Position numbers and translations under genes: made by a program. The notes under the pieces are model-generated. The model made no database searches. It saw nothing but the letters and a program-made list of their open reading frames with translations, and had not been told where the DNA came from. Shown piece after piece: positions 1-64,000 of a stretch of DNA of 64,000 nucleotides; position 1 is the first letter of the stretch; each line of letters opens with the position of its first letter. Source of the stretch: Flavobacteriales bacterium (GTDB lineage: Bacteria > Bacteroidota > Bacteroidia > Flavobacteriales_D > Crocinitomicaceae); the NCBI GenBank assembly GCA_947449575.1, contig CANFRV010000005.1:62001-126000 (forward strand), written 5' to 3'.

Positions 1-764
1 TAGAAGATAACCCACTTTTTAATGCAGGAAAAGGAGCCGTTTTTACTAATAAGGGTGAAAATGAAATGGATGCGAGCATCATGAATGGGAAGGATTTAAT
101 GGCTGGTTCTGTCGCAGGGATTACACATATTAAAAACCCAATTAGTCTTGCTAAAGCAGTAATGGAACAATCTGAGCACGTTTTCTTAACAGGAACAGGT
201 GCCCTAGAATTTGCGGAAAAAGTAGGAGCAGAAAAAGCAGATGACGATTATTTCTTCGTTCAAATGCGCTACGATCAATTGCAACAAGCGAAGGAAAGTG
301 ATGGTATTTTTTTAGACCATACAGAAGATAAATTTGAAAACGGAGAAAAGAAGTTCGGTACCGTAGGTTGCGTTGCCCTAGACATTCATGGAGATATTGC
401 AGCAGGAACTAGCACAGGAGGAATGACAAACAAAAAATTTGGCAGAGTAGGTGATAGTTCAGTCATTGGAGCAGGAACGTATGCCAATAATTCAACGTGC
501 GCAATTAGTTGCACTGGTCACGGTGAATTTTTTATTCGTTCAGTGGTTGCCTATGACATTTCTTGTTTAATGGAATACAAAGGTTTATCTTTGAAACAAG
601 CCTGCGACATTGTCGTAATGGAAAAACTGGTAAAAATTGGAGGAGAAGGAGGATTGATCGCAATCGACAAAGAAGGAAATATTGAGCTACCTTTTAATTC
701 CGAAGGAATGTATCGCGCAAAGAAATCTTCCGACAGTGAAATTTTTATAGGGATTTACAAATAA
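1..764 (+). CDS. iaaA: Isoaspartyl peptidase / L-asparaginase (5' end outside window)
   Basis: N-terminal nucleophile hydrolase that splits beta-aspartyl (isoaspartyl) dipeptides. The frame is open from base 3, upstream of the first ATG at 66, and reads NPLFNAGKGAVFTN then MDASIMNG, both family hallmarks, so the gene starts before the window. The autocleavage and catalytic threonine lies in GTVGCVALD (codon at about 360), followed by the conserved STGGMTNK and GRVGDSSVIGAGTYA stretches. The beta subunit would be the part after that threonine. Its neighbours are cyanophycinase and cyanophycin synthetase; cyanophycinase releases beta-Asp-Arg, a substrate for this family, so the physiological role here is probably the last step of cyanophycin breakdown (inference). 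It may also clear isoaspartyl peptides from protein turnover. Family assignment is very sure. Confidence 0.95.
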   Translation, partial: EDNPLFNAGKGAVFTNKGENEMDASIMNGKDLMAGSVAGITHIKNPISLAKAVMEQSEHVFLTGTGALEFAEKVGAEKADDDYFFVQMRYDQLQQAKESDGIFLDHTEDKFENGEKKFGTVGCVALDIHGDIAAGTSTGGMTNKKFGRVGDSSVIGAGTYANNSTCAISCTGHGEFFIRSVVAYDISCLMEYKGLSLKQACDIVVMEKLVKIGGEGGLIAIDKEGNIELPFNSEGMYRAKKSSDSEIFIGIYK

Positions 765-1260
765 TTTCAACTGGTATTATTTGGATCGACAACACAAGTT
801 GGGGGGGACTGATATATCCTATCAAAAAAATGAGTCACTAATTAAATTCGAAGTGATTTTGAAAATGGTCTTTCCACAGAAGTAGTTGTAAATTTTCCGT
901 AATCGCGTTTCGCTTTTTCGCGAAATATAGCGTGAAGGAAAGTATTTACATATGGTTTTACGAAATGGAATGCAGTAAAAAATTCCTTGGAAAGATCCTT
1001 GATTTTTGCTTACCTCCGGCACTACCGATCCTTTCACTACCGTTCGGTCTTCACAAATAGTATTTGTTCTTCTTCGAAAATTGCATTTTCTCTTCATCAA
1101 GGAAAAGTGAGAAAGTAATAGCAGAAGTTGATTTGAGAGTTAGTTGAGTATAGTATCTTTGAAAGATAGAATTTATTAACCAAAAAATAAGATTTGATAG
1201 TATTATTTTGCCTGTCGATGATCTATCTTTCAAGTATCGACAGACAAAATAAAGTATCTA
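765..1260. other. Gene-poor gap between iaaA and cphB
   Basis: About 500 bases between convergent iaaA and cphB. Two short minus-strand frames (822-1100, 92 codons; 1051-1233, 60 codons) overlap each other, have odd composition rich in Arg, Lys and Cys, and resemble no family I know; I do not call them genes. A small inverted repeat TTTCGC/GCGAAA sits at 908-925. The only strong structure is the long hairpin at 1203-1252, listed separately. A decayed gene cannot be excluded. Confidence 0.5.
1203..1252 (-). terminator. Long hairpin downstream of cphB
   Basis: Arms 1203-1219 and 1236-1252 are complementary over 17 bp with one mismatch and enclose a 16-nt loop. It begins 8 bases past the cphB stop codon on the minus strand, where a terminator is expected, and the stem ends in an A/T-rich run. 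There is no clean U-tract after it, so termination is probable rather than certain. It lies between convergent genes and could act on both. Confidence 0.5.
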
Positions 1261-2136
1261 TTAAACAGCTAAATCTGTTCGTTTTTTAATCGTCATCTTT
1301 TTAGTCAACAAATCAAAATGATCTCCTAATGCCATGACGTGAACAGTTAAATTATCGATGGAAACAGGTTCTCCCATCGCTACATCCGTTAAACTTGTAT
1401 CGCGCATGTGAGTTGCATCCACCAGCATGACCAATCCAGAACCAATGGCTTCCATATTAGTTCCTTCAGTAATTAATAACCCCGTATCTTCCCCCAAACC
1501 AATTCCTACATTAATTGGATTACTGGCACAAGCATATAACAAACGACCGATTCTTCCTCTTTGCACAAAATGGGTATCGATCACAACATTATTTATAAAG
1601 CCTAATCCACCTGTAATTTTTACTTCCCCTTTTAATAAAGCTTCATGCGAACTTCCTTGATAAATCATATTGTTTGAACTTGCCGCTGCTCCTGCTGAAG
1701 TTCCGGAAATGATAAAATCTTCGTTGCTGTATTTTTCCAATAACAAATGATGAAAAGCGGTCCCCCCAAAAATAGAAGTTAATCTCAGCTGATCTCCACC
1801 CGTAAAAACAACTACATCTGCTTTTCTAAGACGTTCTACACATTCTTCAGAATTTGCCTCTTCACGTGTTTTAATATTTAGAACATCCACATTAAAGACA
1901 TCTAATTGAGCAAAAGCTTTTATATATTCTTGTCCAACTTCTTCTGGAATCATGGAAGCAGTGGTAATAATTTCAATCTGTGACAAATTGCTTTTTGCGG
2001 ATTCAGTGGTAATTCTTTTTAAAATTCCTTTCTCAAAAAATTTTAAATTTCTTTGTAAATCATCCGTGCTTTCAGAAAAACTTCCTCTATCAACAGACCC
2101 CCCGATCACCATTAATTTACCTTTTGGAATACTCAT
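1261..2136 (-). CDS. cphB: Cyanophycinase
   Basis: Serine exopeptidase of family S51 that cuts the Asp-Arg polymer cyanophycin into beta-Asp-Arg dipeptides in the cytoplasm. The protein opens MSIPKGKLMVIGGSVDRGSF and carries the nucleophile motif GTSAGAA (Ser about 147), the TGGDQLRL loop and GLGEDTGLLI, all typical of cyanophycinases; length 291 residues fits the family. I start at the ATG at 2136 because the alternative ATG at 2202 adds 22 residues that match nothing at the usual N-terminus. It is transcribed away from cphA and towards iaaA. A -7-like TAAATTTG lies at 2250-2243 on this strand. Peptidase E is the nearest alternative family, but the length and the cphA neighbour favour cyanophycinase. 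Confidence 0.94.
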   Translation of the reverse strand: MSIPKGKLMVIGGSVDRGSFSESTDDLQRNLKFFEKGILKRITTESAKSNLSQIEIITTASMIPEEVGQEYIKAFAQLDVFNVDVLNIKTREEANSEECVERLRKADVVVFTGGDQLRLTSIFGGTAFHHLLLEKYSNEDFIISGTSAGAAASSNNMIYQGSSHEALLKGEVKITGGLGFINNVVIDTHFVQRGRIGRLLYACASNPINVGIGLGEDTGLLITEGTNMEAIGSGLVMLVDATHMRDTSLTDVAMGEPVSIDNLTVHVMALGDHFDLLTKKMTIKKRTDLAV

Positions 2137-2309
2137 ATGTATTTCTTTTTTTATAGTAGCTCTTAGAAATGCCAATAAAAAATGACTCCTTTTCAAGAAC
2201 ATTTTTTAACTACGGCATTTTAAATTTAACAAAATTCTGTTACAAATTTACTTTTATTGCTATTACGATTGAGATGTACAGATTTCAATTATGAAATATT
2301 TATGAACAA

Positions 2310-2317
2310 TACGTTTG
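2310..2317 (+). promoter_or_regulatory. Possible -7 box for cphA
   Basis: TACGTTTG matches the Bacteroidota -7 consensus TAnnTTTG. It lies 85 bases before the cphA start in the 266-bp divergent region shared with cphB. No good -33 TTG is visible at the right distance, so the call is tentative. Confidence 0.35.
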
Positions 2318-2402
2318 GAAAATCAATTTGTAAATACTATTTTCATAAAAAATTCATACAGCATGAATTATTTCATTGAATATTTATAGTTAAAACCTAC
2401 AT

Positions 2403-5018
2403 ATGAAAATTGTTGAAATAAAAATCCTCCGTGGTCCAAATTACTGGTCAAATTATAGAAATAAATTAATCGCTATGAAATTGGATATTGAGGATCTCGA
2501 GGAGCGTCCGACCAATAAAATAGATGGTTTTGCAGAGAGAATTGCAACATTAATCCCAAGTATGATTTCTCATCGATGTTCGCGTGGAAATGAAGGTGGA
2601 TTTTTTGAACGTGTAGAAGAAGGAACCTGGATGGGGCATGTTATTGAACATATTGCTTTAGAGATTCAAACGTTAGCTGGTATGGAATGTGGCTTTGGTC
2701 GCACCCGAGGAACAGGGACAAAAGGCATCTATAATGTTGTTTTTTCATATATGGAAGAAAATGTAGGGATATATGCCGCAAAAGCATCTGTTAGAATTGC
2801 CGAAGCACTAATAGAAGGTACTGAATATGACCTCGACAGCGATATTAAAACAATGCGTGAAATGCGTGAAAAAGATCGTTTTGGTCCTAGTACAGGCAGT
2901 ATTGTTGATGAAGCCGTGGCGCGAGATATACCATACATTCGCTTAAACGACGAATCTTTGGTGCAGTTAGGTTATGGTAAAAATCAAGTACGTTTTAGAG
3001 CAACGATGACGGATAGAACGAGTTCAATTGCTGTAGATTTAGCTGGTAACAAAGATGAAACTAAAAAAATGCTGCAAGAGGCTGCAATTCCAGTTGCCAA
3101 AGGAATGTGTATTAGAGATGAATCAGAAGTAGATACTGTCATTGCAAAAGTTGGTTTTCCATTAGTATTTAAACCTTTAGATGGAAATCATGGAAAAGGA
3201 GCTTCTATAAATGTAAAAACAGAGGCCGAAGCAAGAGCTGCATTTGACCACGCCAAAAAGTATTCTAGACGAATAATTGTAGAAAAATTTATTACTGGTT
3301 ACGATTTCAGAATTTTGGTCATCAACAATAAATTTACCGCTGCTGCATTAAGAGAGCCTGCTCACGTAATTGGTGATGGCGTTTCTACGATTCAGCAATT
3401 AATTGATACGGAAAACAAAGATCCAAGAAGAGGATATGGCCATGAAAATGTGTTGACAGAAATTAGCATTGATAAAGAAACAAATGATGAGTTAGCCAAA
3501 AACAAATATACATTAGACACGATTTTAGAAAAATCCGTAAAGTGTTATTTAAAAGGAACCGCCAACTTAAGTACTGGAGGAACTTCGACAGACGTTACAG
3601 ATATTGTTCACCCACATAATATTTTCATTTTTGAACGTATCTCAAGAATTATCGGACTTGATATCTGTGGAGTTGATATTATGGCTACAAATCTTTCGGA
3701 ACCATTAGAAGTAACAGGTGGTGTTGTTTTAGAAGTAAATGCAGCGCCAGGATTTAGAATGCATTTAGCTCCAGCAAATGGATTGCCTAGAAATGTTGCA
3801 GCTCCTGTAATTGACATGCTATATCCAGTAGGGAAAACCTGTAGAATTCCCATTATTGCCGTTACAGGAACAAATGGGAAAACAACTACAACTAGATTAA
3901 TTGCTCACATTGTGAAAAATAATGGATTCAGAGTTGGGTTTACCACTTCGGATGGAATTTATGTGCAAAATTCAATGTTGACAAAAGGAGACACTACGGG
4001 TCCTGTTAGTGCTGAATTTGTGCTGAAAGATCCAACGGTTGAATTTGCCGTTTTGGAAACAGCAAGGGGAGGTATTTTACGATCTGGTTTAGGATTCAAT
4101 AAATGCGATGTTGCAGTGATTACGAATATCCAAGAAGATCACATGGGTCTTTCTGATATTAATACTTTGACAGATATGGCGCGCGTTAAAGGGGTTGTTG
4201 CACGTTCTGTAAAAAGAGATGGATACGCTGTTATAAATGCTGATAATGAGCACTGTGTTGGCTTAGTAAAAGGGTTAGAATGTAATATTGCTTATTTTAG
4301 TGTAGATGAAAATAATCCTGTAATCGTTGAACATTGCAAAAAAGGAGGAATAGCAGCTATTTATGAAAATGGATATATTACCATTAAAAAAGGAGAGTGG
4401 AAATTTAGAGTCGAAAAAGCTTCACATATTCCGTTAACTTTTGGAGGAAAAGTGACCTTCATGATTTATAATGTTTTGGCAGCAACTTTAGCTTCTTATG
4501 TGTATGGATTTACTATTGAAGACATTCAAGGAAGTTTAGAAACATTTATTCCATCTGCTGCTCAAACACCAGGCAGGATGAATATTTTCGATTTCAAAGA
4601 TTACAAGGTGATGATTGATTTTGCGCACAATGCAGATGGTTTTAAAGGAATTAAAGAGTTTTTATCGACTATTGATTCCCCGTTAAAAATTGGAATTATT
4701 ACAGGAACAGGAGATAGAAGAGATGAAGATATCAGAGATATGGGAAGATTATCAGCCCAAATGTTTGACCATATTATTATTCGTCAAGATAAATATTTAA
4801 GAGGAAGATTGCCAGATGATATTGTTGCTTTGCTAGTAGAAGGTATCAAAGAGGCAAATCCAACTCAATCGTATGAATATATTCCCGTAGAAGTAGAAGC
4901 GCTTAATCATGCATTTTCTTTAGCTAAAAAAGGGACATTTATAACTGCTTTAAGTGATGTGATCGACAATGCAATCGAAGTAGTGCAAACGTATATGGAT
5001 GCTGAAAGAGGAGAGTGA
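2403..5018 (+). CDS. cphA: Cyanophycin synthetase (CphA1 type)
   Basis: ATP-dependent, non-ribosomal polymerase that builds multi-L-arginyl-poly-L-aspartate, a nitrogen store. The three-domain layout is visible: an N-terminal domain (about 1-160), an ATP-grasp domain (about 220-475; GNHGKGASINV near 261) that adds Asp to the backbone, and a Mur-ligase-like domain (about 485-871) that adds Arg side chains. The Mur P-loop VTGTNGKTTTTR (485-496), the metal motif NIQEDHMG (about 575) and MIDFAHNADG (about 737) are intact, so both active sites look functional. At 871 residues it is the normal CphA1 length. Divergent from cphB and close to iaaA, it completes a synthesis-and-breakdown locus. Inverted repeats follow the stop. 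Confidence 0.96.
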   Translation: MKIVEIKILRGPNYWSNYRNKLIAMKLDIEDLEERPTNKIDGFAERIATLIPSMISHRCSRGNEGGFFERVEEGTWMGHVIEHIALEIQTLAGMECGFGRTRGTGTKGIYNVVFSYMEENVGIYAAKASVRIAEALIEGTEYDLDSDIKTMREMREKDRFGPSTGSIVDEAVARDIPYIRLNDESLVQLGYGKNQVRFRATMTDRTSSIAVDLAGNKDETKKMLQEAAIPVAKGMCIRDESEVDTVIAKVGFPLVFKPLDGNHGKGASINVKTEAEARAAFDHAKKYSRRIIVEKFITGYDFRILVINNKFTAAALREPAHVIGDGVSTIQQLIDTENKDPRRGYGHENVLTEISIDKETNDELAKNKYTLDTILEKSVKCYLKGTANLSTGGTSTDVTDIVHPHNIFIFERISRIIGLDICGVDIMATNLSEPLEVTGGVVLEVNAAPGFRMHLAPANGLPRNVAAPVIDMLYPVGKTCRIPIIAVTGTNGKTTTTRLIAHIVKNNGFRVGFTTSDGIYVQNSMLTKGDTTGPVSAEFVLKDPTVEFAVLETARGGILRSGLGFNKCDVAVITNIQEDHMGLSDINTLTDMARVKGVVARSVKRDGYAVINADNEHCVGLVKGLECNIAYFSVDENNPVIVEHCKKGGIAAIYENGYITIKKGEWKFRVEKASHIPLTFGGKVTFMIYNVLAATLASYVYGFTIEDIQGSLETFIPSAAQTPGRMNIFDFKDYKVMIDFAHNADGFKGIKEFLSTIDSPLKIGIITGTGDRRDEDIRDMGRLSAQMFDHIIIRQDKYLRGRLPDDIVALLVEGIKEANPTQSYEYIPVEVEALNHAFSLAKKGTFITALSDVIDNAIEVVQTYMDAERGE

Positions 5019-5032
5019 AAATTGAATGTTGG

Positions 5033-5085
5033 ATGTTGGATTTTGAATGTTAAATGTTAAATAACTTCAATTCAATATTCAACAT
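5033..5085 (+). terminator. Imperfect inverted repeat after cphA
   Basis: Arms 5033-5048 and 5070-5085 pair over 16 bp with two mismatches, within a stretch built from repeats of the theme TTGAATGTT. It begins 15 bases after the cphA stop. It may act as a terminator, but no U-tract follows. Confidence 0.4.
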
Positions 5086-5113
5086 CTAAAATTTAAAATT
5101 ATTTTCAGTTCCC

Positions 5114-5142
5114 TGTAACTTTTGGCGCTCTAAAAAGTCTAA
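5114..5142 (+). promoter_or_regulatory. ECF-type promoter, probably autoregulated
   Basis: GTAAC (5115-5119) and GTCTAA (5137-5142) are separated by 17 bases, the layout of ECF sigma promoters (a -35 AAC motif and a -10 GTC motif). It stands directly before the ECF sigma gene, which suggests positive autoregulation. The predicted start of transcription is only about 10-15 bases before the chosen ATG. Confidence 0.5.
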
Positions 5143-5161
5143 CGTTTGACTTGTGAATAAA

Positions 5162-5647
5162 ATGACCGTAAAAGAGTACAATATTTCAGTTGACGCATTT
5201 TCGGATAATATTTTCCGTTTTGCACTGAAGCAGCTCAAAAATGAGATGTCTGCAAAAGATATTGTTCAGGAAACATTCACGAAAGTGTGGATAAAACACG
5301 AAGAAATCAATTTCGAAAAAGTGAAATCCTACTTATTTACTACCGCCTATCATGCTATTATTGATTGGGTAAAGAAGGAAAAAAGAAATGCTGATTTTGA
5401 AATGGTGAGCGACATATTGAGTGCAGAAGCCATTTCATCTTTCGATTTGCAAGAGATCCTGCATGAAGCATTGAGCAAATTGCCAGAAATACAAAAAACG
5501 GTTGTGTTATTAAGAGATTATGAAGGGTATAATTATTCTGAAATCGCAGAAATCACAGCATTGAATGAATCGCAAGTGAAAGTATATATTTTTCGAGCAA
5601 GACAAGCACTGCAAGCATATATTAAAGATTTAGATTTAGTGTTATAA
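5162..5647 (+). CDS. ECF-subfamily RNA polymerase sigma factor
   Basis: Extracytoplasmic-function sigma-70 factor of 161 residues. Region 2 is visible in the first half (IVQETFTKVWIKH, SYLFTTAYHAIIDWVKKEKR) and region 4 in the second (LPEIQKTVVLLRDYEGYNYS then EIAEITALNESQVKVYIFRA), a helix-turn-helix that reads the -35 element. There is no region 1.1 or 3, as expected for an ECF factor. I start at the ATG at 5162; an in-frame GTG at 5153 would add three residues. The next gene begins 4 bases after the stop and encodes a single-pass membrane protein, the usual sigma/anti-sigma arrangement. The inducing signal is unknown. Confidence 0.93.
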   Translation: MTVKEYNISVDAFSDNIFRFALKQLKNEMSAKDIVQETFTKVWIKHEEINFEKVKSYLFTTAYHAIIDWVKKEKRNADFEMVSDILSAEAISSFDLQEILHEALSKLPEIQKTVVLLRDYEGYNYSEIAEITALNESQVKVYIFRARQALQAYIKDLDLVL

Positions 5648-5650
5648 ACG

Positions 5651-6670
5651 ATGAAAACAATTGACAAAAATAATTACGAAGCGTATTACCTCGATTTTCT
5701 TGAAGGAAGATTGAATGAATCGCATACTATTTTGTTGATGACTTTTCTGGATCAATTTCCCGAGCTGAGAATAGATAATGAGCTAGTTACCCTAGAACAA
5801 AAATCTATTTTTTTAGATGAATCGTATAAGCAATCCTTGAAGCAAGTGCTTTTTGAAGAAGAATTAGTAACGAAATCGACAATTAATTCTTTTTTAATAG
5901 CGCAGACCGAAAATATATTATCAGAAACTAAAATTAGAGAAGTAGAGCTATTTATTGGACATAATCCTGACTATTTAATCGAACAGCGCTTATTTCAAGC
6001 AAGCCATTTGAAAGTGAATAAAGAAGATGTTTATACAGAGAAATCCTCTCTAAAAAAAACAAGCGTTATTCCACTGCGATTGATAATTACGGCTTTTGCT
6101 GTTGCAGCTAGCGTCGCTTTATTTTTTCTTATAGGTGATTTTTACACGAGCCCAAATGCAATTGCTAATAATAAACAATCTGCGACCATTAAAAAACCAA
6201 GACAAATAGCTGTTCCAGAAACAAAAGAGCGAGAGAACAAAACAAGAAATGATAATGGAATAAATACCTTCCCTCAATCACTAAAAGAAAGATTTACTTC
6301 TCCAGTTGACTCTATGCATGCAAATAATTCTGCTTATTCAAGTGATCAGAATTTTGAGAAAGAAAATATAGTATTACCTACTTTATCAGTAGTTGAAATT
6401 AATCCAAGAGAAGTTGATACGGTTTTTACAGACCCTAAATTGATCAACTCAAATAATAACCTAGCAGCGCGGGAAGTTCCAGAAAATGCTCAAGAATATA
6501 GTACGCTTGGGTTTAATCAAATGAAAAATCCGATTACTCCGATTACCGCTCAATTGAGTAAACTGATAAAAAAAGACATTGATTTTAGAACTGCTGCACC
6601 TACGCTGAAACATTCTGGCGGTTTTTATTTCAAAATAGGAACGTTTGTTGTGTCCAGAACCAGTTCGTAA
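5651..6670 (+). CDS. Putative membrane anti-sigma factor
   Basis: 339-residue protein with a cytoplasmic N-terminal half of about 135 residues, one transmembrane helix (about 138-161, IPLRLIITAFAVAASVALFF) and a low-complexity periplasmic half rich in Asn, Lys and Thr. No enzymatic motif is visible. The position, 4 bases after the ECF sigma gene, and the topology suggest an anti-sigma factor that holds the sigma factor at the membrane (inference). It lacks the FecR domain of the SusC/D-linked anti-sigmas, and I cannot see a zinc-binding HxxxCxxC motif. The N-terminus repeats a similar pattern twice (LDFLEGRLNESHTILLMTFL, then FLIAQTENILSETKIREVEL), perhaps two related sigma-binding modules. 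Confidence 0.65.
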   Translation: MKTIDKNNYEAYYLDFLEGRLNESHTILLMTFLDQFPELRIDNELVTLEQKSIFLDESYKQSLKQVLFEEELVTKSTINSFLIAQTENILSETKIREVELFIGHNPDYLIEQRLFQASHLKVNKEDVYTEKSSLKKTSVIPLRLIITAFAVAASVALFFLIGDFYTSPNAIANNKQSATIKKPRQIAVPETKERENKTRNDNGINTFPQSLKERFTSPVDSMHANNSAYSSDQNFEKENIVLPTLSVVEINPREVDTVFTDPKLINSNNNLAAREVPENAQEYSTLGFNQMKNPITPITAQLSKLIKKDIDFRTAAPTLKHSGGFYFKIGTFVVSRTSS

Positions 6671-7105
6671 ATAGTCGACTATTTAGCTTAAATCAATTAT
6701 TTTAGCTCATTCCATCTCGTATTTTTCTTTTTTTTTGCTGCTCTTTAGTGAAGAACGACTATGAGAAAAATTAAATTTTGATTCACCAAAGAATTTTTTT
6801 AAAAATTTATAAAACGGCAATGTCGCATTCGGTCCTTGACCCTACCCCCTGGCAAAAAAATTCAATAATTTGGATTTGTAGAAAATAAAATATAAATTTA
6901 GCACATATTTAGAAACCATTGTAATTTACCTTTCACTTTATCTTTTTACATAAACATAGAATTTAACAAATAAAGATTACTTTATATGTTCACGTTATTA
7001 GTGATTGTTAAGAATTTCAAAAACAGTGGGGAAAAAAGTGGAGTTTAGAAACCACTTAAAAAAACGGAATTTAATTTATTAAAAGTGGCGACAACGCGAA
7101 ACATT
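6671..7105. other. Gene-free stretch with an rlmF 3'-end fragment
   Basis: No credible coding frame. The left part holds a partial copy of the rlmF 3' end (6678-6759, listed separately). The rest is AT-rich, with an unusual short GC-rich patch at 6825-6855. I found no convincing TTG/TAnnTTTG promoter for the lipoprotein that follows. Confidence 0.5.
6678..6759 (+). repeat. Direct repeat A: copy of the rlmF 3' end
   Basis: This stretch matches 7829-7911 in the same orientation. By eye about 73 of 82 aligned positions agree, with one single-base gap. It corresponds to the last 23 or so codons of rlmF plus 10 bases past its stop. The gap breaks the rlmF frame, so this copy is a dead fragment. 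Confidence 0.8.
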
Positions 7106-7354
7106 ATGAAAAAATTAATCATTAATTTAGGGGTAATTTTGATGGCTTCAACAGTTTTAACAAGTTGTGGTGGATCAGTAGAAAGTGATGCTAAAAAAGT
7201 TGCGGAGTTAACATGTAAGGGAGGAAAAGGTGATGTTGATGCTCTGACAGAAGCTACAGCCTTAGGTACAGAAATGGCGAAAAAATATGCAGGTTCAGAA
7301 GATCTTATAAAATATACGGAAGCTCTAGTTAAAGAAGCAGCTAATTGTAAATAA
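7106..7354 (+). CDS. Small secreted lipoprotein, function unknown
   Basis: 82-residue protein starting MKKLIINLGVILMASTVLTS followed by Cys, a clear lipoprotein signal with lipobox LTSC. The mature part is about 60 residues, charged, probably helical, with one more Cys early (LTCKGGKG) and one near the C-terminus (AANCK), which could pair. I start at the ATG at 7106; an in-frame GTG at 7085 would put seven polar residues before the signal. It is the only gene between the two rlmF-end repeats. A strong terminator lies about 245 bases downstream. I do not recognise a family. Confidence 0.75.
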   Translation: MKKLIINLGVILMASTVLTSCGGSVESDAKKVAELTCKGGKGDVDALTEATALGTEMAKKYAGSEDLIKYTEALVKEAANCK

Positions 7355-7838
7355 TTAGTTGTGTTTTTTGGATTCTACGTTATTGTGAGTTACGCAATTT
7401 ACTCTTCAATGTAGAAAAATATATTCAAATTGAAGCTATTATGAATGCACTTAAAGTTTAAGTTTTGCAGAATTTTATTCATACTAGTTTTTACGTAATA
7501 TAATACCATTAACTAAAAAACATTGATAAACTCTTTTGGCTAACACTTAAAAGTTACTTGTGCTAAAAGTAAGTTGACAGGTTAAAAATTAATTAATAAA
7601 CCGTGGGATAAGTTTGTCACGGTTTTTTCATGCACAAAATTAGGAGTTTTAAATTTTAAACAACCCCAATTTTTTTTCAGATTAATTTAACAAATTAAAT
7701 AGTAGATAAATATTCTTTTTTAAAACGATCGGATAATAAGCTGAAATGTTTATTTATAAATTGTTATCCCTTTTTAACATGCTAGATTCAAACACAAAAT
7801 TCGAAATTTCCAATCCTTCTTTACTCTTACTATTTAGC
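7355..7838. other. Gap with terminator, possible small RNA
   Basis: 484 bases without a coding frame. A good intrinsic terminator at 7598-7628 lies far from the lipoprotein stop, so either the lipoprotein mRNA has a long 3' untranslated region or an independent small RNA ends there. Right of the terminator the sequence is AT-rich and runs into the second rlmF-end repeat. Confidence 0.4.
7598..7628 (+). terminator. Intrinsic terminator
   Basis: Stem AAACCGTG (7598-7605) with CACGGTTT (7618-7625), a 12-nt loop, then a T-run to 7628. It is oriented to end transcription from the lipoprotein side. Confidence 0.75.
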
Positions 7839-7911
7839 TTAAATCAATTGTTTTGATTCATTCCATCTCGTATTTTTCCATTCTTTTTGCTGCTCTTTGG
7901 TTAAGAACGAC
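7829..7911 (+). repeat. Direct repeat B: 3' end of rlmF
   Basis: Partner of 6678-6759. It covers the last codons of the intact rlmF and 10 bases beyond its stop. Together the two copies bracket about 1.07 kb holding the small lipoprotein gene. Confidence 0.8.
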
Positions 7912-8822
7912 CAAACCACAATTCGACTCGTTTTGTTCCCCTGTCCCATTTGCAAGGTAGCTATTTCGGTGACTTCTGCTTTTTCTAACGCTTCATAAAC
8001 ACTTTCAAGATTTGATTGTTTTGAAATCAAAGTAGAAAAACAAAAACAGGAATTTTTGAATTGACGACTTTGGCGAATCATGTTTCGAGCAAACCTCTCT
8101 TCACCACCTTCACACCAAAGTTCTCCATTTTGTCCGCCAAAATTCAAGTTTACTTTTCGAACTACTTTTTGATTGAGGTTGCTTTGTTTTCGCAAATTTC
8201 CCTCCTCGGCTTCTGCTCTTGATGAATGAAAAGGAGGATTGCAAATAACAAGATCAATTACTTCGTCTTCTTTCAGTATTCCCGTAAATATATCTTTTGG
8301 ATTTGTTTGCAATCGACAATCGATCACGTCTTTCAGAAAGGAATTATTTTTAATTATTGTCTCTATGTTTTCGATAGAAGTACTGTCAATTTCTGACCCA
8401 ATAAACGACCAACCATATTCCTTATTTCCAATTATTGGGTAAACACAATTCGCACCAACACCAATATCCAAACATTTTATTTTATTTCCAGTTGGAATTT
8501 TACCATAATTATTTGTACACAATAAATCAGCCATGAGATGAATATAATCTGCTCGACCAGGTATCGGAGGACATAAATAATTGGCTGGAATATCCCAATT
8601 TTCAATATCGTAATAGTGTTGAAGCAAGGACTTATTTAGCATTTTCACAGCCTCCGGATTCGCAAAGTCGATTGTTTCATCGTTGTAAATATTTGTCGCA
8701 ACAAAAGGTTTTAAGTCAGGAGTTCCCTGAATTAATGACTTAAAATCATAGCGTTCTCTGTGCTTGTTTCGAGGATGCAATTTTGCCTTTTCTTTCGGAT
8801 GAATTTTCTTCTTTTGTGCCAT
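7839..8822 (-). CDS. rlmF: 23S rRNA (adenine1618-N6)-methyltransferase
   Basis: SAM-dependent methyltransferase that makes m6A at position 1618 of 23S rRNA. The N-terminus KLHPRNKHRERYDF is the family signature; the SAM-binding strand reads CLDIGVGANCVYPIIG and the catalytic NPPF motif is at about 196-199. 327 residues is normal. It starts 11 bases after the miaE stop, so the two RNA-modification genes are probably one operon. The 3' end overlaps a repeat whose second copy lies 1.15 kb downstream, yet this copy keeps a full, standard C-terminus. Confidence 0.95.
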   Translation of the reverse strand: MAQKKKIHPKEKAKLHPRNKHRERYDFKSLIQGTPDLKPFVATNIYNDETIDFANPEAVKMLNKSLLQHYYDIENWDIPANYLCPPIPGRADYIHLMADLLCTNNYGKIPTGNKIKCLDIGVGANCVYPIIGNKEYGWSFIGSEIDSTSIENIETIIKNNSFLKDVIDCRLQTNPKDIFTGILKEDEVIDLVICNPPFHSSRAEAEEGNLRKQSNLNQKVVRKVNLNFGGQNGELWCEGGEERFARNMIRQSRQFKNSCFCFSTLISKQSNLESVYEALEKAEVTEIATLQMGQGNKTSRIVVWSFLTKEQQKEWKNTRWNESKQLI

Positions 8823-8833
8823 TATCTATAATT

Positions 8834-9415
8834 CTAACCGTGTACCGTTTCTTGTTTACCATAATTAGCAATAACCTTTGCTTCAAAATCTAACCATTCT
8901 TTCCATCTCGCATCCACATCAATTCCAGCGCCATATTTTTTTGCAAAGCCTAAAAATGTTGTATAATGTCCCGCTTCACTAATCATCAAATCACGGTAAA
9001 ATTTTGCCAATTCTTTATCTTCAATATTATCCGAAAGAACTTTAAATCGCTCACAGCTTCTTGCTTCAATCATGGCAGAAAAAAGTAAACGATCCACCAA
9101 AGCGATCTCGCGACTAGCCCCTTTTTTCATAAATTTCACTAATTCATTGACATAGCTGTCTTTTCTTTCGCGACCAAAAGTTAGGCCCCTTTCCAAAATT
9201 AATGCATGAACTAATTGAAAATGCTCAATTTCTTCTTTAGAAATTGCTAATAATTCAGTAACTAACTCTGTTTTTTCTGAATTATTTATAATAATTGTGA
9301 TGCAATTTGTAGCTGCTTTTTGCTCACACCAAGCATGATCAGTTAGGATTTCCTCAATGTTTGATTCCACAATGTTTACCCATCTTGGGTCTGTTGCAAG
9401 TTTTAGTCCTAACAT
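8834..9415 (-). CDS. miaE: tRNA 2-methylthio-N6-isopentenyladenosine-37 hydroxylase
   Basis: Ferritin-like di-iron monooxygenase that hydroxylates ms2i6A at position 37 of tRNAs. Iron ligands are visible in two E-x-x-H motifs, EEIEHFQL and SEAGHYTTF, with further acidic residues in EARSCERF. I start at the ATG at 9415, giving MLGLKLATDPRWVNIVESNI; a TTG 33 bases upstream is less likely. It lies 11 bases before rlmF and is probably co-transcribed with it. Confidence 0.92.
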   Translation of the reverse strand: MLGLKLATDPRWVNIVESNIEEILTDHAWCEQKAATNCITIIINNSEKTELVTELLAISKEEIEHFQLVHALILERGLTFGRERKDSYVNELVKFMKKGASREIALVDRLLFSAMIEARSCERFKVLSDNIEDKELAKFYRDLMISEAGHYTTFLGFAKKYGAGIDVDARWKEWLDFEAKVIANYGKQETVHG

Positions 9416-9577
9416 ACGTTTTTTTGTTATTTTTTCGACTGGAAGCAAAAGTTAAATCATCTCTGTATTTCTGCTTTAAAATCTTTCTCTTCAATATCTT
9501 TTACAAAGATACCCTTTCGTATTCTTTAATTAATTGGTTTTCCTTTTATTATTTTTTACGAGAAATTAAATTAGAAA

Positions 9578-12500
9578 TTATTTTAACACATTTACATGTC
9601 CTACAATTCGATGTTCATTGTATGTTATCATATCCGTAAATTTTATTTTCCAGGTATACGTGCCATCTTCAACTAGCTCACCGTCCACACCGAAGGTTCC
9701 ATTCCAACCTTTATCCGCGTCATGAGATTCAAAAATAAGTTCGCCCCATCTATCATAAATCCATAAACTAAAACTTTGAGAATCATACCCCACTGTAAAA
9801 ACAGGTTGAAAAGTCTGATTAATATCATCGTTGTTTGGAGTAAATGTATTCGGAACATAGAAGTAGAGAATACTATTTAGACTATCTTCTTTTGGACATT
9901 GACCCGTATTAAAAATCGTCATTTGAGCGGAAGAACTGCTACATGTGTTCGAAATAGTCCATTCAAAAATATTGATTCCTATTGCTAAATTATTTACTCC
10001 TGAAGCGGAGTCAGCAATCGTATTAATGGAACCAGCGCCACTAATTAATGTCCATTGTCCCGCTGCGAGTGAAGGACTATTTCCTTCCAATATTCCGATG
10101 TCTCCGCAAACAGTATCACCGCCAGCAGCAGCAATTGGAGGAGGAGTGTCCATCATAATTGTCGTGTTATCAAAGCTGCTACCACAAGGATTTGTAATAG
10201 TCCAGTGAAATACATTTGGACCAGGACTTAAATTAGTAACGGTTGAATTTGGATTTAATGGATTTGTGATAACGCCTGTTCCACCAATTACTGTCCAAAT
10301 TCCATTTCCATCTACAGCTGCATTAGCTACCAAAGTAGAAAAATCGACGCAAAGTGCTTGATCTGGTCCAGCAATAGCAATTGTTGGGAAAGGAAAAGCA
10401 TTGATTGAAACTTGATCTGCGGTTGTTATGCATGAATTCGAAACAGTCCATTGAAAAACATTTAAACCTTCGCTTAATCCACTTATCGTGGAAGTGGGAG
10501 AATTAGGAGAAGCGATCACTCCTGTGCCAAGAATTACTGTCCAAACTCCTTCTCCAACAATCACTTGAGCTGCAGATAAATTTCCACTATTTCCACAAAT
10601 TATTTGATCTGGACCAGCATTTGCTACTGTTGGGGTAGTTTCTACCGTAATTACCATTTGATCCGAAACAACTTCGCAAACAGTCGAAACGACCCAAGCG
10701 AAAACATTTGGTCCCACACTTAACCCTGTCACGGTTGCGGTTGAATCAGAGGTTGAAACTATGACACCTGTTCCGCTGATTAATGTCCACTCACCGACTC
10801 CACTTATTGGGTTATTGCCAATTAGTACAGCGTTCGTTTGGCAAATAGTTAGATCACTTCCAGCATTCGAACTAATCGGAAAATTTACACCAATAAGTTG
10901 AACCGTATCAGAAGTTGTTCCACAAGAATTTGAAATCGTCCAAACAAAAACGTTGGTGTCAATTCCAATATCTGTGATAGCAGAGGTCGCCATATTTATA
11001 TCTGCAATTACTCCAGCACCACTAACTAACGTCCAAATACCATTTCCACTCACTGCATTATTCCCGGCAAAAATAGAAGCAGTACCGCAAACTGTTTGGT
11101 CTGGTCCAGCATCAGCAACTGTTGGCATAGATTCCACAACAATCGACACTGTATCACTGGTGACAGAGCATGTATTAGAAACAGTCCACACAAATTGATT
11201 TAATCCAACTCCCAACGTATTCACAGTGGTATTTGGGTTTGTTGGGTCTGTTAGAGTCCCTGATCCGCTATAAGTAGTCCACGCACCACTACCGATTGCA
11301 ACGGAACTTCCCGCTAAAATCGTTGTTGCAGCGCACAGAGCTTGATCAGGTCCAGCGGAAGCAACAGAAGAAGGTGGTTGAATCGTTATACTCATCGTAT
11401 CTGTAATGGTGTCACAAGCATTTGTAATAGTCCAGACAAAAACATTTAGTCCTATCCCTAAGCCCGAAAGATCAGTCGTAGCAGAAGTTGGGGTAGTAAT
11501 TATTCCCGTTCCACTAAATAATGACCACAGTCCATCACCATTTGGTGAATCAACGCCTGCCATAACCCCTGTTGTGCCACAAAAACTTTGATCTGGACCG
11601 GCATCAGCTGCAATTGCAATTGAATGAACAACAAGTGTTTGCAGCGGGTAGGTTACTTCGCAGCCCAAAGAATCAATTAAGGTGCTTGTTGGGTTATAAG
11701 CTCCAATGGTATAGGTATGTGTAAAAAATGTGGAATCAAAAACAATCGTTCCATCATCTAAATCCCAAACAATAGAATCTACAAAAGTTAAACTAGTCGC
11801 CGAAAATGAATAAATGTGTTCGCATTGATCTCCGAAAATTTCCCAATTAATCGTTCCTCCTGGTCCTAAGATTGTTAAATAGTCAACTAAAGAAGTGTCG
11901 GCCGTGCACCCAAATTCATCTGTCACCGTCAAATTTAAAGTGTACGTCCCTGGAAATACATAGGTATTATTTGGATTTTGAAAAGCCGAAACTTTGCCAT
12001 CTCCAAAGGACCAATTCCATCCTGTCAAAGAGCCATAAGATGTTGAAAAATCTGTATAAGTTTCAAAAACAGGCGGGCAAGTGTATTCTCCAACAGCATT
12101 TGCAGTGGCTCCAGAAGCTACATAATTTAGATTTGCGAGAGGTAGTGAAACATTCACAATTTTTGTAATACTGTCCTTACACCCATTCGCATCAGTTGCG
12201 ATTAAAGTGATTGAATGCGCAACGCTTGTATAAGAAATACTTGGCGTTTCATCGAAAGAATTTGTTACATCTGTCTCATTGCTGTAGAATGAATCATCCA
12301 CTTCCCATGTATATGCTAAACTTCCAAATCCTGTCGTTGTGTTGACTGCACTGAAAATTTCTACATCACAGACAGCTGAATCCATTAAAAAATTCACTGT
12401 TGGGTTTGTAATTAACATAAAAACACCTGCAGGTGGAGAAACACATCCAAAAACATCTGTTGCAACAATGGTTGTGGTAAAAATTCCTTCTGAAGTAAAA

Positions 12501-14809
12501 TCAAAATTTGTAGTAGTGACTACATTATTTGTAGTTTGCGTGGAACCATCAGGAAAAGTCCATAAAAAACTACTTAATGGAACTCCATTTCCTTGAATGG
12601 TTGATGTGTTGGTATAAACGACATTAATTGGCAAACATCCTGCATCGTCTGAGCCAACTAAACTTGCAATCGGAGGATCTAAAACATGAAACCCTAGAAA
12701 TTCTGCTGAATCAGAACAACCTGCCGAATTAGTAGCTACTAATGAAATGTCATAATTCCCTGGTACATTGTAAATATATGACAAGGGATCACCTGAAATA
12801 ATATCTCCATTACCCATATCGTATATAAAAGTAGCTGCAGGGTCTAAAAAAGTAGATGTACTTGAAATGGTAATTGGTAGTGAAGAACAAGTGGTATCAT
12901 TTGAAAGCAAAAAGCCCGCATCTATTTTAGTAATAACTATGTTTATTTGGGTGCTATCGGTGCATCCTGTCGTATAATTATGCACAATCTGTTTAATAGT
13001 ATATGTTCCATACGTCATGTAATTATGAGCCGTATCTCCATGATTAATATCAAAAACATCTGCACTGGCAAGCAAATCATCAGGGTCTCCAGCAATTCCC
13101 CAATCCCATATCATATCAACGTTATCCGTGGCTGCTCCTGCAATAGCAAAATCATTCACGGTCACATGTATAGGAAATGATTGCGGATTACAATATAAAG
13201 TCTGAACGGAAAATTTAGAAATAGGAGCCTGAATATACACTTGATCTATTCTTGTCAATGTATCCACGCAGCCTCGAAAATCAACAATTAATTGAATATC
13301 AAAAAAGCCGGTATCAATAGGGAAATTATACACTGGATTTTGAAGAATTGATGTGCCTCCATCTCCGAAATCCCAATTATAAGTTACCTCATCAGGTGTG
13401 TGAGGAGTTGAAATAACAGATAAGTCTGTAAAGTTAATATCATGTTTGGCGCATTCTATAATTGGAAACAATGAAAAATCTACTAAGTCAATCATTCCCA
13501 CCTCAATATCGCTTACTATGCTTTTTGTTACTGTACAACCATTAGAGGTGGTTATTGTCAAAGAAACATCATAGGTTCCTATTCCATAAACATGCCCCGG
13601 TGGATTTTGCCCACTAAAAGTTGTCCCATCTCCAAAATCCCATAGCCAAGAAATAATGGGATCACCAACAGGATTAGGAGAAAATGATAAATCTGTAAAC
13701 TGAACCGATAAGGGTGCGCAGCCATTGTTTAGGTCTGAACTAAAATCTGCAGTGGGAGGGCCAACCACAATCATATTATTTATTACAGTTGAAGAGCTGC
13801 AACCACTTGCATTAACTGAAGATAAACTTACAGTATATGACCCATCTGCTGCATATGTAATCGCTGGAGGAGTAGCTAAAATTGATGTTTGTCCATTTCC
13901 AAAATCCCACGTAAATGTCCCAGCGCCTGAGGTATTGGTGAAATTAACTTGCAGAGGGGCACATCCTGCCGTTAAATCCGCAGTAAAGGATGCGACCGAA
14001 CTAGGATTTATACTAATATCTTGTGTTGCGTTATCTATGCAACCTGAAATAGAATTCTCCGCTGTTAATGAAATCGTATATGTTCCGGGCAGGGCATAAC
14101 TAAAAGAAGGAGTTTGGAGATTCGATATTTGTCCATCTCCTGACGCCCAACTCCATGAATTAACTCCCACGGTTGAAGCATCCGCAATTAGTATGGTTTC
14201 TCCGACACATCCTGCAGCAGGTGCATTTATCCCTGCAGTAAAATCTGAAACAATTACCGTTTGCGTTGCTGTATCTGCACAGCCAGTAATGGAATTTGTT
14301 GTGATTAATTGCATATTATACGAACCGCTAGAATTGTAGGTAACTGCAGAAGGGTTTTGGGCGGTGGATGTCTCTAAATTTCCAAAATCCCAAGCATAGT
14401 TTATTCCTGCTCCGGCGGTGGAAAGATTATTAAATGTTACCGCAAAAGGGACTGTGCAACCACTTCCTGATGTTGAAAAAGAAGCGAGTGGATTTGGATG
14501 TATGGTGATATAATTTAATTTTAATTCGAAGTCGGTTCCTCCTGCAGATATTACAGTGAGTAAAACTTGATAAATTCCAGCAGATGTATAGGTATAAGTG
14601 GGGTTTTGCTGAGTGGATTGTCCTCCTTCTCCAAAATCCCAATTGGTACTAATTATAGCAGAACCACCGTAATTAGATAAATCTGTGAAATTAATTGGAT
14701 CTCCTGCACAGGCTGTAAGTTGAGCCGCAGAAAACTGAGCAATAGGTACTTGTGCATTTAGTATGGATGCAAAAAAAACACTAGATAATATACAAATTAA
14801 TTGACGCAT
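9578..14809 (-). CDS. Giant PKD-repeat surface protein with T9SS C-terminal domain
   Basis: 1743 residues. A signal peptide (MRQLICILSSVFFASILNAQ) is followed by about a dozen PKD-type beta-sandwich domains up to about residue 1060, seen from recurring WDFGDG-like motifs (WDFGEGGQ, WLWDFGDGTT, YNWDFGDGG, WNWSFGDGKV). Next come seven copies of an about 82-residue module beginning AGPDQ and ending NVFVWTISNxC (about 1063-1624). The end (YVPNTFTPNNDDINQTF ... IYDRWGELIF ... HRIVGHVNVLK) is the gliding-motility-associated CTD that directs export by the type IX system. The start is the ATG at 14809; a GTG two codons upstream is less likely. Probably a cell-surface or secreted adhesin; the ligand is unknown. 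It has no T9SS machinery neighbours here. Confidence 0.93.
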   Translation of the reverse strand: MRQLICILSSVFFASILNAQVPIAQFSAAQLTACAGDPINFTDLSNYGGSAIISTNWDFGEGGQSTQQNPTYTYTSAGIYQVLLTVISAGGTDFELKLNYITIHPNPLASFSTSGSGCTVPFAVTFNNLSTAGAGINYAWDFGNLETSTAQNPSAVTYNSSGSYNMQLITTNSITGCADTATQTVIVSDFTAGINAPAAGCVGETILIADASTVGVNSWSWASGDGQISNLQTPSFSYALPGTYTISLTAENSISGCIDNATQDISINPSSVASFTADLTAGCAPLQVNFTNTSGAGTFTWDFGNGQTSILATPPAITYAADGSYTVSLSSVNASGCSSSTVINNMIVVGPPTADFSSDLNNGCAPLSVQFTDLSFSPNPVGDPIISWLWDFGDGTTFSGQNPPGHVYGIGTYDVSLTITTSNGCTVTKSIVSDIEVGMIDLVDFSLFPIIECAKHDINFTDLSVISTPHTPDEVTYNWDFGDGGTSILQNPVYNFPIDTGFFDIQLIVDFRGCVDTLTRIDQVYIQAPISKFSVQTLYCNPQSFPIHVTVNDFAIAGAATDNVDMIWDWGIAGDPDDLLASADVFDINHGDTAHNYMTYGTYTIKQIVHNYTTGCTDSTQINIVITKIDAGFLLSNDTTCSSLPITISSTSTFLDPAATFIYDMGNGDIISGDPLSYIYNVPGNYDISLVATNSAGCSDSAEFLGFHVLDPPIASLVGSDDAGCLPINVVYTNTSTIQGNGVPLSSFLWTFPDGSTQTTNNVVTTTNFDFTSEGIFTTTIVATDVFGCVSPPAGVFMLITNPTVNFLMDSAVCDVEIFSAVNTTTGFGSLAYTWEVDDSFYSNETDVTNSFDETPSISYTSVAHSITLIATDANGCKDSITKIVNVSLPLANLNYVASGATANAVGEYTCPPVFETYTDFSTSYGSLTGWNWSFGDGKVSAFQNPNNTYVFPGTYTLNLTVTDEFGCTADTSLVDYLTILGPGGTINWEIFGDQCEHIYSFSATSLTFVDSIVWDLDDGTIVFDSTFFTHTYTIGAYNPTSTLIDSLGCEVTYPLQTLVVHSIAIAADAGPDQSFCGTTGVMAGVDSPNGDGLWSLFSGTGIITTPTSATTDLSGLGIGLNVFVWTITNACDTITDTMSITIQPPSSVASAGPDQALCAATTILAGSSVAIGSGAWTTYSGSGTLTDPTNPNTTVNTLGVGLNQFVWTVSNTCSVTSDTVSIVVESMPTVADAGPDQTVCGTASIFAGNNAVSGNGIWTLVSGAGVIADINMATSAITDIGIDTNVFVWTISNSCGTTSDTVQLIGVNFPISSNAGSDLTICQTNAVLIGNNPISGVGEWTLISGTGVIVSTSDSTATVTGLSVGPNVFAWVVSTVCEVVSDQMVITVETTPTVANAGPDQIICGNSGNLSAAQVIVGEGVWTVILGTGVIASPNSPTSTISGLSEGLNVFQWTVSNSCITTADQVSINAFPFPTIAIAGPDQALCVDFSTLVANAAVDGNGIWTVIGGTGVITNPLNPNSTVTNLSPGPNVFHWTITNPCGSSFDNTTIMMDTPPPIAAAGGDTVCGDIGILEGNSPSLAAGQWTLISGAGSINTIADSASGVNNLAIGINIFEWTISNTCSSSSAQMTIFNTGQCPKEDSLNSILYFYVPNTFTPNNDDINQTFQPVFTVGYDSQSFSLWIYDRWGELIFESHDADKGWNGTFGVDGELVEDGTYTWKIKFTDMITYNEHRIVGHVNVLK
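9930..11620 (-). repeat. Seven in-frame repeats of about 246 bp
   Basis: Within the giant PKD gene, units of roughly 246 bp recur seven times. Each encodes AGPDQ-like, then G-x-W-x-L-x-SGTG, then GxNxFxWTIxNxC. The units have diverged at DNA level but keep their length. Boundaries are approximate. Confidence 0.8.
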
Positions 14810-14966
14810 ACACACTTTTCTAGTAATTCGCTTTTTTTTAGTTAAAACACAATGCTAAGTTAACTAAATTAATTGAAAACAGGGCCTTTTAAAATAGACG
14901 AATTCTTATGTAGATGGTTGCTACTGTATAATTTCAATCACAAAATGAAAAGGAAGGGAATATACA

Positions 14967-15728
14967 TTAATCTTTCTCAATAGAATATAACAATGGTCGA
15001 CTTGGAGTTGCATCATTTTCAAATGGAGCAGTTTGGAGTTCTAAAATATAACTACCATCAGGGATTGCCTGGTCAACAAATATTAATTCTGTTATGGTCT
15101 TATCAAATTGTGGGTTAGAAGGTACTTCCCAAAAAGCATGATGAAACACTAAACTTCCGCCATCTTCTTCGCGATCAACAGATGGAAGATCAATTAACAA
15201 GTGTTTCACTCCACATTCATTTAATATCTCTAGACATGAAAGATCTAAATAGGCGGGGTTTGTTGAAGAATAATTTAAATGTTTTTTATCTTCAGCATTA
15301 GGAAGGGTCCGAATTACTATAGCTTCCAATCTTTTTCCTGCTAATTTTGAAACTAATTGTTCTTTAAAAATAACTTTATCACTTCCTTTTCCAAGATTAT
15401 TATCCACAGAAATGGGTTCTATTGATATTAATTCAGCTTCGAAAAAATAGGACTTTAAAGACTCATTTACGGAATATACTTCGGGAGTAATATGACCCAA
15501 ACATTCCGTATGCGTGCCATGACCATGCGGATTAAAAAAAATATTTCTAAAATTTACATTGCCTCCGTTCTTTACAGAGCCAACAAAACCATTCGCCATT
15601 ACCGGTTCAATTACAGGAACATCGACATACCAAGCTCTTGGGTTATCAGCAGAATTAGTTAAACTAAGTGATATATCAAAAGGGTGATTTGTATTAATAA
15701 AGCGATTCTTGTCCAAATATAATTTCAT
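14967..15728 (-). CDS. Cyclase-family metal hydrolase (kynurenine-formamidase-like)
   Basis: 253-residue protein of the PF04199 cyclase/formamidase family. The metal-binding signature appears as NPHGHGTHTECLGHI, the form of HxGTHxDxPxH in which Glu and Cys replace the more common Asp and Pro. A second conserved part is LLIDLPSVDREEDGG followed by HHAFWE. The family includes kynurenine formamidase and other amide or lactone hydrolases; no tryptophan-catabolic gene lies nearby, so the substrate is not decided. No signal peptide is seen, so it should be cytoplasmic. It is on the same strand as the PKD gene but 157 bases apart. Confidence 0.85.
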   Translation of the reverse strand: MKLYLDKNRFINTNHPFDISLSLTNSADNPRAWYVDVPVIEPVMANGFVGSVKNGGNVNFRNIFFNPHGHGTHTECLGHITPEVYSVNESLKSYFFEAELISIEPISVDNNLGKGSDKVIFKEQLVSKLAGKRLEAIVIRTLPNAEDKKHLNYSSTNPAYLDLSCLEILNECGVKHLLIDLPSVDREEDGGSLVFHHAFWEVPSNPQFDKTITELIFVDQAIPDGSYILELQTAPFENDATPSRPLLYSIEKD

Positions 15729-15797
15729 ATTTCAAATTTACTTTGATTTTTATCATTTTTTACCTTTCAACCAAAATAAATTATTAAATATATTTTA

Positions 15798-15834
15798 TTA
15801 CCATGGTAAATATCATTTTTAAATTTTATCTTTA
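15798..15834 (+). promoter_or_regulatory. Candidate promoter region of the YceI gene
   Basis: A 12-bp perfect palindrome TTACCATGGTAA (15798-15809) lies just upstream of TATCTTTA (15827-15834), which matches TAnnTTTG in 7 of 8 positions and stands 23 bases before the ATG. The palindrome overlaps where a -33 element would be and could be an operator. Confidence 0.3.
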
Positions 15835-15857
15835 GCCATAATTTAAAAATAAATAAA

Positions 15858-16457
15858 ATGAAAATTGTTAATGTAATTGCAATGTCAATCGTTGGAGCAG
15901 CTCTTGCTTCTTTCTCATTAAAGAGCAATGGTGACGAAAAAAAGCACCAAAATAGCTATGTTTTGGACAAAGAAAATTCAAACTTAGGGTGGAAAGGTGG
16001 AAAAAATGATTCTTATTTTCATACTGGAAAAGTAAAAATCAGTGAAGGAAATATTGTGATGGAACATGGTGAACTAGTTTCAGGTAAATTTATGATTGAT
16101 CTTTCAACGATTGAATGCACAGACGCACAATTACCGAAAGAAAAACAAGAAGGTTTAGCAAAACATTTAAAAGGAGATGATTTTTTCAATATAGCAAAAT
16201 TTGCATCTGCTACGGTAACGGTTGGAAATTATAAAGACGGGAAATTAACGACAATAATCAACGTATTAGGTGTGGATATTAAACAAGATATTCCAGTCAC
16301 TTTTGTTGCCACTGAAAAAGGAGCTTCAATTGTTGGAAAATTTGATATTGACTTCACTGCTGCTAATATACTGGGAGTTCAGCCACAAGAAGGGGATACA
16401 GAATCTATAAAACCTGTTTTTTCATTTGATTTAAATGTAGTCCTTAAAACAAAATAA
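15858..16457 (+). CDS. YceI-family periplasmic protein
   Basis: 199-residue YceI/lipocalin-fold protein. Family features are the start of the mature chain (YVLDKENSNLGWKGGK), the strand GKFMIDLSTIECTD, then LKGDDFFNIAKFASATVTV and the closing KPVFSFDLNVVLK. The first about 20 residues form a signal sequence. YceI proteins bind isoprenoid or other amphiphilic ligands in the periplasm; their cellular role is often unclear. It is a single gene, with a possible palindromic operator upstream and a strong terminator directly downstream. Confidence 0.9.
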   Translation: MKIVNVIAMSIVGAALASFSLKSNGDEKKHQNSYVLDKENSNLGWKGGKNDSYFHTGKVKISEGNIVMEHGELVSGKFMIDLSTIECTDAQLPKEKQEGLAKHLKGDDFFNIAKFASATVTVGNYKDGKLTTIINVLGVDIKQDIPVTFVATEKGASIVGKFDIDFTAANILGVQPQEGDTESIKPVFSFDLNVVLKTK

Positions 16458-16485
16458 GAAAACACTTTTAAAGAAATAGTGCACA

Positions 16486-16512
16486 GGGTGAGAAATATTC
16501 TCACCCTTTTTT
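16486..16512 (+). terminator. Intrinsic terminator after the YceI gene
   Basis: Perfect 9-bp stem GGGTGAGAA (16486-16494) and TTCTCACCC (16498-16506) with a 3-nt loop, followed by six T. One of the clearest terminators in the window. Confidence 0.9.
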
Positions 16513-16525
16513 ATTCCTTTGTAAA

Positions 16526-17146
16526 ATGAATACAGAAAACCCAATTATTTTTGATTTAGGAGGTGTAATATTAAATTTAGATTACACACTTACGATCAAT
16601 GCCTTTAAAGAATTAGGACTGGTTAATTTTGAAGAAATGTATACCCAAGCTAGCCAAACTAATTTATTTAGTGACTATGAAACTGGGCAAATTTCTTCTC
16701 AGCACTTTATTAATTTACTATTGCCATATCTCCCAGCAGGAACTAGCCCTAATAAACTTGTTCATGCCTGGAATGCAATGATTTTAGACTTCCCTACCGA
16801 ACGTTTACAACTCTTGGATGAATTAAAGAAAAAAAGAAGAATCTTCTTATTGAGTAATACCAATGAAATTCATTTACAAGCAGTTGTGAGATCGCTCGCA
16901 AAAACGACCAACAGAACTCTGGATAGTTATTTTGAAAAAGTGTATTACTCGCATCTGCTAAATTTACGAAAACCAAACAAGGAAATCTTTGATTTGGTTT
17001 GTAAGGAACAAAATCTAACTGTATCAGACACAATTTTCATTGATGATACCATTGGTCATATAGACGGCGCTAAAGCTTTTGGCTTACAAGGAGTTCATTT
17101 ACAAAAGGGAAGTACGTTAGAAACGCTTTTTGATTTCAAAAAATAG
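16526..17146 (+). CDS. HAD-superfamily phosphatase (YihX-like)
   Basis: 206-residue haloacid-dehalogenase-type hydrolase, subfamily IA. Motif I is IIFDLGGVILNLD, with the nucleophile Asp in DLGG; motif II is FLLSNTNEIH; motif III uses the Lys in LNLRKPNKEIFDL; motif IV is TIFIDDTIGHIDGAKAFG. An alpha-helical cap fits between residues about 20 and 85. It is likely a sugar-phosphate or nucleotide phosphatase; the substrate cannot be read from sequence. It begins 14 bases after the YceI terminator and converges with the epimerase gene. Confidence 0.9.
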   Translation: MNTENPIIFDLGGVILNLDYTLTINAFKELGLVNFEEMYTQASQTNLFSDYETGQISSQHFINLLLPYLPAGTSPNKLVHAWNAMILDFPTERLQLLDELKKKRRIFLLSNTNEIHLQAVVRSLAKTTNRTLDSYFEKVYYSHLLNLRKPNKEIFDLVCKEQNLTVSDTIFIDDTIGHIDGAKAFGLQGVHLQKGSTLETLFDFKK

Positions 17147-17155
17147 GTTCCCCTG

Positions 17156-17560
17156 TTATTTTTTTTCTTGACAAAGTTCAACTAAGATCCCATCCGTGGA
17201 TTTTGGATGCAGGAACGCAATTCGTTTATTGTCCGCCCCGTCTTTCGGGGTTTGATGAATAAGTTCAAATCCTTCCGCTAATAATCTTTCAATTTCATCT
17301 TCTATATGATCTGTTTCAAAAGCAATGTGATGTATTCCTTTCCCTTTTTTAGATAGGAATTTCGCTATTGGCGAGTCTGAATTTGTTGCTTGTAATAATT
17401 CTATTTTTGATTCACCTATTTGTAAAAAAGCTGTTTTTACACCTTCAGATTCAACCGATTCCAATTTATAACAAGAAGTTCCTAGCAACGATTCATAGAT
17501 CTTTAATGATTCTTCAATACTGTCGACGGCAATTCCTAGATGTTCAATTTTTTTCAGCAT
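17156..17560 (-). CDS. mce: Methylmalonyl-CoA epimerase
   Basis: 134-residue vicinal-oxygen-chelate enzyme that interconverts (R)- and (S)-methylmalonyl-CoA, between propionyl-CoA metabolism and methylmalonyl-CoA mutase. The N-terminus KKIEHLGIAVDSIEESLKIY supplies the first metal His, GKGIHHIAFET the second, and the end GILVELCQ a metal Glu. The length is that of the single-module family. No mutase or carboxylase gene lies nearby, so it stands alone. A terminator for the upstream gene separates it from that gene, so it should have its own promoter. Confidence 0.92.
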   Translation of the reverse strand: MLKKIEHLGIAVDSIEESLKIYESLLGTSCYKLESVESEGVKTAFLQIGESKIELLQATNSDSPIAKFLSKKGKGIHHIAFETDHIEDEIERLLAEGFELIHQTPKDGADNKRIAFLHPKSTDGILVELCQEKK

Positions 17561-17568
17561 ATTTTTGT

Positions 17569-17599
17569 CAAAAAAAAACCCTGAATATAATTCAGGGTT
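17569..17599 (-). terminator. Intrinsic terminator after the T9SS cargo gene
   Basis: Perfect 10-bp stem AACCCTGAAT (17577-17586) with ATTCAGGGTT (17590-17599), 3-nt loop. On the minus strand it is followed by a U-run from the A-tract at 17569-17576. Confidence 0.88.
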
Positions 17600-17620
17600 C
17601 CGATTATTTTTAATTACTTA

Positions 17621-18421
17621 TTATCCCTTAATGAATTTTTCATTCACATTGTCATAGTTAATATAGTAAATCCCCTTAATTAAGTTTTCACAATTAACAG
17701 AGAAACCAACTCCTTTCTTAACAATACTTCCGTAGGCATCGAAAATCTCATACCGAGTTTCGATAGGTTGACCATTTGAAGAGAAATTAATAATGTTCTT
17801 AACTTTTGCAGGACTTTTTGTGACCGTTGCAACATCAGAAATAAATTTGGTTTCACTAGAAGCTCTTTTTACGCCTGAATGATCTTGTTGAATAACACGA
17901 ATTTTGTTCTCCCCTGAATGCGGAGTTACTTGAAATTCATATGCATTTGTTCCAACATTTCCTTTCCCTCCTACTTCACCAATATTTACCCATTTATTCC
18001 ATCTGTATTGCTCTATAATATAAGGCAATTTTCCATGTTCATCCGTTGTTTTCCAACTCAACAAACCCGTTTTTGAAATTGAAATGGAGCTAATATTAAA
18101 AGTACTTCTTGGTAATAATACTTCAGGGTTCAATATTTTTGGCTTACAACCATCATTATGTTCAATAACAATAAAGACCGGTTCACCTATTGCGATATTA
18201 AAAATAGAAAAATCAATCTCAAAAGCTCCCATGCTAGTTCCTCCAGGCATGATATCACCATTGACAGTTACTTTTGTAGCGCAATAACCAAAACCATCAT
18301 CATCCATTGGATTTTGAACATACAAATTTTTACCTTGGTAACTACCTTCAATTGATAGAGAAGTAGCCTGCGAAAAAGCACTTATCAAGTTAAAAATCAA
18401 TAAAGTAAGAATAAGTTTCAT
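17621..18421 (-). CDS. Secreted protein with type A T9SS sorting tail
   Basis: 266 residues. It has a signal peptide (MKLILTLLIFNLISAFSQA), a middle part of beta-strand character with two Cys (GYCATKVTV and NDGCKPKI), an FnIII-like segment (about 105-190) and a C-terminus YEIFDAYGSIVKKG then GIYYINYDNVNEKFIKG. That end matches the pattern of type A (por secretion) sorting domains, which are cut off after export. The function of the mature part is unknown. A TATATTTG -7 box lies at 18487-18480. It is followed by a strong terminator, so it is a single-gene unit. Confidence 0.82.
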   Translation of the reverse strand: MKLILTLLIFNLISAFSQATSLSIEGSYQGKNLYVQNPMDDDGFGYCATKVTVNGDIMPGGTSMGAFEIDFSIFNIAIGEPVFIVIEHNDGCKPKILNPEVLLPRSTFNISSISISKTGLLSWKTTDEHGKLPYIIEQYRWNKWVNIGEVGGKGNVGTNAYEFQVTPHSGENKIRVIQQDHSGVKRASSETKFISDVATVTKSPAKVKNIINFSSNGQPIETRYEIFDAYGSIVKKGVGFSVNCENLIKGIYYINYDNVNEKFIKG

Positions 18422-18721
18422 CTATACCTAGTATATTATTTACCAATAAGCGCATTGAAAAACTACGCTTTAATGTTAGCAAATATAGTATTTTTTTAAT
18501 TAATCTACTATGCCAAAAAAAAAAGATAGAAAAATAATTTCCATTTTCACTTTACATGTAACTAAAAAAACGGCTTTTTTGCTTGTTACTCAAATTGAAA
18601 TTATCAAGATTATGGATCTTGAAAAGTGGAGAAAGCTCCTTTTTTAAATAGCTTTTTTAGTGCAAAAATGTTTAAGTTAGCAGATTATTCTTAAACTTGT
18701 GCGCTCATAACATTGATCCAA
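18422..18721. other. Divergent intergenic region
   Basis: 300 bases between the T9SS cargo gene and the peptide-binding lipoprotein. It holds the -7 box TATATTTG of the cargo gene (18487-18480), A/T runs and a weak GGAG/CTCC hairpin followed by T (about 18628-18645). I see no gene. Confidence 0.45.
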
Positions 18722-20464
18722 ATGAAATTTTTATCGTGTTTTATAGTATTAATAATAGCATTATACTCCTGTAATAGTGGAAAAAAGCCACTTTTTGAAT
18801 TTGCGGGAGGATCAATTCATATTGCTTTAGACAATGAACCTGCGACCTTTATTTCAAGAAATGTGGATGATATTTACTCGGCAGATGTTTTAAGTCAAGT
18901 AATGGAATGTTTAGTTTCTTTAGATCCAAAAGACCTAAGCGTTGTTCCTAAAATTGCAAAATCGTGGACAATTAGTTCAGATGGTTTAACCTACGAATTT
19001 TTAATAAGAAAAGATGTTCTTTTCCATCCTCATGAGGTTTTTACATCGAATGAAGAACGAAAATTGACCGTTGAAGATGTAAAAAAGACGATTGAATTAA
19101 TCTGTTCGAAAGGCGAAACAGGAGCGGCAGGAACTGCTTATGCGTTTGTTTTTGAGCAATATTTAGAAGGAGCAAAAGCTTTTTTTGAAAATAAAACAGA
19201 TCATATCAGTGGTCTAACAGTGAAGGGCGATAAAGTTATTTTTAAATTAACTGAAAAAGATAATAATTTCTTGTGTAAGTTGTCAAATATTTCTTGTGCT
19301 ATTAATTCTAGGAAAATCCAAGAAGCAAATCTGGAACAAGAAATGATTGGTACAGGTCCCTTTAAATTTCGAGAATATAAAAAGGGTTCTACGAATTCCA
19401 TTGTATTAATTAAAAATGAGGATTATTATTTGACCGATGAAAAAGGATTTGCTCTACCCTACTTAGATAGTGTTATTTATGTTTTAGAAAGTAGAAAATT
19501 AGAGCAGCTAAGTCTTTTTGAAAAGAAAAAATTAGATTTAATCTGCGGTCTACCTGCGAGTAGAATTACAAAAATGTTAGAGGGACGAATTTCTGATTTT
19601 AATTCATCTCCACCGATCCTGATATTGCAAAATAATCCTATTTTAACTACCAATTATTATTTTTTCAACATGCAGGATAAACGCTTTAAAAACGTAAAAG
19701 TTCGGCAAGCATTTAATTTCGCTATTGATAGAGAAAAAATAGGAACGGAGGTGTTAAGAAATCAATATTCTGAATTAGGGTATTATGGTATTGTACCTCC
19801 TATTAAAAACACATTGAGAGGCTATGATTTTGAAGGGGTAAAATCTGTTTCCTATTCCTTTAATCCTGAAAAAGCAAAAAAATTATTAGCTGAAGCGGGA
19901 TATCCTGGCGGTGCGGGTTTTGGATCTATTAATCTCCGTTTTAATATTAGTGATATCAACTCTGGTGTGGCTGAAGAGTTTGCTATTCAGATATATTCTG
20001 TTTTAGGAATTAACGTCAATATAGATGGTTCAACATTTGATCAATTGCAAAAAGATATTGATTCAGGTAAAGGAGAATTATTCAGAATAGGTTGGGTGGC
20101 AGATTATCCTAGTCCTGAAACTTTTCTTTTTAATTTTTATGCTAAATCAGTATTGTTGAAAAAGTCAACCGCTTTTACTTTTAACATGTCAAAATATAAT
20201 AATCCTGAATTTGACAAACTATTTGAATTAGCTAAAAGATCAAATAAACTTTCAGATCAAATGAATTATTTTTCACAAGCGGAAAAAGTACTAATGGTTG
20301 ACCCTCCAATTATCCCTCTTTGGTACAAAGGAGATTATGAAATTGTACATTCTGAGGTTAGAAACCTTCATTTTAATGCATTGAATCAACTAGTTTTCAC
20401 TAAAGTGTATAAAAAACCTTGGACAAAAGAGGAATATCTTGAAAAAATGAAACATAAAAAATAA
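18722..20464 (+). CDS. Peptide-type ABC transporter substrate-binding lipoprotein
   Basis: 580-residue SBP_bac_5 (DppA/OppA-like) protein. It starts MKFLSCFIVLIIALYSCNSG, a lipoprotein signal with lipobox LYSC. Family landmarks are IAKSWTISSDGLTYEFLIRK, VKVRQAFNFAIDREKIG, and DPPIIPLWYKGDYEIV near the end. I use the ATG at 18722; a TTG nine bases earlier is weaker. Such proteins bind oligopeptides, but no permease or ATPase gene is present here. The next gene, 60 bases on, is a TonB-dependent receptor, which suggests joint use in outer-membrane peptide uptake (inference). Confidence 0.9.
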   Translation: MKFLSCFIVLIIALYSCNSGKKPLFEFAGGSIHIALDNEPATFISRNVDDIYSADVLSQVMECLVSLDPKDLSVVPKIAKSWTISSDGLTYEFLIRKDVLFHPHEVFTSNEERKLTVEDVKKTIELICSKGETGAAGTAYAFVFEQYLEGAKAFFENKTDHISGLTVKGDKVIFKLTEKDNNFLCKLSNISCAINSRKIQEANLEQEMIGTGPFKFREYKKGSTNSIVLIKNEDYYLTDEKGFALPYLDSVIYVLESRKLEQLSLFEKKKLDLICGLPASRITKMLEGRISDFNSSPPILILQNNPILTTNYYFFNMQDKRFKNVKVRQAFNFAIDREKIGTEVLRNQYSELGYYGIVPPIKNTLRGYDFEGVKSVSYSFNPEKAKKLLAEAGYPGGAGFGSINLRFNISDINSGVAEEFAIQIYSVLGINVNIDGSTFDQLQKDIDSGKGELFRIGWVADYPSPETFLFNFYAKSVLLKKSTAFTFNMSKYNNPEFDKLFELAKRSNKLSDQMNYFSQAEKVLMVDPPIIPLWYKGDYEIVHSEVRNLHFNALNQLVFTKVYKKPWTKEEYLEKMKHKK

Positions 20465-20524
20465 TGTTTCAAGCTCGAGTTTCTTTTACCATTTAAGTCA
20501 AACAAATAATCTATTTTAACTACT

Positions 20525-22951
20525 ATGAAACATTTATTATTTATAATTGCTGCCATTGTGTCTTTATCCGTATTTGCACAACCAGCTCAAAACGTGAGAG
20601 GAAAGGTGTTCGATAGTGAAACTAATTTCCAGCTTTTTAATGTAAAAGTAGAAATAATTGGAAATGACTCCGTTACAAAATACCGAGCGGTAACAGATAC
20701 GGAAGGATTGTTTGAATTAAAAAATATTCCGGTAGGCAAGTATTCTTTGACTACTAGATTAGAAATGTATGATTTTAAATCTACTTCAATTATTGTCAAT
20801 TCTGGAAAAGAAACCGTGATTCAAATTCCACTAAATGAAAGTTTTACTCAAAAAGAAGAGGTGGTTGTCGTGGGCCGAAGAAAAAATGAAGTTCTAAACG
20901 AAATGGCTTTAATTTCTGCTCAAAAGTTTAGTGTTGAAGAAACAAATAGATATGCTGGTTCTCGCTTTGATCCCGCAAGAATGGCTTCAAATTTTGCGGG
21001 TGTTCAAGGGGCGGATGATTCAAGAAATGATATCGTTATACGAGGAAATTCCCCTTTAGGTGTCGTTTGGAAAGTGGAAGGAATTGATATTCCAAACCCA
21101 TCTCACTTTGCTATTTCTGGAAGCACTGGAGGCCCGGTTTCAATCATTAACAATAAAATATTGGGCAATTCTGATTTTTTTATGAGTGCGTTTCCTGCTC
21201 AATATGGAAATAGTACATCTGGTGTCTTTGACTTAAAATTGAGAAATGGAAATAGTAATACACACGAATTTACAGGCCAATTCGGATTATTAGGAACTGA
21301 ATTTATGGCTGAAGGTCCATTGAGTAAGTCGAAAAAGTCAAGTTATTTGATCATGGGTCGTTATTCAACATTGAGTTTATTTCAAAAAATGAACATAAGT
21401 ATTGGCACAGATGCTGTTCCTGCTTATGGCGATCTTTCTTTCAAGTTTAATTGGCAACTTAAAAAAGGTGGGACGCTTTCTCTTTTTGCAATTAGCGGAA
21501 AAAGTCAAATTGATATTAAAATTTCTGAGCAAAAAAAATATTCTTCTGAGTTTTATGGCCAAGGAGATAGGGATCAATATTTTGGAACGTCAATGGGTGT
21601 GACTGGATTAGTTTATAAAAAAACATTGAATGAAAAAACATTTATCACATCGACAATTGCAATGAGTTTTGACGAGCAGCACTCACACCATGTTTCTCTC
21701 GTTCGCCACATTAATGCAGACTCAACTATTACTGTTGATGCTTTTAATCCACTGATGGGCTATTACTTTAGAACTACAAAAGCTTCCGGATATGTGGGTG
21801 TCAATCATAAAATCACTAAAAAACATTTACTTCGAGTAGGAATAAATTTGGAGGGATATTATTTCAATCAATTGGATTCTGTGAGAGTTATCGATAGCAA
21901 AGATCCTAATTACAATACCTTTATTAATCGTTGGAATTATAAGGGTACAGCGATGCTTATTCAACCATTTGTCCAATGGAAATGGCGGGTTACGGAAAAC
22001 ATGGATTTAACAGCTGGTGTTCATAGTCAGTATTTTACATTGAGTAATAGTATTAGTATTGTTGAACCTCGTTTGGGTTGGAGATTAAAATTGAATAAAG
22101 ATCAATCCGTTTTTGCAGGTGCTGGTTTACATAGTCAAACTCAGCCAATGTATACCTATACATATCATTTTCCAGGAAAGACAGATTTACACAATAAAAA
22201 CATGGATTTTACAAGAAGTGTTCATACAGGTATTGGGTATGAAAAAGCGTTTAAAAATAAATTAAATATTCGTACGGAAGTATATTATCAGTACGTATAT
22301 AATATTCCTGTCACTGTTCTTTCCTCTTCATTTTCATTGATTAATATGGGAAGTGGTTTCGCGCGATTTTTCCCAGAGCAATTGCAAAACACAGGGACAG
22401 GAACCAACAAAGGCATAGAATTAACCATCCAAAAATATTTTGATAAGTCATTTTATTTTATGTTTTCAGGAACATTGTATGACTCGAAATATAAAGGAAG
22501 TGATGGCATTGAAAGAAACACCTCTTTTAATGGTCACTATATTTCTAATTTCTTAGCAGGAAAAGAGTTTAAAATAAATAGCAAACAATCCTTCTCTTTA
22601 GGCTTAAAAATTACCTATGCAGGCGGTAAAAGGTACGGATATGTTGATACTGCTGCCTCAAAAACCCTTCAAGAAATAATTTACAGAGATTCTGCGTTTA
22701 ACGAACTGCAATTTAGAGACTATTTTAGAATGGATTTAAAGGTGAATTGGAAATTCAATGCAAGCAAAGCAACGCATGAGATCGGAATTGATTTACTGAA
22801 TATTTTTAACACAAGAAACCTTTTAGGATTAACGTATGCTCCTAATCTTGCCAACCCAAATGCGGTTCCAATTGCTGAAAAATCGCAATTAGGATTTTTA
22901 CCTCTGTTTTACTATAAAATAGATTTTAAGGTGAAAAATAAAACAGAATAG
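20525..22951 (+). CDS. TonB-dependent outer-membrane receptor with carboxypeptidase-regulatory-like domain
   Basis: 808 residues. Signal peptide MKHLLFIIAAIVSLSVFAQ; a CarboxypepD_reg-like beta-sandwich at about 24-110 (VRGKVFDSETNFQLFNVKVE, GLFELKNIPVGKYSL); a plug domain at about 125-240 (RNDIVIRGNSPLGVVWKVEG, IDIPNP); then a 22-strand-type beta-barrel ending in aromatic LFYYKIDFKVK. No SusD partner follows, so this is not a polysaccharide SusC/D pair. The ligand is unknown; the preceding peptide-binding lipoprotein hints at peptides. Both genes face the same way with a 60-base gap. Confidence 0.93.
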   Translation: MKHLLFIIAAIVSLSVFAQPAQNVRGKVFDSETNFQLFNVKVEIIGNDSVTKYRAVTDTEGLFELKNIPVGKYSLTTRLEMYDFKSTSIIVNSGKETVIQIPLNESFTQKEEVVVVGRRKNEVLNEMALISAQKFSVEETNRYAGSRFDPARMASNFAGVQGADDSRNDIVIRGNSPLGVVWKVEGIDIPNPSHFAISGSTGGPVSIINNKILGNSDFFMSAFPAQYGNSTSGVFDLKLRNGNSNTHEFTGQFGLLGTEFMAEGPLSKSKKSSYLIMGRYSTLSLFQKMNISIGTDAVPAYGDLSFKFNWQLKKGGTLSLFAISGKSQIDIKISEQKKYSSEFYGQGDRDQYFGTSMGVTGLVYKKTLNEKTFITSTIAMSFDEQHSHHVSLVRHINADSTITVDAFNPLMGYYFRTTKASGYVGVNHKITKKHLLRVGINLEGYYFNQLDSVRVIDSKDPNYNTFINRWNYKGTAMLIQPFVQWKWRVTENMDLTAGVHSQYFTLSNSISIVEPRLGWRLKLNKDQSVFAGAGLHSQTQPMYTYTYHFPGKTDLHNKNMDFTRSVHTGIGYEKAFKNKLNIRTEVYYQYVYNIPVTVLSSSFSLINMGSGFARFFPEQLQNTGTGTNKGIELTIQKYFDKSFYFMFSGTLYDSKYKGSDGIERNTSFNGHYISNFLAGKEFKINSKQSFSLGLKITYAGGKRYGYVDTAASKTLQEIIYRDSAFNELQFRDYFRMDLKVNWKFNASKATHEIGIDLLNIFNTRNLLGLTYAPNLANPNAVPIAEKSQLGFLPLFYYKIDFKVKNKTE

Positions 22952-23034
22952 AAAATATACTATTCAAATTTTTCCTTCGTTTTACTTTAATTATTTACAT
23001 CAATTGATGTCAAGTAGTAAACGGTGACATTCTT

Positions 23035-23050
23035 TTGGCACATACTTTGA
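23035..23050 (+). promoter_or_regulatory. Sigma-54-like promoter upstream of the DUF3108 gene
   Basis: TTGGCAC (23035-23041) and TTTGA (23046-23050) place GG and GA exactly ten bases apart, as in -24/-12 promoters (consensus TGGCAC-N5-TTGC); the last position is A instead of C. It is 28 bases before the ATG. No sigma-54 activator gene lies in the window. Confidence 0.5.
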
Positions 23051-23077
23051 TTTAAGGACTAATCAAAATTAGAAAAG

Positions 23078-23881
23078 ATGAAAAAAGTGATTTATTTAAT
23101 AGGATTAGTCGGGCTCTTTATAAGCATGACGAGTAGTACGATAATAAGTTATCCGACCGTTACAAACAGAGCATTTCAAGTAGGGGAAAAATTACGTTAT
23201 CGAATTTCTTATGGATTTGTTGATGCTGGTGAAGCCATTTTAGAAGTTAATTCTACAACAAAAAAAGGACAAAATAGAGAATTATTTCATGTAAAAGGGA
23301 CTGGTCGCACGTTGGGAGGTTTCAATTCTTTTTTTAAAGTAGAAGACACCTATGAAAGTTACATTGACAAAAAAGGCGTTTTTCCTTGGTATTTTGTGAG
23401 AAGAGTAAATGAAGGAGGATATAAAATTAATCAAGACTACACTTTTCTGCAAGACAAGAATAAAGTAAATGTTGGAGGGAAAAAAGAATTTCAAACAACA
23501 GTAGGAATACAGGATATGATTTCTGCTTTCTACTATGCTCGAACATTGAATTATAAAACAATGAAGAAAAATGACACTTTTCAATTTAAATGCTTTATGG
23601 ACAATGAAATTTTCTTGTTAAAAGTTAAATACGTTGGAGATGAAGAAATTACAATTCGAAAAGGGAAATTTAAATGCCATAAATTTGTTCCTGTAATTCA
23701 AACGGGAAGATTATTTAAAAATGAAAGCGATGTCAGTTTTTGGGTAACAAATGATGAAAATAGAATTCCAATTCTAGTAAAAGCAAAAATTCCCGTCGGA
23801 TCAATTAAAATGCATCTCGTTGAATGGTCTGGATTAAAAAATAAATTAAGCAGTAAAATTGAAGGCACTACAAAAAAATAA
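23078..23881 (+). CDS. DUF3108 envelope protein
   Basis: 267-residue exported protein with signal sequence (MKKVIYLIGLVGLFISMTSS). It matches the DUF3108 pattern: FQVGEKLRYRISYGFVDAGE at the start of the mature part, then GGFNSFFKVEDTYESYID, and NRIPILVKAKIPVGSIKMHL near the end. The family is periplasmic or outer-membrane associated and has no settled function in Bacteroidota. It is preceded by a sigma-54-like promoter and followed by a bidirectional terminator, so it is probably a single-gene unit. Confidence 0.88.
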   Translation: MKKVIYLIGLVGLFISMTSSTIISYPTVTNRAFQVGEKLRYRISYGFVDAGEAILEVNSTTKKGQNRELFHVKGTGRTLGGFNSFFKVEDTYESYIDKKGVFPWYFVRRVNEGGYKINQDYTFLQDKNKVNVGGKKEFQTTVGIQDMISAFYYARTLNYKTMKKNDTFQFKCFMDNEIFLLKVKYVGDEEITIRKGKFKCHKFVPVIQTGRLFKNESDVSFWVTNDENRIPILVKAKIPVGSIKMHLVEWSGLKNKLSSKIEGTTKK

Positions 23882-23895
23882 AGGGCTGAAATAAC

Positions 23896-23923
23896 AAAAG
23901 GCTGAAGTAAGATTCAGCCTTTT
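23896..23923. terminator. Bidirectional intrinsic terminator
   Basis: Perfect 11-bp stem AAAAGGCTGAA (23896-23906) with TTCAGCCTTTT (23913-23923), 6-nt loop. A-rich left arm and T-rich right arm let it serve the convergent DUF3108 gene and the metF-linked gene. Confidence 0.85.
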
Positions 23924-23938
23924 GTATGTAATTTTATA

Positions 23939-24478
23939 TTATTTTTTTTGCCACTTGTTCACTTTCTTCGTTAGCTTTTTCTTCAGTCTTTTCAATACGT
24001 CTTCTCGAGAACTAATATTACCGAATTTAATAATATCTGTACCCATAAATTGTCCTTCGCGGTAAAACGTGAACTCAAACGTAATCGTCACCAAATCATC
24101 TCGGTAAATTGAAAACAAATGCCCTGTCTTTAATGCTAAATCTAAATTATCGCTGTTTTCTGCTAATTTAAATCGCTTGTCATATCCTCTAACAGAGACA
24201 GTCATATAAGTATCAATTCCTTTAGAAGTAATTATTTTTTGCACAGAATCATTTGTCAACATTTTAATATCGCCTCCAATTTTTAACACGTTTAAAGAAG
24301 GAATAGCTTTTATACCTGCATTCGTAAAAATTTCCGTGATAGCGATTTCTATTGAATAGCGGTCATCTGGTTTTTCCAATTGACCAATGATTATTGCATT
24401 TTTCAATTTAATTGTCCCTCTTTGAGAAAATGAAATGAAACTTGAAAAACTGATTAAAATTAATAGAAGTAACTTCAT
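23939..24478 (-). CDS. Exported protein of unknown function, metF-linked
   Basis: 179 residues with a signal peptide (MKLLLLILISFSSFISFSQ). The mature part is alpha/beta in appearance (AIIIGQLEKPDDRYSIEIAI ... GIDTYMTVSVRGYDKRFK) and ends in a basic helix (KRLKKKLTKKVNKWQKK). I start at the ATG at 24478, one base after the metF stop; the longer frame would overlap the metF 3' end and has no signal sequence at its front. It is therefore very likely co-transcribed with metF, though nothing suggests a role in one-carbon metabolism. I do not recognise a family. Confidence 0.72.
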   Translation of the reverse strand: MKLLLLILISFSSFISFSQRGTIKLKNAIIIGQLEKPDDRYSIEIAITEIFTNAGIKAIPSLNVLKIGGDIKMLTNDSVQKIITSKGIDTYMTVSVRGYDKRFKLAENSDNLDLALKTGHLFSIYRDDLVTITFEFTFYREGQFMGTDIIKFGNISSREDVLKRLKKKLTKKVNKWQKK

Positions 24479-24479
24479 A

Positions 24480-25430
24480 TTAAAATATTTCTTTAGCAAT
24501 GGAGTGAACAGAATAAGAATTTGACATTGTGTAATAGTGTATACAAGGAACTTTTGCAGCGTACAACTCTTTCGATTGCGCAATTCCCCATTCAATTCCA
24601 ACTTGCTCCACTTGCTTATTATCTTTGCATCTCAATAACTCTTTTGAAAGATCCTCGGGATAATCGATGTGGAAAAATTTTGGAAGAAAAGAAATATGGG
24701 TCAATGATTTGATTGGTTTTAATCCTGGGATTATTGGAACCATAATTCCGGCTGCTCTGCATGCTGCAACAAAATCAAAGTATTTTTTATTATCAAAAAA
24801 CATTTGAGTTACAATATATTCTGCTCCAGCATCTACTTTCGCTTTTAGATAATGTAAATCTGTTGAAAGATTCATGGCTTCAAAATGCTTTTCAGGATAT
24901 CCAGCTGTACCAATACAAAAGTCTGTTGGCTCTAATTGAACATCGTCCATAATGTAATTTCCATCATTCATCCCTTTTACTTGATGAATAAGATCCACCG
25001 CAAATTCATGACCATCAGGATGCGCTTTGAAGGTAGATTCTGTTTTGATTGAATCTCCTCTTAAGGCTAAAACATTATCGATTCCTAAAAATTGTAAATC
25101 AATTAAAGCATTCTCTGTTTCTTCACGGCTAAAACCTCCGCAAATAAGGTGAGGTACTGCATCAACATGGTATTTGTTCATAATCGCAGCACAAATCCCC
25201 ACCGTTCCTGGACGTTTTCTTATCGCTATTTTTTCTAATAATCCTCGTTCTCGTTCTTTATAGATGTATTCTTCTCTATGATATGTAACGTTAATAAAAG
25301 GAGGTTTAAATTCCATTAATGGGTCAATTCCATCGTAAATCGATTGTATACTTTTCCCTTTTAAAGGAGGAAGAATTTCTAAAGAGAATAAGGTATTCTT
25401 TCCTTTTGATAAATGATCTGTAATTTTCAT
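24480..25430 (-). CDS. metF: 5,10-methylenetetrahydrofolate reductase
   Basis: Flavoenzyme that reduces 5,10-methylene-THF to 5-methyl-THF for methionine synthesis. The TIM-barrel family is recognised by FSLEILPPLKGKSI near the start, then FINVTYHREEY, DNVLALRGDS, GTAGYPEKH and EYIVTQMFFDNKKYFDFV. 316 residues from the ATG at 25430 is a normal bacterial length; an upstream TTG at 25463 would add 11 poorly fitting residues. Two CAAAGATA blocks (25451-25458 and 25461-25468) read TATCTTTG on this strand and look like tandem -7 boxes. Confidence 0.95.
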   Translation of the reverse strand: MKITDHLSKGKNTLFSLEILPPLKGKSIQSIYDGIDPLMEFKPPFINVTYHREEYIYKERERGLLEKIAIRKRPGTVGICAAIMNKYHVDAVPHLICGGFSREETENALIDLQFLGIDNVLALRGDSIKTESTFKAHPDGHEFAVDLIHQVKGMNDGNYIMDDVQLEPTDFCIGTAGYPEKHFEAMNLSTDLHYLKAKVDAGAEYIVTQMFFDNKKYFDFVAACRAAGIMVPIIPGLKPIKSLTHISFLPKFFHIDYPEDLSKELLRCKDNKQVEQVGIEWGIAQSKELYAAKVPCIHYYTMSNSYSVHSIAKEIF

Positions 25431-25450
25431 TTTTAATTTTCTGTATCGCC

Positions 25451-25468
25451 CAAAGATAGACAAAGATA
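25451..25468 (-). promoter_or_regulatory. Tandem -7 boxes upstream of metF
   Basis: Two TATCTTTG copies on the minus strand, 10 bases apart, both matching TAnnTTTG. They lie 21 and 31 bases before the metF ATG. No clear -33 TTG is seen for either. Confidence 0.4.
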
Positions 25469-25546
25469 TTAGATTATTGTATAATTACTAAACACATTTT
25501 GGATTGAAAGTAACCACCATAAAAAACCTTAAACATAAAAGATTTG

Positions 25547-25746
25547 ATGCAAAAAGAACTGGAGCATTTGCCCGAAATACTCAAATTACTTAACCCTGTT
25601 CAACGATTTAAAATACCAAAACCCGAAACTTTCCCGACCCTCTTCAATGAAGGTTTACAAATAAATACTACAAAGTTGAAAGTATACCATTCAGCGAAAT
25701 TGAGCAGGTAATTTTAAGTTTATTTAACTTTAAAAAATTCTGTTGA
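25547..25746 (+). pseudogene. Frameshifted small reading frame, unrecognised
   Basis: From the ATG at 25547 a frame of 54 codons reads MQKELEHLPEILKLLNPVQR onwards to a TAA at 25709. Near 25665-25690 a second frame takes over with protein-like sequence (YKVESIPFSEIEQVILSLFN) up to a TGA at 25744. The switch suggests one coding stretch broken by a single-base indel, or the remnant of a longer gene. No family is recognised. The remainder of the gap between metF and the GldK-like gene holds only AT-rich sequence. Confidence 0.4.
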
Positions 25747-25796
25747 ATAATAATGTTATTTTTGGTAATGGAACTTAATAATTTAAATAATATCAA

Positions 25797-27614
25797 ATGA
25801 AGAATAAATACTTATCAATACTTTTTTTAGTAATCACTCCCTTTTATTTCGCTCAATTAATTAAGAAGGATGAAAAAAAAATTTCGAAGGTGCTTGGAAC
25901 GGATTTTTTCAAGACTGACAATTTTATGACATACGATTTTACCTGTAAAAATTGTGGAATTGATACATCGATGACATTCCTAAACGATACTTCAGGGGTC
26001 CATATAGATAATGAATTTGTTATTTTTAGAGACCCAATGATGTGGTGGAATAAACTACCTGATGCAAGTTATCTCAACTCCAGACCTGTAACCGTAAAAG
26101 AGTATCATGATTTTATGCAATATGTTGCAGATTCTATCAAGGTGGAAATGATTATTAACAGTTTTGATGAACAGATATCAAACTTTACTACTTTCAATCC
26201 TGATCCAAAGGAAGTTGAAAGACTCTTTAAAGAGAAAGCACAGTTTTTACAAAAAATCAGGCCTAATGGGAACATTTATCATAAGACTCTGATTGACGAC
26301 TGGGATAATGAAAAAATATTAGCCGCAAATGCTACAATTTGTTTACCACAACCCGAAAGATTCTACAAAAAAAATGAAGTTGATGAGAGAAAACTTTGCT
26401 ATAGGTATGTTTTTTCTATTCCAACTTCGAAAATATTGTCTGTTAAAAATAAACAATCAGCTGATTACTTCTCAAATGAAATTCAAGAATGCGAAAGAGA
26501 GGGTTCTAATTCATTAGTAGAGAATTTGCTACCTATTTCACCGGATTATTTCAGATGGGGTTCATCTTCAAAGAGCGAGTTCGATATTTTTGAAGCACTG
26601 GCATATACTTATAAGGCTAAAGAAAATCAACATCCCATATTTGGTTTAACCGGAATGCAAGTACTTGCATTTTGTAATTGGAAAACTAAAAGTATACAAG
26701 CAACTATTGATTCACTTAATCTTCCGTATAGAGTTCATGTATCTCTGCCTCAAGAGAAGGATGTGAAAAATGTACCAATTATAAAGACGCTAAATATTCC
26801 TGCTGCAGATCTAACTAAACAATGGACAATCTCAGCATCTGATTATAAAGTATTTGTAGATCATGTTTTAGATTCAATTGCCATTAGCAAACTTTATTTG
26901 GATGTTACTCTTGCTGATGAAAAGGCAAACAAGTTGATACATTACCCAGAAAAATATTTTGATGAGGGAGACTTTTCCATTCAACTATTTAATTCTAAAG
27001 ATAGAGAGCTGAATTTAAGTTTATTCCTTATAAACTACGATAATCTTTCTTTTTTCAAACATGAACTGGACAGCATTAAAAAAGAAATCATAGCTAGTGG
27101 AAAATTTTATTTTGTGTTCTACAAAAAGGATTTTAAGAATATGAATTTGCCCGGGAAATATTGGTGGAATCCTGAACCAACATTTGGATATCAATTAACA
27201 AATGAAAGTCAATTTTCAAGATACGGTGACGAAGAATATAAAGAAGTAGCAGGCGAAGATGTTGGTGATAAATATCCTAATTGTCTTGGATTTTCGTCAG
27301 GAGTTAAATGGTTTGAAAGTTTGCAGAGATTTAATGTTTTTTCGGGAGTTAACCCATTAGAGGGGATTGAATATAATAAGCTACTGATAAACAAACTTTC
27401 TGATTTAAACTATGAACAGGCTAAAGCATACTTCATCTGGAAGAGCAAAATTTGGACAGCAGGAGAAGATTTTAATTACTCAAGATACATCTTCCCAACA
27501 CAGGAAGAATTTCAGCGAGTACAAAAAGGGGAGAACATAAAAATACCTGAAATGAAGATTGAATTACCTACTCCGACATTCAGGTATGTGGTGCATTTGT
27601 ATAGGAGGCAATAA
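25797..27614 (+). CDS. GldK-like protein of the formylglycine-generating-enzyme fold
   Basis: 605 residues with a signal peptide (MKNKYLSILFLVITPFYFAQ) but no lipobox Cys, unlike GldK. Two segments recall the SUMF1/GldK fold: SRPVTVKEYHDFMQYVADS (about 95-113) and FGLTGMQVLAFCNWK (about 282-296), then a second degenerate set NYEQAKAYFIWK (about 538-549) with IFPTQEEFQRVQ (about 565-576) and RYVVHLYRR at the end. The catalytic Cys pair of true formylglycine-generating enzymes is not evident. It may therefore be a structural relative of the gliding/T9SS protein GldK (inference by eye). No gld genes are adjacent, and broken frames flank it on both sides. Confidence 0.6.
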   Translation: MKNKYLSILFLVITPFYFAQLIKKDEKKISKVLGTDFFKTDNFMTYDFTCKNCGIDTSMTFLNDTSGVHIDNEFVIFRDPMMWWNKLPDASYLNSRPVTVKEYHDFMQYVADSIKVEMIINSFDEQISNFTTFNPDPKEVERLFKEKAQFLQKIRPNGNIYHKTLIDDWDNEKILAANATICLPQPERFYKKNEVDERKLCYRYVFSIPTSKILSVKNKQSADYFSNEIQECEREGSNSLVENLLPISPDYFRWGSSSKSEFDIFEALAYTYKAKENQHPIFGLTGMQVLAFCNWKTKSIQATIDSLNLPYRVHVSLPQEKDVKNVPIIKTLNIPAADLTKQWTISASDYKVFVDHVLDSIAISKLYLDVTLADEKANKLIHYPEKYFDEGDFSIQLFNSKDRELNLSLFLINYDNLSFFKHELDSIKKEIIASGKFYFVFYKKDFKNMNLPGKYWWNPEPTFGYQLTNESQFSRYGDEEYKEVAGEDVGDKYPNCLGFSSGVKWFESLQRFNVFSGVNPLEGIEYNKLLINKLSDLNYEQAKAYFIWKSKIWTAGEDFNYSRYIFPTQEEFQRVQKGENIKIPEMKIELPTPTFRYVVHLYRRQ

Positions 27615-27615
27615 A

Positions 27616-28002
27616 TCGTCAAAATGGTTAAATTTATCTATTGAGGACTCTTATGTTAGAGAGGCAATTAAAGCAAAGTTGAAGGAACTAGTTCTTTTAA
27701 TTCTGAAATTATTAGCCTTGATTTAGCTGCTTTTCTTAATTAATGACTTATTATTTTATTATAAGGACAATAAAATAGATGATGCTATAAATGATAACTT
27801 TGTAAAACACGTAAAAGATTTATTAAAAGATGATTCAGATCAAATTACAGTGAAAAGATTAACAAAGGCTTTCGTTGAAGGCGCAGTACAAAAGGCAGGT
27901 GAATCTAAAATTAGCGAGGGTCTTTCATTTTTAACAGGAGGAGTTTCCGATATAAATGCATTGTTCAAAAAGGTTAAGGAATTCTCTCTAAAAAAGATTT
28001 AA
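27616..28002 (+). pseudogene. Broken gene remnant, C-terminal part
   Basis: One frame reads KWLNLSIEDSYVREAIKAKL, meets TAG at 27724-27726, then continues through LLFYYKDNKIDDAINDNFVK and VEGAVQKAGESKISEGLSFL to a TAA at 28000-28002. Between about 27680 and 27744 another frame (EGTSSFNSEIISLDLAAFLN) looks more protein-like, so either an in-frame stop or a compensating pair of frameshifts is present. No usable start codon is seen after the stop. It begins 2 bases after the GldK-like gene. I do not recognise the family; a sequencing error is possible. Confidence 0.5.
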
Positions 28003-28205
28003 TCTCTATGAAAAACAAGTTGTCAACACCCTCCCTCCTTCGATAAACTCAACAAAATTCACCCTTGTGTACTATGGCATAATAGTGGCACACGCACAAA
28101 ATAAAACACCTAAAGCTTTATGAATTAAAGGATTTCAGAGGTTTTTAAAGATTTTGGATTGAAATGAAGCAAAAGAGAAATAATAAATAGAATGAATGAC
28201 GTATT
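28003..28205. other. Non-coding tail of the decayed patch
   Basis: About 200 bases between the broken gene and the ispD stop. Only very short frames with stops; no hairpin or promoter that I can support. Confidence 0.4.
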
Positions 28206-28865
28206 TTATAAAAATAATTCAGCAATTTTTAAATCGTACGGAGTTGTCACCTTAATGTTTTCCTCATTTCCAGCCGTCGTCTCAATTGTATAGCCAGCTT
28301 CTTCCACCAAAGAGGCATCATCGGTTATACCTCCATGGAATGGGATTTTATAGGCGTTTTTTACTATTTGTTCACTAAAAAATTGTGGCGTTTGAACAGT
28401 AAAATACTCTTTTCTTTGCATTGCTTTCGTTCCAGTTCCTTCCACTTTTCGAATAGATTCTTTCAAGGGTAAAACAGGAACGGCAGAACCTTTTTCTTTG
28501 GCTAAAGTAAAGCATCTTTCAATCGTATCAGCACTTACCAAAGGACGCACACCATCATGAATTCCAATAATTTCGTGGGTGCAAATAGAAAGCGCATTTT
28601 TAATAGAGTCATATCTTTCAACGCCACCAATCACTAATGTATGAGGACATGTGAAGGCATAATTTTTACAAAGTTCTTCCCAATACAATTTCCATTCATT
28701 TGGAAGGGTCACAATTATTTCACAGGAACTATCAAAAGAGTAAAAACAGTTGATAGCATGCATTAATATCGGAAAATCACCTACTTTAATAAACTGCTTT
28801 GGTATTTCTGAACCCATTCTTTTTCCTATTCCACCAGCAGTAATGATTATTGAAAATGAAGGCAT
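28206..28865 (-). CDS. ispD: 2-C-methyl-D-erythritol 4-phosphate cytidylyltransferase
   Basis: Third enzyme of the MEP isoprenoid pathway: joins CTP and MEP to give CDP-ME. The nucleotide-binding signature AGGIGKRMGSEIPKQF is at residues about 10-25; IGGVERYDSIKNAL and HDGVRPLV are the conserved middle motifs; TPQFF and DDASLVEEAG follow. 219 residues is typical. It is last in a minus-strand run (ftsE, DUF4286, rsmA, small membrane protein), but a terminator-like hairpin at 28900-28932 stands before it. No ispF fusion is present. Confidence 0.96.
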   Translation of the reverse strand: MPSFSIIITAGGIGKRMGSEIPKQFIKVGDFPILMHAINCFYSFDSSCEIIVTLPNEWKLYWEELCKNYAFTCPHTLVIGGVERYDSIKNALSICTHEIIGIHDGVRPLVSADTIERCFTLAKEKGSAVPVLPLKESIRKVEGTGTKAMQRKEYFTVQTPQFFSEQIVKNAYKIPFHGGITDDASLVEEAGYTIETTAGNEENIKVTTPYDLKIAELFL

Positions 28866-28899
28866 AATACGTTTTGAGTTTACTTATGATTTAAAAACA

Positions 28900-28932
28900 A
28901 AAAGGTTATTCGTCAGAGACAAATAACCTTTT
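28900..28932 (-). terminator. Intrinsic terminator between the small membrane gene and ispD
   Basis: 11-bp stem AAAAGGTTATT (28900-28910) with AATAACCTTTT (28922-28932), 11-nt loop, T-rich on the minus-strand exit. It may attenuate read-through into ispD. Confidence 0.75.
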
Positions 28933-28955
28933 CAAAATATTTTAAAATTATTTTT

Positions 28956-29138
28956 TTACTGATTTTTTTTAGCATCTTGCTGATCGTACTTACGTTGCAA
29001 GTTCAACCAATAGAATAAACCAACAAAACCTAACACAATACATGAATAGTTAAAAATATTTCCGATATTATCGTAAAATATACCTGCTGTACTATAGAAA
29101 AAATCACCAATACCTTCCATTGCTTCTCTTGAACTCAT
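28956..29138 (-). CDS. Small single-pass membrane protein (DUF6341-like)
   Basis: 60 residues with an N-terminal amphipathic part (MSSREAMEGIGDFFYSTAGI), one hydrophobic helix (about 30-47, YSCIVLGFVGLFYWLNL) and a charged cytosolic tail (QRKYDQQDAKKNQ). This resembles the small DUF6341-type proteins common in Flavobacteriales; the match is by general pattern and memory, not alignment. Function unknown. It sits 75 bases after rsmA and ends at a terminator, so it is likely the last gene of that transcript. Confidence 0.65.
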   Translation of the reverse strand: MSSREAMEGIGDFFYSTAGIFYDNIGNIFNYSCIVLGFVGLFYWLNLQRKYDQQDAKKNQ

Positions 29139-29213
29139 ATCTCAAAATTTAATATCACAAAGTAAGTAAAAAAATAACCCATAAAAAAGAAAATAAGTTA
29201 AAAAGATCCTTTT

Positions 29214-30038
29214 TTATCCAATTTCACCTGTTATATCCTCCCTATCAGCGTTTTCTCTTCGAAATTTTTCAATCGCTAAGGTTAATTCTATAAAATCATC
29301 AACCGACAGTCTTTCTGGTCTCAACGTTAAAAATGGGTGCTCAAAAAGGGGGGCGTGAATGATTGATTTCAACGAATTACGAATCGTTTTTCTTCTTTGA
29401 CCAAATGTTTGTTTCACAACGTGGATAAATAATTTATCATCACAAGGCAATGTTTGGCGGTCATTTCTTGTGCAACGAATAACCCCAGATTTTACTTTTG
29501 GAGGTGGATTAAAAACATGCTCATCTACTGTAAAACAATACTCTATGTCGTAAAAAGCTTGAATTAATACACTGATAATACCGTACTGCTTCGTACCTGG
29601 TTTTTCAGCTATTCGCCATGCTACTTCTCGCTGGAACATTCCCATTATTTCGGGAATTTGATTTCTATATTCCAAACATTTAAACATTATTTGAGAGGAA
29701 ATATTGTATGGAAAATTTCCTACCACTGCAAATGGCTCAGTCCCTAAAATTGTTTCAAATTTAGTGTGCAAGAAATCTGATTCATAGATTCGGTCTTCTA
29801 AAACAGGAAAATTTTCTTTCAAATAAGCGATAGAATCCCTATCAATTTCCATCACATGAACCTCTGATTCTTTCCTTTCTAATAGATATTCTGTTAAAGC
29901 TCCCATTCCAGGACCAACTTCGAGCACTTTGTTGCAGCCAGCAAATCCTTTGAATTGTTGCGCAATTTTCTGACAAATATTTTTATCCGTTAAGAAATGT
30001 TGTCCTAAATGCTTCTTTGCTTTTACTTTGAACTTCAT
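29214..30038 (-). CDS. rsmA: 16S rRNA (adenine1518/1519-N6)-dimethyltransferase
   Basis: KsgA enzyme that dimethylates two adenosines in the terminal hairpin of 16S rRNA, a late step of small-subunit assembly. It begins KAKKHLGQHFLTDKNICQKI, the family signature; SAM binding follows in VLEVGPGMGALTEYL, and the catalytic motif is GNFPYNISSQI. The C-terminal helical domain contains FGQRRKTIRNSLK. 274 residues is normal. The DUF4286 gene ends 2 bases before its ATG, so the two are co-transcribed. Confidence 0.97.
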   Translation of the reverse strand: MKFKVKAKKHLGQHFLTDKNICQKIAQQFKGFAGCNKVLEVGPGMGALTEYLLERKESEVHVMEIDRDSIAYLKENFPVLEDRIYESDFLHTKFETILGTEPFAVVGNFPYNISSQIMFKCLEYRNQIPEIMGMFQREVAWRIAEKPGTKQYGIISVLIQAFYDIEYCFTVDEHVFNPPPKVKSGVIRCTRNDRQTLPCDDKLFIHVVKQTFGQRRKTIRNSLKSIIHAPLFEHPFLTLRPERLSVDDFIELTLAIEKFRRENADREDITGEIG

Positions 30039-30040
30039 AG

Positions 30041-30355
30041 TTACCTCTTAAATTCTTCTAAAACTGATAAAGTCGTTCGAAAGGCAGCAAATTTACCTGC
30101 ATAACGAGATGAATGGTCGGCTTGTAATGCTGGCGCGTGAACTTGCTCGTATTCTTTAAATTTTTCTTCGGTTAGACTTAAGTAAGTAATAGCAAAGGTC
30201 ATTCCTCCTTCTTCTTCTCCATGTACTCTAGAAATTCTACTTTCAAGAAAACATCCCGTGCCCATCACTTGCGGAATATGAGTTGAGCGCATCCAATCCA
30301 GCCAATTCTCATGAATTTCAGGATCAATACTTACTGTAACATTATATAAAATCAT
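30041..30355 (-). CDS. DUF4286 family protein
   Basis: 104-residue ferredoxin-like-fold protein. The start ILYNVTVSIDPEIHENWLDW and the centre SRVHGEEEGGMTFAITY are the DUF4286 landmarks. It is a conserved Bacteroidota protein of unknown biochemical role. It lies 2 bases upstream of rsmA, so it may act in or be co-regulated with ribosome biogenesis (inference). Confidence 0.9.
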   Translation of the reverse strand: MILYNVTVSIDPEIHENWLDWMRSTHIPQVMGTGCFLESRISRVHGEEEGGMTFAITYLSLTEEKFKEYEQVHAPALQADHSSRYAGKFAAFRTTLSVLEEFKR

Positions 30356-30438
30356 AGGGTAAAGTTAAACAATGATCATGGATTCTAACTATTTAATGTT
30401 GTGCGGCCACTTTTGCAGTCGCTATTTAACGATTAAAA

Positions 30439-31158
30439 TTATTCTACTGAGGGATCAAATTGTTGAAAAGGGTTAAAACGATTGATTGTACTTACTTCTT
30501 TTATGCTCTGATTTTCAACTCTTATGACCCTTCCAGGATATTTCTCAACCATCGTCATATCGTGTGTTGCCATTAATACCGCTGATTTTTCCTCAATAGC
30601 AACAGCAATTAGCAAGCGCATAATTTCTTCTGATGTTTCTGGGTCTAAATTTCCTGTTGGCTCATCTGCTAAGATTAAAGCTGGCTTATTTAGCAAAGCT
30701 CTAGCGATCGATAATCGTTGTTGTTCCCCGCCCGATAAAGCATAAGACATGGAATTTATCTTTTTCTCTAAGCCAACTAATTGTAGCACTTCCATCGCTC
30801 TTTTTTGCATCGCATCTTTATCTTTCCAGCCAGTTGCCCCCATTACAAAAACTAAGTTTTTTACTACTGTTCGGTCTGTCAACAATTGGAAATCTTGGAA
30901 TACAACTCCGATTTTTCTCCGCAGCATTGGGATTTCATGTCTCGTTAAGGTTCTTAAATCATGATTTGCCACAACCCCTGTCCCTTCGTTAAGAAGAAGT
31001 TCGCCATATAACGTTTTCAATAATGAACTTTTTCCGCTTCCTGTTCTTCCAATTAGATAAACGAATTCACTTTCTCCCAATTCAAAATTTATATCATCTA
31101 AAATGAGGGTATTATTTTGATAAATTTTAGCGTTTTTTATTTCGATTACGTTTCTCAC
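30439..31158 (-). CDS. ftsE: Cell division ATP-binding protein FtsE-like
   Basis: ABC ATPase of 239 residues. Walker A GRTGSGKSSLL, Q-loop VFQDFQLL, signature LSGGEQQR and Walker B ALILADEPTGNLDPE are all intact, with the switch His in ATHDM. In the usual model FtsE works with FtsX to couple division to cell-wall hydrolysis. FtsX is not adjacent, as is common in Bacteroidota. The start is a GTG at 31158; no ATG lies close by. A relative such as LolD is possible, but the fit to FtsE is better. Confidence 0.85.
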   Translation of the reverse strand: MRNVIEIKNAKIYQNNTLILDDINFELGESEFVYLIGRTGSGKSSLLKTLYGELLLNEGTGVVANHDLRTLTRHEIPMLRRKIGVVFQDFQLLTDRTVVKNLVFVMGATGWKDKDAMQKRAMEVLQLVGLEKKINSMSYALSGGEQQRLSIARALLNKPALILADEPTGNLDPETSEEIMRLLIAVAIEEKSAVLMATHDMTMVEKYPGRVIRVENQSIKEVSTINRFNPFQQFDPSVE

Positions 31159-31311
31159 AGGGATAATTTTATTGTAAAGTTAATGAATTTGAACATTAAA
31201 TATTTAAACTACCAATTATAATCTTTTCTTTTTTTTAGCAAATTACAGGAACTTTGTTTTCAGTTCTTCACCTCTATTAATTTCGGTAGTAAGATAGAAT
31301 TCACACGTTTA

Positions 31312-31890
31312 TTAATCATTTAATCCTTTTCCTTTGAGAATCTGCGGTACCCATTTTTCAATCCTCGCTTCACGTGTCTTTGATTGTTTTGGCGCTGAAA
31401 AATAAATAAGGTACGCTCTTTGTCTGCCGGGAGTCAGTGATGCGAAAGTATCTTTCAAAGAAGGAATTTCATCTATTTTGCTTGTAAATTCATCTGGAAA
31501 AACAGGCGCTGGATTCTTTTTTAAGATCACTTGCAAACCCGCTTTCTCTGCTTCAATCGCTTCATAAATATATTCTTTCAAGATTTTTTCTATTTCAATA
31601 ATCTCGCCTACATTGGTGAATCGTATCTGTCGCGCTGCTTGCACATACTCTGTCTGTTGGATTAAAACACCGTGTGCATCATTTAATAAAACACCTTTTA
31701 TAAACAAAACAGCACAATATTCTTTAAAGCCATGAATTAATATGACATTTTTTTTCTGAAAGGTATAACAAGGGCAGCCCCATTTCAATTCTTCGTTGAG
31801 CTGACAATCAAGAATTATCGTTCTCAACATATTCACTTCCTCTTGCCATTTTTGGGCTTTACTAAAATAAAAATCAACCTTTGGATTCAT
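31312..31890 (-). CDS. YdeI/OmpD-associated family protein (DUF1801)
   Basis: 192 residues with a DUF1801 domain (about 10-110: LRTIILDCQLNEELKWGCPC then YTFQKKNVILIHGFKEYCAV) and the YdeI C-terminal part (LKDTFASLTPGRQRAYLIYF, REARIEKWVPQILKGKG). Proteins of this kind are widespread, cytosolic and of unclear function; E. coli YdeI has been linked to resistance to antimicrobial peptides. It starts 49 bases after the alpha-2-macroglobulin stop on the same strand and may be co-transcribed. Confidence 0.88.
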   Translation of the reverse strand: MNPKVDFYFSKAQKWQEEVNMLRTIILDCQLNEELKWGCPCYTFQKKNVILIHGFKEYCAVLFIKGVLLNDAHGVLIQQTEYVQAARQIRFTNVGEIIEIEKILKEYIYEAIEAEKAGLQVILKKNPAPVFPDEFTSKIDEIPSLKDTFASLTPGRQRAYLIYFSAPKQSKTREARIEKWVPQILKGKGLND

Positions 31891-31939
31891 CGTTTATCAC
31901 TTTATTATTATACTTCCAACGCTTTCGAATTTGGACTAA

Positions 31940-34900
31940 TCATTTAACAATGAATTTAATTCCATCGCTATTCGCTCTAAAAATAGGAGCATACATACAT
32001 TCAACAATTGCCGCTCCAGTTGATAATTCTCCTCGTCCAGACGCAAAAATTTCATATTCAAAAACATGTGTTCCCTTAGGCAGAAAATCAATAAAAATAT
32101 CGGTGGATGCATCTTTATTTACCTGGTAATAACTTACCGTTGAAAAATGATATCCTGAAATAGTTTGTCTCGCCTCAAACCCTGCTGCTTTGGAGTCTTT
32201 TACATGCACAAACTCCATGGAACGATTCGCTGTTACTGCTATTTTTACTTTTACTTTTGTGCCGAGAGCTAAGACCGTTGATGAATTAATCTCTTCTTCC
32301 TTCCCATTATTTTCCATGTAATAATGACGTTCGACACGTATCTCACCTTGCGATTTTTGAATTTTTGACATCTCTTCTAAATACTGAAAATGAATCGCTC
32401 CGAAAACAGGTTGGTCATTGCTCGTATGGATTGATACAATCGCTTTTCCGTCTACAATATCTTTTCCTGCCCACGTGAAAGTAGATCCGGAATCAGGGTT
32501 TAAAATTCCCAAATCTGTTCCGTCCCCTAACGTTACTTTTACCACTTGGGCACCTTGATTTTGAACCGTTTTTTTATTAATAAGTAATGCATGGCAAGCA
32601 GAAGTTGTTGATTTGGTTGTTTCCCAAGAATTTGTTCTTTTTTGCTGCAGTAACCACAATTGCATACTCTGAACTTCTTTATCTAAATTTCCGATAGCAC
32701 TGAAAAATTCTATCAATTTACTTTGCGTTTCTATTTGCGATTGACTCCAGGAATACCCCATCTTATTTTCATTCCAATACATTCCCATTTCAGGACGAAT
32801 AGTAGCACGATCTATCATTGAGTTTTTTATTTTTTCAGCAAATACTTTATCCCCAGAATAGACGAAACTCATGCCCGCTAATGCTTGCGTATGTAAATTG
32901 AAGTTCTTCCAATCTTTTAGTAAACATTGGTTATAATAGGTGACGGAAGCAGAATTTTGCTGATTGAAATAAGAGCGAGCTACCAGCCAATGGACATGCA
33001 TTTCAGTTAAACCACCCAACTTTTGTTTTACATCTGGTTTTATTTTTTTAAATTCTTCGTCATAAAGCGCATCTAAAAAAAGAAGTGGTCCTTGTATTAT
33101 TTCTTCATCGATTTTTACCCCTAATTGTTTCAACTGCCCAAACCCGGAAACGATGTGCTGAGTAATATATGCATTTGATTTTTCTCCTCCAAACCACGAC
33201 CAACCTCCATCACTAGCCTTCATTTCCTTTAATTTTGCTAGTGAAGCATTAATATTTGATCTTAAATTATTTTCATCAAAAAGTAGTGATAAATGCTGAC
33301 GTTGTATGTTTTCATTCTGAGCATCAAGCAACCACGGAGTCTCCGTCAAAATAATTGTTTTTAACTCTGGGTTTTTTTCCAATTCTGATATAAAAGCTTT
33401 TGGATCAATGTCTTTCCAAGTGTCAATAATGCGCTTAAAAGCAGGGTTTTCTTGAATTATTTTTTGCGCTACTACATTTCCAAAATATCGAGAAAATGTT
33501 TGTTCAGCGCATTCATATGGAAACTCAATTAAATAGGGTAACGTCATCAAAGTGGTCCACAAAGGTTGTGTTTGAATTTCTAAACTCATAGATATTTTTT
33601 CAGCCGTTGGAGAGATTGTTTTTATCCTATCAAAAGAGAATGTCTTATCGCCACTTGATGATTTCACAAAAGGTTTGGATTCGGAAATCAACATACGATT
33701 TGACACTATCGGCAGTGTTTTCTTCTCAGCGTCCGAAAACAATTTTCCATCCGCTTCAATGAGATATGCTACAATTGAAAGTTGACCTTGCGGGATTTTT
33801 AAGTTCCAAGAAACTTCTTGAGAAGACGAAGCTAAAAGAGTGATTTTTTGCTCCACTATATTTCCAAATAAGGAGGTGACATCTTGCTCAGTAATCGGGT
33901 TTATAAATTTTAAACGAACCACCATTTCCTGAATTTTATCGGTCGTATTGACAACTTTAGAAGAAAAAACAAAAAGATCACCTTCTCTAAAAAAACGTGG
34001 GGCATTCGGCTGAATCATTACCTCCTTCTTGGCTACAAATGTTTTTTCGAATGATCCTGACTGCAAATCTTTTGTATGCGCAACAGCCATAAAACGCCAT
34101 TTCGTTAATGCATCTGGTAGGATATATTCAAAGCGATAATGTCCACTAGTATCCGCATAAATACTTGGATAAAAGAACGCTGTTTCATCAAAATTAGTGC
34201 GGGGGGAAACCTGCTTAGAATCGCTAGGTTCTTCGAGCTGCTTTATTGTATCATTCTTAGTTTGTTTTGTGCTAACTGACTTCACATCATCTGTTACTGA
34301 ATGTGACGGAGCGAAAGACTCTTTTTCAAAAAGTTTTGGCACGGCAAACATTACTTCTTCAGCATCCGCCATATTTTCATAATTTCCGAGAGAATTGTAA
34401 TTTTCATTTTGCCACCTAGCAACGTTGATTTGTAAAATATTGGCTTGTTGGTGATTCCAATAGGAATCAAAATACGGTGGATAATAAAATTGAGCATCCC
34501 AATAATTGGATGAAAATTGATCCAAAGAAGCGTCATACATTCCAACTAAAAGTTCAGATATTGCCAGTTTTCCACTGATGTCAGCTACCGAAATAGCCCA
34601 TTTTTCTTTACTGCCAGGTCTCAAGTCATCGCGTGAAGTTGATAATTTCACCTCCAAACTTTTCTCATCATTCACAACGTTTATACGTTTCGCTTCTTGG
34701 TATACTTTGCCGTTTATTCCTGTGATACAAGTGACTAAAAAGCCATCTTTTTCCTTGTCCGTTATTTTATATTTCAAAGTTGCCCTATGTTTGAGAATAA
34801 TCCATTTTCCAACCGATTTTCCTTCTGAATTAAGATGTTCCACATAGACATTTAGTCGTTTATATGAACTACCAATACTAATCTCGATTTCATCCCCCAT

Positions 34901-37828
34901 TTTTGGTGACTTCGCATTAGACACCATCCAAAATGTGCTTTGATGCTGCTCTTTCAATTTATTTGGTTGAATATAATTAAAGAATTGTTGCGCTATAGAT
35001 TTTTCTCCTACTTCATCAATCGTATAAGCTTCGATAGAAAAATAACCTACTTGATTTACTAAAATTTTATTTAAATCTACGGGCTCATTTGATTTGATTT
35101 TTCCTGTAGCAATGGTGTCTATAATTTGCCCGGAACTTGTAGCGAAATAACTAGTATTTGGGAATTTTTTCTCAAATTCTGACACTTTAAAATCTTGGTA
35201 TTCAGCTTGATTAAGTCTATCAATAATCCATTTAGAAGGGCTTATTTTCATTATAGCATAACTAATTACCGCCTGTTTTTGCTCAATATTTTGACTATTC
35301 TGAACGATAATATTTACTTTATTATCAACTGTTGACAGCAAATTTTCATCCAATGACATTGAAATAGAGTAACTTTCTTTTCCTATATACAGTGACTTTG
35401 TCACTTCCTGTACTTCTCCAGTTCCGTCTACAATAGTAGCAGTAAATGAGAATCTAGAGCCAAATAAATATTTACTTTTTGCGGGAAGAAAGGTGAATTT
35501 AAATTTACCGGTCGCATCTGTCACGACCTCCAAATCTATGGATGACGTTCTTTCATCATATTTTACATCACACCAATGAGGAAAATAATTGTATTGAGAA
35601 ATTCGAATAGTTGTTTTTGCATTCACAATTGGATATCCAGCAAAGGCTAGCACGTTACCAGAAAGTGTTACTGAATCTCCCAGCTTAATTTTGCCTGTAA
35701 TTTCGTCAAAAGTAACCTCAAATGTTGGGCGCTTATATTCTTCCACACGAAATGATTTTTGATATGAATCTTCCACATAAATCGATAACGTCCCTAATAA
35801 ATATCCGTTTTTTGGAAGTGGAAAAGTACCTGAACAACTTCCAAATTCATTTAATTGTAGTGAATTTTCACAAACTATTTGACTATTTTGATCTTTTATC
35901 TTAATACTTACTTTTTTAGATGTTACAAGTTTATTCTCGTTGTTTTTACCATAAAAAGCAATCACCTTTATGAATACTTTTTGCCCTGGCCGATAAATCC
36001 CTCTGTCAGTGTAAACTTTGTAATTATTTTGCTCACGAGATTCTTCCTGTTTGTAAGAATACACATATCCCGTTATACTGTCAATACCTGATTTAACCGT
36101 ATATTCATAGGATTCATTCCCTTGAAAATCAGCTTTTCCAGCACTATTTGTGTAAATAATGGTATCATTAGGAAAAGATGAGTTAGCGACATGCCTTCCA
36201 CGATAAAATCGATTTATTAAGTGAATTGAAGCCTTGTTTACTGGTTTGCCATTAGTAGCATTTGTGACAATAAATTCGGCGCGTCCTTTGTTGTCCTTTG
36301 TTAGTACTTGTAAAGAACTTAATTGATACACTTGGTAGGCAAAATCCTTTCTATTGAGGAGCGTATCAGCAGTAAGTAAAGCGGCTATCTCCTCCTCAGA
36401 GCGACCAATAATGAATAAATATTTCCCATTCTTACTAAATTCAGGTATAATAAAATCTTTGTCGTGTTTTAAAAACAAGGAATCTTTGTTAAACTTTAAT
36501 TTTTTAGAAAACACAAGAGATAATTGATAATTTTTTAACAGATTCGGAGCATATCCATCTTGTTTCTCAGATTCTATTTTGTAAATTTTCAAAGCAGAAC
36601 TATAGACATTCCGATATTCCGCAGTCAGAATACTTGGTTTTCCTTTACTAAAATTACCTTTCAATGAAAAGTTTAAATCATCAGACAAAATGACTTTCTT
36701 TAATGCACTCAATTGTTCCATAAATTCTGAATTAGGGAATTTATTGAGCGATTTTTCAATTTTCTTAAGTGCAAGCACACAATTATCTTTAGGACCTGTA
36801 TTTTTTTTCCAATTATATTCTTTTGACTTATTGAAAAGTTCTTCGGCAATGTGATATGAAAAACGAGATGAAGATGCCATTTCATTCAAAAAATCCTCAA
36901 AGCGATAATAGGCAGAAATCAATAATTTTTCTCTGTCAAAATCATTGATTTTCTCATAGGTAGATTTTTCAAACACCTCATTTAATCGCTGCTCTGCCCA
37001 AAAAGCGTATGCATCCCACCGCTTATTTTTTAAGCACAATTGTTCTATATGATAGTAAAGTTGAATATTTAAATACTCAGGATCATTAACATTATCTGCT
37101 TTCATTAAATTATTCGTCAAACTAAAAAAAGTAGAATCTGAAATCATACGATTGTCAAAATCATTGTTGATTCTATAATTATTTGGTGAATTAATTACTT
37201 TCAATGCCAGGCACTCAAATAAAGTAATTGAATGTTTTTGAATTTGCGAATTATTAGCTTTTTCCCAAAAAATGGAAGAAGAAATTTTCATTAATTCACT
37301 CGGATTATTTAAACTCCTCTTTTGATGATAATCATATAATTCGTTGATGGATTGATTGAGTAATTTTGTCTGTTTTCCTTCAATATTCCATAGTAAACTT
37401 TCATCGTCAAAACTTAATTCCCCTTTCCAGTAGAGAGAATTTATCCATTTATATACTTGGTAATGCATTAAATTATTCAATGGGAAAGGAAGTGAATCTG
37501 CTTTTTGGGCAAATTTCCAAACAAACAGTTGATTTTCTTCGGGATCATATTGAGAACGTTCTAATAATCCATCTAATTCTGTACATGCTTTCCAAAACTC
37601 TTTACTGTTATTTTCAATGATTGCGCGCGCTTGAATCTCTTTTATTTTATCGATCGCTTTTCTTGGTAAACCATTCGTTTTAAATGAATTTACTTCATCC
37701 CAATTGTAATCTGGTACTGAAATTGATTTTGTCAATGGCGGATAAACGTTTATGTTTGATAAATTTTGACCTACCGCAGGGTGGAAACAAAAAACAAAGC
37801 ATGAGAAAAAAGCAATAAGGAATTTCAT
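31940..37828 (-). CDS. Alpha-2-macroglobulin family protein
   Basis: 1962 residues, exported by a signal peptide (MKFLIAFFSCFVFCFHPAVGQ) with no lipobox. The MG-type beta domains are recognisable by YRPGQKVFIKVIAFYGKN, the bait/MG10 approach by YADTSGHYRFEYILPDALTK (with W next), and the thioester motif by YECAEQTFSRYF, whose Cys is at about 1440 in the canonical CxEQ arrangement. A long helical N-terminal extension of about 400 residues precedes the MG domains. Bacterial relatives trap proteases attacking the envelope, often with penicillin-binding protein 1C; no pbpC is adjacent here. A -7 box TATATTTG is at 37886-37879. Family call firm, role inferred. Confidence 0.92.
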   Translation of the reverse strand: MKFLIAFFSCFVFCFHPAVGQNLSNINVYPPLTKSISVPDYNWDEVNSFKTNGLPRKAIDKIKEIQARAIIENNSKEFWKACTELDGLLERSQYDPEENQLFVWKFAQKADSLPFPLNNLMHYQVYKWINSLYWKGELSFDDESLLWNIEGKQTKLLNQSINELYDYHQKRSLNNPSELMKISSSIFWEKANNSQIQKHSITLFECLALKVINSPNNYRINNDFDNRMISDSTFFSLTNNLMKADNVNDPEYLNIQLYYHIEQLCLKNKRWDAYAFWAEQRLNEVFEKSTYEKINDFDREKLLISAYYRFEDFLNEMASSSRFSYHIAEELFNKSKEYNWKKNTGPKDNCVLALKKIEKSLNKFPNSEFMEQLSALKKVILSDDLNFSLKGNFSKGKPSILTAEYRNVYSSALKIYKIESEKQDGYAPNLLKNYQLSLVFSKKLKFNKDSLFLKHDKDFIIPEFSKNGKYLFIIGRSEEEIAALLTADTLLNRKDFAYQVYQLSSLQVLTKDNKGRAEFIVTNATNGKPVNKASIHLINRFYRGRHVANSSFPNDTIIYTNSAGKADFQGNESYEYTVKSGIDSITGYVYSYKQEESREQNNYKVYTDRGIYRPGQKVFIKVIAFYGKNNENKLVTSKKVSIKIKDQNSQIVCENSLQLNEFGSCSGTFPLPKNGYLLGTLSIYVEDSYQKSFRVEEYKRPTFEVTFDEITGKIKLGDSVTLSGNVLAFAGYPIVNAKTTIRISQYNYFPHWCDVKYDERTSSIDLEVVTDATGKFKFTFLPAKSKYLFGSRFSFTATIVDGTGEVQEVTKSLYIGKESYSISMSLDENLLSTVDNKVNIIVQNSQNIEQKQAVISYAIMKISPSKWIIDRLNQAEYQDFKVSEFEKKFPNTSYFATSSGQIIDTIATGKIKSNEPVDLNKILVNQVGYFSIEAYTIDEVGEKSIAQQFFNYIQPNKLKEQHQSTFWMVSNAKSPKMGDEIEISIGSSYKRLNVYVEHLNSEGKSVGKWIILKHRATLKYKITDKEKDGFLVTCITGINGKVYQEAKRINVVNDEKSLEVKLSTSRDDLRPGSKEKWAISVADISGKLAISELLVGMYDASLDQFSSNYWDAQFYYPPYFDSYWNHQQANILQINVARWQNENYNSLGNYENMADAEEVMFAVPKLFEKESFAPSHSVTDDVKSVSTKQTKNDTIKQLEEPSDSKQVSPRTNFDETAFFYPSIYADTSGHYRFEYILPDALTKWRFMAVAHTKDLQSGSFEKTFVAKKEVMIQPNAPRFFREGDLFVFSSKVVNTTDKIQEMVVRLKFINPITEQDVTSLFGNIVEQKITLLASSSQEVSWNLKIPQGQLSIVAYLIEADGKLFSDAEKKTLPIVSNRMLISESKPFVKSSSGDKTFSFDRIKTISPTAEKISMSLEIQTQPLWTTLMTLPYLIEFPYECAEQTFSRYFGNVVAQKIIQENPAFKRIIDTWKDIDPKAFISELEKNPELKTIILTETPWLLDAQNENIQRQHLSLLFDENNLRSNINASLAKLKEMKASDGGWSWFGGEKSNAYITQHIVSGFGQLKQLGVKIDEEIIQGPLLFLDALYDEEFKKIKPDVKQKLGGLTEMHVHWLVARSYFNQQNSASVTYYNQCLLKDWKNFNLHTQALAGMSFVYSGDKVFAEKIKNSMIDRATIRPEMGMYWNENKMGYSWSQSQIETQSKLIEFFSAIGNLDKEVQSMQLWLLQQKRTNSWETTKSTTSACHALLINKKTVQNQGAQVVKVTLGDGTDLGILNPDSGSTFTWAGKDIVDGKAIVSIHTSNDQPVFGAIHFQYLEEMSKIQKSQGEIRVERHYYMENNGKEEEINSSTVLALGTKVKVKIAVTANRSMEFVHVKDSKAAGFEARQTISGYHFSTVSYYQVNKDASTDIFIDFLPKGTHVFEYEIFASGRGELSTGAAIVECMYAPIFRANSDGIKFIVK

Positions 37829-37919
37829 AGTTTTTAGTTGAAAATTAGTTCATCCGTTTAAAAGAATAATACTTTGGTCAAATATAAGAATTTTATCGCC
37901 AAAATAATCGAGTCAACGC

Positions 37920-38240
37920 TTAGCTCTTTGCTCTATTTTTCTTGCCCAAGGAAACGCGGAATGCCACCAGAAGAGGAATGCAAAAAATGAATAAAAAGGC
38001 CATAAAATATCCTTTGGGAAGCAGGTAATATTCTTTTACACCAACTAATTGAGCTTTATCATACTCTAATCCAGAAATAAAATGGAGACTTAGAGGCCGC
38101 TGTTCAACTATTTTTTGAATCCCTTGTTGATATACAATTTCTCCATCAAAAATATTTATTGGCAATAAGAAAAATGTCAACAGTAAACTAATAAATAAAA
38201 CAAGAAAAGTATTAATTGGTTTAGCGAAGAAATTTTTCAT
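37920..38240 (-). CDS. Small membrane protein, two helices, function unknown
   Basis: 106 residues from the ATG at 38240 (the longer frame starts at a TTG). Hydrophobic helices at about 12-31 (TFLVLFISLLLTFFLLPINI) and near 79-96 (FMAFLFIFCIPLLVAF) flank a polar loop. The loop should face the periplasm if the basic C-terminus (GKKNRAKS) is inside. It sits between the histidine kinase (72 bases upstream) and the alpha-2-macroglobulin gene, same strand. No family recognised. Confidence 0.6.
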   Translation of the reverse strand: MKNFFAKPINTFLVLFISLLLTFFLLPINIFDGEIVYQQGIQKIVEQRPLSLHFISGLEYDKAQLVGVKEYYLLPKGYFMAFLFIFCIPLLVAFRVSLGKKNRAKS

Positions 38241-38312
38241 GAAAAAAGCATTTTTTATACTGTTTATAGGATTCAAAAGTAAACAAAATAAGGGAATGAA
38301 TTTTAGATTAAA

Positions 38313-41300
38313 TTAAGAAATAGCCCGTTTCGCATTGTTTTTAAATTGAATTTCAAATCTAGTGCCTTGTGAATTCTCCATTTTTATTTCCCCATCAATT
38401 TGATCTGTTAAAGAAATCACTAATTGCATCCCTAATGATTCTGTTTCTCTAAAATCAATCGTAGTTGGAAATCCTTTCCCCGTATCTTCAATGATTATTA
38501 TAACGATATTGTTTGTCAATGTTAAATTAATTCTGACATCTCCTTCATCATCCGTATTATATGCGTATTTAAGTGAATTAGTTATTAATTCATTGATAAT
38601 TAAACCACAAGGAATTGCTGAATCGAGATCTAAAAAAACAGGCTCTAGTTCAAGAACTAAATTAACTAACCTATTTTGATTATATGATTGAAATAGATTT
38701 GTGGCAATACTTCTAATGTATTCAGAAAAATTAATTGTTGAAAAATCTTTCGTTTGATAAAGTAATTCATGAATAAGTGACATGGATCGAATTCTATCCT
38801 GACTATTCTTTAGCAGGTCTAACGTTTGCTTGTCTGCAATTGTTGACGATTGCAAATTTAGAATACTAGAAATAATTTGAAGATTGTTTTTCACGCGATG
38901 ATGTACCTCTTTTAAAAGCACTTCTTTTTCTTCCAACGATTGCTTGATTTGTGCTTCGGCTTGTTTTCGATCGGTTAGATCCATGTCAGAACCAGAAACA
39001 CGAATCGGTACATTATTTGAATTCCTCAAGATGTACCCTCGAGAAAGAATTGATATATACTCCCCTTTTTTATTCAAAAATCTACATTCAATTTCATACG
39101 AAGAAGTCCCGTTGTCAAGACATGCAGTAAAAGAATTTTCTACTCTCGCTCTATCCTCAGGATGAACATACTTTGGATATACGTCTGGTTGCATTTCTAT
39201 TTCATTTTCTAAATAGCCAAACATGTTCCACCATCTAGGAGAAAAATATAATTTATTTTCAATTAAATCCCAATCCCACCAACCGTCATTGGTTCCTGCT
39301 AGCACAAGTTTGAGTCTTTCTTCACTTTTTTCTAAATTATTTTCTGTCGTTTTTCGTTCTGTAATATCCGTTTTAGTACCAACCACCCGTTGTGGCGTTT
39401 TGTCATCATTCCATACAATAACTTTCCCTCTGTCTAAAATCCATTTATAGGAGCCATCTTTACATTGCACTCTATGTTCCGTAGAATAACTTGGGATTTC
39501 TGATCTAAAATGTTTGTGTAACTCCTCTGTTACCATCTCAATATCATCTGGATGAATTCGCAACGTATAAGCTTCCAACGTGTTATCAATTTCTGAAGGG
39601 TCAAAACCTAACATTTCTGACCATCTGGCGGAACGATATATTTCGTTTGAAACAACATTCCAATCCCACATTCCATCCGTACTCGCTTCAATAGCAAATT
39701 TCCATCTTTCTTCTTTTAGATGGATTTCATCTTTTGCTTTCTTTAGTTCCTCACTTTCAAAAGCTAAAATAATAAGATCAGCGATGGATCTAATAAATGT
39801 AATTTCAGAATGAGACCAATTTCTTTTTAGACCAACGTTTTCAAAACAAATTACACCAATTGATTCTGACCCTTTCTGAATAGGAATAGCTACCAATGAA
39901 GAAATCTTATTTTGTGTATAATACTCGGATAAATCCATCGTAGCCCTATTAGCAAAAACATCATAAGCAATAATGTTTTTGTTAAGTAATAGCTCAGTAA
40001 AAAATGTTTCACAATTTGATTTGGTAAAAGTTTCTCCTTCTAAATATTGATCTGTACTTAATTTATAAAAATATTTGGTACTCAAATTATTACCTTCCCA
40101 CTCCCAAAAACTAACTCTTTCATTTTTTAATGTTTGCGATGTATTCACTAAAATAGATCTTATTTTTTCATTGAAGTTTAATTCCATTGACAGCATATTT
40201 AATTCCAACAACGAATTCTGTTGAGCGAGAATATCTTTATTTTTTTGCTTTTCAATCTGCTCAAACTCCTTTTGTTTGGTAATGTCTATTATGTAACCAT
40301 GGCTAATAATAGTCCCATTTTTTAATACTTCGGGCTTTGAATTACCTCTTAACCAACGAATCTCATTTGATTTTAAAACAATTCTAAAATCCTGAACCCA
40401 ATTGTTCAATGTTTTCATCGAATAAGACATTGTTTTTTTAACCTTTTCGATATCCTCTTCATGCACGCACTGAAGAATACGTTTTGCATCTGCCATTACA
40501 TCTTCTGGACGTACTTCAAATAAGTCAAGAACTCCATTACTGACAAAAGGAATTGAAATGTCATTGTCTGCAGATAACTGAACTTGATAGATAACTCCCG
40601 GAACCTGAGAAGCGTGACTTAATAATAAAGAGTTTTGCTCTTTAACAATTTGTATCGATTCAATTCTTTTTCTTTCAGTTATATCTTCAATTATGCAGAT
40701 ATGGTGCTGGTTTTCATTATCTTTCGTTTCAATGGGACTAATAGACATATCCACCCAAATAATTGAACCGTCTTTCCGAATATATCTTTTGGTTTGTTTA
40801 TATTCGGAAATTTCCTTTTTAAGTAATTTAGACATACTATCCAGATCTTCTTGCACATCTTCAGGATGCGTGAAACTTTCCCACCCCATTATTTTAATTT
40901 CGCCTTCCTTTCTTCCTACAATCTCAGCAAATTTTAAGTTCAATTCTTCAATTTCTCCAGTAACCGAATTTGCAACTGAAATTCCTAACGGAGCTGTTTC
41001 AAAAATAATCCTGAAACGTTTTTCACTGTTAAATAGTTCAAGTTGCTTTGCTTCTAATAAATCAAATATTCTTCTCTTCTTCGAATCAAATAAATTAGTC
41101 ATAATTGCTAACATTATTGCGAGCCCAACATACGAAGTCGTTAAAAATATCGGGAATTCCTTTTCTCCCAAATTATTGACAAGAGTAATTCCACTAATAC
41201 CAATTGAACCATAAATAATTATTAAAAGTACGCTTAGAATAAGCCACAATGAAGTTGAAAAACATTTTTCTAACATCAAAAAAGAAGCCATTGGCAATAA

Positions 41301-41630
41301 AATTATCCATGCTAATGTTGGCGATTGAATTCCTCCTGTATAGTAAACATCTAACGCTAAACTAACATACGCGACAAAATTTCCAACATTGACAGCTTTG
41401 ATGAAGGAAATCAACTTTTTATTGAGAAGGAAAAATAAAATCGTTAAGAGCGCACCTGCCGAAAACATAATGTAGAAGCCCGCAATACTATTAATAAAAT
41501 AATTATTAACGGAATAAATATAGAAAAAGCACGTTGCCGAACCTATGAAGTTGATCAAAAGTGATTCCTTGAAAAATTCCTGTTCGTCACTGTCGGATTT
41601 GTAATTAAATACTTTTGCAAAATTTAACAT
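38313..41630 (-). CDS. Multi-PAS membrane sensor histidine kinase (HisKA_2)
   Basis: 1105 residues. The N-terminus has about six membrane helices (up to about 180), followed by PAS domains at about 200-325 and 335-455, a GAF domain at about 470-630 ([20 protein letters not shown]), two more PAS/PAC units at about 640-885 (each ending in an ITERK/LTDRK-like motif), a HisKA_2 dimerisation domain with the phospho-acceptor in [15 protein letters not shown] (His about 910) and a C-terminal HATPase domain ([21 protein letters not shown]). This kinase type signals light, redox or small ligands in other bacteria; the signal here is unknown. No response regulator is adjacent, so it is an orphan. Confidence 0.92.
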
Positions 41631-41707
41631 TGACTTGCTTTTATAAATTAAAAATAATGATGTTCATTTCTCTAGCTAATTTACGTAAATTCATTCACGC
41701 ATAGCAA

Positions 41708-42583
41708 CTACTTTCTCTCTTTCCTTAAAGGAATACTGTAAAAAATAAGTCCTGTAAAAATTCCGATAGCACCATACACCTCTAGTCGGGTGAATAATTC
41801 TCCTGAATAAAGAAAACTTGAAATAGAAGCAAAAACGGGCTCAAGGGAAAATATCATCATTGTATAAATAGTACTAATGTATTTTTGTGCCCAAACAGTT
41901 ACGAAAAAACAAAAAAACGTGCCAATTGCTCCCAAGTAGAGTATTTCATATAAATATCCTTTTTCAAAATGAACAGTAAGGCCCTTCAAATTCAGTAGTA
42001 AACCAATTACAGAAATAAGACCAGCGAATAAAAATTGATAAAACACCAGACTTAAAAAATCTGTACCTTTCACAAAAATTCCGGAAAATATAATATGGGC
42101 AGCACAAATAAATGCGCCAACAAAAGTGAAAATATCGCCAATATTATATTCCGACTGAGTTCCGCTATTTGTCAAATAATATAAGCCACAGCTAATAATA
42201 ATGATTGATACTACTTGCTGAATATTGATTTTATGTTTCCGGAAAAGCACAAGTAAAATCGGCACTATGATTACAGCAGAACTAGTAATAAAAGCGCTAT
42301 GATTGGAGCTTGTGTACTTCATCCCTATTGTTTGCACAACATAAATAGCTGCTAATAAAAATCCAATGATAAATCCATCTTTCACAGATTTACGATTTTT
42401 CAAACATGCCGTCTTTTTAGAAATTAGAATATAAGAAAGTAGAATTATTACTGCAATCCCGTTTCTAAATGTTGACAACAAATAAGGATCTATTTTAGAT
42501 GATACATTTTTTATAACAACAAAGGTGCTTCCCCAAATCATACAACAAATCAGCAATGCGAGAATGGGAATACGGCTTTTCAT
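41708..42583 (-). CDS. EamA-family (DMT) transporter
   Basis: 291-residue integral membrane protein with ten hydrophobic helices in two repeated EamA halves. Half one opens ALLICCMIWGSTFVVIKNVS, the classic DMT motif; half two contains YLGAIGTFFCFFVTVWAQKY and SLEPVFASISSFLYSGE. The family exports small metabolites or amino acids; the substrate is not predictable. It stands 77 bases before the histidine kinase on the same strand. Confidence 0.92.
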   Translation of the reverse strand: MKSRIPILALLICCMIWGSTFVVIKNVSSKIDPYLLSTFRNGIAVIILLSYILISKKTACLKNRKSVKDGFIIGFLLAAIYVVQTIGMKYTSSNHSAFITSSAVIIVPILLVLFRKHKINIQQVVSIIIISCGLYYLTNSGTQSEYNIGDIFTFVGAFICAAHIIFSGIFVKGTDFLSLVFYQFLFAGLISVIGLLLNLKGLTVHFEKGYLYEILYLGAIGTFFCFFVTVWAQKYISTIYTMMIFSLEPVFASISSFLYSGELFTRLEVYGAIGIFTGLIFYSIPLRKERK

Positions 42584-42801
42584 TCGTGTATTTTAAAAAG
42601 CACGAATTTAAGCTTTTTATATTGAATAATCATTCGTATCACTTCTAAAACGAAATTAGAACGTGATTGTAAATAGATGGTATTGAAATATGATAGTTAA
42701 GGTCTGAGGAAACTAATCAACAGCTGCTGTAGCAAAGTGATTTCATTCTTAAATAAAAAAAACAGCGCTCATTTCTGAACGCTGTTCTTAACGATATGCA
42801 G
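42584..42801. other. Intergenic region with the recA terminator
   Basis: 218 bases between recA and the EamA gene on the same strand. The recA terminator hairpin occupies 42754-42786; the rest holds no frame or clear promoter. Confidence 0.45.
42754..42786 (-). terminator. recA terminator
   Basis: Stem arms 42761-42771 and 42776-42786 pair over 11 bp with one mismatch and a 4-nt loop. On the minus strand a U-run follows from the A-tract at 42754-42760, 16 bases after the recA stop. Confidence 0.85.
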
Positions 42802-43836
42802 TTAGTCTTGTTCCAACATAGGTACAACTATACCCGGTGTAGCAAGAGCGCTTTTAATCTTTAGTTCTAATTCTAACATTAACTCAGGGTTGTCTAGAAT
42901 TATTTGTTTTACAGAATCTCTTCCTTGTCCTAATCTTGTTTCACCATATGAAAACCAAGAACCACTTTTCTTCAAGATATTTAAATCTACTCCTAAATCT
43001 ACTATCTCACCCACTTTAGAAATCCCTGCGCCATACATGATATCGAATTCTGCTTTTCTGAATGGAGGTGCTAACTTATTTTTTACCACTTTTACTTTTA
43101 CGCGGTTTCCAATAATCTCATCTCCATCTTTAATTTGACTTGCTCTACGAATATCAATTCGAACGGATGCATAAAATTTCAATGCATTTCCACCCGTTGT
43201 AGTTTCAGGATTTCCGAACATCACGCCGATTTTTTCACGTAACTGATTAATGAAAATACAACAACATCCCGCTTTATTGATTGATCCTGTTAATTTTCTT
43301 AATGCTTTTGACATTAATCGAGCCTGTAAACCCATTTGTGAATCACCCATTTCTCCTTCAATCTCAGCTTTTGGAGTTAAGGCTGCAACAGAGTCAATCA
43401 CCACTAAATCTACTGCTCCAGAACGTATTAAGTTATCTGCTATTTCTAACGCTTGCTCTCCATTGTCTGGTTGTGAGATCAATAAGTTACTGATATCCAC
43501 TCCTAATTTTTGTGCGTAAAATTGATCGAAAGCATGCTCTGCATCTATAAACGCCGCGATACCTCCATTTTTTTGGCATTCTGCAATGGCATGAATTGCC
43601 AAGGTTGTTTTTCCAGAAGATTCCGGACCATATATTTCAACCACTCTACCTTTTGGAAATCCGTTAATACCCAATGCAAGATCCAATGTAATTGATCCCG
43701 TTTGAATAACTTCTATATCTACTATAGGTGAATCTCCTAATTTCATAACAGTACCTTTACCGTATGCCTTGTCTAATTTCTCCATTGTTAATTGGAGAGC
43801 TTTTAATTTGTCTGCGTTTACTTCTTTAACTGCCAT
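42802..43836 (-). CDS. recA: Recombinase RecA
   Basis: DNA strand-exchange ATPase of homologous recombination and SOS induction. 344 residues from the ATG at 43836 ([20 protein letters not shown]); the longer frame has an unrelated N-terminus. Walker A is [13 protein letters not shown], Walker [13 protein letters not shown]; loop L2 contains [20 protein letters not shown]. No intein. Upstream are a -7-like CACCTTTG (43929-43922) and an inverted repeat ACGTAA/TTACGT (43941-43957). No recX follows. It ends at a good terminator. Confidence 0.98.
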
Positions 43837-43921
43837 ATCATTTAGTTTTATTTCGAAAATAAAGATGATCGTTAGCATCTTTAAAACCGAAGGTGAATAC
43901 TGTTGTTTGTTTTAATTTTTA

Positions 43922-43957
43922 CAAAGGTGCAACCACTAGTACGTAATCTATTTACGT
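43922..43957 (-). promoter_or_regulatory. Putative recA promoter and inverted repeat
   Basis: CACCTTTG (43929-43922) matches TAnnTTTG in 7 of 8 positions, about 90 bases before recA. Just upstream an inverted repeat ACGTAA-N5-TTACGT (43941-43957) overlaps the -33 region and could be an operator. It does not match the E. coli SOS box. Confidence 0.35.
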
Positions 43958-43971
43958 CCTTAGAAAGTTTA

Positions 43972-44439
43972 TTAAAATAATTCTAAAATTTCCTCTGCAT
44001 GTGCTGTTGTTTTTGGTTTGTCAATAATTGCTGCTATCGTTCCTAGCTCATTTATCAGAAAAGTTGTTCGATGAATTCCATCATACGTTTTTCCCATGAA
44101 CTTCTTTTCACCCCAAACTCCAAAAGCTTTAATGATTTCTTTTTCTTCATCAGCAATCAAAGAAAATGGAATTTGTTGTTTCTCAATAAAATTAAGATGC
44201 GATTTTTCAGAATCAGCGCTGACTCCTATTATCTTTATTCCCTGATTTAAGAGCTCACTGTAATTATCGCGAATATTACAAGCTTGCGCAATACATCCTG
44301 GGGTTTGATCTTTAGGATAAAAATAAATAACCCATTTTTTCCCTTCTAAAGTATTTGAAGATACGTTAATTCCATTTTGGTCTTTTGCTTCAAAACTGGG
44401 AGCTTTATCTCCAACCTTTAAAAATTTTAAATTGCTCAT
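43972..44439 (-). CDS. bcp: Thioredoxin-dependent peroxiredoxin, Bcp type
   Basis: 155-residue peroxiredoxin (BCP/PrxQ) that reduces hydrogen and organic peroxides. The peroxidatic Cys lies in KDQTPGCIAQACNIRD, with the second Cys five residues later, the usual intrahelical resolving position. Other landmarks are FLKVGDKAPSFEAKDQNG and IIGVSADSEKSHLNFIEK. A promoter that fits the Bacteroidota consensus lies upstream (44471-44500). Its gene is 135 bases before recA. Confidence 0.95.
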   Translation of the reverse strand: MSNLKFLKVGDKAPSFEAKDQNGINVSSNTLEGKKWVIYFYPKDQTPGCIAQACNIRDNYSELLNQGIKIIGVSADSEKSHLNFIEKQQIPFSLIADEEKEIIKAFGVWGEKKFMGKTYDGIHRTTFLINELGTIAAIIDKPKTTAHAEEILELF

Positions 44440-44742
44440 TATTTAAACATTTATTTGACGATTTATTAATCAAATATAAAATGAATATTTGTATTAGCAA
44501 GCAACTTATGTAATTTTTTTTAAAATAATTACGATGTTGTCTATAGAATAACTCCGGAAATCATCATGAAAGCTTTGAAATTGCTGATAATTCTCGCCCT
44601 GTTTTTTTGATTAATAACTACGCATTTTTTGACTGCTCGTTTTATTTTTATCAAACATGAAATAAAGAAACCCAATTTTAATAAAGTAAATAGCCTGTTT
44701 TTTCTAGATAAAATTTCACAATTCACTCGTTTAAAATCTTTA
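44440..44742. other. Intergenic region with the bcp promoter
   Basis: 303 bases between bcp and the M1 peptidase gene. The right part carries short frames on both strands (for example a plus-strand 14-codon start at 44566 that resembles a signal peptide and then stops), but nothing I can support as a gene. Confidence 0.45.
44471..44500 (-). promoter_or_regulatory. Promoter of bcp
   Basis: On the minus strand TTG (44500-44498), 19 bases, then TATATTTG (44478-44471): an exact match to the Bacteroidota consensus TTG-N19-TAnnTTTG. The box ends 31 bases before the ATG. Confidence 0.6.
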
Positions 44743-47406
44743 TTATCGATGCCCCTTTATATCCTCTTCTATCTTTTCATCTAGTAAAGTTGAAAACTTA
44801 AGCGATAATTCTTCATACTGTTGTATTTTTTTACGCCCTTGATTAGCATAAACGACATCTTTGTTTTTTTCATTTTCATCCACTACTACTTTGAGTTCTT
44901 CGATTTTTTCTGAAAATGTTTTCATGTAATAAGCGATGAACTTCCCATAAAACATCTTTGTATAATGATCTCCATTTTCTTTTAGATAAACGAAAAGTTC
45001 AAAAGCTTTTTCATTTACATCAACATCTAATTTTGTGCTATACAAGGCAAAAGAATTCATTACGCTAATTTTATCGTACCCTTTCAAATTATTTCCTTTT
45101 AATGTTTTTTCAAAAAAAGCATAATCATCTGTCGTTCCATGAGCACTGTATATTTGTCCTATTACATCTAAAGTCAACGTAGAACTTTCATTCTCTAGTT
45201 TTTTCGCTTCAACCAAAGCTAATTTAGGATTTATTTGTCCTAAGTTTGAAAGTGCTGTTGAAAGTACGAGATAGGATTGTTCTTTTTTCATCCCTTCTAA
45301 CAACAGCTCTACAAATACTTCATCCTCTAGATTCTTCCCTAAAAATGAAAGTGCATCTGCTCTGACTTGCGAATTAGAATCTGCTATAGCAAGTGTTTTA
45401 ATTATTTCTATTGCAGCGATTTTATTCTGGTCTTTCAATTTGTTCGCCTGAGCAATTGCAACGGATCGGATTTCCCAAAAAGGGTCTTTCAAAGCGTCAA
45501 TATTCATTTGCTCTGATTGCGAGTTATTCAATTTTATTCCTTCTGACAAGCCTAATTTTCGTGCTTTATATGTTTTCCCGTTGTAGTATTGATACACATA
45601 TTGGTCAAGAGGCTTCTCTTCTCGAATCTTTGCAAGAAGCATCTGCTGATCGTCCACAATTACACACCTTAATGTTCCATCGTAGGGCAGAGTAAATTCA
45701 TTTATTAACGAATCTACAAGTACTTTATGTATATGTTTTCCTAATGAATCAAAAACGGCAATTTGCAGAGGTAATTTAAATATAGGAGAAAGGTCCAAAT
45801 TTTGACTTTGTTCAATCGATATTTTTACAGTTTTATCCGTTTTATTTTGTGACTGTTTTATATCGAGAATTGGGTGTGCAGAACCTAAATACCATTGATC
45901 AAAAAACCAATTTAAATCTTCTCCAGAGACCTCTTCGAAAGATAATCGTAGTTGGGAATATTCTGCTGATTTGAATTTATTAGTTGTTAGATAAAGAGTA
46001 AGCCCTTTAAAAAAAGCATCGTCACCTAAATAGGACCTCAACATGTGTAAAATTCTTCCGCCTTTATTATAAGAATGACCATCAAACATTTCTTCTTTGT
46101 CATCAAATTCAAACCATACTAGATCATGATATCCTTTATCTTGCGCTGATTCATAATATCCGTCTGCTTCAATTTCTGCTCTGTAAGCAGCTTCATCGGA
46201 GCCAAATCGGTGCTCATCCCATAAGTATTGAGAATAATTCGCAAAAGATTCATTCAACGTTAAATTTGACCATGATTCACAGGTAACTAAATCACCAAAC
46301 CAATGATGAAATAATTCGTGGGCAATTGTAGATTGATCATTTTCATCTAGTAATTCTCGTTTCGTTTTATACACGTAATCACCAAAAACCACAGCGCCAG
46401 TGTTTTCCATTGCTCCCGAAACATATTCTCTCACCACAATTTGTGAATATTTATCCCAGGCATATTCTACTCCTAAAAGCTGTGAAAAGTATTTAATCAT
46501 CTTTGGAGTTTCACCGAAAATATCTTTCGCCACAGATTCCCATTCTGGTTCTACGTAATAATTTACTTCTATTTTTGAACCATCTGGGCGCGTATAATAA
46601 TCTTTTACTTGTTTAAATTCACCAACTGCCATCATAAATAAATAAGGCGCATGTGGTAAATCTTGCTTCCAATGATCCGTTCGACTTCCATTGGAATTTA
46701 CTTTTGAACTTATTAATTTCCCATTCGAAAGAGTGGTGTATTTTTGGTCTACCGTGATGAAAATTTCCTCGGTGGTTTTAGCATTTGGTGAATCAATTGT
46801 GGGAAACCAAGCAGAGTTCGATTCTGTTTCTCCTTGCGTCCAAATTTGAGGCATTTTCGATTTATTTTCTCCTTTTGGATTGATGAAATATAACCCTTTA
46901 TCTTCTAGAATTGCTTCACTTCCCTTTGTTACTCTGTCGTTTGGTTTAGCAATATAATTTATTTGTATTGTATAATTTTCAGTTCTTTTATACTCTTTGT
47001 TTAATTTAATATGTAAAAAATCATTCACATATGAATAAGCTAATGCTTGATTATTCAACGAAACACTTAGAATCTCCATTCCTTTTGCATCTAAAACCAA
47101 GCTGTCTGAGGCATAGAAATGAGGTTTTGCGGTAATGGTCGCGATTCCATTCATTCTTGCGTTAGGCCAATCAAAATTTACTTCCAATTTGGTGTGAATC
47201 AAATCTGTTAATGTAGTTTCAGTTGCGCGATAAACAGGCCTTGAAACAGGATAAATCGATTCATCCAGATCATCTAACATGAAATCAGCAGAAGCATTTT
47301 CTTCTTGAAGAATCGTATTTTTATCCGTAGAACTTTTTTTATAAGATCTGCAACTCGTGAAAGCAAAAATGATTGAAATTAATAAGAAATAAAGCCCTCT
47401 ATTCAT
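44743..47406 (-). CDS. M1-family aminopeptidase lipoprotein with HEAT-like tail
   Basis: 887 residues. It starts MNRGLYFLLISIIFAFTSCR, a lipoprotein signal (lipobox FTSC). The N-terminal beta domain is followed by the thermolysin-like catalytic domain: exopeptidase motif SGAMENTGAVVF, zinc motif HELFHHWFGD and the third ligand in NESFANY. The C-terminal about 300 residues are helical and repetitive (DPFWEIRSVAIAQANKLKDQ, NSQVRADALSFLGKN), like HEAT repeats. It removes N-terminal residues from peptides in the envelope. A second, shorter M1 gene lies at the window's right end. Confidence 0.95.
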   Translation of the reverse strand: MNRGLYFLLISIIFAFTSCRSYKKSSTDKNTILQEENASADFMLDDLDESIYPVSRPVYRATETTLTDLIHTKLEVNFDWPNARMNGIATITAKPHFYASDSLVLDAKGMEILSVSLNNQALAYSYVNDFLHIKLNKEYKRTENYTIQINYIAKPNDRVTKGSEAILEDKGLYFINPKGENKSKMPQIWTQGETESNSAWFPTIDSPNAKTTEEIFITVDQKYTTLSNGKLISSKVNSNGSRTDHWKQDLPHAPYLFMMAVGEFKQVKDYYTRPDGSKIEVNYYVEPEWESVAKDIFGETPKMIKYFSQLLGVEYAWDKYSQIVVREYVSGAMENTGAVVFGDYVYKTKRELLDENDQSTIAHELFHHWFGDLVTCESWSNLTLNESFANYSQYLWDEHRFGSDEAAYRAEIEADGYYESAQDKGYHDLVWFEFDDKEEMFDGHSYNKGGRILHMLRSYLGDDAFFKGLTLYLTTNKFKSAEYSQLRLSFEEVSGEDLNWFFDQWYLGSAHPILDIKQSQNKTDKTVKISIEQSQNLDLSPIFKLPLQIAVFDSLGKHIHKVLVDSLINEFTLPYDGTLRCVIVDDQQMLLAKIREEKPLDQYVYQYYNGKTYKARKLGLSEGIKLNNSQSEQMNIDALKDPFWEIRSVAIAQANKLKDQNKIAAIEIIKTLAIADSNSQVRADALSFLGKNLEDEVFVELLLEGMKKEQSYLVLSTALSNLGQINPKLALVEAKKLENESSTLTLDVIGQIYSAHGTTDDYAFFEKTLKGNNLKGYDKISVMNSFALYSTKLDVDVNEKAFELFVYLKENGDHYTKMFYGKFIAYYMKTFSEKIEELKVVVDENEKNKDVVYANQGRKKIQQYEELSLKFSTLLDEKIEEDIKGHR

Positions 47407-47596
47407 TTGTGTATTTTTTATTTTTGTCGTTTTTTAATACAAATCAAGGAGAATCATCTTGTAATTATTTATTCCTCAATCATTCGAAATCAAATATAGG
47501 TTTATTTAGTATATTTTGATTTGAAATATGTTTTTTTATGAAATGATTCAAGAATAAAATCAACTATAGAAATGACCTATTTAATGACTAAAATCT

Positions 47597-47956
47597 TTAC
47601 ATATACGCAGTAAATGCATCTTCTATATGTTCTATTTTCGTACGAAATGAATTATGAACAATCGAAATAACATCAAATCTAGTATCTACATCTAAATTCT
47701 TAATTTTTAGATAGTGATCCGCCACTTGAATGATGATTTTCTGTTTTGCGCGAGTAACGGCTTGCCAAGGTTCTCCAATTTCTGCTGTTTGTCTCGCCTT
47801 TACCTCGATCACAACCAATTGATTATTAAATGAGGCGACAATATCAATCTCATTTCGATTGAATTTATAATTCCTAGTTAGGATGTTGTATCCTTTGCTT
47901 ACAAGGTGAGAAACAGCTAAATTTTCTCCCAAAATGCCTAATTCTTGATTGGTCAT
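47597..47956 (-). CDS. yraN: YraN (UPF0102) family nuclease-like protein
   Basis: 119 residues with a restriction-endonuclease-like core. The family pattern is visible as GILGENLAVSHLVSKGYNIL followed by TRNYKFNRNEIDIVA, with Asp in EIDIV and the catalytic-like VVIEVKAR. The family is conserved in nearly all bacteria; its biochemical role is not settled. It starts 45 bases after the RAYT gene, same strand. Confidence 0.93.
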   Translation of the reverse strand: MTNQELGILGENLAVSHLVSKGYNILTRNYKFNRNEIDIVASFNNQLVVIEVKARQTAEIGEPWQAVTRAKQKIIIQVADHYLKIKNLDVDTRFDVISIVHNSFRTKIEHIEDAFTAYM

Positions 47957-48001
47957 ATTTCTGATTTTCTAATTTATGTTGGTTAGAATTACGATTTAAA
48001 T

Positions 48002-48700
48002 TTATTCTCCAAAAAATCTGTCTTCATCCCATTTCTTAACATTGTTCTTAATATAATTTGAAATTTGATGATATGAATGTTCATTTTGAATTAAATGATC
48101 GTAATACAATCGTTGCCATTCAAATGTATATCCCAATCGACGCGCGTGTTTTGTTACAGCAGATTTATAAGACCCGATAATCGAGGAAACGGAATTTTTA
48201 CCAATGTTTTGATAACGATTTTGTCCGATGGATTTTTGTTGCGATTGTTGCGATTGTTGCGATTGTTGCGATTGTTGCGATTGTTGCGATTGTTGCGATT
48301 GTTGCGATTGTAGGGACAGGGCATGCCCTGTCCCTACAATCGCCGCCGTCATACCCGCCATACCCCCACCATTATCCCCATCGTTAATTTCCCCGGGATC
48401 CGAAATCATTTCATCATCAATATACCCGCCATTTAATGTCAATATCGCGTGTATATGATTGGGCATTACAACAAATGCATCCAATTTGATATTTTTTGCG
48501 TGATTTTTTATTTCATCCCAAAATATATCGGCGAGGACACCAATGTTGGATAAATTCATTTTACCATTTATAATTTCACCAAAAAAATGTTTCCGGTTTT
48601 TTGTGCAGATGGTTATAAAATAGGAACCAGCCCATCGATAATCCCAATTTTGTAATCGTATTGTTTCGTTTCGAAATTTGTTTTGAAAATAGGTTGCCAT
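48002..48700 (-). CDS. REP-associated tyrosine transposase (RAYT, HUH)
   Basis: 232-residue single-strand HUH transposase of the Y1/IS200-like superfamily. It begins NWDYRWAGSYFITICTKNRK, with the HUH motif in VVMPNHIHAIL (His 82 and 84) and a candidate nucleophile Tyr 178 in SIIGSYKSAVT; WQRLYYDHLIQNE and ISNYIKNNVKKW close the fold. Unusually, residues about 89-158 are an insertion between the two active-site halves, made of Gly/Asp-rich sequence, a peptide encoded by a 40-bp perfect palindrome, and eight Ser-Gln-Gln repeats. The frame stays open throughout. Such genes are usually domesticated and act on REP palindromes scattered in the genome. Confidence 0.88.
   Translation of the reverse strand: MATYFQNKFRNETIRLQNWDYRWAGSYFITICTKNRKHFFGEIINGKMNLSNIGVLADIFWDEIKNHAKNIKLDAFVVMPNHIHAILTLNGGYIDDEMISDPGEINDGDNGGGMAGMTAAIVGTGHALSLQSQQSQQSQQSQQSQQSQQSQQSQQKSIGQNRYQNIGKNSVSSIIGSYKSAVTKHARRLGYTFEWQRLYYDHLIQNEHSYHQISNYIKNNVKKWDEDRFFGE
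48239..48310 (-). repeat. Eight tandem 9-bp repeats inside the RAYT gene
   Basis: Unit TTGCGATTG (plus strand) is repeated eight times without change. It is in frame and encodes a (Ser-Gln-Gln) run at residues about 131-154. The last unit overlaps the left end of the palindrome. Perfect identity points to recent slippage and a copy number that may vary between strains. Confidence 0.97.
48304..48343. repeat. 40-bp perfect palindrome inside the RAYT gene
   Basis: All 40 bases are self-complementary around the centre at 48323/48324. The core reads TAGGGACAGGGC and its mirror. It encodes residues about 120-133 of the RAYT protein. It has the look of a REP/BIME-type hairpin, the substrate class of this enzyme family. 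I found no second copy in the window. Confidence 0.95.
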
Positions 48701-48802
48701 TGAGTTAAATTATTTCATTCTCTATCTAATTTAGTTAAATAGTTGAAATAAATCAATAACAAAATGATTTATTTGAATTTTTTTAAAAACCCAAAATGAG
48801 AA

Positions 48803-49381
48803 TTATTTACCCATTAATCTCGCCACATATTTTCCAATAATATCAAATTCTAAATTGATTTTATCGCCAATTTTTAGTTGATGAAAATTCGTGTGTTCGT
48901 ATGTGTAAGGAATGATGCAAACTGAAAATTGTCTGTCTTTAGAATCAACAACTGTTAAACTTACACCATTGACAGTGATAGAACCTTTTTCAACGGTTAC
49001 TTGTTCGGTTAAATAGTTGAAGGTAAATTTCCAACTTCCGTTTTGATCTTCGATGTTTGTGCAAGTTGCTGTTGTATCAACATGCCCTTGCACTATATGT
49101 CCGTCGAGGCGACCATTCATTTGCATACATCTCTCTAAATTTACTTTGGTACCTACTTTCCATTCACCTAGATTCGTTTTTTCTAACGTTTCGTGAATAG
49201 CAGTAACGGTATATTCATCGTCGTTGATTGAAACAACCGTTAAACATGCCCCATTGTGCGCAACACTTTGATCGATTTTTAACTCATTTGCAATCGATGA
49301 TTGAACTGTAAAATGAATGTTTTCGCCTTCTTTTTTAATCGCTGTAATATGTCCTATTTGTTCAATAATCCCTGTAAACAT
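48803..49381 (-). CDS. ribE: Riboflavin synthase (alpha chain)
   Basis: 192-residue enzyme that dismutates 6,7-dimethyl-8-ribityllumazine to riboflavin. The two homologous lumazine-binding barrels are visible: MFTGIIEQIGHITAI with NGACLTVV, then GHIVQGHVDTTATC with KGSITVNGVSLTVVD. The end FDIIGKYVARL is standard. It begins 12 bases after the NYN-LOTUS gene and is likely in its transcript. No FMN riboswitch is visible in the short gap. Confidence 0.97.
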   Translation of the reverse strand: MFTGIIEQIGHITAIKKEGENIHFTVQSSIANELKIDQSVAHNGACLTVVSINDDEYTVTAIHETLEKTNLGEWKVGTKVNLERCMQMNGRLDGHIVQGHVDTTATCTNIEDQNGSWKFTFNYLTEQVTVEKGSITVNGVSLTVVDSKDRQFSVCIIPYTYEHTNFHQLKIGDKINLEFDIIGKYVARLMGK

Positions 49382-49393
49382 AAACTCTACTTG

Positions 49394-50134
49394 TTATTTA
49401 TTTCGAACGTAAATTAATTTCGTTTTCCCTTTAGAATTCTCTCTTTGTTCAATTTCAAATTGGTTGGTTGAATTTATAAGGGGCGTCAATTTTTCAAAAC
49501 CATAATTTCTTGAATCGAAATTAGGTTGTTTTTTCATTAATAAACTTCCTACATCACCCAAAAAAGCCCATCCTTCATAATCTGCTAAATCTGAAATAGT
49601 AGAAGAAATTAATTGAATAACTTTAGGCGTAATTTTATCTACTTCATTTTTCTTTTGAGCAATCCCTTTTTCAACTGGATTATTTGACTGGGATCCTTGG
49701 TTTTTAAGAATTTCAATGTAGATAAACCGATCACATGCAACAATAAAAGGTTCAGGCGTTTTCTTTTCTCCAATGCCAATCACATACATGCTCGCTTCAC
49801 GCAATCTTGTTGCCAAACGTGTAAAATCACTATCGCTCGAAACCAAACAAAAACCACTGACCTTTTCTGAATACAATAAATCCATAGCGTCGATAATCAT
49901 TGCTGAATCAGTAGCATTTTTTCCTGTGGTATAGGCATATTGTTGAATTGGAGTAATTGCATTCTGTAATAATAAATTTTTCCATTTCGAAAGATTTGGT
50001 TGTGTCCAATCTCCATATATACGTTTCACCGTTGGGTTTCCATATTTTGCAATTTCTTCCATCATCTCTTTTACATTCGCTGAAGGAATATTGTCACCAT
50101 CTATCAAGACGGCTAATTTTAAGTCTTTTTCCAT
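49394..50134 (-). CDS. NYN-domain nuclease-like protein with LOTUS (OST-HTH) domain
   Basis: 246 residues. The N-terminal PIN-like NYN domain (LabA/limkain type) shows the acidic residues of its metal site in LAVLIDGDNIPSANV, GKNATDSAMIIDAMDLL and CLVSSDSDFTRLATRLREAS. The C-terminal about 70 residues (VIQLISSTISDLADYEGWAF, RNYGFEKLTPLIN) form an OST-HTH/LOTUS domain, which in other proteins binds RNA, including G-quadruplexes. An RNA-processing or RNA-surveillance role is likely (inference). It is 12 bases upstream of ribE and divergent from the efflux operon. A -7-like TATCTTTG is at 50199-50192. Confidence 0.9.
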   Translation of the reverse strand: MEKDLKLAVLIDGDNIPSANVKEMMEEIAKYGNPTVKRIYGDWTQPNLSKWKNLLLQNAITPIQQYAYTTGKNATDSAMIIDAMDLLYSEKVSGFCLVSSDSDFTRLATRLREASMYVIGIGEKKTPEPFIVACDRFIYIEILKNQGSQSNNPVEKGIAQKKNEVDKITPKVIQLISSTISDLADYEGWAFLGDVGSLLMKKQPNFDSRNYGFEKLTPLINSTNQFEIEQRENSKGKTKLIYVRNK

Positions 50135-50330
50135 TTTATTTTCCTTGAATTTATTAAGGATTATTCTAAAATAAAACTAAATTCAATTATTCAAAGATAC
50201 CGATTTTTCACGAAATATCTGTTTTAAAAAATATTATTGAATTTGAGATTCTACGCAAATTAGTAAAATGAAAGATCATCCTAATTGGTTGACCTTTTTT
50301 GGTCACTTTATTAATTATTCTTCTTTGCTA

Positions 50331-50362
50331 TTTGGTTACATAAAGAATTAATTATACTTTTG
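50331..50362 (+). promoter_or_regulatory. Promoter of the TetR-efflux operon
   Basis: TTTG (50331-50334), a 20-base spacer, then TACTTTTG (50355-50362), matching the Bacteroidota -33/-7 consensus. It abuts the inverted repeat operator at 50363-50382. Confidence 0.65.
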
Positions 50363-50382
50363 GTTTAACCAAACGGTTAAAC
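50363..50382 (+). promoter_or_regulatory. TetR operator
   Basis: Perfect inverted repeat GTTTAACC-AAAC-GGTTAAAC with 8-bp arms, ending one base before the TetR ATG and starting directly after the -7 box. Bound repressor would cover the transcription start, so the operon is probably autorepressed. Confidence 0.65.
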
Positions 50383-50383
50383 T

Positions 50384-51010
50384 ATGGGGTTAAAAGAGAA
50401 ATGTACAGAAGAAAAAATTCTAGAAGCGGCAAAAAACGTTTTTATGAAATATGGCTTCTATGGCGCTAAAATGCAGGATATTTCCAATCAAGCTGGAATT
50501 AACAAAGCTCTTTTACATTACTATTTTAGAAACAAAGAAAAATTATTTGATCAAGTTTTTGAGGGTGCGTTGGCCAAATATTTTGAACAAATGTTGGTTT
50601 TTTCGGACACTTCTTTGCCTGTTCAAGAACGTATTTTCAGATATGTAGATAATGTTATTACGTTTCTATCAGAATATCCGCAAATGTCGATGTTTATTAT
50701 CAAAGAAATAAGTATCAATCAAGAGATGTTTTACGAGAAGGTTGCTCATTTAAAAAAAGGAAGTAGAATCCATTTAATAACACTTCTTCAACAAGCCATG
50801 GAAACAGATGAAATTGCGCAATTTGATCCCGTTATTTTTGTAATGAATTTGCATTCTCTTTGTGCCTATCCATTCATTGCAGCGCCTATTTTTAAGGCTA
50901 TCATCAATACAAACGGCGTTGATTTTGAAGACGCAGAAAATCTAAAATTAAAAAAGTCCGTAAAGGAATTTATAGCGTTTAAATTAACAAAAACGAACGA
51001 GAAAAAATGA
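50384..51010 (+). CDS. TetR/AcrR-family transcriptional regulator
   Basis: 208 residues. The N-terminal helix-turn-helix is standard: EEKILEAAKNVFMKYGFYGA then KMQDISNQAGINKALLHYYF (residues about 8-55). The C-terminal part is the variable ligand-binding helical domain. It is the first gene of a four-gene efflux operon; its stop overlaps the TolC start by 4 bases. The operator at 50363-50382 suggests that it represses itself and the pump until a pump substrate binds (inference from the layout). Confidence 0.93.
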   Translation: MGLKEKCTEEKILEAAKNVFMKYGFYGAKMQDISNQAGINKALLHYYFRNKEKLFDQVFEGALAKYFEQMLVFSDTSLPVQERIFRYVDNVITFLSEYPQMSMFIIKEISINQEMFYEKVAHLKKGSRIHLITLLQQAMETDEIAQFDPVIFVMNLHSLCAYPFIAAPIFKAIINTNGVDFEDAENLKLKKSVKEFIAFKLTKTNEKK

Positions 51011-52263
51011 AAAAAATTATTTTACTTTTCCTGTTATCTTCTCAGGTAAGCCTCTATGCACAGGATGATATCCTAATTTTAGACTCCTGCATTATTTGGG
51101 CAAAAAAGCATTATCCCTTATTGAAACAAAACAATTTAATCAACTCAAATTCGGAGGTAAATTTGAAGGCAATTAATGAAAATTGGTTCCCTCAGTTGTC
51201 TTTTTTGGTAAAAGCGAATTATCAAAGCGAAGTGGTGGTTTTCCCGGGTGTGAATTATAAATTCCCTCATGATACATATCTGAGTTCAGTGAGTTTAAAT
51301 CAAACTATTTATGACGGTGGACAAACGAAACAACAAAAATTGATTGAAGGATTAAATTCTACGTTAGATCTTCAAAAAAACGAGATTGAAATGTATCGAA
51401 TTATTGAACAAGTAAATCAATTGTATGTGACGATTTTGCTTTCACGCGAAAATTTAAATGTGCTCAATATTTACAAAAACAATATTGATAATCGGATTTC
51501 AAATTTAAAAATAGCGAGTGAAAATGGACTAGCACTTCAAAGTAGTTTAGATGAATTCGAGGCGGAATCTTTAAAAACAGAGCAAGGAATAATCGAAGCT
51601 CAGGAGAATTTAAAGGCAATCTATAAATCCTTAGAATTTTACATTGGGTCGCCTGTTTCGGAAAAAACAATATTGAAGCCGCTGCCTTTAGGTGGAATCA
51701 CCAACGGAAGTGAAATTCAACGTCCAGAAATAAAGTTTTTTGATATTCAAAAAGAATTAATGGATTCTAAATATGATTTAACGTCAAAATTAGCTCTTCC
51801 AAAAGTGTCACTGTATGCGGATGTAAATTATGGTCGTCCTGGTCCTAACTTCTTGAATCAAAATTTAAGAGGATTCGCAAATACGGGAGTTAGCGTAAAG
51901 TGGAATATTGGCTCTTTATATGGCCTTTCGAGAGAAAGAAACCGTTTAACGATTAGTCAACAAATGATAGATGTTCAAAAAGATAATTTCCTTTTCAACG
52001 TTAATAATACCCTAATTTCTCAAACAATTCAAATAAATTCGATCAAAGAAATTATAGAAAAAGACAAATTGATTGTTGAAAAACGACACAATATAACCTT
52101 GAGCGCATTGTCTCAATTAGAAAATGGTAAAATAACCTCTACCGATTATTTGACACAATTAAACGCAGAATTACAAGCAAAATTAAATCAAAAAATTCAT
52201 GAAATTCGATTAATGAATGCCATGACAAGCTACAATACGACAAAAGGAATTACCAATTTTTAA
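51007..52263 (+). CDS. TolC-family outer-membrane efflux protein
   Basis: 418 residues with signal peptide MKKIILLFLLSSQVSLYAQ. It is the trimeric outer-membrane channel of a tripartite pump. TolC features are the internally repeated helical hairpins (for example QNNLINSNSEVNLKAINENW and LYVTILLSRENLNVLN) and the beta segments LSSVSLNQTIYDGGQTKQQK and GVSVKWNIGSLYG. It overlaps TetR by 4 bases and is 11 bases before the HlyD start. Confidence 0.92.
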   Translation: MKKIILLFLLSSQVSLYAQDDILILDSCIIWAKKHYPLLKQNNLINSNSEVNLKAINENWFPQLSFLVKANYQSEVVVFPGVNYKFPHDTYLSSVSLNQTIYDGGQTKQQKLIEGLNSTLDLQKNEIEMYRIIEQVNQLYVTILLSRENLNVLNIYKNNIDNRISNLKIASENGLALQSSLDEFEAESLKTEQGIIEAQENLKAIYKSLEFYIGSPVSEKTILKPLPLGGITNGSEIQRPEIKFFDIQKELMDSKYDLTSKLALPKVSLYADVNYGRPGPNFLNQNLRGFANTGVSVKWNIGSLYGLSRERNRLTISQQMIDVQKDNFLFNVNNTLISQTIQINSIKEIIEKDKLIVEKRHNITLSALSQLENGKITSTDYLTQLNAELQAKLNQKIHEIRLMNAMTSYNTTKGITNF

Positions 52264-52274
52264 AAGTGAACAGA

Positions 52275-53357
52275 ATGGAAAACGAAAAAAAACCAAAAAA
52301 AGGGAACAAACTAAAAGTAATTATAGGAATATTAGCCGTTGTGCTCACTTTAGGAATAACCTATTTTATCAATGCTAAAAACTTTGAGTCGACAGATAAC
52401 GCACAAATAGACGCGGACATTATCCCAATAAAATCGAGTATTTCTGGTTATATTAAATCTATTAATTTTGAAGATAACCAAGAAGTAAAAAAAGGGCAGA
52501 TATTGTTTACGATAGATGACACTGAATTGAAAACAAAAGTTGCGCAAGCTGAAGCAGCATTAGAAAATGCGAAGGCGAACCTACTATCTTCTAGAAGCAG
52601 CGCTAAAGCAACGAGTCAAAATGCAGATGCTGCAGTCATTTCAACGGGCACAACCGTTCAAAATATATCTGTTGCAAAAGCACGATTGACTAAAATTCAA
52701 GAAGATTATAACCGTGTTAAAAATATGTTTTCGGCAAAAGCAGCGACTCAAGCAGAATTAGATGGTGTAAAAGCAGAATTAGCGGTTTCCCAAGCTCAAT
52801 ATGAAGTAGCGTTGAACCAAAACAAAACATCATCTGCTCAATCTTTGGGAGTGCGTTCACAAGCGGAAGCGCAGGCTGCGATGATTTCTTTAGCAGAAGC
52901 ACTGGTGAAACAAAAGCAAGCAGAATTAATCCTAGCACAAACGCAGTTAGACTATGCTGTTGTTAAGGCACCAGCAAATGGAATTGTATCAAGAAGAGCT
53001 GTGGAAGTTGGTCAATATATTTCTATTGGACAGCCTTTATGTTCTACGATTGACAATACTGCATTATGGATTGCGGCAAATTTTAAAGAGACACAAGTAA
53101 GTAAAATAAAGCCTGGTCAAGAAGTTGAGATTAAAATTGATGCGTATCCAAATCTAAAATTAAAAGGAAAAGTTCAATCATTTATAGGAGCTACTGGAGC
53201 AAAATTTTCTTTGCTTCCTCCAGATAATTCAACGGGAAATTTTGTGAAAATTGTACAACGTGTTCCTGTAAAGATTTCAATTGATAAAGTATCAAAAGAA
53301 GAAATGAAAATTTTATTCCCAGGATTGAGTTCATTCGTTTCTGTAAAAGTGAAATAA
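52275..53357 (+). CDS. HlyD/EmrA-type membrane fusion protein
   Basis: 360 residues from the ATG at 52275 (a GTG three codons upstream is possible). One membrane helix (about 14-33, LKVIIGILAVVLTLGITYF), then the split lipoyl domain (IDADIIPIKSSISGYIKSIN and LDYAVVKAPANGIVSRRAVE), a long coiled-coil hairpin rich in Ala and Gln (about 90-210), and a beta-barrel part (ALWIAANFKETQVSKIKPGQ). As EmrA-like adaptor it joins the MFS pump to TolC. Confidence 0.93.
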   Translation: MENEKKPKKGNKLKVIIGILAVVLTLGITYFINAKNFESTDNAQIDADIIPIKSSISGYIKSINFEDNQEVKKGQILFTIDDTELKTKVAQAEAALENAKANLLSSRSSAKATSQNADAAVISTGTTVQNISVAKARLTKIQEDYNRVKNMFSAKAATQAELDGVKAELAVSQAQYEVALNQNKTSSAQSLGVRSQAEAQAAMISLAEALVKQKQAELILAQTQLDYAVVKAPANGIVSRRAVEVGQYISIGQPLCSTIDNTALWIAANFKETQVSKIKPGQEVEIKIDAYPNLKLKGKVQSFIGATGAKFSLLPPDNSTGNFVKIVQRVPVKISIDKVSKEEMKILFPGLSSFVSVKVK

Positions 53358-53358
53358 C

Positions 53359-54939
53359 GTGGAAATTACTGCTCCAGCTCCTTTGATAGAATATCCAACG
53401 GGAGCTAAAAAATGGATTCTTATTTTAACAGCAATTAGTTGTGCGATTTTAGAATTGCTAGACACCACAATTGTTAATGTTTCTCTGCGAGAAATAAGCG
53501 GAAGTATTGGAGCAACAACCACAGAAATTGCTTGGGTAGTAACCGCATACGCCATTTCGAATGTTATCATAATTCCTCTCACAAGTATGCTTTCTGACTT
53601 TTTTGGAAGAAGAGTCTATTTTACGGCGTCTGTGGTTATTTTTACGTTTGCCTCTCTTATGTGCGGTTTTTCAACCAATCTTTGGATGCTTGTTTTTTGG
53701 CGTTTTGTGCAAGGTTTAGGGGGTGGAGGATTACTTTCAACGGCACAAACAATCATCATTGGTGCTTTTCCGCCCAATAAAATTAGTACCGCCAATGCTA
53801 TTTTCGGAATGGGAATTATTTTAGGTCCCACGTTTGGTCCCACATTGGGTGGTTTTATTACTGATAATTTTTCATGGCATTGGGTGTTTTTTGTCAATAT
53901 CCCAATTGGTATATTAGCTACTATTTTATCTTGGACATACATAACCAATCGACCTGGAGCCGTCAAGCCAAGGAAAATTGATTGGTGGGGAATTTTATTT
54001 TTGGTCGCCTCAATAGGTTCTATTCAATATGTTTTGGAAGAGGGAACCGCCCATGATTGGTTTGAAAGCACCGAAATCACACTCTTGACTTTTGTCGCCA
54101 TATTTAGTTTAGTAGCTTTTATATATAGGGAATTGTCGATTGATTATCCTGCTGTAAATATTCGATTATACAAAAATTACAATTTAGTGATGGGAAGTAT
54201 AATGAATTTTATGTTGGGCTTAATGCTTTTTGGGACCGTTTTCATTTTTCCATTATTCGTGCAAATTTCTCTTGGTTGGACAGCTACGCAAACAGGTCTT
54301 TTCATGATTCCAGGGGCTATTTGTACTGCTTTTGCCATGCCTCTCGTGGGAAAATTATTGGGAAGTGGAGCGAATCCAAAAAAAATTATTATTACGGGAG
54401 TCCTACTGACGTTCACTTTTTTAATGATGTTAGCATTTTCTTCGCCAGATTCGAGCGAAGGAGATTTCTATTTTCCATTTATATTAAGAGGTTTTGGAAT
54501 GGCCTTTATGATGTCTCCTATTTTATCACTTGCGGTTATTGGCCTTCAAGGAAAAGATATGGCTCAAGCGGTTGGATTAGCCAATATGATTCGTCAGTTG
54601 GGTGGTTCGGTGGGAATTGCCTTGATCAATGTTTTTTTATCAAGTAAGAATGCTGAAATACGAGGTAATATGGTTGGTTATGTGAATCAATACGATGAAG
54701 GAAGTACAAGTCGAATTGCTGGATTAACGCAAAATTTCTTATCGAAAGGTTTTTCACAAGAGCAAGCGCAAGCATTGGCGATGAAAACGATGGATGGAAT
54801 GGTTTTTAAGCAGCAAGCAATTGTAAGTTATGACCAAGGATTCTTCATGGTTGCGATTATCATTTTATTTTGTATACCAATTGTTTTACTAATAAAGTAT
54901 AAAAAACAAGCAAAACCAGCTGTAGTTTCAGATCATTAA
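53359..54939 (+). CDS. DHA2-family (EmrB-like) MFS drug exporter
   Basis: 526 residues, 14 predicted membrane helices. Motifs include LLDTTIVNVSLREISGSIGA (DHA2 motif D1), SMLSDFFGRRVYF (motif A) and GPTFGPTLGGFITDNFSWHW (motif C of antiporters). Translation starts at a GTG at 53359, one base after the HlyD stop; no ATG lies nearby. It forms a proton-driven tripartite exporter with the two preceding genes; drugs, bile salts or fatty acids are possible substrates. Confidence 0.93.
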   Translation: MEITAPAPLIEYPTGAKKWILILTAISCAILELLDTTIVNVSLREISGSIGATTTEIAWVVTAYAISNVIIIPLTSMLSDFFGRRVYFTASVVIFTFASLMCGFSTNLWMLVFWRFVQGLGGGGLLSTAQTIIIGAFPPNKISTANAIFGMGIILGPTFGPTLGGFITDNFSWHWVFFVNIPIGILATILSWTYITNRPGAVKPRKIDWWGILFLVASIGSIQYVLEEGTAHDWFESTEITLLTFVAIFSLVAFIYRELSIDYPAVNIRLYKNYNLVMGSIMNFMLGLMLFGTVFIFPLFVQISLGWTATQTGLFMIPGAICTAFAMPLVGKLLGSGANPKKIIITGVLLTFTFLMMLAFSSPDSSEGDFYFPFILRGFGMAFMMSPILSLAVIGLQGKDMAQAVGLANMIRQLGGSVGIALINVFLSSKNAEIRGNMVGYVNQYDEGSTSRIAGLTQNFLSKGFSQEQAQALAMKTMDGMVFKQQAIVSYDQGFFMVAIIILFCIPIVLLIKYKKQAKPAVVSDH

Positions 54940-55019
54940 TTTCACCCCTAGAATTCAGGATTCCAAGTTTTTAATCGATTGTGAAATGTTAGTAATATAT
55001 TCAAAAACTGAAGGATGAA

Positions 55020-55904
55020 TTACCAAACAGGGCAATCGTCACATGCGTTTTTAGTCCTTTTGAAGAGAAATAATCCGATTCCGCCTTCTATTTGACTATA
55101 TCCTAATTTTTGTTTAGCATATGCTGCACCATCTAGCGAAGTTGTTTGCTCATGCACTTTGTGAAGGAAACCTAAACTAAAATTTGTGTATAGAAAGAAT
55201 CTTTTATAGGCTTCAAATCTCACACCAGCAAATCCCGAAATCCCATACCCCGACAGAGAATTTGTTACAGGTCCTTGAACGCCATTATATAATAACGAGG
55301 TGTGTGAATATAGCAGACCAGCTCCAAATCCTACATTGGTGGAAGCCGTAAAATCGTTTTTTTTCCCGGCTTCATACCATCTTTTTGTTTTGCCAAGTTC
55401 CGCGTGAATATAATCTAATCCACTTGCATTATTGTAATTGAACTGGTTTCTATTCGTTACAATATTTTGACTAATTAATTCAACATTTGTTAAATATTGA
55501 TTATTCCCTAGCGTAACATCTTGAATAGGAAAAGTAGCATTACCACTTATTTGAACTTGATTATAATCAGAATACATGTATTTCATGTGGTCTAAAGCAA
55601 GTGAAAAAAACCATTTATTTTTATAATAATATCCTACTTTAATATTATGTTGGGGAATTGAAAGGGAATTTAAAGTGTAGTTTTTTAACTGATCCGAAGG
55701 GATATCGGCACCCTTTGACTGATACAGGGTAAAATTATATTGACTCCCAACTAAATTCAGATTACTTTTTGTATAGGCACTTACATTATAGCCCCAAGAA
55801 AGAAAGATAGTTCCTTTGTTATTTGTCACTCTACGAATTCTTTTTCCTTGAGAAAAAGTGCAGAAAGCGATGAGGAATGGAAAAATAATACATAGTAACT
55901 TCAT
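55020..55904 (-). CDS. Outer-membrane beta-barrel protein, function unknown
   Basis: 294 residues with signal peptide MKLLCIIFPFLIAFCTFSQ. The mature part alternates polar and hydrophobic residues in strands rich in Tyr, Phe and Gly (HNIKVGYYYKNKWFFSLALD, GAGLLYSHTSLLYNG, FAGVRFEAYKRFFLYTNFSL), typical of an outer-membrane barrel, but it ends KNACDDCPVW rather than in the usual terminal Phe. Nothing in the neighbourhood suggests a partner. No specific family recognised. Confidence 0.75.
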   Translation of the reverse strand: MKLLCIIFPFLIAFCTFSQGKRIRRVTNNKGTIFLSWGYNVSAYTKSNLNLVGSQYNFTLYQSKGADIPSDQLKNYTLNSLSIPQHNIKVGYYYKNKWFFSLALDHMKYMYSDYNQVQISGNATFPIQDVTLGNNQYLTNVELISQNIVTNRNQFNYNNASGLDYIHAELGKTKRWYEAGKKNDFTASTNVGFGAGLLYSHTSLLYNGVQGPVTNSLSGYGISGFAGVRFEAYKRFFLYTNFSLGFLHKVHEQTTSLDGAAYAKQKLGYSQIEGGIGLFLFKRTKNACDDCPVW

Positions 55905-55923
55905 ATCCCAAGATTTTAATTAA

Positions 55924-56940
55924 TCAAGACATTTTTAAAAACGCTAATTCTTTTTCCGTTAAATGACGATAATGACCACGTGGCAAATCTTTTTTTGTTA
56001 ATCCTGCGAATTGGACACGATCTAATTTTACAACTTCATACCCCATGGATTCAAACATTCTACGAACAATTCGATTTTTTCCAGAATGTAATTCAACACC
56101 GATTTCTCTTGAGCTTTCTTTTACGTAATCCGCTTTATCAAAAACCGTTTTACCATCTTCTAACTCAATACCCGTTAATAATTTTTGAACATCTTCTAGT
56201 TTTACGGGCTTATTTAATTCAACATGATATATTTTTGACGACTTGTGGCGAGGATGTGTTAATTTCTTGGCCATGTCACCATCATTTGTAAACAAAAGTA
56301 GACCCGTCGTTTCTCTATCCAATCTTCCAACCGGATATACTCGTTCTCTGCACGCTTTGGAAACTAAACTCATCACTGTTTTCCTTCCCCAAGGATCATC
56401 CATCGTAGTGATGAAATCTTTTGGTTTATTTAGTAATACATAACGTTTTTTTTCTGCATTAATTGTTTCACCGTCATACCGAACTTTGTCTCCGGGTAAA
56501 ACTTTATAGCCCATTTCTAACACAATCACATCGTTAACAGTAACAACGCCTGTTTGAATAAGCACATCTGCCTCTCTTCGAGAACAAATCCCAGCGTTTG
56601 ATAAATATTTATTGAGGCGAATATCCTCGCGATTCAAATCTGGAAGAGGGTCTCCTTTTTTCTTTGTTCTATCTTTAAATTCAGTGTATTTTCGCTTGTC
56701 GCGTTCAGATACTTCTTTTTTTGTTCCATCACCTTCTGCTGTTGTTTTAGGTTTAAATTTAAACCCTTGAACTGCATTTGATCTTTTCACAGTTGGTTTT
56801 GCCGTACTTTTTGAGCTAGTTTTTCTTTTTGAATCAGTACTAGAATTTTTTTTCTCCTTTGATTCTTTAGCTTCAGTAGCCTTTGTCGATTTAGAGAATC
56901 TACCTTCTCCCTTTCCTTTACTTTCTTTTTTTGTGTTCAT
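55924..56940 (-). CDS. rluB: RsuA/RluB-family pseudouridine synthase with basic N-terminal extension
   Basis: 338 residues. An N-terminal lysine/serine-rich tail of about 105 residues precedes an S4 RNA-binding domain (IRLNKYLSNAGICSRREADV) and the catalytic domain, where the nucleophile Asp is in VGRLDRETTGLLLFTNDGD; GKNRIVRRMFESMGYEVVKL closes it. It is most like RluB (U2605 of 23S rRNA), but RsuA or RluF cannot be ruled out. The start may be the ATG at 56949 instead. The low-complexity basic tail is common in Bacteroidota versions and may bind rRNA. Confidence 0.9.
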   Translation of the reverse strand: MNTKKESKGKGEGRFSKSTKATEAKESKEKKNSSTDSKRKTSSKSTAKPTVKRSNAVQGFKFKPKTTAEGDGTKKEVSERDKRKYTEFKDRTKKKGDPLPDLNREDIRLNKYLSNAGICSRREADVLIQTGVVTVNDVIVLEMGYKVLPGDKVRYDGETINAEKKRYVLLNKPKDFITTMDDPWGRKTVMSLVSKACRERVYPVGRLDRETTGLLLFTNDGDMAKKLTHPRHKSSKIYHVELNKPVKLEDVQKLLTGIELEDGKTVFDKADYVKESSREIGVELHSGKNRIVRRMFESMGYEVVKLDRVQFAGLTKKDLPRGHYRHLTEKELAFLKMS

Positions 56941-57139
56941 CACGAGCATAAATTAAGTTGTAAAGATAAAGTAAAAAATTGACAACCTAAATTTCAAGCG
57001 TCCCAATATTTTTATAATTAAAAAAATGGTCATCTATTATCTGATAGTTGAATCTGAGGTTATCAATTATCACAATTCATTCAGCCACAAACACTTTGAA
57101 ATTATTTATGGTCAAAAAATTAGGTGCCGTGCAAATCGT

Positions 57140-59941
57140 CTAGTGGGCATCCAGCCAATTTCCAGCTAATTTCATTTCGACTTCCATTGGCACCACCAAA
57201 TGAATAGCATTTTCCATCGCTTCTTTCACTACTGTTTTCATTTCCTCAATTTCACTTTCATGCACATCAAAAACAAGTTCATCATGTACTTGTAAGATCA
57301 TTCTAGACTTCAGATTGGCCTTTTTCATTTCTTTATAAACAGCAACCATTGCTAATTTTACAATGTCAGCGGCCGAACCTTGAATGGGGGCATTGACAGC
57401 GTTTCTTTCAGCAAAACCTCTTACAATTGCGTTGGCTGAATTTATTTCCGGCAAGTACCTACGACGTTTCATGATGGTTTCAACATATCCATTTTCACGT
57501 GCTTGAGAAACGGTGTTATCCATATATGTCTTTATGGTCGCATATTCAGCAAAATAACTGTCAATTATTTCTTTCGCTTCTGTTCTCGAAATGTTTAAAT
57601 TTTGTGCTAATCCAAAAGCAGATTGGCCATAAATAATTCCAAAGTTGACTGCTTTTGCAGCGCTTCTTTGATCACGAGTTACTTCATCAATTGAAACATG
57701 AAAAACCTTTGCAGCTGTTGCTGAATGGATATCTTGACGACTTTTAAAAGCGGCAATCATAGTTGGATCTTCACTGAGAGCAGCTATAATCCGCAGTTCT
57801 ATTTGTGAGTAATCGACAGCCATTAATTGAAAATCTTTTCCTCTTGAGACAAATGCTCTTCTTATTTCTTTTCCATTTTCAGTTCGAACAGGGATGTTTT
57901 GTAAATTCGGATTATTTGAACTTAGTCGCCCGGTGGCAGTCACGGTTTGCATAAAATGTGTATGAACTCGCCCATCCATTGGGTCACATAAAGTAGGCAA
58001 TGGATCGACATACGTACTTTTCAGTTTACGCAATTGGCGATATTGCAAAATCATAGGAATAATCGCATGATCTTTTTCATGTTTCACAAGAACTTCTTCT
58101 CCTGTAGCATATTGACCAGTCTTCGTTTTCTTCGCTTTGAATGAAATTTTCATCTTTTCAAACAATACTTCTCCTAGTTGTTTTGGTGAATCGATATTGA
58201 AATCCATCTCCGCCAAATTTTTAATTGATTTTTCCAATTCTAAGATGGTTTTTTCAATTTCAATGGAGAAGATTTGCAGACCAGGAACATCGATGGCAAT
58301 TCCTTCCATTTCCATCGATTTTAATACTTCTACTAAAGGCATTTCCATTTCGTAGAATAATTTCTTCAGATGCTCTTTCTGAATTTCAGGTTCAAAAATT
58401 TGCTTCAATTGAAAAGTAATATCCGCATCTTCACACGCATAATCGCTAATTTCCTCTGGAGATAAATCACCCATATTTCCTTGACTTTTCCCCTTCTTGC
58501 CGATTAACGCCTCAATAGAAACAGGTTTGTACGATAAATAGAACTCCGAAAGAAAATCCATGCTTTGTTTTGATTCAGGATTGATCAAATAATGAGCAAT
58601 CATGGTATCAAATGTTGGAGCAGCCACCTCGATACCGTATCGATTTAGGACTTGGATATCGTATTTTAGGTTGTGTGCAATTTTTTCAATCTTCGTGGAT
58701 TCAAAGAATGGCTTAAACTCTTCAATAATTTGTTTTGCGTCATTAAAATCTTTTGGAACCGCAACATAAAAACCTTCCCGTGCTTTGCAAGAAAAAGACA
58801 TCCCAACTATATCTGCATGTCGTGCTTCAATTGAAGTGGTTTCCGTATCGAAACAAACTTGCGGTTGAGAAAGTAAAATTTCCAGTAATTCTTTTCGCTC
58901 TTCAGGCTTTGTAATTAGATGGTAGCTTGCTTTTTCTGTTGCGATTGTTTTATAATCTGCTGTTTCAATCGGTGATTGTTCAACAAGTAGACTTTGAGTT
59001 CCAAATAAGTCCATTTGTCCAACTTCATTGCTAGCTGCTGTTACAACAATATCTTCCCCGATAACTCTTCGGGCTAAATTTCTAAATTCTAATTCAGTGA
59101 AAATCTCTTTTACTTTTTCAACATCAGGTTCGCACATGATTAAATGCTCCTCATTGAATTCCACCTCAACATCTAAAATGATTGTTGCCAACATCTTAGA
59201 AACCATTCCTTGTTCAGCAAATTCGATGACATTTTCTTTTTGTTTCCCCTTTAAATCTGCAGCATTCGCAATTAAATTCTCAACAGAACCATATTTTTGA
59301 ATCAATAATTTGGAAGTTTTTTCGCCTATTCCAGGGATTCCAGGGATATTGTCAGAAACATCACCCCACAATCCAAGTATATCGATCACTTTAATAGGAT
59401 GATCAATTTCAAATTTCGCACAAATCTCAGCAACACCCCAAATTTCTGGCGGATTTCCACTTCTACCAGGTTTGTACATAAAAATATTTTCCGAAACCAA
59501 TTGCCCAAAATCTTTATCAGGAGTCATCATGTAGGTTACGAAATCTTTCTTTTCAGCCATCTTTGCCAATGTTCCAATAACATCATCTGCTTCAAATCCA
59601 GCTACTTGTAAGATTGGAATATTAAATGATCGAATAATATCTTTTATCGGTTCAATCATTGAACGAATTCCTTCTGGCATTTCCTCGCGGTGCGCTTTGT
59701 ATGCTTCGAAATCAGTTTGCCGATGAGTTGAACCACCAGGAGGATCGAAAACAACAGCTAAATGGGTAGGTTCTTCCGTCTTAATAATATCAATTAACGC
59801 ATTCGTAAAACCAAAAGCAGCAGACGTATTTAATCCCTTTGTACTCATTCTTGGATTCTTTGCAAAAGCAAAATAAGCTCTGTAAATCAAAGCATAGGCG
59901 TCCAATAAAAAAAGCTTTTTTGGGTGTTTGGGTGTTAACAT
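57140..59941 (-). CDS. polA: DNA polymerase I
   Basis: 933 residues, three-domain Pol I. The 5'-3' nuclease is at about 1-290 (FLLDAYALIYRAYFAF, GFEADDVIGTLA). The 3'-5' exonuclease is intact (VCFDTETTSIEARHADIV; AHNLKYDIQVL; YACEDADITFQ), so proofreading is expected. The polymerase shows motifs A (MAVDYSQIELRIIAAL), B (RSAAKAVNFGIIYGQS) and C (LQVHDELVFD). It starts 12 bases after the cysS stop and is co-transcribed with it. Confidence 0.98.
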   Translation of the reverse strand: MLTPKHPKKLFLLDAYALIYRAYFAFAKNPRMSTKGLNTSAAFGFTNALIDIIKTEEPTHLAVVFDPPGGSTHRQTDFEAYKAHREEMPEGIRSMIEPIKDIIRSFNIPILQVAGFEADDVIGTLAKMAEKKDFVTYMMTPDKDFGQLVSENIFMYKPGRSGNPPEIWGVAEICAKFEIDHPIKVIDILGLWGDVSDNIPGIPGIGEKTSKLLIQKYGSVENLIANAADLKGKQKENVIEFAEQGMVSKMLATIILDVEVEFNEEHLIMCEPDVEKVKEIFTELEFRNLARRVIGEDIVVTAASNEVGQMDLFGTQSLLVEQSPIETADYKTIATEKASYHLITKPEERKELLEILLSQPQVCFDTETTSIEARHADIVGMSFSCKAREGFYVAVPKDFNDAKQIIEEFKPFFESTKIEKIAHNLKYDIQVLNRYGIEVAAPTFDTMIAHYLINPESKQSMDFLSEFYLSYKPVSIEALIGKKGKSQGNMGDLSPEEISDYACEDADITFQLKQIFEPEIQKEHLKKLFYEMEMPLVEVLKSMEMEGIAIDVPGLQIFSIEIEKTILELEKSIKNLAEMDFNIDSPKQLGEVLFEKMKISFKAKKTKTGQYATGEEVLVKHEKDHAIIPMILQYRQLRKLKSTYVDPLPTLCDPMDGRVHTHFMQTVTATGRLSSNNPNLQNIPVRTENGKEIRRAFVSRGKDFQLMAVDYSQIELRIIAALSEDPTMIAAFKSRQDIHSATAAKVFHVSIDEVTRDQRSAAKAVNFGIIYGQSAFGLAQNLNISRTEAKEIIDSYFAEYATIKTYMDNTVSQARENGYVETIMKRRRYLPEINSANAIVRGFAERNAVNAPIQGSAADIVKLAMVAVYKEMKKANLKSRMILQVHDELVFDVHESEIEEMKTVVKEAMENAIHLVVPMEVEMKLAGNWLDAH

Positions 59942-59953
59942 AATTTTTTCTCT

Positions 59954-61420
59954 TTAATTCCAAGTTGTGCCTTCCTTGCCATCTTTGACTTCAATGCCTG
60001 CTATTGCAAGACCGTCTCTAATTTTATCAGAAGTTGTCCAATCTTTATTTTCTCTTGCTGATTTGCGAATATCCAACACTAAATCCATTACTGGTGCCAA
60101 TTTCGCATCAGAATTTAATTTCTCCATGGTTAAGCCCAGCACATCTGTAACAAAAGAATTTATTTCTACTGAAAGCAATTCTAAATCCTGTTTTGTAATG
60201 GTTGCTTTACCGTCATTGACAGAATTAATATATTTTACAGCATCAAAAATTTTAGCAAGAAGAATCGGCGCATTGAAATCATCGGACATTGCCTTGTAAA
60301 AACTCTGAATAATATCTGGGATGGAAATAGAAGAAGTCGTAGACGTTTTTAGCACAGCTAATTTTTCAACAGCTTCTGATAGGCGGGAAAATCCTTTTTC
60401 AGCAGCATCTAAAGAATCTGCGGTGAAATCCAATGTACTTCTGTAATGCGCTTGCATCATAGAAAAACGAATAATATTTGGTGAATATGCTTTTTCAAAA
60501 ACAGTTGTTGTTCCTTCCACAATTTCTTTCGGAAGAAAAAAGTTCCCCAAGGATTTACTCATCTTTTGCCCATTAACGTTCAACATATTGGCATGCATCC
60601 AGTATTTTGCAGGATTACAGCCTACTGATCCACAATTTTGGGCAATTTCATCTTCATGATGAGGGAATTTTAAGTCCATTCCTCCTCCATGAATATCAAA
60701 ATGAGCACCTAAATATTTTGTGCTCATCGCTGTACATTCAATGTGCCAACCTGGATTTCCATCACCCCACGGTGATCGCCAAATCTGCATATCTTCTGGG
60801 TTTGCTTTTTTCCACAAGGCAAAATCAGCAAAAAAACGTTTTTCATCTTGCGCATTCAATACCCTCGTTTCTTCCGATAATTCATCTACCACTCTGCCAC
60901 TTAACGTTCCGTATTCGAATTTTTCACTGTATGCTTTCACATCAAAATACACAGACCCATTCACAACATAGGCAAAACCGTTTTCGATAATTTTTTCAAT
61001 AGTTTCAATTTGTTCTTGAATATGACCGGTTGCAGTTGGTTCGATATTCGGAGGTAACATATTATAAATCCTCTGTAATTCTTGAAATTTTACATTGTAT
61101 TTGTAAACGATTTCTAGTGATTGAACTTGTTCCAAACGAGCCACTTTACCAATACTGTCCACTTCATCTCCAGCACTGTTTGTGATGTGCCCAGCATCTG
61201 TAATATTCCTCACATATTTCACCTGGTAATTTAATTTCAACAAGCAACGATAAATCATGTCAAAATTGATGAACGTACGCATATTTCCCATGTGTGGCTC
61301 ACTATAAAGCGTAGGTCCACATACATACATACCCACTTTATTTTCGTGAATAGGTTCAAATTTTTCTTTCTGACCTGATAAACTATTGTAAATTAAAAGT
61401 TCATTTTTAATCGTGCTCAT
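59954..61420 (-). CDS. cysS: Cysteinyl-tRNA synthetase
   Basis: 488-residue class I synthetase. The HIGH-type motif is PHMGN, preceded by the zinc Cys in YVCGPTLY; the other zinc ligands are in WHIECTAMS and FPHHEDEIAQN. The KMSKS motif is GQKMSKSLGNFF. The C-terminal anticodon-binding part follows the DALR-type helix bundle. The promoter at 61473-61444 is a good consensus match. polA follows at 12 bases. Confidence 0.97.
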   Translation of the reverse strand: MSTIKNELLIYNSLSGQKEKFEPIHENKVGMYVCGPTLYSEPHMGNMRTFINFDMIYRCLLKLNYQVKYVRNITDAGHITNSAGDEVDSIGKVARLEQVQSLEIVYKYNVKFQELQRIYNMLPPNIEPTATGHIQEQIETIEKIIENGFAYVVNGSVYFDVKAYSEKFEYGTLSGRVVDELSEETRVLNAQDEKRFFADFALWKKANPEDMQIWRSPWGDGNPGWHIECTAMSTKYLGAHFDIHGGGMDLKFPHHEDEIAQNCGSVGCNPAKYWMHANMLNVNGQKMSKSLGNFFLPKEIVEGTTTVFEKAYSPNIIRFSMMQAHYRSTLDFTADSLDAAEKGFSRLSEAVEKLAVLKTSTTSSISIPDIIQSFYKAMSDDFNAPILLAKIFDAVKYINSVNDGKATITKQDLELLSVEINSFVTDVLGLTMEKLNSDAKLAPVMDLVLDIRKSARENKDWTTSDKIRDGLAIAGIEVKDGKEGTTWN

Positions 61421-61443
61421 GCTCTTATTTGAAGTGTTTCAAA

Positions 61444-61473
61444 CAAAGATAGGTTAATAAGGCGTAAGACAAA
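61444..61473 (-). promoter_or_regulatory. Promoter of cysS-polA
   Basis: On the minus strand TTTG (61473-61470), 18 bases, then TATCTTTG (61451-61444), matching the Bacteroidota consensus. The box ends 23 bases before the cysS ATG. Confidence 0.6.
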
Positions 61474-61535
61474 AGACTTTGGAATAAAAGACAAAAATAT
61501 TTGAGAGAAAAAACATACGATCGTTCATTTGTGCA

Positions 61536-62780
61536 TCATTTATTCTTCTCTTCAATCCACTTCGACATATATCGCGTGCTCGCTAATGTATGATGCATCA
61601 GCATTGCTCCCATAAAATTTTGCAGTCTGTGGTCTTTTAGCGTCGCTTGAATATGAAAAATCTGATCGATTAACTTCTTTCTATAAAACGATTTCGAATA
61701 TATTTTGTCGATAATAGTAATTCCGTTTTTTTGTGATTGCTGCCATACAAGTGGATCCGTATAGAGTTGAACAGCAGCTTCGGCAATGTCTTCTGGAGTA
61801 TTTTTCACAAAACCATTCCAAGCTAAGTAACCATGCATGGATTCCGCACCTATAATGGTTGTTACGCTGGGTGTTCCACATTGCATTGCTTCAACTAATT
61901 TACCTTTAATTCCTGCTCCGAAGCGAACTGGCGCCAAACAAACTCTTGCCTTAGAAACTACTTCACTGGCATTTTCAGCCCTTCCCAAACAATGAAAACC
62001 TTCGTTGATGGCGTTGAGTTGAAGTACTTTTTGAGAAGGATACGCTCCATAAATATGTAATTCCGCCTCAGGAAGCTCCTTGCGAATCAAGGGCCACACT
62101 TCTTCTTTTAGAAATTTTACAGCATCACAATTAGGTGCATGTAAAAAGTTACCAATAAAAACAAAATGCGTTCTCTCTGAAAACGAAGGCCATTGATTAC
62201 TTATTTCTGGAAGAATTGGATCTAGTAAAAATGGTAAATAAAGTAAGAGAGCAGGATCAATCTTAACTATTTTTGTCAAAAGTTCCATTTCATACAAAGA
62301 AATAATCAACGATAAATCACACCGTAATATACTAGCAATTTCACGCTTAGCTATATCTGAAAACAAGTCGAATGGAGTAAATTCTCTTTTTTCTTTCAAG
62401 GCAATTTGTCGCGCTGCACGCAAACAATGCAAATCTTCTGTGTCTAAAATTCGTAAAGCATTAGGGCATTCTTTTGCAACTCTCCAACCAAATTGCTCTT
62501 CCACCATAAAACGATCAAAAAGTACGAGGGTTGGTTGCAAATTTCTTATAAAATCATCAAAAGATGAATTATTTAATTCAATCGATACTTTTTCAATTCC
62601 TACTTCTTTTACATCCAGCATAAACGCGCTGTCTGCTGCAGCACAAGCAAAAGTTATTTTAGAATTTTGCGCCAAAAAACAATCTATTAGTTGCATCATT
62701 CTTCCTCCCGCAGCGGACGAATTAGGTTCTGGCCACACGAAACCAATCACAAGAATATTTTGAATTTTAAGATCTACCAT
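61536..62780 (-). CDS. GT4-like glycosyltransferase
   Basis: 414 residues with two Rossmann-like halves. The N-terminal half opens ILVIGFVWPEPNSSAAGGRM and has ILDTEDLHCLRAARQ; the C-terminal half has HFVFIGNFLHAPNCDAVKFL and the donor-binding end CLAPVRFGAGIKGKLVEAMQ (then CGTPSVTT), typical of GT4 enzymes. Donor and acceptor are unknown; probably surface polysaccharide or glycoprotein. I start at the ATG at 62780, 4 bases after the upstream M1 stop; an ATG at 62801 overlapping that gene is possible. Confidence 0.87.
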   Translation of the reverse strand: MVDLKIQNILVIGFVWPEPNSSAAGGRMMQLIDCFLAQNSKITFACAAADSAFMLDVKEVGIEKVSIELNNSSFDDFIRNLQPTLVLFDRFMVEEQFGWRVAKECPNALRILDTEDLHCLRAARQIALKEKREFTPFDLFSDIAKREIASILRCDLSLIISLYEMELLTKIVKIDPALLLYLPFLLDPILPEISNQWPSFSERTHFVFIGNFLHAPNCDAVKFLKEEVWPLIRKELPEAELHIYGAYPSQKVLQLNAINEGFHCLGRAENASEVVSKARVCLAPVRFGAGIKGKLVEAMQCGTPSVTTIIGAESMHGYLAWNGFVKNTPEDIAEAAVQLYTDPLVWQQSQKNGITIIDKIYSKSFYRKKLIDQIFHIQATLKDHRLQNFMGAMLMHHTLASTRYMSKWIEEKNK

Positions 62781-62784
62781 CCCG

Positions 62785-64000
62785 TTATTTTTTCTCTTCA
62801 AAAAGCAGATTTGTATGCGGATCTAAAATCATATAACTAAATTTCTTTGTAATTGGGAAAGAGAATTTTTCTTTATTGGCATGTATTCCCACCGTTTTTA
62901 TTTCCGAGGTGTTGTCAGCATACATTAATTGTATTTCCAAGGGGAAATTAAATAGTTCCTGAGTGTCGTGAAATTGTTCTATCGTAATTTCGAGGTTATT
63001 TTTGCCCACTTTTGATTTCGCTAGAATTTTTGGATGCCCAGATTTTCTGAGCCACTGATCAAAAAACAGACTCAGTTCAATTCCTGAATTTTCTTCCATC
63101 ACCTGCATGAAATCGTTCGTTGTAGCATTTGAAAATTGATACTTTTTATAATACGCACGAAGACCATTAAAAAAGAATTCGTCGCCTATTTTTCTTCTCA
63201 ACATATGCAAAACCCATGCGCCTTTTTGGTAAGAATTGGCATTCAGCAGCGACATTAAATCATGTGAAATCGTATCTATAACCGGATTTTTATTTGTTTT
63301 ATAAAAAGACACAACTCTCTTTCTGTCGGTTTGCATTTGTTTTTCAAAAGCTTCTTTTCCTTTTTTTTCCTCTGTATACAAGTTCGTGCAATACGTTGCA
63401 AAACCCTCACTTAACCATAGATGAGACCAGTCTAACTCTGTTGCCGCATTGCCAAACCATTGATGCGCAATTTCATGTGCTAATAAAGTTTCACAATCTC
63501 TGGTTCCATTGATACTATTTTCATCATAAAAAATACAACTTGCATTTTCCATGCCACCATAACGAGTAGTTGATTGCACATTCGCTAATTTTTCATAGGA
63601 GTATGGTCCAAAATGATGAATGAAATAATCTAAGATATTCGCTCCTAAAGCATAATCATAAAATCCAGCCTTCTTATTTTGAGGATAAACCCAACTAGAA
63701 ACGGGAATATTTTGGATAGTATCCACTTGTTCTACTTCAAATCTCGCCACACCGATCACCATTACCTTTGTAGGAATAGCTGTTGAACATCGATAAATTA
63801 TTTTTTTTCGATTATGTGAAAGTGTCATTTCACTTTTCATTTCCCCATTTGCCACTACTTTATAATAAGCAGGAACGACAATTGTCCATGACACGGTCGC
63901 TTTATCAGATGGATGATCTACACTTGCAATCCAATTTCTCGCCCTCGTAGGCCAATTATCGCCAAAAAAAGTTCGTTCACCATATTTGTTTTTGCTAATC
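62785..64000 (-). CDS. M1-family aminopeptidase (5' end outside window)
   Basis: The frame is open to the window edge; upstream of the first GTG (63894) it reads YGERTFFGDNWPTRARNWIA then SVDHPSDKATV, standard M1 sequence, so the gene continues beyond 64000. Visible motifs are GGMENASCIFYDE (exopeptidase), HEIAHQWFGN and the third zinc ligand in LSEGFATY. The C-terminal part is short (FDQWLRKSGHPKILAKSKVG, then about 60 residues), so it lacks the HEAT-like tail of the other M1 gene here. The glycosyltransferase follows at 4 bases. Confidence 0.95.
   Translation of the reverse strand, partial: ISKNKYGERTFFGDNWPTRARNWIASVDHPSDKATVSWTIVVPAYYKVVANGEMKSEMTLSHNRKKIIYRCSTAIPTKVMVIGVARFEVEQVDTIQNIPVSSWVYPQNKKAGFYDYALGANILDYFIHHFGPYSYEKLANVQSTTRYGGMENASCIFYDENSINGTRDCETLLAHEIAHQWFGNAATELDWSHLWLSEGFATYCTNLYTEEKKGKEAFEKQMQTDRKRVVSFYKTNKNPVIDTISHDLMSLLNANSYQKGAWVLHMLRRKIGDEFFFNGLRAYYKKYQFSNATTNDFMQVMEENSGIELSLFFDQWLRKSGHPKILAKSKVGKNNLEITIEQFHDTQELFNFPLEIQLMYADNTSEIKTVGIHANKEKFSFPITKKFSYMILDPHTNLLFEEKK

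Follow-up and report, generated by a model that had tools for sequence, protein, structure and literature searches.

The REPs of E. coli carry one foot and lie outside genes. The TnpAREP enzymes of E. coli, Stenotrophomonas and Marinomonas bind the REP as a single-stranded hairpin, according to passages of PMC8266576. GTAG-tagged REPs have been described inside ORFs, where they possibly encode linkers or loops, and longer palindromes enclose the REPs of A. variabilis, T. roseum and H. neapolitanus (Di Nocera et al. 2013, passages of PMC3733652). The closest described system is TnpAREP subclass 2.4, which, as presented in the main text of Quentin et al. (2018, PMC6006769), is unique in having REPs placed in frame inside tnpAREP itself, as a rule between HuH and Y, and combines double-foot REPs with short repeats in a variable domain; Table 1 of that paper gives it as Bertels group 4.

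A RAYT gene of this kind lies in a 64,000-nucleotide stretch of a Flavobacteriales genome (the window). Its in-gene REP between HuH and Tyr is an arrangement already published, in the main text of PMC6006769, and the likeness to subclass 2.4 as described there extends to the Bacteroidetes and Cyanobacteria range, the NH[IFV]H and WQ motifs, the double-foot GT[AG]G...C[TC]AC REP and the short repeats in the variable insertion. The passages of that paper on subclass 2.4 do not describe copy-specific flank arms, two-arm covariation or sister-species differences at the palindrome centre, all of which are seen here. The outer palindromes of Di Nocera et al. fit a consensus for each family in the relevant passages of PMC3733652, whereas the arms found here vary from copy to copy, and the passage of that paper on phyla does not list Bacteroidetes for GTAG repeats. 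The E. coli enzyme (REPtron; 4er8; passages of PMC8266576) shares the HUH/Tyr fold and the GTAG foot, but its REPs have a required bulge, in contrast to the perfect palindrome here, and its chain has 165 residues (4er8) compared with 232 aa. Quasipalindrome template switching is alike in that inverted-repeat arms are created or equalised by copying across a hairpin; it is described on other sequences (PMC7202029, PMC8794818), and we infer its application to REPs. Among the papers listed in searches that paired REPs with template switching or inverted duplication, or that looked for later work on RAYTs and in-gene REPs, none deals with the flank pattern. The outer copy-specific palindromes (48 of the 72 REP copies listed) and the centre differences at two sites are possibly new, and they hint at how REP palindromes grow, shrink and stay perfect.

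The window gene encodes a RAYT

The CDS at 48002..48700 on the minus strand encodes a protein of 232 aa for which a RAYT identity had been proposed, and three comparisons supported it. The NCBIfam model NF047646 (REP_Tyr_transpos) matched the protein in two stretches (E 1.8e-11), at 44.1 bits and thus under its 80-bit curated cut-off; the same model gave a match in 6 of 14 control genomes, above the cut-off in one. A profile of four relatives retrieved a single solved structure, the REP-bound E. coli TnpAREP 4er8 (E 9.5e-5). A structure was also modelled from 42 sequences, the window protein plus 41 of the best 80 homologues among the matches listed (mean pLDDT 76.5, superseding a 4-sequence model with a mean of 52), and Foldseek placed 4er8 at rank 1 in the PDB (E 1.8e-5), followed by the ISDra2 and IS608 transposases. 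Pfam gave no match to the protein at E 0.001. His82 and His84 of the HUH motif (His82-Ile-His84 in PNHIH; 48449..48457, minus strand) and the candidate catalytic Tyr216 (YIKNN; 48053..48055, minus strand) are invariant in the 42-sequence alignment, which, together with the fold match, points to an HUH enzyme with a single Tyr and an IS200/IS605-like fold. Of the subclass 2.4 motifs NH[IFV]H, WQ and YIxNNP, NHIH and WQ are present, and the window protein reads YIKNNV where the 42-row consensus is YIxNNP. Judged by the family model (below its cut-off), by sequence relationship to 4er8 and by predicted fold, the gene is a RAYT.

NF047646 matched five places in the window's own genome (G000), on contigs C1, C5, C10, C17 and C56; the C5 match is the window gene, and those on C17 and C56 are broken by stops. 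An autonomous IS200/IS605 element would have its transposase gene flanked by its own subterminal hairpins and would move as a unit; the window gene has one full-length copy in the genome, and no second strong palindrome was found near the ORF among inverted repeats with arms of at least 12-13 nt. A tRNA search of the whole window returned nothing.

A perfect REP palindrome and a 9-bp array lie in a linker predicted to be disordered

The inverted-repeat search confirmed the predicted 40-bp perfect palindrome at 48304..48343, which has 20-nt arms that are 100% complementary and no loop. It consists of a 28-bp double-foot REP core, GTAGGGACAGGGCATGCCCTGTCCCTAC (48310..48337), that starts with GTAG, ends with CTAC and has further genomic copies, and of 6-bp arms, GCGATT and AATCGC, on its two sides. 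The listing for the window has 21 inverted-repeat pairs (arms of at least 13 nt, copies no more than 60 nt apart), and no other pair in it is perfect with arms longer than 13 nt. Folding the region as single-strand DNA gave a z of -4.64. With up to 3 mismatches allowed, the window has a single occurrence of the central 22-mer and 100 shuffles have none, and a palindrome score of at least 14 was reached by 0 of 480 codon-shuffled homologous ORFs. One arm is overlapped by a 9-bp tandem array with 100% matches, encoding Ser-Gln-Gln eight times. Eight identical copies in frame had been predicted and were found; the array itself extends over 48236..48311 (8.4 copies), and the previously given 48239-48310 is its eight-copy part.

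Palindrome and array are both in frame and lie between His82/His84 and Tyr216, as the ORF and the 42-sequence alignment show. They occupy a variable linker (residues 91-168; 48197..48430, minus strand) that is predicted to be disordered: block-mean pLDDT is 41-64 at residues 91-170 and 91-98 at residues 21-90 and 171-220. An insert of about 70 residues had been suggested; the value is nearer 54 when the 232 aa are compared with the 178 aa, counted from the first Met, of G004 (L026), the closest complete homologue seen without the insert. G004 has no in-gene palindrome but has one about 60 bp past the gene end.

Five pairs give a dN/dS of 0.09-0.21 for the gene without its linker, and the catalytic parts are under purifying selection. 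In the distant pairs G000-G006, G002-G006 and G000-G012, the linker reaches 0.83-1.04 compared with 0.09-0.13 for the rest of the gene; G012-L175 has a linker value of 0.22, and for G000-G002, whose linkers show no synonymous change, the value is undefined.

Further copies of the REP in the genome

A search of the 3.5-Mb genome with the central 22-mer at up to 3 mismatches returned 8 copies, the in-gene one and 7 more, and a reversed control pattern returned 0. The original prediction named the lack of any other copy, together with a lack of binding, as evidence against it; other copies are present. Over the full 28 bp, up to 3 mismatches allowed 3 further genomic copies. Seven of the eight 22-mer copies are perfect palindromes and the copy on C40 has one mismatched pair; the variants include GGTATAGGGCATGCCCTATACC (three copies) and GGGATATGGCATGCCATATCCC (one copy), each altered on both arms. 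One copy lies within a long ORF whose sequence reads as ileS. L002 and L004 are intergenic, the latter presumably between icd and aroE, and for the four other copies no ORF of at least 120 aa spans the copy. GTAG REPs associated with the RAYT are therefore present in this genome, in 8 copies.

Palindromes of different types accompany two other RAYTs of this genome, inside the gene on C1 (1 copy in the genome with up to 3 mismatches allowed) and beside the gene on C17 (2 copies at the same threshold). None of the C5, C1 and C17 types has the high copy number that would suggest activity (8, 1 and 2 copies), and since the window type has only 8 genomic copies, current REP mobility may be low or nil. 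Draft contigs of L172, L173, L073, L084 and L286-L289 often end at REPs or inside RAYT linkers, and copy numbers may therefore be undercounted.

In related loci, most in-gene palindromes match the REP beside the gene

If the gene carries a hairpin of its own substrate type, as originally predicted, palindromes beside related genes should resemble those within them. Among the best 80 homologues of the matches listed, which come from named records, 76 loci have full 250-bp flanks, and 17 of these have strong palindromes both in the gene and adjacent to it. The two types agree (differing at no more than 1 of 9 positions) at 12 of the 14 comparable GTAG loci, the exceptions being L233 and L235. 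The summed in-gene/adjacent distance is 11 compared with a permuted mean of 39.9, and 0 of 20,000 permutations were as low. The 14 loci omit L192 and L194, which are AT-rich and have no GTAG, and L238, whose adjacent copy is composite; one adjacent copy was used where there were two, and the palindrome inside the L241 gene counts as N-terminal. Adjacent palindromes were found at 20 of the 76 loci of the best 80 listed, compared with 4 of 76 for control windows 1.5 kb away. G012 contains two REP families (6 and 4 copies among the matches listed), each with an in-gene copy in a different RAYT, and holds more RAYTs with other palindromes or none. Together with the genomic copies, the type agreement supports, at the level of sequence, the view that the hairpin is of the enzyme's own substrate type. 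A trade-off between in-gene and adjacent REPs was considered and rejected: an adjacent REP accompanies 17 of the 59 in-gene palindromes and is present at 3 of the 17 loci that lack one (Fisher p 0.53, best 80 listed).

In-gene palindromes among homologues

A best palindrome score of at least 10 was reached by 62 of the best 80 homologous ORFs listed, compared with 1.5% of 480 codon shuffles; 58 of these palindromes are in the linker, 1 is N-terminal and 3 are unassigned. Since these 80 are the best among the matches listed of a scan with a four-row alignment in which all rows carry palindromes, 62 of 80 is not a prevalence. The set is mainly Bacteroidota with a few records titled Cyanobacteria and other groups, and it includes a few relatives that also have a genome code (the L174 protein is that of G002). 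Of 40 RAYT regions in relatives, 34 contain a recognised HUH ORF, and inside 10 of those ORFs a palindrome scores at least 10, not always in the linker; L254 is additional.

In 56 in-gene cores of the best 80 listed, leaving aside 6 of the 62 palindromes that lack a recognisable foot, the first base of GTAG falls in codon phase 0 in 44, in phase 1 in 12 and never in phase 2, which is absent because the stop TAG would then be in frame. Pairing was examined in 32 of 37 distinct cores taken from 51 even-length palindromes, after L185, L233 and L244 (off-centre) and L237 and L238 (foot lost) were dropped by eye. In these cores, 96.2% of 448 cells pair, with 17 unpaired and 1 G-U; cores were chosen as palindromic, so the percentage itself is not evidence, but the variety of matched pairs without G-U is. 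Changes on both sides were found in 95 cells, where shuffles give 23.8 and slid structures 3-16, and a one-sided change in 1 cell. Further pair types were not above shuffles (22 compared with 22.4). Mapped on a tree of the catalytic part (78 of the best 80 listed homologues plus the window), in which 9 of 76 inner branches are starred and few forks are thus well supported, core types require 33 changes compared with 43.5 when shuffled (none of 300 shuffles as low). Whether or not a gene carries a palindrome gave no signal on this tree (16 changes compared with 16.3; 148 of 300).

Flanking arms and differences between sister species

The first four copies found in G000 are each extended by their own inverted flank. 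Across G000 and relatives, 76 distinct copies were listed, and for the 72 whose left and right flanks each reach 15 nt the flank arms score at least 4 in 48, at least 8 in 33 and at least 10 in 25, in a set in which some genomes are under-sampled (most of G020, for example), a few copies are the same site across species (the ileS site) and one, L083 with arms of 40, opens a contig and is possibly a foldback of the assembly. Mispaired flanks reach these scores in 4.9%, 0.87% and 0.37%, a control that corrects only partly for arms that are T/A tracts and easily matched. Five of the six G000 copies with both flanks have arms of at least 6, and one has none. The effect is weaker for in-gene copies, with arms of at least 5 in 10 of 56 compared with 0.5% (best 80 listed homologues). 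Reading the arms as intrinsic terminators was rejected by inspection: many show T-tract, core and A-tract, which is the reverse order.

At two of three sites compared, the differences between sister species sit at the centre of the palindrome. At the aroE site, the core is missing from G002, which retains the outer palindrome, and both are missing from G007, G001 and G006. At a site occupied in G002, G000 is without core and inner arms and keeps TTTTC/GAAAA at the junction; a REP is present there in G006 and G004 and absent in G007, and core loss in G000 would be the simpler reading. The third site, in frame in the ileS-like gene (L003/L154-L164; G000:C28:22728-22755), has differing palindromes in G000/G002, G001, G007 and G004, an apparent remnant in G011 and none in G006, with two other species unalignable. 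In the RAYT gene itself, the arms vary by species yet match each other, being GCGATT/AATCGC in G000 and G002 and ATGATTCT/AGAATCAT in G012. In the RAYT of G006 the core is flanked left and right by the 9-bp unit, with one mismatch, in a Pro-Gln-Gln version of the array, and the number of 9-bp repeats is 8 in the window gene and 4 in the sister species G002.

Explanations for a palindrome that stays perfect inside a gene

The explanation that we consider probable is that the window gene is an intact RAYT (TnpAREP, subclass 2.4-like) that carries its own REP substrate in frame within a disordered HUH-Tyr linker, and that fold-back copying keeps this palindrome perfect. The enzyme would bind and nick the in-gene hairpin when the gene is single-stranded, by analogy to the TnpAREPs studied in the passages of PMC8266576, and by the same analogy it most likely binds its own REP as a single-stranded hairpin. 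A nascent strand could then fold back on the hairpin and copy its own other arm, so that the palindrome would stay perfect and lengthen; the same copying may write the inverted flank copies and mirror the 9-bp repeat, hairpin slippage may give rise to the tandem repeats, and trimming at the apex may remove the core. The in-gene position would be tolerated because the linker is free, and a cognate REP would thereby stay in cis with its enzyme. We infer that hairpin-templated copying and apex loss lie behind the copy-specific outer palindromes and the centre differences. En bloc replacement by new REP insertions accounts for the two-sided changes just as well, and these data do not tell the two apart. 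That the palindrome was inserted by REP mobility, as had been suggested, is plausible; evolution in place is equally possible because core types follow the RAYT tree. A wider proposal, which we regard as speculative and rather unlikely, is that the double-foot REPs of this group are written and rewritten by fold-back synthesis, which would invert and copy the flank, hold the two arms identical, mirror neighbouring tandem repeats and allow cores to disappear from the apex, and that the in-gene copy serves as a heritable master matching enzyme to substrate over time; if true, these REPs would be more than cut-and-paste hairpins. With the substrate inside the enzyme's own coding sequence, the match between RAYT and REP is directly testable, and copy-specific flanking palindromes with centre-only differences between sisters are a checkable signature of replication-based REP diversity.

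A serious competitor, to which we give somewhat less than an even chance, is that the palindrome has no role: REPs jump near the transposase gene, some land in a tolerant loop, and their perfection reflects youth or repeated replacement. A linker dN/dS close to 1 in each of the three distant pairs, the predicted disorder, the in-frame REPs with type turnover at the single ileS-like site and the unclustered presence and absence on the tree all agree with such a neutral passenger, as does the published view in the main text of PMC6006769 that such inserts are peripheral. Palindromes in the same linker of 58 of the best 80 listed homologues, a carrier-biased set, and core types that track the gene tree suggest instead a long residence. 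It is improbable that the palindrome acts in the mRNA, where it might slow ribosomes or set the transposase level. A 20-bp perfect stem is expected to be strong in RNA as well (the computed fold is of DNA), but a single G-U cell among 448, against 17 unpaired, is hard to reconcile with selection on RNA pairing, although choosing cores by Watson-Crick pairs leans somewhat against G-U, and an Rfam search of 47000-49600 at the gathering threshold gave no match. Changes on two arms with almost no G-U fit a hairpin read at the DNA level better than one in RNA, as far as the aligned cores can tell.

Selection on the encoded peptide (VGTGHALSLQ and the SQQ repeats) seems very improbable to us. The predominance of phase 0 over phase 1 does yield V(E/G)TxHAxSL-like peptides in many of the best 80 listed homologues, but the absence of the third phase is explained by the in-frame TAG, the peptides differ by phase (GRDAMHCVST and others), and the linker is nearly free to change in distant pairs. 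The chance that the structure is an assembly or sequencing artefact is practically negligible: contigs of some relatives end within this gene or at REPs, as expected for palindromes that are hard to assemble, but the same structure is present in assemblies G002, G006 and G012, and other core types occur in named isolates. Having weighed these readings, we retain the intact RAYT with its own in-frame substrate as the probable one.

Tandem arrays and other RAYT linkers

A second RAYT of the window's genome, L254 (G000:C1:178400-179700), has an in-frame palindrome with 33-bp arms beside a repeated DDVVM tract, and its core is without another genomic copy at up to 3 mismatches. L174, L190, L206 and L231 come from metagenome bins labelled Chryseobacterium gleum, and their RAYTs are 37% to 88% identical to that of the window; the label looks unreliable. 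A tandem array is present in the linker of 34 of the best 80 homologous ORFs listed. The linkers of L034, L040 and L047 hold an in-gene palindrome together with tandem repeats (ISPSDT, SGDSLLGDS and others), and in some homologues the array unit includes half of a REP.
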